DNA of 39,903 nucleotides from Allosalinactinospora lopnorensis (GTDB lineage: Bacteria; Actinomycetota; Actinomycetes; Streptosporangiales; Streptosporangiaceae): contig NZ_LAJC01000057.1 in NCBI RefSeq assembly GCF_000981225.1, forward strand, positions 1 to 39,903, written 5' to 3'. Position 1 is the first letter of the stretch; each line of letters starts with the position of its first letter. Shown piece after piece: positions 1 to 39,903 of the stretch. The translations under genes were made by a program, and so were the position numbers. The notes beneath the pieces are model-generated. The model was given only the letters and a program-made list of their open reading frames with translations. It searched no databases and was not told where the DNA came from.

Positions 1-2815
1 CCGGCGGGGTGGGAGACGATGGCGGCGGCCCGGTCACCGGCGGGCCCGGGGCCGGAACGCCGAGGGAGGGTGCGGGGTGTCCGGGACCGTGGTAACCGGG
101 TGGTGGCCCGTACCCCGGTGCGGGGGGCGGGTAACCCGCGGACGGGTAGGTGTGGCCGGGCTGGGGAGGCGGGGCCGTGGTGTGCGGGGGGGTTCTGCGG
201 TAGCGGAGCCGCGTGCTCAGCCAGGTGCCGAACACGTAGACACCGGGCAGGAGGACGAGGAGCACCGTCCACCCTGTCCGGCCGGGCTCGTCTTCCAGGA
301 GCCCGGCCGTGAACTCCCCTGCTCCCGGAACCGGCAGCCCCTCCATCTCCGAGAGGGGGTCCATCAGCAGGGTCAGCGCGAGCACGGCCACCCAGAGCAG
401 GTGGCCGCCGAAACGCCCCCAGAGCGTGTAGGCCGCGACCCCGATGAGCAGTGAGAGCGGCGGCAGGACCGATGTCACGAACGTGTACGCGGACCGGAGG
501 TCCTCCAGTGGGGGCGGATTCTGCGCCCCCATGACGAGCGCCCCGGTTACGACGGCCAGCGACCACACGGCGCCCCAGACGACCAGGCTGAGTCCGAGGA
601 CCGCGGCCGCCGCGCGTACCGCCGGCCCCTGCCCGGGCAACAGCGGTCTGCTGTGCGGCGGATGGTGGGACCTGTTGACCGCGACGAGCACCCAGACGAA
701 GAGCGCGAAGCCGGCGGGGAGCGCACCGAGGAGGAGGATCGCGGCGTCCTCCCCCAGGGAGTCCATGCCGCTGATGAGCGGCTCCCGGACGGGGTCGGGG
801 ACGAGCATGGGCGCGTTGCCCAGCAGGAAGGGCGCGTAGCTGAGCAGGGCGGCCAGACCGCTCGCGAACATGAACGTCCCCGGCCGCGACCGTTCCGGCG
901 CCAGCGCCAGCGCCAGTGCCAGCACGAGGTGGATGGGCCACAGCTCCATCTGGTGGGCCAGTGCCGCGGCCTGCTGGGACGCACCGGGAGCCGCCGGGTG
1001 GCCGATACCGGCCTCTCCGAACGAGTAGGGGAGGACGAGTACGAAGGTGGCCACGGCCCAGAACAGGAAGGAGGGCACGAGGATCCGTGGGGAGGCCCGG
1101 TGGAACCAGGTCCGGGGAGAGAGCAGCCGGCGCCATTCGTGCAGCGCGGAGGAACGGGCGAACGGGGCGAGCAACCGGGCGGCGACCGGTTGCTGCTGCG
1201 ACTCGCCGCCGGGGGCGACCGTCAGCGCGTCGAAGGCGAGGGCGCGCCACCACGGGAGGATGAGCGCGGCCCATGCCTGCAGGACCACCCGGACCGTTGC
1301 TCTCCTGCCGGGGTCGTCGATGGCCTCGACGGCGATCGCCACAGCGCGGTCGCGTTCGGCGGGGGCCGGACGGAAACCCGCTTTGGAGGCGGTGATCAGC
1401 GCGCCGTCGATCACCGAACGGGCCCGGTGGCCGACCCGTTCCAGCCGGGCGCAGCGGGCGGCGCATCCTTCGTGGGAGCAGCGGTGGCCCGCGGCGATGA
1501 GAGGGATCTCGTTGACGATGATCTCGGCGAGCATCTGGTGCTCCTCTGCGCCGCCGCGGGCCAGTTCGCGCAGTCCTTCGATGCCGGCGTCGCGCCCCCG
1601 GTAGCGGGGCCGCTCGTCCGGGAGCTGGGCTGCGATGAAGGCGGTGATCGCGGTGGCCGCCTGCTCGCGGCTGTCGACGCCTGACAGGTAGTCGCGGTCG
1701 AACGCGGTGTCGCCCGTGTCGTCGAGCCAGTCGCGGAGCTTGCCCGCGCCGCCGCGGCAGAGCCAGTTCTCGGCGCGCGTGGCGTGCCGGTCGAACAGCC
1801 GGGCCAGTTCCGCGGCGGCGTGGACGCTGCGCCCGGCGAAGGTGATCGGGCGGCGGGCGGTGGTGGCGCGCAGTGGACCGGTGGGGAACCGCGTGCTGTC
1901 GTCGGTGACCGAGAGGGTCCACTCGGCGTCGATGAGCCGGGTCGCCGCTCGCGTCAGGTGTTCGGCGCTTTCCTTCTCGGCGACGGCCTCGCCGGTGATG
2001 GCCGCGAACGCCTCGGCGGCGGCGGGGCGGTTCTCGGGCGAGCGGTCCAGGGCACGCCGCACGACATCGTGCAGCGCCGGCGGCAGTTCGCCTTCAGCGG
2101 TGTCGGGCTCCTCGTTGATGGTGCGGTAGCGCAGCATCTCCATCGGGCCGGCGCCGTACGGCGGGCGGCCGCTGGCGGCGTAGGCGACGAGCCCGCCCCA
2201 GCAGAACATGTCCGAGGCCGGGCCGGCGCGCTCCCCGTCGTAGCGTTCGGGGCTGATCCACCCCGGAGTGCCGACGACCATGTCGGTGCGTGTCATGGAC
2301 ACGTCGTCGAGGGCCTGGGCGATACCGAAGTCGAGGACCTTGGGGCCTTCGGGGGACAGGATGACGTTTTCGGGTTTGAGATCGCGGTGCACGATGCCTT
2401 CGCGGTGGATGGCCGCCAGTGCCTCGGCGAACCCGGCGGCGAAGGCCGTCAGGGCGCTCCCCCGCAACGGTGCCAGCTCGGCGACATAGCCGCGCAGGGT
2501 CGGCCCGGCCGCGTAGGCGGCCGCCAGCCACGGCCATTCGGCGGCGGTGTCCGCGGCGAGCAGCGGGACGATGCAGCGCCCCCGGACCCGCTGTGCGAGG
2601 TGCACCTCCTTCTCGAAGCGGGCCCGGTACCCGGGGTCGGCGGCGTATTCGCCGCGGATCATCTTGATGGCCGCCGGGTGGCCGGAGGCGTCCCGGCCGA
2701 AGTAGACGACACCCATACCGCCCGCGCCGAGCCGGCCGATCAGGCGGAACGCCCCGATCTCGGCCGGATCGTCGACGGTGAGGGGGACCAGAGAGGCGTT
2801 GTCGGTGCCGGTCAC
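1..2815 (-). CDS. Ser/Thr protein kinase with C-terminal multi-pass membrane domain (partial)
   Basis: At least 938 residues; the C-terminus runs off the left edge. Start is GTG 2815, with AGGAG about 11 bases upstream. The N-terminal Hanks-type kinase domain (about 20-270) has the glycine loop GAGGMG (30-35), the ATP lysine K51 in AAIK, catalytic loop HRDLKPEN (D145), DFG at D162 and GTPGWISPE, so it should be active. The middle part (about 280-560) is unrecognised and holds an H-x-C-x-H-x2-C-x3-C cluster at 444-455. From about 570 to 870 there are roughly seven to eight hydrophobic segments, then a Pro/Gly/Tyr-rich tail. Actinobacterial kinases usually have one TM and an outer sensor domain; here a polytopic domain follows the kinase. 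The substrate is unknown. The nearest same-strand gene is the ROK regulator, 303 bases upstream, and nothing suggests a shared function. Confidence 0.9.
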   Translation of the reverse strand, partial: MTGTDNASLVPLTVDDPAEIGAFRLIGRLGAGGMGVVYFGRDASGHPAAIKMIRGEYAADPGYRARFEKEVHLAQRVRGRCIVPLLAADTAAEWPWLAAAYAAGPTLRGYVAELAPLRGSALTAFAAGFAEALAAIHREGIVHRDLKPENVILSPEGPKVLDFGIAQALDDVSMTRTDMVVGTPGWISPERYDGERAGPASDMFCWGGLVAYAASGRPPYGAGPMEMLRYRTINEEPDTAEGELPPALHDVVRRALDRSPENRPAAAEAFAAITGEAVAEKESAEHLTRAATRLIDAEWTLSVTDDSTRFPTGPLRATTARRPITFAGRSVHAAAELARLFDRHATRAENWLCRGGAGKLRDWLDDTGDTAFDRDYLSGVDSREQAATAITAFIAAQLPDERPRYRGRDAGIEGLRELARGGAEEHQMLAEIIVNEIPLIAAGHRCSHEGCAARCARLERVGHRARSVIDGALITASKAGFRPAPAERDRAVAIAVEAIDDPGRRATVRVVLQAWAALILPWWRALAFDALTVAPGGESQQQPVAARLLAPFARSSALHEWRRLLSPRTWFHRASPRILVPSFLFWAVATFVLVLPYSFGEAGIGHPAAPGASQQAAALAHQMELWPIHLVLALALALAPERSRPGTFMFASGLAALLSYAPFLLGNAPMLVPDPVREPLISGMDSLGEDAAILLLGALPAGFALFVWVLVAVNRSHHPPHSRPLLPGQGPAVRAAAAVLGLSLVVWGAVWSLAVVTGALVMGAQNPPPLEDLRSAYTFVTSVLPPLSLLIGVAAYTLWGRFGGHLLWVAVLALTLLMDPLSEMEGLPVPGAGEFTAGLLEDEPGRTGWTVLLVLLPGVYVFGTWLSTRLRYRRTPPHTTAPPPQPGHTYPSAGYPPPAPGYGPPPGYHGPGHPAPSLGVPAPGPPVTGPPPSSPTPP

Positions 2816-3118
2816 GATCGCCGGAGCTCCTGTGGGATGGGGGTTGAGGGCTTGCGTTTAGGTACCGTTATAACGAAGAAGGCCGGGGTTCCGAACCGGG
2901 TGGAACCGCGCGTTTCGGCCTGGTGGGCTCTTCTCCCCGCGCGGCGCCGATGCGCCTTCGGTGGGGAGCGTCTCAGCGGGGCTCTCCGGCGGCGCGGCCG
3001 TTTTCGGCCGGCCGGTCATACCAGCGCCGCGCACGCACGCGGCCGCGGAAGGCGCGCCCCGCCCGGCGGGGGCCGGTCGGCCACCGTCGGGCGGGCGCTG
3101 CCGTACGCCGGCGGCCTC
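2816..3118. other. Intergenic region between ROK gene and kinase gene
   Basis: 303 bases with no supported gene. It holds a perfect 10-bp palindrome CGTTATAACG (2866-2875) about 50 bases upstream of the kinase start, in a small AT-rich island that may be its promoter or an operator. A short hairpin CGGCCG-TTTT-CGGCCG (2995-3010) lies downstream of the ROK stop codon and may be a weak terminator. No T-run follows it on the minus strand. Confidence 0.4.
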
Positions 3119-4339
3119 TCAGCCGCGGGTGGCCGACACGGTCGAGGAGAACACCTCCTCGCGGGCCTGCTGCAGCGCCCACAGGAGGGCGCCGCGCAGC
3201 ACGGGTGCGCCGACCGTGCCGGTACTGACCTCGGGAGCGTTGGGGCCCACACGCTCGGCCGCCCGGGCGACCCGCTGCGCGAGGTCGTCCCCGCCGGCCT
3301 GCGCCACCTCGCCGCACAGCACCACCAGGCCGGGGTCGAGCACGACGCACACCGAGGCCACACCGCGGGCGATGCGCTGGGCGAGCTCGTCGAGGAACGC
3401 CTCACCGTCCGCGCCCGCTCCACGCGCGGCGGCGATGGCGGAGGCGACGGTTCCGGCGTGGAATCCGTGTGCGGCGGCGAGGTGGGCGACCTCCCGCGCC
3501 CCGACCAGGGCCTGGAAACCGTGGGCCAGCGACGGGGTGCCGTAGGCGGTGTGCAGTTCCTCGTACCCGCCGGGGAGCCCGACGTCCCCGGGTAAGGGCG
3601 CCCCCGGCACCGGCAGGTACCCGATCTCGCCCGCTCCGCCGGAGCGGCCTCTGCGGATCCGGTCGTCGAGCATGATCGCCATGCCGACACCGCCGCCGAG
3701 CCACATCAGCGCGAAGTCCGAGACCCCTTGGGCCGCGCCTTCGGCGTGCTCGGCGAGAGCGGCCAGGTTGACGTCGTTCTCGATCGTGACCGACCGCTGG
3801 AGTTCGGCCCGCAGCGACTCCAGCACCCCCTCGTGCCAGGCGGGCAGGTCGAAGGAGAACCGGATGTCGCCGGTCCGGGGGTCCACGACGCCCGGGGTAC
3901 CGATGACACAGGCCCGCACACGCTCGATCGGTATCTCCGCGCTCTGCACCAGCTTCATCACCGTGGTGCGTACGACCTCGACCGGATCCGGCGAGTCCGC
4001 CGGGTCGACCGAGACCTCACCCACCACGCGGCCGGTGACGTCGGCCACAGCCGCGGTGACCTCGGTGGCGCTCACGTCCAGCGCCGCCACGTATGCGCTG
4101 GAGGGCACCACCGCGTACAGCGCCGCGTTGGGCCCCCGGCCCCCGCCCTGGCTGCCGACCACATGCACCAACTCCCGCTCTTCCAGGCGCGCGAGCAGCT
4201 GGGAGGCGGTCACCTTGGACAACCCGGTGGCCTCTCCGAGTTGGGTGCGCGTCAGCGGCCCCGACGACAGGAGCAACTCCAGCGCCGCACGATCGTTCAG
4301 TTGCCGCAGCAGCTGAGGAGTTCCCGGGCGTCGAGACAT
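3119..4339 (-). CDS. ROK-family transcriptional regulator (sugar-responsive repressor)
   Basis: 406 residues, typical for a ROK repressor. An N-terminal winged helix (about 8-65; LTRTQLGEATGLSKVTASQL) is followed by a sugar-kinase-like ROK domain (about 85-400; ENDVNLAALAEH, GGGVGMAI, GEIGY). The kinase-type DxGGT site is degenerate (DVSATE), as expected for a regulator. The usual ROK zinc motif (His then CxCGxxGC) is missing: the His is Tyr in GEIGYLPV and no cysteines follow. The gene is divergent from the sugar importer at 4603, across an AT-rich stretch with a ROK-like operator. I infer that it represses the importer and itself and is released by an amino sugar or its phosphate. Start ATG 4339 has a weak GGGGGTG upstream. 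Confidence 0.9.
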   Translation of the reverse strand: MSRRPGTPQLLRQLNDRAALELLLSSGPLTRTQLGEATGLSKVTASQLLARLEERELVHVVGSQGGGRGPNAALYAVVPSSAYVAALDVSATEVTAAVADVTGRVVGEVSVDPADSPDPVEVVRTTVMKLVQSAEIPIERVRACVIGTPGVVDPRTGDIRFSFDLPAWHEGVLESLRAELQRSVTIENDVNLAALAEHAEGAAQGVSDFALMWLGGGVGMAIMLDDRIRRGRSGGAGEIGYLPVPGAPLPGDVGLPGGYEELHTAYGTPSLAHGFQALVGAREVAHLAAAHGFHAGTVASAIAAARGAGADGEAFLDELAQRIARGVASVCVVLDPGLVVLCGEVAQAGGDDLAQRVARAAERVGPNAPEVSTGTVGAPVLRGALLWALQQAREEVFSSTVSATRG

Positions 4340-4360
4340 AACCGTGACACCCCCATCTCT

Positions 4361-4391
4361 ATTTATTAGGAAACTTTATTGTTAGTTTATC
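4361..4391. promoter_or_regulatory. Candidate ROK operator and divergent promoter region
   Basis: An AT-rich island in very GC-rich DNA between the ROK gene and the importer. It contains AGGAAACTTTATT (4368-4380), which matches 11 of 13 positions of the palindrome AGGAAA(C/G)TTTCCT that I recall as the box for ROK regulators such as CsnR. A TAGTTT hexamer at 4383-4388 could be a plus-strand -10 element. The rest of the 263-base gap up to 4602 shows no gene, so the importer mRNA would have a leader of about 200 bases. Confidence 0.5.
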
Positions 4392-4602
4392 GAGCACCCC
4401 GCACGCAGGACGCGCCGGAGCCCTTCGGCGAAGCGCCCGGCCGTCCTGCCGAACTGGGCGAACCGAAAACACAGGGCTATCCCAGCACATCTCGGCACCG
4501 ATAACGACCCGCGCTGCGGTTCTCGCCGACCACGGAGATGTTCGGGGCATCTGCTTCGACCCGGCGTCGCGAGCGTGACGGCGCGCGAAGGGAGGAACAC
4601 GG

Positions 4603-5874
4603 ATGAGAATCCCGAAGATCGCGGCCGCCTCGGCCGCCGTGCTGCTGGTCGCCGCCTGCGGCGGTGGGAACGGCGCCGACGACGCCGACAGCCTGACCGT
4701 CTGGGTCATGGGCACCTCTGAGGACGCGCTGGTCGAGTACTTCGACGGCATAGAGGCGCGGTTCCAGGAGCAGCACCCCGGAACCGGTGTCGACGTGGAG
4801 TTCATCCCGTGGGACGACGCCCAGGAGTCGATCACCAACGCGATCGCCGGCGGCGACGCCCCCGATGTACTGGAGGTCGGCAACGACCAGACCGCCAACT
4901 GGGCCGTGCAGGGCGCCCTGCTGGAGATCGACGACTACGTCGCGGACTGGGACGAGGCCGCGGACATGGACCAGGAGTCCCTCGACTACGGCGCCTACGA
5001 AGGCGTCCAGTACTCCGTGCCGTGGTTCTCCGGTGTCCGCACCCTGTACTACCGCGCCGACTGGCTCGACGACCTCGACGCGGACGTCCCCAAGACCTGG
5101 GACGATCTCGTCGAGGTGGCCAAGGCCGTCGAAGAGGAGCAGAACGTGCCGGGATTCGCCGCCCCGACCGACTTCACCAACGGTATCGCCAGTTTCATCT
5201 GGAGCAACGGGGGCGAGATCGCCGTGCAGGACGGCGGCGAGTGGGAGGGCCGGCTGACCGACCCCGCGACCAAGGAGGCCATCGAGTTCTACGCCGACCT
5301 CACCGTCGACGAGGAGATCTCACCTCAGGCCTATGTCGGCGAAACCGAGTTGACTCCGCTGGCCGATATGGCCAACGGCCGGCTCGGCATGTACATCGAC
5401 GGCGGCTGGGCACTGAGCTCCATGGAGGAGCAGGCCGACGACCCGGACATCCTCGACGACATCGAGGCTGCGCCGATCCCCGGCGCCGAGGGAACCGCCC
5501 CGGCCTTCGCCGGGGGTTCCGCGCTGGCGCTCTTCTCCACGACGGAGACCCCTGATCTCGCCTTCGACCTGCTCACGACGATGGCGGACAAGGAGGGCGG
5601 CCAGGAGTACGCCGACGCGGCCGGCTTCTTTCCCGCCTACCCCGAACTCCTCGACGCCCCGGAGTACCGGGAGGACCCGTTCAAAGCGGCCGCCGCCGAG
5701 CAGATGAAGAACACCTCCTTCTTCCCGGCCACCCCCAACTGGAACGCCGCCGACCAGGACAAGAAGATCCTGCCCAGCGCGGTCCTGGAGATCACCCGGG
5801 GCACTGACGTGGACCAGGCTCTGGAGGAGGCCAACGACCAGCTGACCGAGACGCTCAACGAGCCGATCGAGTAG
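4603..5874 (+). CDS. Sugar ABC transporter substrate-binding lipoprotein
   Basis: 423 residues, family-1 extracellular solute-binding protein (COG1653 type). The signal peptide ends in the lipobox LVAAC with C19 as the lipidated cysteine, followed by GGGNG. The mature part has the family pattern: SLTVWVMG near the N-terminus, GDAPDVLEVGND, VPKTWDDLVEVAKAV and AGGSALALF. Start ATG 4603 has GGGAGG eight bases upstream. It would bind an oligosaccharide outside the membrane and deliver it to the two permeases that follow. The adjacent ROK and NagZ-like genes point to GlcNAc-containing ligands (chitobiose or muropeptide sugars), but the sequence alone does not prove the ligand. A strong hairpin follows the gene. 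Confidence 0.92.
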   Translation: MRIPKIAAASAAVLLVAACGGGNGADDADSLTVWVMGTSEDALVEYFDGIEARFQEQHPGTGVDVEFIPWDDAQESITNAIAGGDAPDVLEVGNDQTANWAVQGALLEIDDYVADWDEAADMDQESLDYGAYEGVQYSVPWFSGVRTLYYRADWLDDLDADVPKTWDDLVEVAKAVEEEQNVPGFAAPTDFTNGIASFIWSNGGEIAVQDGGEWEGRLTDPATKEAIEFYADLTVDEEISPQAYVGETELTPLADMANGRLGMYIDGGWALSSMEEQADDPDILDDIEAAPIPGAEGTAPAFAGGSALALFSTTETPDLAFDLLTTMADKEGGQEYADAAGFFPAYPELLDAPEYREDPFKAAAAEQMKNTSFFPATPNWNAADQDKKILPSAVLEITRGTDVDQALEEANDQLTETLNEPIE

Positions 5875-5894
5875 ACCTCCGCTCCGCCGTGCCG

Positions 5895-5935
5895 GAGGCG
5901 TCCGGAGGCGTGCCCCTCTCGCCTCCGGACGCCTC
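5895..5935 (+). repeat. Perfect 16-bp intercistronic hairpin
   Basis: Arms GAGGCGTCCGGAGGCG (5895-5910) and its exact reverse complement (5920-5935) flank a 9-base loop, between the binding-protein stop and the first permease. No T-run follows. Such hairpins commonly allow partial termination or protect upstream mRNA, giving more binding protein than permease; that role here is inferred. Confidence 0.75.
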
Positions 5936-5964
5936 GCCACCACCGCGAACGGGAAGACCCAGCC

Positions 5965-6951
5965 ATGGCACAGACCGCTGAGGCGGTGCGGGCGGAGGAC
6001 AGGCCTCGGCCGGAGCCCGGCCCGGACCGCTCCCCTCCCCGCCGCCGGAAGCCCACGCCCTACCTGCTCATCGCGCCGACCCTGCTGCTGCTCGCCGTGG
6101 TCCTGCTGTGGCCTGTCGGCCAGATGGTGTGGAACTCGCTGCACGCCTACAGCACCCGGCATCTGCTGCCCGCCGGCCCGGCGCCGGGGTGGAACGGTTT
6201 CGCTCACTACACCCACCTGCTCAGCGACCCCTTCTTCTGGCACGTCCTGCGGAACACGGTCGCCGTGTGCGCGCTCATGGTGGGCATCACGATGGTGCTC
6301 GGGACGCTGGTCGGCCTGCTGCTGCACAAGCTCCCCAAGTGGTTCTCCACCATCGTCGCCGTCGGGATGATGCTGGCCTGGGCCACCCCCGCGATCAGCG
6401 CCTCGCTGATCTTCCGCTGGCTGTTCCTGCCGGAGCGCGGCCTGGCCAACGTCCTGCTGGACGGGATGCCCGACTGGCTGGTGGGCAGCGGGTGGCTGGA
6501 CTACAGCTGGTTCCTGGAGCCGCTCTCCCTGTTCACCGTGCTCATCCTGGTGATCGTCTGGCAGTCGTTCCCGTTCGTCGCGGTCTCCGTACTGGCCGGC
6601 CTGAAGAGCGTCCCCGGGGAGCTCTACGAGGCGGCCCGGGTCGACGGCGCCGGCGCCTGGCGGTCCTTCTGGAGCATCACCTTCCCCATGCTCCGCCCGC
6701 TGTTCTCGCTGCTGCTCGTGCTGCAGATCATCTGGGACCTGCGGGTGTTCACCCAGCTCTACATCCTGGCGAACGGCTTCCAGAACACATCGGTCTACCT
6801 GCTCTCGTACTACATCTACCAGCAGGGGTTCTCGGCCAGCCCGCCCAACTACGGCATGGGCTCGGCGATCGCGGTGGTCATGACCGCCATGATCCTCGCT
6901 GTCAGCGCCTACTACCTGCGCATCATGATCCGCCAGGGGGAGACACGATGA
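5965..6951 (+). CDS. Sugar ABC transporter permease, MalF-like
   Basis: 328 residues. About 35 charged/Pro-rich N-terminal residues precede six membrane segments (first YLLIAPTLLLLAVVLLWPVG). The conserved EAA loop that docks the ATPase is EAARVDGAGAWRSFW followed by ITFPMLRPL. Start ATG 5965 has GGGAAG eight bases upstream. It overlaps the next permease by an ATGA junction, so the two are translationally coupled. Together they form the membrane channel of a carbohydrate uptake (CUT1) importer. No ATPase gene is present in the unit; a shared MsiK-type ATPase elsewhere in the genome is the usual solution in actinomycetes. Confidence 0.92.
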   Translation: MAQTAEAVRAEDRPRPEPGPDRSPPRRRKPTPYLLIAPTLLLLAVVLLWPVGQMVWNSLHAYSTRHLLPAGPAPGWNGFAHYTHLLSDPFFWHVLRNTVAVCALMVGITMVLGTLVGLLLHKLPKWFSTIVAVGMMLAWATPAISASLIFRWLFLPERGLANVLLDGMPDWLVGSGWLDYSWFLEPLSLFTVLILVIVWQSFPFVAVSVLAGLKSVPGELYEAARVDGAGAWRSFWSITFPMLRPLFSLLLVLQIIWDLRVFTQLYILANGFQNTSVYLLSYYIYQQGFSASPPNYGMGSAIAVVMTAMILAVSAYYLRIMIRQGETR

Positions 6952-7871
6952 GCACCGCAGCACCGCGACGGACCGGAACGCCCCGGACCGGCGGCACCAG
7001 GCGGCGCCTGTCCCGGGGGCTCCGCCGGACCGGACTGTACGCGGCGGGGACCGCCGTCCTGGTGTTCGCCGTCTTCCCCGTCTACTGGATGGTCAGCACG
7101 GCGCTCAAACCGGTCAGTGAGATCTTCGCCCGACAACCCCGGCTCCTTCCCGGCGCCCCCACCCTCGACCACTTCGACCGGGTCGTCAACGGTCAGCTCA
7201 TCCCCGGGGTGAACTTCTGGCAGTTCCTCGCCAACAGCCTGTTCGTCACGCTGGGCTCGGTGGCCGTGGCGGCCGTGATGTCGCTGCTGGCCGCCGTCGC
7301 CATCGCCCGGTTCAGGTTCCGGCTCCGCACCGGCCTCATCCTGTTGCTCATGCTGATCCAGATGGTGCCGATGGAGGCGATGATCATCTCCATCTTCATC
7401 AACTTCCGGCACCTCCAGGACGTCAGCGGCGTACAACTGCTCGGCAACCTCACCGGCATCGTGATCGTCTACACCGCCGTCGCGCTGCCGATCACCATCA
7501 TGATGCTGCGCGGCTTCGTCGCCGCTGTTCCCAGGGAACTGGAGGAGGCCGCGGCCATCGACGGCGCGGGCAACTGGACAGTCTTCTGGCAGATCCTGAT
7601 GCCGCTGGTGGCACCGGGCCTGGTGGCGGCCAGCATCTTCGCCTTCATCACGGCGTGGAACGAGTTCATCGTCGCCCTGACCTTCCTCGGCCGCAGCACC
7701 GAGAACTACACGCTGCCGCTGACCCTCTCCTACTACTTCGGCCGCTTCGGGACCGAATGGGGCGCCATCATGGCCGCCTCCACGCTCCTCACCATCCCGG
7801 TAATGATCTTCTTCCTGTTCGTCCAGCGCCGTATGGTCGCCGGCCTCACCATGGGCGCGGTCAAGGGTTGA
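6948..7871 (+). CDS. Sugar ABC transporter permease, MalG-like
   Basis: 307 residues, starting at ATG 6948, which overlaps the TGA of the preceding permease. Six membrane segments are visible, with the inner-membrane permease signature EAAAIDGAGNWTVFWQI (about residue 200) before LMPLVAPGLVA. The N-terminus (about 1-28) is basic and Thr/Arg-rich. It pairs with the 5965-6951 permease to form the heterodimeric pore. Stop is followed after 139 bases by the GH3 gene, probably in the same transcript. That gap is GC-rich and holds only short inverted repeats. The permease class is certain from sequence; the substrate is inferred from neighbours. Confidence 0.92.
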   Translation: MSTAAPRRTGTPRTGGTRRRLSRGLRRTGLYAAGTAVLVFAVFPVYWMVSTALKPVSEIFARQPRLLPGAPTLDHFDRVVNGQLIPGVNFWQFLANSLFVTLGSVAVAAVMSLLAAVAIARFRFRLRTGLILLLMLIQMVPMEAMIISIFINFRHLQDVSGVQLLGNLTGIVIVYTAVALPITIMMLRGFVAAVPRELEEAAAIDGAGNWTVFWQILMPLVAPGLVAASIFAFITAWNEFIVALTFLGRSTENYTLPLTLSYYFGRFGTEWGAIMAASTLLTIPVMIFFLFVQRRMVAGLTMGAVKG

Positions 7872-8010
7872 ACCGCCTCAGCCCCTGGCCGCCGACGGCG
7901 TCGCCCGGACAGGCGGGGCACCCCCGGGACCGCAGCCGGGCGCCTCCCCCGGTACCGCCGCTTGAGGAGGACCCGTCCCGATCGTTCCACCGCTTTGAAC
8001 GGAGACCGTG

Positions 8011-9465
8011 ATGCCCGCAGACCCGACCCTGGATCGCCTTGCCAACGCCGCCCTCCTGGTGCCGTTCGAGTCCTACGAGGCCCCGCGCTGGATCCTTGAC
8101 GGCCTGGCGGACGGTATCGCCGGAGTCTGCCTGTTCCACAACAACATCGGCGACCCGGACCAGGTCACCCGATTGAACCGGCGGCTGGCGGAGGCCGCCG
8201 ACGCCCCATTGATCGCGCTGGACGAGGAAGGAGGCGACGTCACGCGTATCGGCCAGGGAAGCGGCAGCGACTACCCGGGCAACGCCGCGCTCGGCGCCAT
8301 CGACGACCCCGAACTCACCCGCGCGGTGCACCGCTCCCTCGGCGCGGAACTGCGGGACCTCGGCTGCACGCTGAACCTCGCTCCGGCCGTCGACGTGAAC
8401 GCCGTCGCCGCCAACCCCATCATCGGCACCCGCGCGTTCGGCTCCGACGCGGCGCTCGTCGCCCGGCACGCCGCCGCGGCGGTCACCGGGCTGCAGGAGA
8501 GCGGAATAGCCGCGTGCGCCAAGCATTTTCCCGGGCACGGCGCCACCCGCCAGGACTCCCATGACGAACTCCCCGTTGTCGAGGCCGACCGCGACCTGCT
8601 GCTGCGGCGTGAGCTTCTGCCGTTCCGGGCCGCCATCGACGCCGGGGTGCGCAGCGTACTGACGGCGCACATCGAACTCCCCGGCCTCGGCATAACCGGT
8701 CCGGCCACGCTCAACGCCGGCATCGTGGACCGGCTGCTCCGCCGCGAGCTCGGGTTCGACGGCGCGGTCATCACCGACGCACTGGAGATGACCGGGGTCA
8801 GCGGCGGCATCGGCATCGCCGAGGCCGCCGTTCGGGCCCTGGCCGCCGGCTGCGACCTGCTCTGCCTGGGACGGTTCGTCTACGCCGACCGGGTGGCCGC
8901 GATCCGCGCGGCCGTCGCCGAGGCCGTCCGCGAGGGCCGGCTGGCCGGCGACCGGCTGGAGGAGGCCGCCGAACGGACGGCGTCCCTGCGGCGATGGTCG
9001 GGACGGCACCGGACCGCGGCGGAGGACGTGCAGGCGATAGGGCTGGAGGGCGCCCGCCGCGCCGTGCGGCTCGACGGCACCCTGCCGCCGCTGGTCCGCC
9101 CCGCGGTGATCGAGGTGGACACCCCGCCGGGGACGGCCGCGGGCGACGTCCCGTGGGGACTGGCGCCGTGGTTCCCCGGAACCGAGCGTGTCGACCCCCG
9201 GAGCAGCCGGCCCTCGGATGTCCTGGCCCGTGTCGCGGGCGGCAGCGTGGTCGTCGTGGTGCGCGACGCCCACCGCTACCCGGCAACGCGCGCCTTCACC
9301 GAAGAGCTGTGCCGGGCACGCCCGGACGCTGTTGTGGTGGAGATGGGGCTGCCCGTCTGGCGGCCGGCATGCCGCGCCTACATCAGCACCTATGGGGCGG
9401 CGCGCGTCAATGCCCAGAGCGCCGCGGAACTCCTCGAGGCCACCGCCGGCACGTCGGTACGATGA
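8011..9465 (+). CDS. Glycoside hydrolase family 3, NagZ-type beta-N-acetylglucosaminidase (or phosphorylase)
   Basis: 484 residues from ATG 8011; the preceding in-frame GTG (8008) sits too close to the GGAG at 8001. No signal peptide, so it acts in the cytoplasm on imported sugars. The GH3 barrel (about 1-335) carries the NagZ signature KHFPGHGATRQDSH (K171, H172; the Asp-Ser-His supplies the His/Asp acid-base dyad) and the nucleophile D256 in ITDALEMTG. A further domain of about 140 residues at the C-terminus is absent from short E. coli-type NagZ. Members with this His/Asp dyad remove non-reducing GlcNAc from chitobiose, GlcNAc-MurNAc or GlcNAc-anhydroMurNAc peptides; some are phosphorylases releasing GlcNAc-1-phosphate. 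Position after the importer indicates processing of the imported disaccharide. Confidence 0.88.
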   Translation: MPADPTLDRLANAALLVPFESYEAPRWILDGLADGIAGVCLFHNNIGDPDQVTRLNRRLAEAADAPLIALDEEGGDVTRIGQGSGSDYPGNAALGAIDDPELTRAVHRSLGAELRDLGCTLNLAPAVDVNAVAANPIIGTRAFGSDAALVARHAAAAVTGLQESGIAACAKHFPGHGATRQDSHDELPVVEADRDLLLRRELLPFRAAIDAGVRSVLTAHIELPGLGITGPATLNAGIVDRLLRRELGFDGAVITDALEMTGVSGGIGIAEAAVRALAAGCDLLCLGRFVYADRVAAIRAAVAEAVREGRLAGDRLEEAAERTASLRRWSGRHRTAAEDVQAIGLEGARRAVRLDGTLPPLVRPAVIEVDTPPGTAAGDVPWGLAPWFPGTERVDPRSSRPSDVLARVAGGSVVVVVRDAHRYPATRAFTEELCRARPDAVVVEMGLPVWRPACRAYISTYGAARVNAQSAAELLEATAGTSVR

Positions 9466-9643
9466 GGATTGACCACACTGGGAGGGGCCGGTCCGGGAAG
9501 ACGTGCGCGTCCGCGCGCCGGCCGGTGCCGCGGCGCCCCTTCCGGTCCTGATTCCCCGGTAGGAGACATGTTGCAGAGCACCACCGCGGTCCCGGGACCG
9601 CCGCATCAGCGCCCCAGTGGCCCGAGCTCTCCTCGATTCACGG

Positions 9644-9649
9644 CATAAT
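9644..9649 (+). promoter_or_regulatory. -10 element of a leaderless-type promoter for the Rrf2 gene
   Basis: CATAAT lies six bases before the ATG at 9656 and no Shine-Dalgarno sequence is present. This spacing places transcription start at or next to the A of ATG, the arrangement of leaderless actinobacterial mRNAs. No convincing -35 hexamer is seen. Confidence 0.5.
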
Positions 9650-9655
9650 CGCAGC

Positions 9656-10108
9656 ATGCGCCTTTCTGCCCGGGTCGATTACGCGTTGCGCGCCGCGGCC
9701 GAACTCGCTGCCGCCAGTGGCGGCCCGGTTACGGCCGAACAACTCGCGCGTGCCCAGGTCATCCCCGGAAAATTCCTGGAGAACATCCTCACCCAGCTGC
9801 GCCGCGCGGGCCTCGTGCGCAGCCAGAGAGGGCCTGTCGGCGGCTACTGGCTGGCCCGGCCGGCCGGGGAGATCTCGCTGGCCGACGTCATCCGCGCCGT
9901 AGACGGGCCTCTCGCCAACGTGCGCGGCGAACGGCCCGAGCACGTCGACTACGAAGGGGCCGCCAACAGTCTGCAGCAGGTCTGGATAGCGCTGCGGGCC
10001 AGTGAGCGCTCCATCTTGGAGAGCGTCACCCTGGAGCACGTCGCGACGAACAAGCTCCCCGAGACCATCCGGCACCTCGCCGAAGACCCCGACGCCTGGG
10101 CGAGCTGA
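9656..10108 (+). CDS. Rrf2-family transcriptional regulator without cysteines
   Basis: 150 residues from ATG 9656 (MRLSARVDYALRAAAELAA), where Rrf2 homology begins; an upstream in-frame start at 9617 would add residues with no family match. The winged helix includes TAEQLARAQVIPGKFLENIL and LVRSQRGPVGGYWLARP, then the dimerisation helix. Many Rrf2 regulators (IscR, NsrR, RsrR) bind an Fe-S cluster through three cysteines; this protein has no cysteine at all, so it must sense something else or act only in apo form. It stands alone on the plus strand between the GH3 gene and a shared terminator, so its target is not shown by context. Confidence 0.85.
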   Translation: MRLSARVDYALRAAAELAAASGGPVTAEQLARAQVIPGKFLENILTQLRRAGLVRSQRGPVGGYWLARPAGEISLADVIRAVDGPLANVRGERPEHVDYEGAANSLQQVWIALRASERSILESVTLEHVATNKLPETIRHLAEDPDAWAS

Positions 10109-10148
10109 CGCCCCCACCGGGTCCGGCCCGGACGGTCCGCGGTACAGC

Positions 10149-10190
10149 ACAGAGCGCGGGCGGTGGCTGCGGCCACCGCCCGCGCTCTGT
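10149..10190. terminator. Bidirectional terminator between rrf2-like gene and clgR
   Basis: Perfect 18-bp stem (10149-10166 with 10173-10190) and loop CTGCGG, between two convergent genes. It is followed by only a short TCGTTC, typical of high-GC terminators that lack long T-runs. It would serve both strands. Confidence 0.85.
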
Positions 10191-10228
10191 TCGTTCACAC
10201 CGGGTAGTAGGTGCCCGGCGCGACGGCG

Positions 10229-10588
10229 CTAGACACCGACCATGTCGACGACGTCGGGAACGCGATCCGGTACCGAATCGATACCGATCCGCTCCGGTCC
10301 GCTGACGGATTCGGCCGGGACGCCGTCGCCGAGTAGGGCGGTCTCCTGCAGTTCCGCGAGCGCCAACTGATCGGCGACCTCGCGCAGTACCTGGGAAAGC
10401 TGAACGCCCAGGGCGGTGCAGATCGAGGAGAGCAGCTCCGAAGACGCCTCCTTCTGTCCCCGCTCCACCTCAGACAGGTAGCCCAGCGACACTCGGGCCT
10501 CGGCCGACACCTCGCGGAGGGTGCGGCCCTGCCGCTGCCGAAGCTGCCGTAGCACGTCACCGAGTAGGTGACGAAGCAGGACCATCAT
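10229..10588 (-). CDS. clgR: ClgR, XRE-family activator of Clp protease genes
   Basis: 119 residues from the first of two adjacent ATGs (10588), with AGGAGG eight bases upstream. The sequence [18 protein letters not shown] followed by [24 protein letters not shown] and [15 protein letters not shown] is characteristic of ClgR. In actinobacteria ClgR activates clpP, clpC and often lon during protein-quality or envelope stress, and is itself degraded by Clp protease. The C-terminus (VVDMVGV) does not end in the LAA-type tail recalled for the Streptomyces protein. It is the last gene of the dapA-to-clgR block. A possible autoregulatory box lies about 80 bases upstream. Confidence 0.9.
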
Positions 10589-10670
10589 TCGCGCTCCCTC
10601 CTGCCGGTAGCGACCTTCATAGAAACACCGTACCTGTCCCAAGCTCGATCGTCGCACCTCATGGCTTGCT

Positions 10671-10688
10671 GTTCGCTGCGGGGATAAC
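10671..10688. promoter_or_regulatory. Possible ClgR box upstream of clgR
   Basis: GTTCGCTGCGGGGATAAC resembles GTTCGCT-N5-GCGAAC, the ClgR-type site as I recall it, with two mismatches in the second half-site. It lies about 83 bases upstream of clgR. A TACGGT hexamer between it and the gene could be the -10 element. Confidence 0.3.
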
Positions 10689-10745
10689 GCACTCTTGGCA
10701 ACGATTTGTTCCCTTGATACCGAGCTTCGAACGGCCGGATTTCCG

Positions 10746-11234
10746 CTAACCGAACGTGTTCTTGACCACTACCTTACCGAGCAGGCGCAACGCCTCATCA
10801 ACAGTGCAGCGGCGGATATACCCGCGGTCACCCTGGAAACGGAACTCCGCGACCTCGACCACCTGGGCGGGCGCGGCGACCGCGGCGAACACGGTTCCCA
10901 CCGGCCGACCGTCCTGCGGTTCGGGACCGGCCACACCGGTGACGGCTAGTCCGAATGTGGCCACGAGGCGTTCGCGGGCCCCGCGTGCCATGGCTCGGGC
11001 GACCTCCGGGTGCACCGCCCCGTTCCTGTCGAGCACATCGCGCGGAACGCCCAGCAGACCGTTCTTGAGATCGGTGGCGTAAGCGATCACGCCGCCCCGG
11101 TAGATGGCCGACGCGCCCGCGATATCGGTGAGGGCCGCGCCTATCAGACCACCGGTGAGCGACTCGGCGGTCGCGACCGTACCCGCGCGGGACTCCAGGG
11201 CGCGATGCACGGCGGCCGCGGCCTCCGCGGTCAT
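10746..11234 (-). CDS. cinA: CinA C-terminal domain protein, nicotinamide-nucleotide amidohydrolase (PncC type)
   Basis: 162 residues from ATG 11234, overlapping the pgsA TGA (ATGA). It is a stand-alone CinA C-terminal domain: [20 protein letters not shown] with the conserved Ser-Leu-Thr-Gly-Gly, [31 protein letters not shown] and [19 protein letters not shown]. The family converts NMN to nicotinate mononucleotide, salvaging a by-product of NAD-dependent DNA ligase. The N-terminal MoCF-like half of full-length CinA is absent, as usual in actinobacteria. Position after pgsA and before clgR is the conserved actinobacterial order. Confidence 0.93.
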
Positions 11235-11830
11235 GAGTCCGCGGTGCCGCTGGCGGAGGAGCGGCGCAGCCTCAGCGCCTGGACGACGTAGTCGGCGCCG
11301 GTCCACAGGGTGACGGCCAGGGCCGCGGCCATGAGCGCATGCGCGATGAAGTGCAGCGGATCGGGCAGCGGGAAAAGATAGACGCTGATCGCGACGATCT
11401 GCAGCACCGTTTTGAGCTTGCCGCCGCGGCTGGCCGGGATCACGCCGTACTTGATGACGGCGAACCGCAGCGCCGTGATGCCCCATTCGCGCACCAGGAT
11501 CGCGATGGTGACCCACCACCACAGCTCCCCGAGCAGGGAGAGCACCACCAGCGCGGCGCCGGTGAGGGCCTTGTCGGCGATCGGGTCGGCGACCTTGCCG
11601 AAGTCGGTGACGAGGTTGCGCCGCCGGGCCAGTTCCCCGTCGACATGGTCGGTGATGGCGGCCAGCACGAAGACGGCGAACGCGGCGAAGCGCCAACCGG
11701 GGTGGTCCAGGAACATGAACACCACGAACAGCGGCACCATGATGAGCCGGCTGACCGTGAGGATGTTCGCGATGTTCCACACCGGGATGTGCTGGGGGGC
11801 CGGCACCGCGGCGGAATCGTGAGGGCTCAT
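11231..11830 (-). CDS. pgsA: CDP-diacylglycerol-glycerol-3-phosphate 3-phosphatidyltransferase
   Basis: 199 residues, membrane CDP-alcohol phosphatidyltransferase. The active-site motif D-x2-DG-x2-AR-x8-G-x3-D-x3-D is complete: DHVDGELAR near residues 61-69, then [12 protein letters not shown]. About five to six membrane segments follow the pattern of PgsA. It makes phosphatidylglycerophosphate, the first committed step to phosphatidylglycerol and cardiolipin. ATG 11830 overlaps the rimO stop and its own stop overlaps cinA, so all three are translationally coupled. A paralogous phosphatidylinositol-phosphate synthase is possible, but the rimO-pgsA-cinA order favours PgsA. Confidence 0.92.
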
Positions 11831-13302
11831 TGCTGATCCGGTTGCTCGGTTACCGCTTCGGCGACCAGGTCGGCACCCAGCGCCTCAGTGACGGTCGCCC
11901 TCACCATATCGCCCACTGACAGATCAGGACAGCCGCGCACCACCGTGCTGCCGTCGACCTCGGGTGCCTGATGCTCCGCCCTGCCTTCGAATGTGCCGTC
12001 GCCGAGGTCCGCTTCGACGAGGACCTCCACGGTGGAACCCACCCGTTCCTCTGAGCGCTGCGCCATGAGTTCCTCCGCCAGCCGATTGAGGCGGTCGACC
12101 CGTTCAGCGATGATCTCATCCGGAAGCGTTCCGTCGAATCCGGCCGCCTCGGTCCCCTCCTCCTCGGAGTAGCCGAAGATGCCGATGGCGTCGAGCCGGG
12201 CGGATTCGAGGAAGGAGACGAGCTCGCCGAAGTCCTCCTCGGTCTCCCCCGGGAAGCCCACGATGAAGTTGGAACGGACACCGGCCTGCGGCGCCGCGCG
12301 CCGGATGGCCGCCAAGAGCTCCAGGAACCGCTCCCGGTCGCCGAAACGGCGCATCCGGCGCAGCAGCGGGCCGCTGGCGTGCTGGAAGGACAGATCGAAG
12401 TAGGGGGCGACACCCGGCGTGCCGGCCGCGACCTCGATCAGCCCCGGGCGGGTCTCGGCCGGCTGCAGATAGCTGACGCGGACCCGCTCGATGCCGTCGA
12501 CGGCGGCGAGCCGCGGCAGCAGCGCCTCCAGAGCGCGCAGGTCACCGAGGTCCTTACCGTAGGACGTGGAATTCTCGCTGACCAGGAAGAGTTCGCGCAC
12601 CCCCTGGCCGGCCAGCCACTCGGCCTCGCGCAGGAGGTCGTCCGGTCGTCGGGAGATGTAGGCGCCGCGGAACGCGGGAATGGCGCAGAAGGTGCACCGG
12701 CGGTCGCAGCCCGACGCGATCTTGAGATTGGCCACCGGCCCATCGGCGAGCCGCCTGCGCGAGACCGAATCCTGGGAGACGAGACGTCTCCGCTGCGGGT
12801 GGAGGGCGGCGGGCGAGGCCTCCTGCGCGGGGGACGGCTGGAACTCGGCGTGTCCCGGGACGTGCGCCGTCTGCCGCTCCGGCCGCTCCACCGGGGAGAT
12901 CGGCAGCAGGATCCGCCGGTCGCGCGGAGTGTGCGGGGTGAGTGCGGCTCCCCGGAGAACGTCGTCGAGCCGGTCGCCGATCTCGGCGTAGTCGTCGAAG
13001 CCGACGACCTGGGCCTCGGGCATGGCCTCGGCCAACTCCGAACCGTAGCGCTCGGCCATGCACCCGGCCGCCACGACCTTGGTATCGCCGTCAGCGGCGC
13101 TCAGCAGCGCGTCAATGGACTCCTGCTTGGCGGGTTCGATGAACCCGCAGGTGTTCACGAGGACGACGTCGGCCTTTTCGCCGTTTTCGGGGTCGACCAA
13201 CTCCCAACCGCCGGCCGCCAGACGTCCGGCGAGTTCTTCAGAGTCAACCTCGTTCCGCGCGCACCCCAGGGTGACGAGCGAAACCGTACGGCGCGATGAC
13301 AT
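11827..13302 (-). CDS. rimO: Ribosomal protein S12 methylthiotransferase RimO
   Basis: 491 residues from ATG 13302; a TTG three codons upstream is less likely. The UPF0004 domain carries the auxiliary-cluster cysteines C14 (TLGCARN), C52 (NTCGF) and C81 (AGCMAERY). The radical-SAM motif is C199-x3-C203-x2-C206 (CDRRCTFC), followed by FRGAYISRR and [15 protein letters not shown]; a TRAM domain lies at about 425-480. RimO adds a methylthio group to Asp of ribosomal protein S12 using two 4Fe-4S clusters and SAM. The linker between the UPF0004 and radical-SAM domains (about 125-185) is Pro/Arg/Gln-rich and longer than in E. coli RimO (441 residues). The SD is weak. Confidence 0.95.
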
Positions 13303-13619
13303 GGCTTCCAAAGTTAGGCGGAGACACGGGTGTGAAGGTGCACCCTGATCACCAGGGTGACATGTTCCGCGACCGTATCGCCCCGGCTCTGTCCCGGCCG
13401 GAGGAGATGATCGGCGCTTCGCGGACCGGTCCGCCGGTCGGAGGCCGTCCGGCTGGACGGCCGCGCCTCCCGCAGCCTGTTCGCTGAACCTTCACGGATG
13501 GTGCGAGCCTATCAAGCGCCGGAGCCCCCGCCGTGGTGCGAGCCCGCGTCCCGCCGCGCCGGCGACCGGTCCGCGGCACGCCCTGTCCGCCCGCGCTCCG
13601 CCGAACGCGCCCGCCGCCC
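13303..13619. other. Intergenic region between rodZ-like gene and rimO
   Basis: 317 bases without a supported gene. It contains a 7-bp-arm inverted repeat CACCCTG-ATCAC-CAGGGTG (13341-13359) 39 bases upstream of rimO, a 14-bp perfect palindrome GCGGACCGGTCCGC (13421-13434), and an 8-bp hairpin (13443-13462). A TAACTT hexamer upstream of rimO could be a -10 element on the minus strand. Short open frames here have no family resemblance. Confidence 0.5.
13443..13462 (-). terminator. Possible terminator of the rodZ-like gene
   Basis: Perfect 8-bp stem GGCCGTCC-GGCT-GGACGGCC about 160 bases downstream of the rodZ-like stop. There is no T-run, so this is a weak call. Confidence 0.35.
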
Positions 13620-14516
13620 CTACCTGCTCTGCATGCCGTCGCTGTCGAAGACCAGGTTCGCCACCTCGCCGCTCGCTCCGGCGGTGCCCAGGTTCTCGCC
13701 GTTGACCTCGACCCGGGCGGCGCCCGCATTGCCGAGATGCATCCGCAGCTCCTCGGGATGGCTCCAGTCCTTATGGGTACCGTCCGTGAGGACACCGGTG
13801 AACACGTCGCCGCCGTCGGCGTCGGTGACGCGGATCCACAGGCGATCCTGCGCGCGCAGCTTGACGTGCACCTCCTGGGGGTCGTGGAGCTGCTGTGTGG
13901 CCTGCGGTGAGTCCGGTGTGTCGTCCGCCGGCCGCGCCTCCGACCGGTCGTTGCCGGGCGCTTCCGGAACGGGACCGCTCGTGCTCTCCTCGCCCGCCGG
14001 CACGCTCCCGCGGTCCTCGGGCTCGCTCTCCGGCCAGGCCTGGACCCCCGCGACGACCCCGGCCACAATGATGGCCGCGGCCACGAAGAACGGCCAGACC
14101 CGGCGCCGGGCTCCGGCACCGACGGAGGGGCTCTCCCGTTCGTCCTCCGCCGTGGCCTCGGACGGCTCCGGGGTCTCCCCGCCGCCGATGGCCGCGACGG
14201 ACTCGGCGGGATCCGCCTCGGGCTCGGCCGCCGTCTCCTGCGCCCCTGCTTCCCTCTTCGCGGCCAGGGGCATAGGGGGTGCCTCGGCGTGCCTGTTGTC
14301 GTACTGCTCCAGCAACGGCCCCGAATCGAGGCCGAGCTCCTTGCATACGGCGCGGATGTGCCCGCGGGCGTAGAAGTCGCCCCCGCAGGGGGCGAACTCA
14401 TCGCGCTCCAACGCTGCGAGAATGCTCCGCCGGATACAGGTGCGCTCGCTCACCTCCGCGAGCGTGTAACCGGTCTGTTCCCGGGCGGCGGCCAGGGTCT
14501 GACCGATCGTTGTCAT
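13620..14516 (-). CDS. RodZ-like helix-turn-helix membrane protein (DUF4115)
   Basis: 298 residues. An N-terminal XRE-like HTH of RodZ type (about 1-75: TIGQTLAAAREQTGYTLAEV, then CIRRSILAALERDEFAPCGG and DFYARGHIRAVCKELGLD) is followed by an acidic Ala/Glu/Pro-rich linker and one membrane segment (WPFFVAAAIIVAGVVAGV, about 140-160). The outer part ends in a DUF4115 beta-domain (about 210-295: VHVKLRAQDRLWIRVTDADG). RodZ links MreB to the cell-wall machinery in rods; actinobacterial versions of this topology next to ftsK are common and less understood. Start ATG 14516 has GGGGGGAAC upstream. The 278 bases between ftsK and this gene hold a TTGACC hexamer on the minus strand but no clear -10. 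Confidence 0.85.
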   Translation of the reverse strand: MTTIGQTLAAAREQTGYTLAEVSERTCIRRSILAALERDEFAPCGGDFYARGHIRAVCKELGLDSGPLLEQYDNRHAEAPPMPLAAKREAGAQETAAEPEADPAESVAAIGGGETPEPSEATAEDERESPSVGAGARRRVWPFFVAAAIIVAGVVAGVQAWPESEPEDRGSVPAGEESTSGPVPEAPGNDRSEARPADDTPDSPQATQQLHDPQEVHVKLRAQDRLWIRVTDADGGDVFTGVLTDGTHKDWSHPEELRMHLGNAGAARVEVNGENLGTAGASGEVANLVFDSDGMQSR

Positions 14517-14794
14517 ACCCGTTCCCCCCTTCGCGAGGCGTGCCCACCCCGCGGAGCCGTCCGAAGCAGGGACGTCCTGCGCGCCCCGCTCTAGTGACGC
14601 TCCTGCATAAACCGCTAAGCATGTCCACCACCACTCTGCCGGTCACGAGGAGTCACAGCACGGTGACACACCCGATCAACGTGTTAAAAGTCGGTCAACC
14701 AGGCAGCAATTCCCCAGGGGGGCGGTAAAAGGACGTCGCCGCCGCGGTCGGCTCCCCGGCGTCTCCGGAACACCGAACGGGGCTGACGCGCAGG

Positions 14795-17281
14795 CTATCC
14801 GCCGCGCAGCTCCACGAGCACGCCCGGCAGATCGTCCGGTTTGACCAGGACATCGCGCGCTTTGGAACCCTCGCTCGGCCCGACCACGTCCCGGCTCTCC
14901 ATGAGATCCATGAGCCTTCCGGCCTTGGCGAATCCCACCCGCAGCTTGCGCTGCAGCATCGACGTGGAGCCGAACTGGGTGGTGACCACCAGTTCGATGG
15001 CCTGAGTCAGCAGTTCGAGGTCATCGCCGACTTCCTCGTCGATCTCCTTCTTCTTGGCCTCGACGGTACCGACATCGTCGCGGTAGCTGGGCTCGGCCTG
15101 CTTCTTGCAGTGGTCGACGATCCCCCGGATCTCCTTCTCGGTGACCCAGGCGTTCTGCAGCCGGATGGGCTTGGCCGCGCCCATGGGCAGGAACAGCGCG
15201 TCGCCCTTGCCCACCAGCTTCTCGGCGCCCGGCTGGTCCAGGATGACCCGGCTGTCGGAGAGACTGGAGGTGGCGAACGCCAGCCGTGAGGGCACGTTCG
15301 CCTTGATCAGCCCCGTGACGACGTCGACGCTGGGCCGCTGGGTGGCCAGGACCAGGTGGATTCCGGCCGCCCGGGCCAGCTGGGTGATGCGGACGATGGC
15401 GTCCTCCACGTCGCGCGGCGCGACCATCATCAAGTCCGCCAGCTCGTCGACGATGACGAGCAGATAGGGGTAGGGCTCGTACTCGCGCTCGCTTCCCGGC
15501 GGGGCCGTGAGCTCCCCCGTGCGCACGGCGGCGTTGAAGTCGTCGATGTGCCGGTATCCGGAGGCGGCGAGATCGTCGTAGCGGCGGTCCATCTCGCCCA
15601 CGACCCACTGCAGGGCGTCGGCGGCCTTCTTCGGGCTGGTGATGATCGGGGTGATCAGGTGCGGGATCCCCTCGTACATGTTCAGCTCGACCCGCTTGGG
15701 GTCGACCAGGACGAGCCGCACCTCGTCGGGGGTGGCTCGCATCATGATCGAGGTGATGAACCCGTTGATGCAGGTGGACTTGCCCGCGCCGGTGGCCCCG
15801 GCGACGAGCACGTGCGGCATCTTGGCGAGGTTGGCCACCACTGTGGAGCCCTCGATGTCCTTGCCGAGCCCCACGAGCATCGGGTGGTCGTCGGAGGTTG
15901 CCGATGTGGACCTCATGACGTCGCCGAGGCTGACGATGTCCTTGTCGGTGTTGGGGATCTCCACCCCGATGGCCGACTTGCCGGGGATCGGCGACTGGAT
16001 CCGGACGTCCGCGCTCTTCACCGCGAGCGAGATGTTCTTGGACAGCGCGGTGACCTTCTCGACCTTGACCGCCGGGCCGAGTTCGATCTCATAGCGGGTG
16101 ACGGTGGGCCCGCGGGTGAAGCCGGTGATCTCGGCGTCGATGTTGAACTGCTCCATCACCCCGGTGAGGGCCTCCACCACGGCGTCGTTGGCCTTGGTGC
16201 GGGCCTTGGGAGGGCTTCCGGGCTTGAGCGTCTGCGGCGGGGGCAGTTCGTAGTCCCCGTCGACGACGCGCGTGGGGATCGACAGCTGCTCCGCGCTCTC
16301 CGGGGCGGAGGTCGGCTCCGGCGGGGGAGACGGCTTGACCTTCTCCTCGGTCGCGGCGACGACCGGGGAGTCGTAGGGCCGCTCGTTGCTCCCGGCGACG
16401 GTCTCGGCCTCGCCGCTCGCGTCCGCGCTCTTCTTCGGCCGCGCGGTGCGCTTGCGCTTCGGGCCCTTGTCGCCGTCGAAGATGTCCACGCCGGAGTCGG
16501 GGCCGTCCTCGGGCCGCATCAGCTCGCCGAACAGCCCGCGGAGGCGCTCCGGGATGCGGTAGATCGGGGTGGCCGTGACCACCAGCAGGCCGAACACCAG
16601 GAGCATGCAGAGCAGCGCTCCGGTGATCCACGGGGTGATGAGCAGGCTCAACGGCCCGGAGGCGGCGAATCCGATCAGCCCGCCGGCACGGTGCATCGCC
16701 TCCTCCCCCTCGGCCGGCCACGGGATGCCGTGGCCGATGTGAATCAGTCCGAGCAACCCGACCAGCAGTGCCGTGGAACCGATGGCCAGCCGTCCGACAT
16801 CGGTCTCCCCGTTACCGGGGGTGCGCATGAGCCGCCAGGCGAACGGCAGGAACACCAGTGGCAGCACCGGGGAGAAGGTGCCGAACGTCCCCACGACGAC
16901 CGTGCGGGTGATCTCCGGCAGCGGGCCGCTGGTCTCCCACCACACCGCCGCCGCGATGAGCAGCCCAAGGGCGAGCAGGACCAGGCCCAGACCGTCGCGG
17001 CGCAGGTCGGGGTCGAGGTCGCGCGCGCTCCGCCCGACGGTCCGCGCGATACCGCCCACTGTGTGCGCGAGGAGCTTCCAGGCCAGCAGCAGGCCCTGCC
17101 CGATCCAGGTGGCCAGAAGGGCGATAGGCCCCTCGGGTGCGCTCTTCTGCGGAGCCTTCCGGGCACGCGAGGAGGACGACCCGGACGATCCGCGGGTCGC
17201 CGACTTCTTCTTGCCCGAACCGCCACTCTTGGACGCTCCGCCACCGGAACGCTGAGGGGGTCTGGGCGCACGGGTGGCCAT
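14795..17281 (-). CDS. ftsK: DNA translocase FtsK/SpoIIIE
   Basis: 828 residues from ATG 17281; a GTG nine codons upstream lacks an SD. A basic Ser/Lys/Arg-rich start is followed by four membrane segments (about 80-240), a charged linker, the FtsK alpha domain (VKVEKVTALSKNISLAVK), and the RecA-like motor with Walker A GATGAGKS (495-502, K501) and Walker B LLVIVDELADLM. The C-terminal gamma winged helix (TTQFGSTSMLQRKLRVGFAK) reads KOPS/SRS-type DNA polarity. The protein pumps chromosomal DNA through the septum during division or sporulation. Neighbours rnj and dapA upstream and a RodZ-like gene downstream form the usual actinobacterial order. Length is normal for the family. Confidence 0.96.
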   Translation of the reverse strand: MATRAPRPPQRSGGGASKSGGSGKKKSATRGSSGSSSSRARKAPQKSAPEGPIALLATWIGQGLLLAWKLLAHTVGGIARTVGRSARDLDPDLRRDGLGLVLLALGLLIAAAVWWETSGPLPEITRTVVVGTFGTFSPVLPLVFLPFAWRLMRTPGNGETDVGRLAIGSTALLVGLLGLIHIGHGIPWPAEGEEAMHRAGGLIGFAASGPLSLLITPWITGALLCMLLVFGLLVVTATPIYRIPERLRGLFGELMRPEDGPDSGVDIFDGDKGPKRKRTARPKKSADASGEAETVAGSNERPYDSPVVAATEEKVKPSPPPEPTSAPESAEQLSIPTRVVDGDYELPPPQTLKPGSPPKARTKANDAVVEALTGVMEQFNIDAEITGFTRGPTVTRYEIELGPAVKVEKVTALSKNISLAVKSADVRIQSPIPGKSAIGVEIPNTDKDIVSLGDVMRSTSATSDDHPMLVGLGKDIEGSTVVANLAKMPHVLVAGATGAGKSTCINGFITSIMMRATPDEVRLVLVDPKRVELNMYEGIPHLITPIITSPKKAADALQWVVGEMDRRYDDLAASGYRHIDDFNAAVRTGELTAPPGSEREYEPYPYLLVIVDELADLMMVAPRDVEDAIVRITQLARAAGIHLVLATQRPSVDVVTGLIKANVPSRLAFATSSLSDSRVILDQPGAEKLVGKGDALFLPMGAAKPIRLQNAWVTEKEIRGIVDHCKKQAEPSYRDDVGTVEAKKKEIDEEVGDDLELLTQAIELVVTTQFGSTSMLQRKLRVGFAKAGRLMDLMESRDVVGPSEGSKARDVLVKPDDLPGVLVELRGG

Positions 17282-17350
17282 GGTGAGCAGCCTACTAAGC
17301 GAGGCCACCGCGAGCGACGCCGCAGCCCGGCGTGTCGCCCCGCCCCCGGA

Positions 17351-19036
17351 TCAGACCTCGATGATCACCGGGACGATCATCGGGCGGCGCCGGTAGGTCT
17401 CGTTGACCCAACGGCCGACCCCCCTGCGCACCAACTGGCGCAACTGCGCAGGGTCGTTGATGCCATCGGCCGCGGCCCGTTCCAGCGACTCCTGGAGCTT
17501 CGGGATCACCTCGTCGTAGGCCTCGACGTCGATGCCCGCGCCGCGGGTGTGGATCTCGGGCTCCCCGAGCGTCTTGCCCGAGGTGGAGTCCACCGCGATG
17601 ACCACGGACACGAACCCCTCCTCGCCGAGGATCCGGCGGTCCTTCAGCGCGGGCTCGGTGACGTCCCCGACCGAGGCGCCGTCCACGTAGACATAGCCCG
17701 CGGGAACCGCGCCGACGACCCGCGCCCGACTCTCGTAGAGGTCTACGACGACGCCGTCCTCAGCGATGACGACCCGGTCCTCGGGCACGCCGGTGAGCCT
17801 GGCCAGGTGCGCGTGCGCGCGCATGTGCCGCCACTCGCCGTGCACCGGCAGGACGTTGCGCGGCTTGACCATGTTGAGCACGTACATCAGCTCGCCCGCG
17901 GGCGCGTGCCCCGAGACGTGGACCAGCGCGTTGCCCTTGTGCACGACCTTGGCGCCCCAGCGGGTGAGGCCGTTGATCACCCGGTTCACCGAGTTCTCGT
18001 TGCCGGGGATGAGCGAGGAGGCGAGCACTACGGTGTCCCCCTCCTCGATCCGGATCTGGTGGTCGCGGTTGGCCATGCGGGTCAGCGCCGACATGGGCTC
18101 GCCCTGGGACCCGGTGGAGATCAGGACGGCGTCGCCCGAGTCGAGCTCGTCGAGCTCCTTGACGTCGACGAGCAGGTCGCCGGGGACGGTCAGGTAGCCC
18201 AGGTCGCGCGCGATGTTCATGTTGCGCACCATCGAACGCCCCACGAAGGCGACCTTGCGGCCGTGCGCCTTCGCGGCGTCGAGCACCTGCTGCACGCGGT
18301 GGATGTGCGAGGCGAAGCAGGCGACGATGATGCGCTGCTCGGCCTGGCTGAAGACGTCGTCGACCACCGCGGAGATGTCGCGCTCGCTGGTGACGAAGCC
18401 GGGGACCTCGGCGTTGGTGGAGTCGGACAGCAGCAGGTCGACCCCTTCGCCGCCGATCCGGGCGAATCCGGCCAGATCGGTGAGGCGGCCGTCGAGCGGC
18501 AGCTGGTCCATCTTGAAGTCGCCGGTGTGCAGCAGGGTGCCGGCCGGTGTCCGGATGGCGATCGCCAACGCGTCCGGGATGGAGTGGTTGACCGAGAGGA
18601 ACTCCAGGTCGAAGATTCCGAACGAATGCCGCTCCCCCTCGGAGACCTGCACGGTCTCGGGCTTGATGCGGTGCTCCCCCAGCTTGGCGGTCAGCAGCGC
18701 CAGGGTGAGGCGCGACCCCACGAGCGGGATGTCGGGCCGCTCACGCAGCAGGAACGGCACGGCGCCGATGTGGTCCTCGTGGCCGTGGGTGAGCACGAGG
18801 GCCTCGACGTCGTCGAGCCGGTCGCGGATGTAGTCGAAGTCCGGCAGGATCAGGTCCACGCCGGGCTGCTCCTCCTCGGGAAACAGCACACCGCAGTCGA
18901 TGATCAGCAGCCGACCGTCGTACTCGAAGACGGTCATGTTCCGGCCGATCTCACCGAGCCCGCCCAGAGCCACCACCCTCAGTGCTCCGGCACCGAGCGG
19001 CGGCGGCGGGCCCAGCTCGGGGTGCGGGTGACTCAT
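17351..19036 (-). CDS. rnj: Ribonuclease J
   Basis: 561 residues from ATG 19036, overlapping the dapA TGA (ATGA). It is a beta-CASP metallo-beta-lactamase: zinc motif LTHGHEDHIG (H84, H86, D88, H89), HTGDFKMDQ, LLSDSTNAEVPGFV, beta-CASP motifs STGSQGEPM and VHVSGHAPAGEL, and NVLPVHGEWRHM. The C-terminal domain (about 450-561) is complete. RNase J combines 5'-3' exonuclease and endonuclease activity in rRNA and mRNA processing. Some annotations of this locus carry the name of a polyketide sporulation protein; the catalytic motifs here support an active nuclease. Coupling to dapA is a conserved actinobacterial arrangement with no obvious metabolic link. Confidence 0.96.
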   Translation of the reverse strand: MSHPHPELGPPPPLGAGALRVVALGGLGEIGRNMTVFEYDGRLLIIDCGVLFPEEEQPGVDLILPDFDYIRDRLDDVEALVLTHGHEDHIGAVPFLLRERPDIPLVGSRLTLALLTAKLGEHRIKPETVQVSEGERHSFGIFDLEFLSVNHSIPDALAIAIRTPAGTLLHTGDFKMDQLPLDGRLTDLAGFARIGGEGVDLLLSDSTNAEVPGFVTSERDISAVVDDVFSQAEQRIIVACFASHIHRVQQVLDAAKAHGRKVAFVGRSMVRNMNIARDLGYLTVPGDLLVDVKELDELDSGDAVLISTGSQGEPMSALTRMANRDHQIRIEEGDTVVLASSLIPGNENSVNRVINGLTRWGAKVVHKGNALVHVSGHAPAGELMYVLNMVKPRNVLPVHGEWRHMRAHAHLARLTGVPEDRVVIAEDGVVVDLYESRARVVGAVPAGYVYVDGASVGDVTEPALKDRRILGEEGFVSVVIAVDSTSGKTLGEPEIHTRGAGIDVEAYDEVIPKLQESLERAAADGINDPAQLRQLVRRGVGRWVNETYRRRPMIVPVIIEV

Positions 19037-20010
19037 GCGGATCCTTCCGTAAGACGCTCGACTCCCACGGCGCTGGCCGGAACCGCCTGGTGCGGGGCGA
19101 GCCCGATCGGCCCCTTGACTCCGGCCGCCGCGAGGTCCTCGCGCAGCAGCGCCTGCAGCTCGCCGGAGGCGTCGGCGAGCGGTGTCCGCACCGAACCGCC
19201 CGGCAGGCCGAACATGTTCAGCACGGCCTTGGTGGTGATCACACCCTGGGTGCGGAAGATACCCGTGTAGACCGGGGTGAGGCGGCGGTGGATGGCCAGG
19301 GCGCGGTCGACGTCGCCGGACCGGTAGGCGTCGATCATGTCGTGCAGGTCGGCGCCGACGATGTGCCCGACCACACTGACGAACCCGACCGCGCCGACCG
19401 ACAGCAGCGGCAGGTTGAGGATGTCGGAGCCGCAGTAGTAGGCGAGGTCGGTGCGTTCCATGACCCACGAGCTGGCGCCGAGGTCGTCCTTGGCGTCCTT
19501 GTTCGCGACGATGCGCGAGTGCTCGGCCAGCCGGACCAGTGTCTCCGAGGCGATCGGCACACCGGTGCGGCCGGGGATGTCGTAGAGCATCACCGGCAGT
19601 TCGGTGGCGTCGGCGATGGCCTGGAAATGCCGGATCAGCCCCTCTTGGGGCGGCTTGTTGTAGTAGGGCGTCACGGTGAGCAGCCCGTGCGCACCGGCTC
19701 GCTGGGCGGCTTCGGCGAGCTCGATGCTGTGCCGGGTGTCGTTGGTGCCGACGCCGGCGACGACGGTGGCGCGGTCGCCGACGGCTTCCAGGACGGCGCG
19801 CAGCAGCCGGTCCTTCTCGCCGTCGCTCGTGGTGGGCGACTCGCCCGTGGTACCGCTAATGATGAGGCCGTCATTGCGCTGCTCGTCGACCAGGTAGGTG
19901 GCGAGCCGGGCGGCGCCGTCGTAGTCGACGTCCCCGTCTTCCTGCATCGGAGTGACCATCGCGGTCAACATCTGGCCGAAGGGCGCGTTCGGTGAAGTGC
20001 TGCCTACCAT
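19033..20010 (-). CDS. dapA: 4-hydroxy-tetrahydrodipicolinate synthase
   Basis: 325 residues from ATG 20010, where family similarity starts (APFGQMLTAMVTP). Key residues are present: GTTGE (53-57), Y143 in LYDIPGRTG, and the Schiff-base lysine K171 in ANKDAKDD. The enzyme condenses pyruvate with aspartate semialdehyde at the entry to lysine and meso-diaminopimelate synthesis; dapB, the next enzyme, lies separately at 26729-27472. The SD for this start is poor (GGAACG). An in-frame ATG at 20136 behind a G-run would add 42 residues of unusual composition and overlap the structured region upstream, so I prefer the shorter form. It is the first gene of the dapA-rnj-ftsK block. Confidence 0.93.
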   Translation of the reverse strand: MVGSTSPNAPFGQMLTAMVTPMQEDGDVDYDGAARLATYLVDEQRNDGLIISGTTGESPTTSDGEKDRLLRAVLEAVGDRATVVAGVGTNDTRHSIELAEAAQRAGAHGLLTVTPYYNKPPQEGLIRHFQAIADATELPVMLYDIPGRTGVPIASETLVRLAEHSRIVANKDAKDDLGASSWVMERTDLAYYCGSDILNLPLLSVGAVGFVSVVGHIVGADLHDMIDAYRSGDVDRALAIHRRLTPVYTGIFRTQGVITTKAVLNMFGLPGGSVRTPLADASGELQALLREDLAAAGVKGPIGLAPHQAVPASAVGVERLTEGSA

Positions 20011-20401
20011 CGCGTTCCAGGCAGTACCGTCGGCGTGCGGTCGACGGGGGGAAGGTTTTCCCTGTCCTGCCTTTCCTCCTCTCAATGGACCGTGTGAACG
20101 TCGCGTGCCCTCGGGCACCGGGCAGGGATCGTTCATCGCCCCCCGCCTGAGGAGGCGAGACGCCCCCTCCCCGCAGGAGGGGGAGGAGTCACAGGGAAAA
20201 CGTATCGCGCCCGGAGCCCGCTCGACGCCACCTGAGCCGGTCGAACTGGATTTTACGGACGTTCGGGCCGTTGAGGGGACCACCGGCGTGTCACCGGTCA
20301 CCCCTCGCCCGCTCTCTGTTCCGTACCGGGTTCCCGGAAACAGCGGGTGGCCCGCACCGGAGCCGCGCGGGCCACCCGCAACGTCGGCGGGGCGGCCCAG
20401 G
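20011..20401 (-). other. Intergenic region upstream of dapA with candidate structured leader RNA
   Basis: 391 bases without a clear gene. On the minus strand a TAAAAT hexamer (20250-20255) could be the dapA -10 element. Downstream of it, an 11-bp perfect inverted repeat (ACAGGGAAAAC 20191-20201 with GTTTTCCCTGT 20055-20065) would close a 125-base loop. The loop contains a 7-bp hairpin (20166-20186), a 5-bp hairpin (20144-20157), and a two-part stem: TGAACG/CGTTCA (20095-20100 with 20130-20135) around GTGCCC-TC-GGGCAC (20105-20118). This has the form of a multi-branched cis-regulatory RNA ending about 45 bases before the dapA ATG. I do not recognise a known riboswitch class. The left part contains the terminator of the preceding gene. 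Confidence 0.45.
20343..20379 (-). terminator. Terminator downstream of the YvlD-like gene
   Basis: Perfect 13-bp stem GCGGGTGGCCCGC with its reverse complement around an 11-base loop, 23 bases after the stop codon at 20402. No long T-run, as is usual in high-GC genomes. Confidence 0.75.
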
Positions 20402-20785
20402 TCAGTCCCTCTCCCCTCCGTCCGGCAGGAACAGGCTGAGCAGCCAGCTCACCACCGCTACGACGATCGCGCCCCAGAAGGCCGGCCAGAAGCCGTCGAT
20501 GGTGAAGGCGAGGCCGATCTGCTCGGCCGCCCACGCGGTGAGCATGAGCAGCAGGGCGTTCACGACCAGGGCGATCAGCCCCAGGGTGAGGACGTAGAAG
20601 GCGCAGCCCACGGTCTTGACGATCGGCTTGATGACGGCGTTGACCACACCGAAGATGGCCCCGACCGCCAGGTAGACGAGGATCTGCTCACTCGCCGTCC
20701 CCGCGGTGACGTTGATCCCCTGGATCAGGAACACCGCTGCCCAGAGGGCGATCGCGTTCACGATTATTCGGATGATGATGCTCAC
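20402..20785 (-). CDS. YvlD/phage-holin-4-family four-TM membrane protein
   Basis: 127 residues from GTG 20785 (SIIIRIIVNAIALWAAVFLI), with GGGAG nine bases upstream. Four hydrophobic segments and the family pattern FGVVNAVIKPIVK, LTLGLIALVVNALLLMLTAW and FWPAFWGAIVVAVVSWLLSL match pfam04020 (YvlD, 4-TM phage holin superfamily). Despite the family name these chromosomal proteins are not linked to a prophage; YvlD-type proteins are associated with envelope stress. No phage genes surround it. It is monocistronic with its own terminator. The molecular role is unknown. Confidence 0.85.
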   Translation of the reverse strand: MSIIIRIIVNAIALWAAVFLIQGINVTAGTASEQILVYLAVGAIFGVVNAVIKPIVKTVGCAFYVLTLGLIALVVNALLLMLTAWAAEQIGLAFTIDGFWPAFWGAIVVAVVSWLLSLFLPDGGERD

Positions 20786-20993
20786 GCCCCGATGCTCCCA
20801 CGGACTCCCACATGCGGAAACCAGCACGGTTCCAGATGGGGGGAGCACCAGGGTTTTCAGGGAGGGCGGCGCGGGGGAACGCTCTAAGGGGCGGCCGCGG
20901 CGCCGTTCCGGCGTCCCGCCGTTTGGCCTGGTGCCGGCGGGCTGCGACGATTCCTACCGGCAGCGGGTACCCGACCCTGGATGAGAGCACACT

Positions 20994-21569
20994 GTGTCAG
21001 CGTCTGCGTCAGCTCCGGCGCCCGGTCAGCGATTCGTCCGATCCGCCCGGCGCGAGGACGTCGACGCCATCGTGGCCATCCAGGTCGCGGCGTGGCGGGC
21101 CATGTACGCGCCGATGCTGCCCGCCGAGGTGATGGAGGAGCTGGCGGGCGACGAGGCCGGAGAGCGGTTCCGCGAGCAGTGGCGCGGCTCCCTGGAGAGC
21201 CCGCCCACGTCCTGGCACCGGCTCCTGGTGTCCACCGAGCAGCGCGAGGTCGTCGGGTTCACGGCGTTCGGTCCGGCCGGTGACCCCGACCTCTGGCCGG
21301 CGACCGACGCGGAGCTCTACGCGCTGCACGTGCACCCTGACCACACCCGGCTCGGGCACGGCAGCCGGCTGCTCAACGCGGCCGTGGACCATCTCGTCGA
21401 CGACAGGTTCCGCTCGCTCCACGTGTGGACCCTGGAGGAGCCGAACCCGCTTCGGAGGTTCATCGAGGCCGCCGGCTGGCGCCCCGACGGTGCCCGGCGC
21501 GAGCTGGACGTGGGTGTGCGGATCCCGATGCTCCGGTTCCACGCGGCGATCAGCGAGCAGCAGGCCTGA
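20994..21569 (+). CDS. GNAT-family N-acetyltransferase
   Basis: 191 residues from GTG 20994 (SASASAPAPGQRFVRSARRE). GNAT fold features: an N-terminal RxARxEDVDAIVAIQVAAWR helix, the beta4 strand AELYALHVHPDH, and the acetyl-CoA pyrophosphate loop RLGHGSRLLNAAV (Q/RxxGxG/A type), then EEPNPLRRFIEAAGW, the usual C-terminal motif. It transfers an acetyl group from acetyl-CoA to an amine, but the substrate cannot be inferred. It lies 144 bases upstream of menA on the same strand, with no functional link apparent. Confidence 0.88.
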   Translation: MSASASAPAPGQRFVRSARREDVDAIVAIQVAAWRAMYAPMLPAEVMEELAGDEAGERFREQWRGSLESPPTSWHRLLVSTEQREVVGFTAFGPAGDPDLWPATDAELYALHVHPDHTRLGHGSRLLNAAVDHLVDDRFRSLHVWTLEEPNPLRRFIEAAGWRPDGARRELDVGVRIPMLRFHAAISEQQA

Positions 21570-21712
21570 GGCGCCCCGCCGCGGGGCGGCCCGGCGAGCC
21601 GGACGCGCCGGATCCGGCGCTAACGTTGAAGCGCATACCGGACACCGATACCGGTCCAGGGCTGTCCGCACCCGCGCGGTCCGACCGGGCGAGGAAGAAA
21701 AGAGGCCGACGC

Positions 21713-22585
21713 GTGGCCACGGTCACCCAGTGGGTCGCGGGGGCGCGCCCGCGCACGTTGCCGAACTCGATCGTCCCGGTGGCGGTCGGCACCGGGGCCG
21801 CCATCGGCGCCGGCGCAGCGGTGTGGTGGAAGGCCCTCCTGGCGATGGTCGTCGCGCTGGCACTGCAGGTCGGTGTCAACTACGCCAACGACTACAGCGA
21901 CGGCGTCCGCGGGACCGACACCGAGGACCGGGTCGGGCCGACCCGGTTGACGGCCGCGCGGCTGGCCGCACCGCGCCGGGTGCTGGCGGCGGCCTGGGCC
22001 TGCTTCGCCGTGGCCGCGGTGGCGGGGCTGGTCCTGGTGGCCACGTCCTCGTGGTGGCTGCTGCTGGTGGGTGCGGCGGCGATCGCGGCCGGGTGGTTCT
22101 ACACCGGGGGCAGGCGCCCGTACGGGTACCGGGGTCTGGGCGAGGTGTCGGTGTTCGTGTTCTTCGGCCTGGTGGCGGTGGTCGGCACGACCTTCGTCCA
22201 GGCGGGCTGGGTTCCGTGGCAGACCTGGGTCGCGGCTGTCCCGGTCGGCCTGCTGTCGTGCTCGGTACTGGTGATCAACAACCTGCGGGACATCCCCACC
22301 GACTCCGCGACCGGGAAGATCACCCTCGCTGTCCGCCTCGGTGAGCCGGCCGCCCGTCGGCTGTACCTGGGGTGCGTACTGGCCGCGTTCGCGGTAGCGC
22401 TGGCGACGACCCCGGCGAGCCATTGGGTGCCGATCGTCCTCCTGGCCGCGCCGCTGGCGGGCCGGCCCGTCCGCCGTGTCGCCGGCGGCCAGACCGGCCG
22501 GGAGCTGGTTCTCGGCCTTGGGGAGACCGGGAAGCTGCAGCTAGCCTTCGGCCTGCTCTTCACCGCGGGGCTGGCCCTGGGCTGA
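21713..22585 (+). CDS. menA: 1,4-dihydroxy-2-naphthoate polyprenyltransferase
   Basis: 290 residues, the usual MenA length, from GTG 21713 with AGAGG seven bases upstream. The reading frame is open further upstream but that part overlaps the GNAT gene. It is a UbiA-superfamily membrane enzyme with about eight to nine TM segments. The two Asp-rich Mg-prenyl-diphosphate motifs are NYANDYSDGVRGTDTE and NNLRDIPTDSATGK. It attaches the polyprenyl chain to DHNA to form demethylmenaquinone, and the start VATVTQWVAGARPRTLPNSI is typical of MenA. No other menaquinone genes lie in the window. Confidence 0.94.
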   Translation: MATVTQWVAGARPRTLPNSIVPVAVGTGAAIGAGAAVWWKALLAMVVALALQVGVNYANDYSDGVRGTDTEDRVGPTRLTAARLAAPRRVLAAAWACFAVAAVAGLVLVATSSWWLLLVGAAAIAAGWFYTGGRRPYGYRGLGEVSVFVFFGLVAVVGTTFVQAGWVPWQTWVAAVPVGLLSCSVLVINNLRDIPTDSATGKITLAVRLGEPAARRLYLGCVLAAFAVALATTPASHWVPIVLLAAPLAGRPVRRVAGGQTGRELVLGLGETGKLQLAFGLLFTAGLALG

Positions 22586-22683
22586 CCGGGCGCGACCCCC
22601 TCGGAGGACCGCGGTTCCACCCCGTTCCGGCCACGTCCGGTCCCTGCTCCGTGGCCGATTCCACCCCTTCCGGGGAGTAACGT

Positions 22684-22932
22684 ACGGCCCCCGTCGAGAT
22701 CGACGGCTACACCGACAGCAAGGGGGCCGACTCCCACAACCAGCCGCTGTCGGAGGAGCGGGCCAGAGCCGTGGAGGAGGAGCTGAGCGGGCTGGTCGGC
22801 ACCGCCGACATCACGTTCGCGGTCGAAGGGCACGGTTCGGCGAACCCGGTCGCGCCGAACGAGATCGACGGCGAGGACAACCCCGAAGGGCGGGAGAAGA
22901 ACCGCCGGGGGGAGGTCCGCTTCCCCCGCTGA
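22684..22932 (+). pseudogene. 5'-truncated OmpA-like C-terminal domain remnant
   Basis: The frame reads VEIDGYTDSKGADSHNQ, LSEERARAVEEEL, ITFAVEGHGSANP and NEIDGEDNPEGREKNRR up to TGA 22930-22932. This is the second half of an OmpA/MotB peptidoglycan-binding domain, with the TDSxG and final NRR motifs intact. Immediately upstream, four codons before the first recognisable residue, is an in-frame TAA (22678-22680). There is no ATG, GTG or TTG start between the stop and the domain, and no signal peptide or first half of the domain upstream in any frame that I can see. It is therefore a decayed or truncated gene. The downstream part still has coding-like third-position GC, so the loss may be recent. 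Confidence 0.75.
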
Positions 22933-23040
22933 CCCGCCCTTCCCACGGCCGCACCGGCCGCGTACCGCCTTCCCTTTCCTTACCCTCTCCCCGTGCGCAG
23001 CCGGTGTTCCTACGGTTTGTGCCAGACTCCGGCGTAGTCC

Positions 23041-23074
23041 ATGTCACACGACGAGTAAGATCGTCGTGTGACAT
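23041..23074. promoter_or_regulatory. GylR operator: perfect palindrome over the gylR promoter
   Basis: Arms ATGTCACACGACGA (23041-23054) and its exact reverse complement (23061-23074) around the 6-base spacer GTAAGA. The spacer and first base of the right arm read TAAGAT (23056-23061), a good -10 hexamer, so a protein bound here would block transcription of gylR. This is the natural site for autoregulation by the IclR-type GylR. The gylR SD GGGAG (23085-23089) lies between this site and the ATG. Confidence 0.8.
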
Positions 23075-23101
23075 TGTCGTATTAGGGAGTGATGGAATCA
23101 C

Positions 23102-23872
23102 ATGCCTGGCAGGATCCAGTCGATCGAGCGCGCCGCCGCCATCCTCCGGCTGCTGGCCGGCGGCGCGCGCGGGCTGAGCCTCGCGGAGATCTCCCGCTCC
23201 CTGGACCTCCCCAAGGGGACGGTGCTCGGGATTCTGCGCACTCTGCAGCACGTGGGATTCGTCGAGCAGGACGACACGACCGGCCAGTACCAGCTCGGCG
23301 GGGGCGTCCTCCGCCTGGGCACGCGCTACCTGGATGGCAACGAGCTCCGCACCCGCGCGCTGAACTGGGCCGACTCCCTGGCCTCGCGCAGTGGGGAGAG
23401 TGTGCGCATCGGGACGCTGCACGAGGAGCAGGTGCTGGTGGTGCACCACGTGTTCCGCCCGGACGACAGCCGGCAGACCCTGGAGGTGGGGACGCTCCTC
23501 CCCCTGCACGCCTCGGCGCTGGGCAAGACACTCATGGCCTTCGACCCTCTTGCGGTTCCGGAGGAACCGGAGCCCGAGACGGAACTGCCCGGCTACACCC
23601 AGCACACGCTCACCTCGTTCGCCAAGCTCATGGACGAGCTGGAGAACGTCCGCGGCAACGGCTGGGCGGCGGAGATGGAGGAGCTCGTCGAAGGCGAGGT
23701 CGCCATAGCCGCGCCGATTCGCGACCGCCGCGGCACCACCGTTGGCGCCATCGGGCTCTCCGGCGCGGTGGAGCGGCTCTGCGACGACCGCGGACTGCGC
23801 ATGGACCAGGTGTCCTACGTGCGCGACGCGGCCCGCTCGATCTCCCGGGAGCTCGGCGCGCACCCCTGGTAA
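23102..23872 (+). CDS. gylR: GylR, IclR-family glycerol operon regulator
   Basis: 256 residues from ATG 23102 with GGGAG 12 bases upstream. An N-terminal winged helix (about 4-65: [36 protein letters not shown]) is followed by an IclR effector-binding domain (about 80-250; [27 protein letters not shown]). Divergence from other IclR proteins is resolved by context: glpK and glpF follow at once, as in the Streptomyces gyl cluster, where GylR represses glycerol uptake and is released by glycerol or glycerol 3-phosphate. A large palindrome covers its promoter, indicating autoregulation. Confidence 0.93.
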
Positions 23873-23953
23873 CCAGCGCGAACGCCGAAACGTCCGCAGC
23901 GTGGTCCGCACGCCGCCCGAACACATCCGCTCGTCCGACCATCTCCCCCTCGC

Positions 23954-24009
23954 TTGACAGAAGCGGGAGAGCTGGATCACACTCTCTTTACGCGTACTAC
24001 ATTGTCGTA
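23954..24009 (+). promoter_or_regulatory. glpK promoter and candidate GylR half-site
   Basis: TTGACA at 23954-23959 is a perfect -35 hexamer; CACACT 18 bases later is a weak -10. Downstream, ACATTGTCGTA (23999-24009) exactly repeats an 11-base string at 23071-23081 next to the gylR palindrome, and is part of a short dyad TTGTCGTACAA. The shared word suggests GylR binds here as well. Confidence 0.55.
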
Positions 24010-24099
24010 CAACATGCGAAATATCCCCAACGTGGCCTCTTGATCGGGACCGCACAGGGGGAGCCCATCTTCCTTCTTCCGCCGGAGGCGAGCATTCGG

Positions 24100-25596
<1,497 letters not shown>

Positions 25597-25850
25597 CGCC
25601 GCAGCCGCCCGAGGGCCGCATCCCGGTGCGCCCCGCCCCGACTCCGCCGCGGGACTCCGCCGCCGACACGAGGTGTACTCCCCACCCCGTGTGACCGTGC
25701 GCGCCAAGCCACCGCGGGCCGGGGCGCACCCCTCTTCACCTCTGTACCCGCAACGGTGCCGCCGCTCCCGCGGCGGTCCGCTCTCCTGCCCTCTTCATCC
25801 ATCCCCCGGGACGCCCCTGTCCCGGACCCATCCGTCATGCGGAGGTCCCC

Positions 25851-26597
25851 ATGGAATACCTGGCCGAATTCGTTGGTACGGCCATTCTCATCCTGCTCGG
25901 CGGCGGTGTCGTCGCCGGCGTCCTGCTCAACAAGTCCAAGGCGCAAAACGGCGGCTGGATCGTCATCACGTTCGGCTGGGGTATGGCCGTCGCCATGGCG
26001 GTCTACGTCGTCGGCCAGTTCAGTGGAGCGCACATCAACCCGGCCGTGACCCTCGCCCTGGCCTCGATCGGCCAGTTCCCCTGGGCGATGGTGCCCGGCT
26101 ACATCGCCGCGCAGGTGGCCGGCGCCTTCTTCGGCGCCGTACTGGTGTACCTGGCCTACCTGCCGCACTGGAAGGTCACCGACGACGCCGACGCCAAGCT
26201 CGGTGTCTTCAGCACCGCGCCCGGTATCCGCAACAAACCGGCCAACTTCGTCACCGAGGTCATCGGGACCTTCATGCTCGTCTTCGGGATCCTGGGCATC
26301 AACGCCAACGCGGGCATGATGAACACGGGCGGCGTGGACCTCTCCGCGCTGTTCTCCACCGGGTTCGCGCCGCTGCTCGTCGGCCTGCTGGTGCTGGCGA
26401 TCGGCCTCTCGCTGGGCGGCCCGACGGGGTACGCGATCAACCCGGCGCGTGACCTCGGTCCGCGTATCGCGCACGCCGTGCTGCCGATCCCGGGCAAGGG
26501 CGGCTCGGACTGGAGCTACGCGTGGATCCCGGTGGTGGCTCCTCCGGTCGGCGGTGTCCTGGCGGCGCTGTCCTTCAACGGACTCTTCGGGGTCTGA
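25851..26597 (+). CDS. glpF: Aquaglyceroporin, glycerol uptake facilitator
   Basis: 248 residues with GGAGG five bases before ATG 25851. Six membrane segments plus two half-helices with NPA motifs: GAHINPAVT and GYAINPARDLGPR. The Asp after NPAR is the mark of glycerol-conducting rather than water-only channels. It lets glycerol diffuse in for GlpK. The 254 bases between glpK and glpF hold two 7-bp perfect hairpins (25759-25776 and 25806-25825) and no gene, so glpF may be partly uncoupled from glpK. A strong terminator follows. Confidence 0.95.
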   Translation: MEYLAEFVGTAILILLGGGVVAGVLLNKSKAQNGGWIVITFGWGMAVAMAVYVVGQFSGAHINPAVTLALASIGQFPWAMVPGYIAAQVAGAFFGAVLVYLAYLPHWKVTDDADAKLGVFSTAPGIRNKPANFVTEVIGTFMLVFGILGINANAGMMNTGGVDLSALFSTGFAPLLVGLLVLAIGLSLGGPTGYAINPARDLGPRIAHAVLPIPGKGGSDWSYAWIPVVAPPVGGVLAALSFNGLFGV

Positions 26598-26648
26598 CCA
26601 GGCGCCCTCTTCCCACCCCGTGACTCCCCGGTGGCGCGACCGGGGTTT

Positions 26649-26684
26649 CGGAGCCCCGGCCCACTCCCACCGGCCGGGGCTCCG
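26649..26684. terminator. Bidirectional terminator between glpF and dapB
   Basis: Perfect 13-bp stem CGGAGCCCCGGCC with its reverse complement around a 10-base loop, followed by TCCTTTT on the plus strand. It lies between two convergent genes. Confidence 0.88.
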
Positions 26685-26728
26685 TCCTTTTCCCGCGCCG
26701 GGCGCGGGAGCCGTCCGGAACCGGTCCG

Positions 26729-27532
<804 letters not shown>

Positions 27533-28513
27533 TCACCCGGGGCCCGGGACGCGGGGGCGGGCCACCAGGAGCGCGAAGTCGCCGGCCGGATCGGTCCACC
27601 AGTGCGCGAGCGAGAACCCGGCCCGGCCGAGCTCGGCCTCGACGGTCGGACGGCGGAACTTCGCGGAGATCTCGGTGCGCATCTCCTCCCCCTCCGCGAA
27701 CCCGGCGGTGAGGTCGAGGGCGCGGACGCGCACCCGCTGCGGCGCCTTCGCGCGCAGCCGCATCTCGATCCACTCGGCCCGTTCGTCCCAGACGGCGACG
27801 TGTTCGAAGGCCTCGGGGGCGAAGTCGGCGTCCAGCTCCCGGTTGATGACGTGCAGGACGTTCCGGTTGAACTCGGCGGTCACGCCGCACGCGTCATCGT
27901 AGGCGGCGACGAGCCGCCCGGGGTCCTTCACCAGGTCCACACCGAGGAGGAGCGCGTCCTCTTCGGTCAGTGTGCTGCGCAGGTCGCTCAGGAACGCCAC
28001 GCGGCGCCGCGGCGGCTGGTTGCCGATGGTGGAGCCGAGGATCGCCACCAGCCGCCGCCCGCCCGCGGGCAGCAGGTGCAGGTGGCGTTCGAAGTCGGCG
28101 ACCTCGGCGCGGACGTCCAGGCCGGGGTACTCGGCGGCGACGAGACCGGCGGCCTCCTCCAGGAAGTCGCCGCTGACGTCCACGGGGACGAACCGGCGCA
28201 GCGTCCCCGCGGTGCGCAGGGCGTCCAGCAGCAGGCGGGTCTTCTCCCCCGAGCCCGACCCGAGCTCCACGAGGGTGTCGGCGGCGGTCGCGCGTCCGAT
28301 GCCGGAGGCGTACCGGAGCAGGATGGCGCGCTCGGTGCGGGTCGGGTAGTACTCCGGCAGCCGGGTGATCTCCTCGAACAGGGCGCTGCCCCGTTCGTCG
28401 TAGAACCACTTGGGCGGCAGTGACTTGGGGTGCGCGCTCAGCCCGTCATGGACGTCGCGGCGCAGGGTCTTGTCGAGGTCATCGGTGGTGAGGTGGCGTT
28501 CGATCCGCAGCAT
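27533..28513 (-). CDS. egtD: L-histidine N-alpha-methyltransferase EgtD
   Basis: 326 residues, starting at ATG 28513, 15 bases after the egtC stop. Family features: PKWFYDERGSALFEEITRLP, YYPTRTERAIL, the SAM-binding ELGSGSGEKTRLLLDAL, and AILGSTIGNQPP. The C-terminal part with EISAKFRR contributes to histidine binding. EgtD trimethylates histidine to hercynine, the first intermediate specific to ergothioneine. It is the last gene of the egtA-B-C-D operon. Confidence 0.96.
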   Translation of the reverse strand: MLRIERHLTTDDLDKTLRRDVHDGLSAHPKSLPPKWFYDERGSALFEEITRLPEYYPTRTERAILLRYASGIGRATAADTLVELGSGSGEKTRLLLDALRTAGTLRRFVPVDVSGDFLEEAAGLVAAEYPGLDVRAEVADFERHLHLLPAGGRRLVAILGSTIGNQPPRRRVAFLSDLRSTLTEEDALLLGVDLVKDPGRLVAAYDDACGVTAEFNRNVLHVINRELDADFAPEAFEHVAVWDERAEWIEMRLRAKAPQRVRVRALDLTAGFAEGEEMRTEISAKFRRPTVEAELGRAGFSLAHWWTDPAGDFALLVARPRVPGPG

Positions 28514-28528
28514 GGCTCTCCTCGTCGG

Positions 28529-29368
28529 CTAGGCGATCGCGGTGACCGTGACGCCGCTGTGGTCGGCGATCACCAGTGAGCCTTCGGGCACCCGCCGCCA
28601 GGCGGGGTCGTCGTCGAAGGGTTCGGAGGCGAGGTACACGCCCCCGTTCCGGCCCGCGAGCGTGTAGAGGGTGTCGCCGACGGCGGTGCCTGCCAGCCGC
28701 TCACCATCGGCGGCGAGCAGGTTGTAGCGGCCCGGTGAGCAGGACCGGGCCTCGCGGACCACCGCCGCCAGCGCCTCCCCCAGTTCCTCGCCCTTCCGCC
28801 ACAGCCGCATGGCGTGCGCGAACAGCGGGGCCGAGTCGACCGGCGTGCGCGCGTCGAGCACCCCGGAGGGCGGGGGCTGGCCCAGGCGCTCGGCGAGCGC
28901 CTCGTCGTTCGCGGCGGCACCGTTGTGGCTGAAGAGCCAGGTGTCGCCGCGGAAGGGCTGCGCGCAGGACTCGTCCATGCCGAAACCGGGTGTGGCGTCC
29001 CGGACGGCGGCGACCACGCAGGTCGACCGGATCGCCCGGGCGGCGTCGGCGAAGGACGCGTCGGCCCAGATGGGCATGGCCCGGCGGTACCGCAGCGGGG
29101 TGGGGCGCTCGGAGGCCTCGGGAGGCGCGGCGTCTCCGCTGAGGGTGGTGGCGGGTGACGGCGGGGCACCACGACGCGCAGCGTCTCCGCTGAGGGTGGT
29201 GGCGGGTGACGGGTGGGCGAACCACCCCACCCCGAACCCGTCGGCGTTGACCGTTCCGTGGCTCTGCTCCCGTGGAGCGTAGGACTGCGTGTGCAGCGAG
29301 TGGGGCGGGCCGTAGAGCAGTTCGTACAGGGCGGCCGGCGGGCCGAGGTAGCCGAGGTGGCGGCACAT
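28529..29368 (-). CDS. egtC: Gamma-glutamyl-hercynylcysteine sulfoxide hydrolase EgtC with internal duplication
   Basis: 279 residues from ATG 29368, overlapping the egtB stop (ATGA). It is a class-II glutamine-amidotransferase fold with the N-terminal nucleophile C2 (MCRHLGYLG), NADGFGVGWF and FSHNGAA. It removes the glutamate from gamma-glutamyl-hercynylcysteine sulfoxide. After GVGWFAHP the protein carries an insertion with two copies of SPATTLSGDAA (residues 54-64 and 71-81) before the family pattern resumes at LRYRRAMPIWADASF. The copies come from a 32-base exact repeat with a 51-base period, so the frame is kept. The insertion lies in a surface-loop position, so activity is probably retained. 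Confidence 0.93.
   Translation of the reverse strand: MCRHLGYLGPPAALYELLYGPPHSLHTQSYAPREQSHGTVNADGFGVGWFAHPSPATTLSGDAARRGAPPSPATTLSGDAAPPEASERPTPLRYRRAMPIWADASFADAARAIRSTCVVAAVRDATPGFGMDESCAQPFRGDTWLFSHNGAAANDEALAERLGQPPPSGVLDARTPVDSAPLFAHAMRLWRKGEELGEALAAVVREARSCSPGRYNLLAADGERLAGTAVGDTLYTLAGRNGGVYLASEPFDDDPAWRRVPEGSLVIADHSGVTVTAIA
29130..29212. repeat. In-frame 51-bp-period tandem duplication in egtC
   Basis: An identical 32-base string occurs at 29130-29161 and 29181-29212. The 51-base offset equals 17 codons. The 19 bases after the first copy are not repeated after the second. Confidence 0.9.
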
Positions 29369-30759
29369 CAGACCTCCCCGGCGTCGCGGGCGCAGCGGAA
29401 GCCGCTGAAGATCTGCCTGCGTACGGGGTGGTCCCAGTTGCGGAAGGTGGCCCGCACCGACGTGGGGTGGGTGGCCCAGGAGCCGCCGCGCAGTACCCGG
29501 TACCCCTGGTCGAAGAACACCTCCGAGTACTCCGGGTAGGGGAACGCGCGAAAGCCCGGGTAGCCGGCGAACACGGTCGAGGTCCACTCCCAGACGTCGC
29601 CGAGCATCTGCCGGACCCCGGTGGGCGAGTCCCCGCCGGGGAAGGAGCCCGCGGGGGCCGGGCGCAGCAGGCGCTGGCCGAGGTTGGCGTGCCGCGGTCC
29701 GGGTTCCTGCGTTCCCCAGGGGAACCGGCGCGAGAGCCCGGTGGCCGGGTCGTGGCGCGCGGCCTTCTCCCATTCGGCTTCGGTGGGCAGCCGCTTGCCG
29801 GCCCACCGGGCGTGCGCCTCGGCCTCGTGGTGGCAGACGTGCTGTACCGGTTCCTCCGGCGGCACCGGTTCCACCCGGCCGAACCGGCGGCGCCACCACC
29901 GGCCCGCGTCGCGGTGCCAGAAGGCCGGGGCGCGCTTGCCCGAGCGGGTGCGCCAGGCCCATCCCTGTTCGCTCCACCAGCGCGGGTCGTCGTAGCCGCC
30001 GTCGGCGATGAAGTCCATGTGGGCGGCGTTGCTGACGGCGCGGGTGTCGATCCAGAAGGCGGGCAGGTCGACGGTGTGGGCGGGCCGCTCATTGTCGTAG
30101 GCCCACGGGTCGGCTGTGGTCCCCATCATGAACGGTCCGGCCTCGATGAGGATCTCCGCCGGACCGGGTGGTGCCTCGGCGCGCGGCGCGGGCGCGGCGA
30201 GGCCGGGGAGCACCGGGTCCCCGCGCCGGAGCTGGTGGGTGGCCAGCATCGTCTCGTCGTGCTGGTGTTCGTGCTGGATGACCATGTGGTAGACGAATCC
30301 GCTCTCCAGCAGTGCCGGGCCGGACTCCATGGGGGCCCGATCCAGGGAGTCCAGCACCCGGGCGCGGACCCGGTCGTTGTACTCCCGGGCCTCGTCCGGT
30401 GTGAGCAGCGGCAGGTTGACGCGGTCGGCGCGCGGGTTCTCGAAGGCGTCGTAGAGGACGTCGATGTCGGGACGCAGCGCCTCCTGGCCCGCCGCGGCCC
30501 GCACCAGCCACTGCTCCTCGTAGTTGCCGACGTGCGCGAGGTCCCAGACCAGTGGGGACATCAGGGGTGAGTGCTGGGCGACCAGCTCGGCCTCGTCGAG
30601 GGTCTCGACGGTGAGTCCGAGGCTGCGTTCCCTGACGCGGCCGAGTTCGGCGGCGATGCGTTCGCGCAGCCGGCCGGTGTCCTCGGCGGCCGGGGCGGGC
30701 TCGCGGCCCTCGTCCGCCGTGCGGTGCCGCCCGGGGTCTCCGGTCGGGTGCTCGTTCAT
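29368..30759 (-). CDS. egtB: Hercynine oxygenase EgtB
   Basis: 463 residues, ATG 30759 overlapping the egtA stop. An N-terminal DinB-like four-helix domain provides the iron triad H76 (DLAHVG), H163 and H167 (QHEHQHDE); the C-terminal FGE-sulfatase-like domain (about 205-460) has GPFMMGT, RLPTEAEWEKAAR, GDVWEWT and RVLRGGSW. It is a non-heme Fe(II) enzyme joining gamma-glutamylcysteine (from EgtA) and hercynine (from EgtD) with oxygen into the sulfoxide. The gamma-glutamylcysteine-using (mycobacterial) type is indicated by presence of egtA and egtC alongside. Confidence 0.96.
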   Translation of the reverse strand: MNEHPTGDPGRHRTADEGREPAPAAEDTGRLRERIAAELGRVRERSLGLTVETLDEAELVAQHSPLMSPLVWDLAHVGNYEEQWLVRAAAGQEALRPDIDVLYDAFENPRADRVNLPLLTPDEAREYNDRVRARVLDSLDRAPMESGPALLESGFVYHMVIQHEHQHDETMLATHQLRRGDPVLPGLAAPAPRAEAPPGPAEILIEAGPFMMGTTADPWAYDNERPAHTVDLPAFWIDTRAVSNAAHMDFIADGGYDDPRWWSEQGWAWRTRSGKRAPAFWHRDAGRWWRRRFGRVEPVPPEEPVQHVCHHEAEAHARWAGKRLPTEAEWEKAARHDPATGLSRRFPWGTQEPGPRHANLGQRLLRPAPAGSFPGGDSPTGVRQMLGDVWEWTSTVFAGYPGFRAFPYPEYSEVFFDQGYRVLRGGSWATHPTSVRATFRNWDHPVRRQIFSGFRCARDAGEV

Positions 30760-31964
30760 CGGACTCCTCCGTAGGCCAGTTCCTCATCAGCGGGGCAGCG
30801 GCCCTGTTCCACGAAGCGTTCGCGGTAGGCGTCGACCATGGGGACGAGGCGCGCGGCTCCCATTCCCGCCAGGGCCTCGCTCGCCGCGGCGAAGCACGCG
30901 CGGGCGCAGGCGGCGAGGGCGGGGTCGGTGAGCGCGTCCCGGGCCGCGGTGAGCCAGAGTCCGCGCCCTGGTCCGGTGCCGCCGCACAGCCGGTCGGTCG
31001 CGGCGGTGGCGGCCTGTGCGGCGGCGGGGTCGTCGACGAGTGCGGCGGCGACGGCAAGGGGGACCGGCCACCACGGTCCGGCCGGCGCGTCGATCATCCG
31101 CAGCTCCAGCCAGCCGCGGGGGCGCACCGGCGGGAACAGTGTGCTCAGGTGGTATTCGAGGTCGCCGGGTGTCAGACGCGGGGTGTGCCCGCCGGCCAGC
31201 CAGGCGCCGAAGGCCAGGCCGGGGTTGACGATCCACGGCCCGTCGGCGCGGGGCACGGCCATGAGCCGGGCGGCGAGCGCGTAGCGGGTCCAGGCGGTGA
31301 CCGGATCCTCGGCGGCGGCGGGACGGGTGCGGGAGGAGTCGATCGCGGCCCAGACCGCCCACCGTGTGGAGCGCCAGCCGGTCGGCCGCCCCCGCCACAG
31401 GGGCGAGTTCGCGAACGCGGCGAGGAGCACCGGCCCGAGGCGGTGCACCAGCCGCCAGCGGCGCCCGACGTCCGCGCGGTCGGCTCCGATGTCCAGGCAG
31501 ATCTGCAGTGAGGCGGTGCTGCACATCATGGCCCTGCCGCTGGGGCCGCCTCCGGCGTCGAAATAGCGTTCCATCGCGGCGTAGCGGGGCAGGCTGAGCT
31601 GCCGGACCGGAGTGCGGTGCGGATCGAGGCCGCGGCCATCGAGGCGGAGTCCCGCGTCGTTCAGGTGCTTCTCGATGTGGGCCAGATCGGTGGCGAGTGC
31701 CGAGTAGGCGGAGGCGGGTCCCGGAAGGGGCGGTGAGCTGAGCTCAAGCTGCCCCCCGGGTTCGAAGGTGACGACGCTGCCGTTGGGCGGCGGTCCCGCC
31801 TCGTCGACGAGAGCGGAGAGCCGGTTCAGAGGGACGGGTAGGTTCGGGCGGTGCCGGTCGGTGACGAGCCATTCGGTCTCGACTCCGACGCGTCCGGGAG
31901 GGCCGGTCTTGAAACAGATGCCGTTGACGTAGTCGTGGACGTCGGATTCGGTGAGGTACGCCAT
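30756..31964 (-). CDS. egtA: Glutamate-cysteine ligase EgtA
   Basis: 402 residues, ATG 31964 with GGGGAG six bases upstream. GCS2-type ligase features: VGVETEWLV, VTFEPGGQLELSSPP, and MMCSTASLQICLDIG, with LELRMIDAP later. It makes gamma-glutamylcysteine from glutamate and cysteine using ATP, supplying EgtB. It is the first gene of the operon egtA-B-C-D; all junctions through egtC overlap by ATGA. The C-S lyase gene egtE, needed for the last step, is not in the window. The 133 bases upstream are GC-rich and lack a clear consensus promoter. Confidence 0.95.
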   Translation of the reverse strand: MAYLTESDVHDYVNGICFKTGPPGRVGVETEWLVTDRHRPNLPVPLNRLSALVDEAGPPPNGSVVTFEPGGQLELSSPPLPGPASAYSALATDLAHIEKHLNDAGLRLDGRGLDPHRTPVRQLSLPRYAAMERYFDAGGGPSGRAMMCSTASLQICLDIGADRADVGRRWRLVHRLGPVLLAAFANSPLWRGRPTGWRSTRWAVWAAIDSSRTRPAAAEDPVTAWTRYALAARLMAVPRADGPWIVNPGLAFGAWLAGGHTPRLTPGDLEYHLSTLFPPVRPRGWLELRMIDAPAGPWWPVPLAVAAALVDDPAAAQAATAATDRLCGGTGPGRGLWLTAARDALTDPALAACARACFAAASEALAGMGAARLVPMVDAYRERFVEQGRCPADEELAYGGVR

Positions 31965-32097
31965 TGATCGCTCCCCTGGCAGACGTACTCACTACCATTG
32001 CCCGCAACGGCGCGGGTTCGAACATCCGGCCCGGCCCTCATCACGCGAAGGCCCCTGGCCCCCGGGCGACACCGGGCCAGCGCACCAGTGATACGCG

Positions 32098-32595
32098 TCA
32101 CACCAGGGGTGTCTCGTACCGTTCCGCCCCCAGCGTCAGCCCGGACCGCCAGAGGAAGGCCCGTTTCACCGGATCGGGGGCGTCGAGGGTCACGAGGACC
32201 CGTTCTGCCCCCAGTTCCCGCAGCCGATCCCGGGCACGGGCCAGAAGGGCGGTCCCGACCTCCCACCACTCGCCGCGGGTGAGCACGGCGAAATCGGTCA
32301 CGTACCCGACCGGTCCGGCCGGGGCCGAAGGCGCCACCGGTTCCGGCGGGGCCGGGGCGACCGCCGAGAACAGGTACCCGACCACCTGGTCGCCCCGGGT
32401 CGCGACGAGGGAGACGGCGGCGGGGTCGCCGACCATGCCCTGCACGCGGGTGCGCTGCTGGTCCCGGGTATGGGTGTCCGCCGGGGAGGGGTCCGCAGAA
32501 CCCGCCCTCTCGTCCTTGATCACGAGCTCCACAATCGCCGCGACATCGGAGGAACGCACGTTCCGGACGTCGATCTGGTCAGCGTCGGCCGCCAT
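32098..32595 (-). CDS. GNAT-family N-acetyltransferase
   Basis: 165 residues, ATG 32595 with GGGAG four bases upstream. GNAT features: VRNVRSSDVAAIVELVIKDE at the N-terminus, VVGYLFSAVA and YVTDFAVLTRGEWWEVGTAL in the acetyl-CoA region, and a final VKRAFLWRSGLTLGAERY. The acetyl-CoA loop (RGEWWEVGTAL) departs from the usual QxxGxG/A because of the EWWE residues. A Pro/Ala-rich loop (PAPPEPVAPSAPAGP) interrupts the sheet. It is divergent from the acyl-CoA oxidase gene. The substrate is unknown. Confidence 0.82.
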   Translation of the reverse strand: MAADADQIDVRNVRSSDVAAIVELVIKDERAGSADPSPADTHTRDQQRTRVQGMVGDPAAVSLVATRGDQVVGYLFSAVAPAPPEPVAPSAPAGPVGYVTDFAVLTRGEWWEVGTALLARARDRLRELGAERVLVTLDAPDPVKRAFLWRSGLTLGAERYETPLV

Positions 32596-32749
32596 GAGAC
32601 TCCCTTTCCCGTGTTGCCTGTGCCCTGTTTCACGGGTGTTCGTTCATTACGGTTCTTCCCGACTCGGAAGACAACTTTCCCCTTTTTCCGTTCGCGGATA
32701 AGAAAGTGGGAGGAAGGTGTGCCAGCCACTGCCGCCATAGGGGGCGACG

Positions 32750-34699
32750 ATGACCGGACCGAACGCCCGGCCCAGCGAGGAGACGCTGCGTGACCTGCTG
32801 GACGGACGGTGGGCGCACGTCCGCCGGATGCTCCGGGAGCGGTTGCGCGGTGAGCTGTTCGCCCCCGTCGCGGGACTCGGTGTGGAGGAGCACCGGGAAC
32901 GGGTCGGCAAGCAGTTGAAGGCCCTCTCCGCGACCGAGCTGCCCGGCTACGGGTTCTCCTCCGAGTACGGGGGCGCCGACGACGTGGGAGCCTCGGTCGC
33001 CACGTTCGAAATGCTGGTGTGCGACCTGTCGCTGATGGTCAAGGTCGGCGTGCAATGGGGGTTGTTCGGCGGGGCGGTCCAGGCGCTGGGAACCGAGGAG
33101 CACCACACCCGGTACCTGCCGCGCATCATCGCGCTCGACCTGCCCGGCTGCTTCGCGATGACCGAGACGGGACACGGATCGGACGTGCAGCGGCTGCGCA
33201 CGACGGCGCGCTACGACCCCGCCTCCGAAGAGTTCGTGGTGCACACTCCGGACGAGGACGCCCGCAAGGACTACATCGGCAACGCGGCCCGCGACGGCCT
33301 CATGGCCGTGGTGTTCGCCCAGCTCATCAGCAAGGAGCAGAACCACGGTGTGCACGCGCTGCTGGTCCCGATCCGCGACGCCGAAGGGAGTCCCGTCCCC
33401 GGCGTGCGCATCGAGGACTGCGGACTCAAATCCGGCCTCAACGGAGTCGACAATGGACGGATCCGGTTCGACAACGTGCGAGTGCCCAGGAACGCCCTGC
33501 TCAACCGGTACGGCGATGTCGCGCCCGACGGCGGCTACTCCAGTCCCATCGAGAACCGGGACCGGCGCTTCTTCACGATGCTCGGCACACTGGTGCGCGG
33601 GCGGATCAGTGTCGCGGGCGGTGCGGGCAACGCGACGAAGGCGGCGCTGGCCATCGCGATCCGCTACGCGGACACCCGGCGCCAGTTCGAGCGTCCCGGA
33701 ACCGGCGAGGAGGTCGTGCTGCTGGACTACCGCGCGCACCAGCGCCGGCTGATACCCGCGCTGGCCAGGAGCTACGCCCTGCATTTCGCCCAGGAGGAAC
33801 TGGTCGGCGCGCTGCACGACGGTTCGACCGGAGAATCCCCCGACGAACACGAGCAGCGCGAACTGGAGGCCCGCGCCGCGGGTGTGAAGGCCGTCGCCAC
33901 CTGGCACGCCACCCAGACCATCCAGGTCTGCCGCGAGGCGTGCGGCGGCGCCGGTTACCTCGCGGAGAACCGGCTCCCCCAGCTGAAGGCCGACACGGAC
34001 GTCTTCACCACGTTCGAAGGCGACAACACCGTCCTGCTGCAGCTCGTCGCCAAAGGGCTGCTCACCCATTACCGGGACGCGTTCGGCAGCCTGGACCTCC
34101 TGGGGACGGCCCGCTTCGTCACCGGGCAGTTCCTCGGCGCCGTGATCGAGCGGACCGCGGCGCGGTCGCTGATCGAACGCCTGGTCGACGCCGCACCGGG
34201 GCGCAGCGAAGACGCCGACCTCTACAGCCGGGGCTGGCAGCTCAGGCTGCTGGAGGACCGCGAGAAGCACATCATCGAAGGGCTGGCGCGGCGGCTGCGC
34301 CGCGCGGGCTCCGAGGACGCCGCGTTCGACGCGTTCAACAACGCCCAGGACCACGTGCTCAAGGCCGGGCGGGCGCACGTCGACCGTGTTGTCCTGGAGG
34401 CGTTCGTCGCGGCCATCGACCGGTGCGCGGACGTGGAGACCCGCGCCGTGCTGGACCGACTGTGCGACCTCTACGTGCTCTCGCTCGTGGAGGAGGACCG
34501 CGCCTGGTTCCTGGAGCACGAGCGCCTGACCCCCTCCCGGGCGAAAGCCGTGACGGAGGCCGTGAACACGCTGTGCGCGACACTGCGCCCGCACGCCGTC
34601 GCCCTCGTCGACGCGTTCGGCCTGCCCGACGAGTGGCTGACCGCCCCGATCGCCCTGGGCGCCGAGGCGGCCCGGCAGGAGCAGCGGCGCGGCGCCTAG
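32750..34699 (+). CDS. Acyl-CoA oxidase / acyl-CoA dehydrogenase family protein
   Basis: 649 residues, ATG 32750 with GGGGG five bases upstream. The size and the four-part layout (N-terminal helical, beta-barrel with CFAMTETGHGSDVQ, FAD-binding helical, extra C-terminal domain about 450-640) fit the acyl-CoA oxidase (ACOX) branch. The catalytic base is E423 in TTFEGDNTVLLQ, and the preceding REACGGAGYL block is also diagnostic. Such flavoproteins oxidise acyl-CoA to trans-2-enoyl-CoA, passing electrons to oxygen. The next gene, on the opposite strand, is a PadR regulator whose stop overlaps this stop. No other beta-oxidation genes are near, so the acyl chain it uses is unknown. Confidence 0.9.
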   Translation: MTGPNARPSEETLRDLLDGRWAHVRRMLRERLRGELFAPVAGLGVEEHRERVGKQLKALSATELPGYGFSSEYGGADDVGASVATFEMLVCDLSLMVKVGVQWGLFGGAVQALGTEEHHTRYLPRIIALDLPGCFAMTETGHGSDVQRLRTTARYDPASEEFVVHTPDEDARKDYIGNAARDGLMAVVFAQLISKEQNHGVHALLVPIRDAEGSPVPGVRIEDCGLKSGLNGVDNGRIRFDNVRVPRNALLNRYGDVAPDGGYSSPIENRDRRFFTMLGTLVRGRISVAGGAGNATKAALAIAIRYADTRRQFERPGTGEEVVLLDYRAHQRRLIPALARSYALHFAQEELVGALHDGSTGESPDEHEQRELEARAAGVKAVATWHATQTIQVCREACGGAGYLAENRLPQLKADTDVFTTFEGDNTVLLQLVAKGLLTHYRDAFGSLDLLGTARFVTGQFLGAVIERTAARSLIERLVDAAPGRSEDADLYSRGWQLRLLEDREKHIIEGLARRLRRAGSEDAAFDAFNNAQDHVLKAGRAHVDRVVLEAFVAAIDRCADVETRAVLDRLCDLYVLSLVEEDRAWFLEHERLTPSRAKAVTEAVNTLCATLRPHAVALVDAFGLPDEWLTAPIALGAEAARQEQRRGA

Positions 34700-35496
34700 G
34701 GTGTCTCCTCCCCTGTCCCGTCCTCGTCGTGGCCGTCCTCGGCCAGCAGCCGGTACAGGGAGCGGCGGGTGTCGGCGAGGACGCGCTCGGCCCTCTCTAC
34801 CTGGTCGGGCGTGCCGGCCTGGGCCACCTGCACCACGGCGGTGAGCACCTGGAGGGTGAGGTCGCGGACCCCGGAGAGCGGCTCCTCGGCCTCCTCGGCC
34901 TCCCACGGCGGCGTGAGCCCGTCGGCGTGCTCCTCGACGTAGGCGCGGCCCTCCTCGGTCAGCTCGAAGGGGCGCCGGCGCCCCTCGCCCGCGGTCTCCG
35001 CGGGGCGCACCAGGCCCTCGTCCTGGAGTTGCTGGAGCATCGGGTACACCGATCCGGAGCTGGGCCGCCACGCGCCGCCGCTGCGCTCCCGGCCGTCGCG
35101 TATGATCTCGTAGCCGCTGCGCGGCCCCTCGGCGAGCAGCAGCAGGATGCCGGTGCGGATGTCCCCCCGGCGCCCCCTGGGCCCGCCCCGCCCGTGGTGC
35201 CGGTGGTGCCGGCCGAAAAGGAACTCGAACGGGTGGCCGCCCGGACCGAACGGCGGCCCGCCGCCCCAGAACCAGGGCGGCATCGGGGACCCTGCTCCTC
35301 GGTGGCCTCCGCTCATCGCCATCCACGGTGGCCCGCACCGCCCGCTCCGCCCCCTCCGGCCGCGCCGGGAGCCCTCGTTCTCCGCTCCGGCCGAGGTCTG
35401 CCCGTGCTCCTCGCCGCTCTGCCGTTCGCGCTGATTCCCCCATGGCGCCCAGGGCCCCGCGCCCCAGGTCCACGGCATCGCGTGTGACGCTGACAT
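34696..35496 (-). CDS. PadR-family transcriptional regulator with Gly/Trp/His-rich N-terminal extension
   Basis: 266 residues, ATG 35496 with GGAGG eight bases upstream. The PadR winged helix lies unusually far in (about 110-185: RGDIRTGILLLLAEG, SGYEIIRD, PSSGSVYPMLQQLQDEGLV, LTEEGRAY) and is followed by a dimerisation helix. The first 105 residues are low-complexity, rich in Gly, Trp, Pro, Arg, with an HHRHH cluster just before the domain, which may bind metal or simply be flexible. PadR proteins usually repress an adjacent transporter or their own gene. An AT-rich promoter with palindromes lies upstream. The stop codon overlaps that of the convergent oxidase gene (34697-34699) on the shared CTAG. 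Confidence 0.88.
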   Translation of the reverse strand: MSASHAMPWTWGAGPWAPWGNQRERQSGEEHGQTSAGAENEGSRRGRRGRSGRCGPPWMAMSGGHRGAGSPMPPWFWGGGPPFGPGGHPFEFLFGRHHRHHGRGGPRGRRGDIRTGILLLLAEGPRSGYEIIRDGRERSGGAWRPSSGSVYPMLQQLQDEGLVRPAETAGEGRRRPFELTEEGRAYVEEHADGLTPPWEAEEAEEPLSGVRDLTLQVLTAVVQVAQAGTPDQVERAERVLADTRRSLYRLLAEDGHDEDGTGEETP

Positions 35497-35533
35497 TCGA
35501 CCTGCCTCCGATACGTCGGATTCGTAGTCATCT

Positions 35534-35578
35534 CTATCGAGATAGGTTAACGATATATCTAAACCATATCGGCTGCAA
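35534..35578 (-). promoter_or_regulatory. padR promoter with overlapping operator palindromes
   Basis: On the minus strand, -35 TTGCAG (35573-35578), a 17-base spacer, and -10 TATCGT (35550-35555). A perfect 12-bp palindrome CTATCGAGATAG (35534-35545) covers the expected start of transcription, and CGATAT...ATATCG (35551-35556 with 35566-35571) sits between the two hexamers. This is the layout of an autorepressed PadR gene. The AT content stands out from the surrounding DNA. Confidence 0.7.
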
Positions 35579-35589
35579 TAGCCAGTCGT

Positions 35590-35686
35590 CGCCGGCTGCT
35601 CCGCACCGATCGGGGGCCGAGCCGGTCCGGCCGTGCGCTGCTGCGGAGTGCGTCCAGGGCCGGCGCGCGGACGAGAGCAGCCGGCG
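35590..35686. repeat. Long-range inverted repeat downstream of ackA, possible terminator
   Basis: 12-bp perfect arms CGCCGGCTGCTC (35590-35601) and GAGCAGCCGGCG (35675-35686) enclose 73 bases with further pairing (CGCAC with GTGCG). It begins three bases after the ackA stop on the minus strand. It may be the 3' end structure of the xfp-ackA mRNA and separates it from the padR promoter. Confidence 0.55.
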
Positions 35687-35689
35687 CGA

Positions 35690-36781
35690 TCAGCGCCCGC
35701 CGAGCCTCGCCCGCACGTCGCGGGCGATCTTGATGTCCTCCCTGGACGTGATGACGAGGGTGCGGACGAAGGCGGCCGGCCCGGTGATGTCGGCGTCGGC
35801 CCTGGCCGCGTCGTTGGCTTCGGGATCGAGCCCGACGCCGAGGAAGCCGAGCCGCTCGGCGGCGCCCGCGCGGACCACCGGCTGGTTCTCGCCGACCCCG
35901 CCGGTGAACACGAGGGTGTCGATCCCGCCCAGCGCGGCGGCCATCGCGGCGATCTTCGCGCGCAGCCGGTGCAGGTACACGTCGAGGCCCAGGACGCAGT
36001 CGGCGTCGCCGCCCTCCGCCCGCCTGACAACGTCGCGCATGTCGGAGGTCCCGGTCAGCCCGGCGAGACCGCCGTGCCGCTCCAACCCCTCGGCGACCTC
36101 CTCCGCGCCGAACCCGGCATCGCGCAGCAGCCACAGCACCAGTCCCGGATCGACGTCGCCGCTGCGGGAGTTCATGACCAGCCCCTCAAGAGGGGTGAAC
36201 CCCATGGTGGTGTCGACGCACCGGCCCCTGCGGACGGCCGCCAGGGACGCTCCCGCGCCCAGGTGGGCGGTGACCAGCCGCCCCGGGTCCCCGCCGAGCA
36301 TCTCCGCGGCACGCCGAACCGCGTAGGCGTGCGAGATGCCATGGAACCCGTAGCGGCGCAGCGGGTACCTCTCCCGCCATTCGCGCGGGATCGCATACGT
36401 GGCGGCCTCGGGCGGGAGGTTCACGTGGAACGCCGTGTCGAAGCACGCGGCCTGGGGCGTCTCGGGCAGGACCCGCCGCATGGCGTCGATCCCGGACAGC
36501 GCCTTGGGCTGGTGCAGCGGGGCGAGGCCGGTGAGACCGCGCAACCGCTCCACGGTGCCGTCGTCGAGCACGGCGGCACCGCTGAACTCGCCGCCGCCGT
36601 GTACGACCCGGTGGCCGACGGCGTCGACCCCGGAGAACCCCTCCACCGCGGCGGCCAGCTTCTCCTCGGAGACGGCCCCCTCGTCGAGCGGCGGATCCTC
36701 CCGGCACAGGAGCTCGTCATCAGGGCCGAGCAGGCGGAGCTTCACACTGCTCGACCCGGTGTTCACGACCAGCACCCGCAT
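35690..36781 (-). CDS. ackA: Acetate kinase
   Basis: 363 residues, ATG 36781 with GAGGAGG eight bases upstream. ASKHA-fold features: VLVVNTGSSSVKLRLL (phosphate 1), GHRVVHGG, FDTAFH, RYGFHGISHAY, TAHLGAGASL, and FTGGVGENQ. It converts acetyl phosphate plus ADP to acetate plus ATP. It lies 28 bases after xfp on the same strand, so the acetyl phosphate source is the phosphoketolase, not phosphotransacetylase. It is slightly shorter than the E. coli enzyme (400) but all motifs are present. Confidence 0.95.
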   Translation of the reverse strand: MRVLVVNTGSSSVKLRLLGPDDELLCREDPPLDEGAVSEEKLAAAVEGFSGVDAVGHRVVHGGGEFSGAAVLDDGTVERLRGLTGLAPLHQPKALSGIDAMRRVLPETPQAACFDTAFHVNLPPEAATYAIPREWRERYPLRRYGFHGISHAYAVRRAAEMLGGDPGRLVTAHLGAGASLAAVRRGRCVDTTMGFTPLEGLVMNSRSGDVDPGLVLWLLRDAGFGAEEVAEGLERHGGLAGLTGTSDMRDVVRRAEGGDADCVLGLDVYLHRLRAKIAAMAAALGGIDTLVFTGGVGENQPVVRAGAAERLGFLGVGLDPEANDAARADADITGPAAFVRTLVITSREDIKIARDVRARLGGR

Positions 36782-36809
36782 GGCGGGGACCTCCTCACGG
36801 GGCCGGGGG

Positions 36810-39183
36810 TCAGCCGCTCCACGTCCAGTCGCGGATGTCCGGCGCGTCCTCGCCGTACTCGCGGGTGTGGGTGCGGCAGCGCAACCGCTCGTCCTGCATC
36901 CGCTGGCGCAGGTGCGCGGCCCTGACCCCGAGGCCGGGCAGCCGGTCGATCACGTCCATGACCAGGTGGAAACGGTCGAGGTCGTTCAGCATGAGCATGT
37001 CGAACGGCGTGGTCGTCGTCCCCTCCTCCTTGTAACCGCGCACATGGAGGTTGTCGTGGCCGTTGCGCCGGTAGGTGAGCCGGTGGATCAGCCACGGGTA
37101 ACCGTGGAACGCGAAGATCACCGGCTTGTCCACCGTGAACAGCGCGTCGTACTGGCGCTCGGTCATCCCGTGCGGGTGCACCTCGGCGGGCAGCAGCCGC
37201 ATCAGGTCGACCACGTTGACCACCCGCACCTTCAGCTCGGGCAGGTGCTCCCGGATGAGCCCGGCCGCGGCGAGCGTCTCCCGGGTCGGGGCGTCGCCCG
37301 CGCAGGCCAGCACCACGTCGGGTTCGAAGCCGGCGTCCGTGCTGGCCCACTCCCAGATGCTCGCTCCGCGGGTGCAGTGCGCGACCGCCTCCTCCATGCT
37401 CAGGTAGCTGAGCGCGGGCTGCTTGCCCGCGACGACCACATTGATGGTGTCGCGCATGCGCAGGCACCGGTCGGTGGTCACGAGCGCGGAGTTGGTGTCG
37501 GGCGGCAGGTAGACCCGGATGATCCCCGGTTTCTTGTTCATGACGTGGTCCAGGAAACCGGGGTCCTGGTGGGTGAACCCGTTGTGGTCCTGCTGCCACA
37601 CGTGCGAGCTGAGCAGGTAGTTGAGGGAGGCGATGGGGCGCCGCCACGGCAGCTCCCGGGCGACCTTGAGCCATTTGGCGTGCTGGTTGAACATCGAGTC
37701 CACGATGTGCACGAACGCCTCGTAGCTGTTGAACAGCCCGTGCCTGCCGGTCAGCAGGTAGCCCTCCAGCCAGCCCTGGCACAGGTGTTCGCTCAGCACC
37801 TCCATGACCCGCCCGTCGCGGGAGAGGTGCTCGTCGGTCGGCAGGAGCTCCGCGTCCCAGGCGCGGCCGCTCACCTCGAAAACGGCGTCCAGCTTGTTGG
37901 AGGTGGTCTCGTCGGGCCCCATCATCCGGAAACTGCGCGGGTTGGCCCGGATCACGTCGCCGATGTACCCGCCAAGAACCTTCGTGGCCTGGTGGCGCGT
38001 CTTCCCGGGTTCGGGCACCTCCACCGCGTGGTTCCGGACGTCCGGCAGGCTCAGGTCCTTGAGCAGCAGCCCGCCGTTGGCGTGCGGGCTGGCGCTGATC
38101 CGGCGCTCGGGTGCCGGAAGGGGCGCGGTGACCTCCGGCAGCGGGGCTCCGTCGGAGTCGAAGAGTTCCTGGGGCCGGTAGGAGCGCATCCACGACTCCA
38201 GCATCCTCCGGTGCTCCGGGTCGTCGTGGACCCGGGGAAGGGGGATCTGGTGCGACCGCCACGTCCCCTCGACCGGCAGGCCGTCCACCTCCGCCGGCCC
38301 GGTCCACCCCTTGGGAGTGCGGAGTACGATCATCGGCCAACGGGCGTTCTCCGCGGTACCGCCCTCCCGGGCGCGCCGCTGGACGGCCGCGATGTCGTCG
38401 AGTGCCGCGCCGAGGGCGCCGGCCATCGCCTGGTGCATCGCCTCGGGCTCGTCGCCGGAGACCACGTAGGGCCGGTAGCCGTTGCCTCCATGAGCGCGAG
38501 GAGGTCCGACTCGGGTATGCGCGCTAGGAGGGTCGGATTGGCGATCTTGTACCCGTTGAGGTGCAGGATCGGCAGCACGGCACCGTCCCGCGCGGGGTTG
38601 GTGAACCTGTGCGACGGCCAGCTTCCGGCCAGAGGGCCGGTCTCCGCCTCCCCGTCGCCGATGACGGCGGCCACGACGAGGTCAGGGTTGTCGAAGGCCG
38701 CGCCGTGGGCGTGGGCGAGGGAGTAGCCGAGCTCTCCCCCTTCGTGGATGGAGCCCGGGACCTCCGGCGCGATATGGCTGGGAACCCCGCCGGGAAAGGA
38801 GAACTGCCGGAACAGCTTGCGCATCCCCTCGGTGTCGCGTGTGACGTTGGGATAGATGCCGGTGTAGCTGCCGTCGAGCCATGCGGTGGCCACCGATCCC
38901 GGCCGCCGTGCCCGGGGCCGACGACCCACATCATCTCGGTTCCGCGGCTTTTGGCCTGGTAGGACAGGTGCGTGTAGACGAAGTTGAGCCCCGGCACCGT
39001 CCCCCAGTGCCCGAGCAGCCTCGGTTTGATGTGCTCGACTCGCAGCGGTTCCCGGAGCAAAGGGTTGTCGAGCAGGAAGATCTGGCCGACCGAGAGGTAG
39101 TTGGCCGCCCGCCAGTACAGATCGATCCGGTCGAGTTCCCCACTGTCGAGCGAGGCTCCGGGACGCGCTTCCGTCGCCGTCAT
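36810..39183 (-). pseudogene. xfp: Xylulose-5-phosphate/fructose-6-phosphate phosphoketolase, interrupted by two single-base frameshifts
   Basis: The gene spans ATG 39183 (GGGGGAAGC just upstream) to TGA 36810. Three frames are needed. Frame one gives the start through VVGPGHGG. Frame two resumes at [17 protein letters not shown], and includes the thiamine motif [19 protein letters not shown] and [17 protein letters not shown]. Frame three resumes at [15 protein letters not shown] and runs to the end. One missing base near 38901-38902 (GG in the run before CCGCC) and one near 38485-38486 (CC in TTGCCTCC) restore a single frame: 2374 bases plus two equals 792 codons, 791 residues, the family's normal length. 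As written the gene gives no full enzyme. Both losses are in short G/C runs, so sequencing error is as likely as real decay. Xfp splits xylulose 5-phosphate or fructose 6-phosphate into acetyl phosphate and an aldose phosphate, feeding AckA. Confidence 0.85.
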
Positions 39184-39372
39184 GCTTCCCCCTGGTTTCG
39201 CGCATGGACGGTGGATGGACCGATCGCACCACTACCCGGATCAGCGCCTCACTATGGGAGGCCGAAGGTCACTTCCGCGCCATGTGTGCCCGCCGTCATT
39301 GAAACCTTGTGTAGGCGCAGGCCACACGGGTAGCGGCTGCCTTGCTTGACCGCCTCTTCACACCAGGGCAGG

Positions 39373-39378
39373 TAGGTT
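39373..39378 (+). promoter_or_regulatory. Possible -10 element of a leaderless promoter
   Basis: TAGGTT lies seven bases before the ATG at 39386, with no SD. A TTGACC hexamer at 39346-39351 is 21 bases upstream, longer than ideal. Low confidence. Confidence 0.3.
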
Positions 39379-39385
39379 GGCCGCA

Positions 39386-39903
39386 ATGAGTACGAGCCCA
39401 GAGAACAACGACCACCAGACAACGACGTCGCAGCGGGACGAAGCGCCGGTCCTGGAAGAACCGGCCCCGCACGACACCCCGGACGCCGCGGAGCAGGACG
39501 CCGACCGCGCCTCCGGCGAGGCCGAGGAGTGGCAGGAGGCGCCGTCCGCCGGACCGGCACCAGCGGGCGGGATCGTCTCCGCGGAGACGTTCAGTATCGC
39601 CGGACTTCTGGCGCTCTCGGCCGTGTTCTTCGGCGTCCGGCTGACCGAGCTCCTGCCGAGCCTGGTCGGGCAGAGCCAGGAGGGCGTGTTCGCCGGGATC
39701 ATCGCGGGCGACGGGGCGGTCGCCCTGATCGCCGTCGCCCTGGCGGTGGTGAGTCTGCTGCTCGCCAACAAGTCCACCCGCCCATGGGCGCGCTGGGTGG
39801 CCACGGCCACCATCATCGCCGGCGTCATCTTCCTCGCGGGAGCGGTGACCGCCTACACGCTGGTGCCCGAGCCGCAGCCCCAGCCGCCGATGATGCCGGG
39901 CAA
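39386..39903 (+). CDS. Small membrane protein with acidic disordered N-terminus (partial)
   Basis: At least 172 residues; the C-terminus is beyond the right edge. Residues 1-60 are acidic and rich in Glu, Asp, Ala, Pro (disordered). Then three hydrophobic segments (about 69-85, 102-126, 138-159), ending in a Pro/Gln-rich stretch at the edge. The third-position GC of this frame matches the neighbours, supporting real coding. No family was recognised. It is divergent from xfp, with 202 bases between the two starts. Confidence 0.7.
   Translation, partial: MSTSPENNDHQTTTSQRDEAPVLEEPAPHDTPDAAEQDADRASGEAEEWQEAPSAGPAPAGGIVSAETFSIAGLLALSAVFFGVRLTELLPSLVGQSQEGVFAGIIAGDGAVALIAVALAVVSLLLANKSTRPWARWVATATIIAGVIFLAGAVTAYTLVPEPQPQPPMMPG

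Follow-up and report, generated by a model that had tools for sequence, protein, structure and literature searches.

In the 39,903-nucleotide stretch of Allosalinactinospora lopnorensis DNA that we analyzed (the window), a phosphoketolase gene, xfp, runs on the minus strand from position 39183 to position 36810 and is spread over three reading frames by two breaks, at each of which the assembled sequence is one base short. Very probably both breaks are sequencing or assembly artifacts with no real feature behind them. The organism would then carry an ordinary intact xfp-ackA pair, in which phosphoketolase would convert sugar phosphates to acetyl phosphate and acetate kinase (AckA) would use acetyl phosphate to give ATP and acetate. 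At each site, a base-calling or assembly error would have removed a single C or G from a short run, in a draft that carries many one-base losses of the same kind. We infer error at these two sites, and with it a working enzyme, from the breaks themselves, the read-through frame in related loci, a genome-wide excess of one-base losses, and assembly figures that match those of a published Ion Torrent assembly.

Taken together, the three xfp pieces give a full-length match to the XFP family, although the assembled gene lacks the continuous frame of that family and no single piece reaches the curated cutoff of 962 bits for NF003619 (the largest scores 961.3). None of the three contains an internal stop, GC content by codon position is coding-like in each, and GDGE and GHGG stretches are present in their translations. 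The PDB relatives of the product include 8io8 and 3ai7, and the 8io8 phosphoketolase aligns with piece 3 over 2-555 (E 7.3e-220). The initial annotation had read the three frames as a complete 791-residue enzyme if one base is added at each of two sites about 415 bases apart, and both the profile matches and the spacing of the pieces in relatives fit that reading. It had also placed the breaks in short homopolymers, and at both (near 38901 and 38485, with 1 base missing at each) the window has a CC or GG run. The XFP_N family, searched against the whole genome, matched only the three pieces and, at that sensitivity, revealed no second xfp copy.

Table 1. Positions of the xfp pieces, the breaks, ackA, and frame switches elsewhere (window positions unless a locus is named)
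Feature	Location	Strand	Evidence or remark
xfp piece 1 (ATG start, 93 N-terminal codons)	38905..39183	-	NF003619 9-95/799; GC3 0.87
xfp piece 2 (140 codons)	38486..38905	-	NF003619 97-234/799; GC3 0.89
xfp piece 3 (C-terminal 557 codons + stop)	36810..38483	-	NF003619 238-795/799; GC3 0.95
Break 1, one base fewer than relatives, short C run, region coding conserved GPGHGGP	38895..38908	-	Spacing vs 97/97 relatives; sequence context
Break 2, one base fewer than relatives, short G run	38480..38490	-	Spacing vs 97/97 relatives; scan switch at 38485
ackA, acetate kinase, one open frame	35690..36781	-	TIGR00016, 346.6 bits vs cutoff of 293.4
Split recG (RecG 15-138, then 176-715)	L157:8672-10770		Apparent one-base loss
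Split acetolactate synthase large subunit (91-242, 247-611)	L160:11445-13018		Apparent one-base loss
Split trpE/G fusion (anthranilate synthase 9-594, 599-722)	L165:3278-5460		Apparent one-base loss
Split glgB (GlgB 2-331, 334-618)	L162:6621-8815		Apparent one-base loss
Split isocitrate lyase (27-231, 237-428)	L164:5546-6747		Apparent one-base loss
Tight frame switches in single-contig relative G021	Loci L108, L109, L202, L203, L205, L206, L211

We compared xfp with 99 related loci, 80 of them from a genome collection, fetched with piece 3 alone, and 19 found with the whole DNA stretch as the query; these loci are best matches and a subset of all relatives. All three pieces were present in 97 of the 99, and in every one of those 97 they formed a single unbroken frame, and at each site their spacing exceeded that in the window by exactly one base. 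In DNA alignments to relatives, for which 19 loci were supplied, the matches listed placed a net shortage of 1 base in the window near 38900-38905 and 38484-38486. The comparison with close relatives that the initial annotation had proposed as a check thus came out in favor of read-through, with one more base at each site. Judged from the frame and spacing in the 97 loci, the breaks are private to the window's assembly among the loci compared.

That three frames jointly encode a complete phosphoketolase speaks for programmed ribosomal frameshifting, by which the full enzyme would be made from the sequence as assembled. However, two separate programmed shifts would be required, the relatives need none, and in the sampled genome unrelated genes show switches of a similar kind. 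We rejected this explanation, which is so improbable as to deserve almost no weight, on finding a conserved shift site at neither position in any relative (0 of 97).

The condition of the three pieces bears on whether xfp is instead a real and recent pseudogene, with two true one-base losses, no phosphoketolase, and an AckA left for acetate activation only. In the assembled sequence the frame is truly broken at both sites, and a break at either alone would inactivate the enzyme. The pieces are nevertheless open throughout, and their dN/dS values against the nearest relative are low (0.24, 0.14, and 0.23, with 0.32 for ackA), so that neither the relaxed constraint nor the extra lesions of a pseudogene were found. 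The lost phosphoketolase route that the initial annotation had raised therefore draws no support from the pieces, which show coding constraint. Such dN/dS values are as in a working gene; as far as the sequence can tell, open pieces with low dN/dS would also be expected of a very recent real pseudogene, in which the rest of xfp would keep looking constrained. Weighing this together with the ackA and genome-wide evidence below, we consider a real pseudogene unlikely.

The adjoining ackA gene, as annotated, is intact, and it starts 28 bases past the xfp stop on the same strand. Its best stretch on TIGR00016 covers profile positions 83-400 of 405. AckA has 363 residues, and relatives align over most of its codons (for example, 357 of 363 in locus L085); it looks like a short form common to relatives, not a truncation. 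In at least 38 of the 99 related loci, some of which end before ackA, the gene lies no more than 400 bases downstream of xfp. No phosphotransacetylase gene (pta, TIGR00651) was found in the genome, so that xfp is the only acetyl-phosphate source identified in a search confined to xfp and pta. This counts against a pseudogene, in that the intact ackA next to it would have xfp as its partner. The suggestion that AckA has no local source of acetyl phosphate accordingly holds in part: pta was not found and xfp is the only source identified. Had xfp been recently lost and ackA kept in a genome lacking pta, AckA would be working without its usual partner, an outcome that we think improbable.

To compare the window's genome with those of relatives, we used a hidden-Markov scan of codon usage by frame that seeks an abrupt same-strand change of frame with no end of the upstream frame close by. 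The scan covered 839,903 bp of this genome (14%), 831,077 bp of the nearest relative (G006), 440,000 bp of the single-contig relative G021, and 80,000 bp of G023 and G008 together. The sample of this genome was nonrandom, consisting of the window, the first 20 kb of contigs 1 to 20, and more stretches of contigs 1 to 3, and G006 was sampled in much the same way. We called a switch tight if no more than 12 bases lay between the coding stretches, a limit set after the first listing had been seen. This genome had 45 tight switches (41 one-base losses and 4 gains), against 2 in G006, one of them a one-base loss (binomial P of 1.6e-11 for 45 versus 2). G021 had 7, 6 of them one-base losses, which is more than in G006 and fewer than in the window's genome; G023 and G008 had none. 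One-base losses thus made up 41 of 45 tight switches here, compared with 1 of 2 in G006 and 6 of 7 in G021. Loose switches were alike in number (24 here and 28 in G006) and are expected to be mostly ordinary gene ends. Without the 12-base limit, 69 switches passed in this genome and 30 in G006, and before filtering, same-strand frame changes numbered 147 and 115. Of the xfp breaks, the scan classed that at 38485 as tight and that at 38906 (gap of 26) as loose.

The finding of 41 tight one-base losses in 14% of this genome, against 1 in a similar length of the nearest relative, gives a high prior probability to error and argues against a real pseudogene. It also suggests that the whole genome holds several hundred one-base breaks, about 430 by a rough estimate. 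The fault that the initial annotation had entertained for "this region" was thus drawn too narrowly, since one-base losses are spread over the sampled genome. Over about 78 kb of each genome, an earlier comparison based on homology of open frames counted 10 switches here against 19 in G006, a result that at face value does not favor error. It was set aside as uninformative, since spurious switches arose in either direction from the xfp breaks themselves and from the long shadow frames of GC-rich DNA.

Some observations stand against error. Control genome G021 itself has a moderate switch count (7 in 440,000 bp), and even the estimated error rate would seldom put two breaks into a single 2.4-kb gene. 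That rate, 0.073 one-base losses per kb, gives 0.17 expected in xfp and a probability of 0.013 for two or more; as the scan found 112 of 168 simulated one-base losses in G006, under a wider filter, the corrected rate is rough. Despite the value of 0.013 for a named gene, many two-break genes are to be expected among about 5,600 genes. Moreover, the sample holds 10 neighboring same-strand switch pairs less than 1.3 kb apart, the xfp pair included, which implies that errors cluster. At L132:1-5511, about 5 kb contains five passing switches, and a stretch of 1.2 kb around an aldehyde dehydrogenase gene holds three of the five.

Genes split elsewhere in the same genome were tested against NCBIfam families at 25 of the 40 tight one-base-loss switches besides xfp, the 4 one-base gains being outside the test. 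At 20 of the 25, both sides of the switch fit successive parts of one family. The families matched in this way included HsdR, FadD11, CstA, NuoF, BluB, aldehyde dehydrogenase, an ABC exporter, RtcB, thiolase, and CynX, and further split genes are given in Table 1. A Hel308-like helicase (L167) is also among the 20, with about 100 profile positions unmatched between its pieces. For the remaining five (L113 at 17181, L128 at 1361, L155 at 14575, L159 at 14133, and L163 at 13996), the thresholds used yielded no family common to both sides. A split was also seen in a MurJ-like gene; since its score is far below the family cutoff, we make no claim that an essential gene is broken. The essential 3.7-kb rpoC gene is unbroken, so errors are not everywhere; this result neither helps nor hurts the case for error.

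The two xfp sites could also differ in origin, with an error at one and a genuine mutation at the other, or run length could vary within the culture. No data link the two sites, which leaves room for such a mixture, but they are alike, each lacking a single C or G at a two-base run, and both fall within the genome-wide class of errors. We regard a mixed origin as very improbable, well below a real pseudogene in likelihood.

A probable source of error at both sites lies in the assembly's origin. The window belongs to an assembly of 5,892,467 bp, split into 220 contigs, the largest of 231,302 bp. According to the genome report for A. lopnorensis CA15-2T (PMC4749953), the assembly of that strain came to about 5.89 Mb in 233 contigs, the longest being 231,302 bp; Ion Torrent sequencing was used for both libraries and Newbler for the assembly. 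The accessions given there are sample SRS881470 and BioProject PRJNA278354. GC content is 69.86% in the sampled genome, and the report gives 69.61% (PMC4749953). From these matching figures we infer that the window's genome is the published Ion Torrent assembly of CA15-2T. The main text of the report makes no mention of frameshift, homopolymer, indel, pseudogene, or phosphoketolase (PMC4749953). Together with the excess of one-base losses over two control genomes, the match to an Ion Torrent assembly strongly favors the sequencing or assembly fault that the initial annotation had offered as the alternative to gene loss.

The error profile described for the Ion Torrent PGM (PMC3623719) includes a class of strand-asymmetric high-frequency indels, 82% of which are in runs of two to three and among which C and G deletions dominate. 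In Ion Torrent reads overall, insertions outnumber deletions, and only 29% of all high-frequency indels are in homopolymers (PMC3623719), so that the xfp sites fit one class of the errors reported there. At both xfp sites, to which this observation is confined, a C or G is lost in a short run.

For this draft, the practical consequence is that calls of gene loss or of pseudogenes are untrustworthy without the reads. This bears on pathway reconstruction and gene counts for the strain and on scans that read drafts made from similar data.

Compared with known systems, the breaks resemble Ion Torrent PGM deletion errors, as set out in PMC3623719, in that a single C or G has dropped out of a run of two to three bases; strand asymmetry, the other mark of those errors, is a feature of reads, whereas the window is known from its assembly alone. 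Relative to XFP-family phosphoketolases (the NCBIfam PRK05261.1 group, NF003619; Pfam XFP_N, PF09364), the pieces jointly span positions 9-795 of 799 in order, and the window's sole difference is a shortage of one base at each of two places in the assembly. The arrangement is that of the xfp-ackA pair of actinobacteria and others, with the same order and strand, ackA directly after xfp, and nothing notable that differs.
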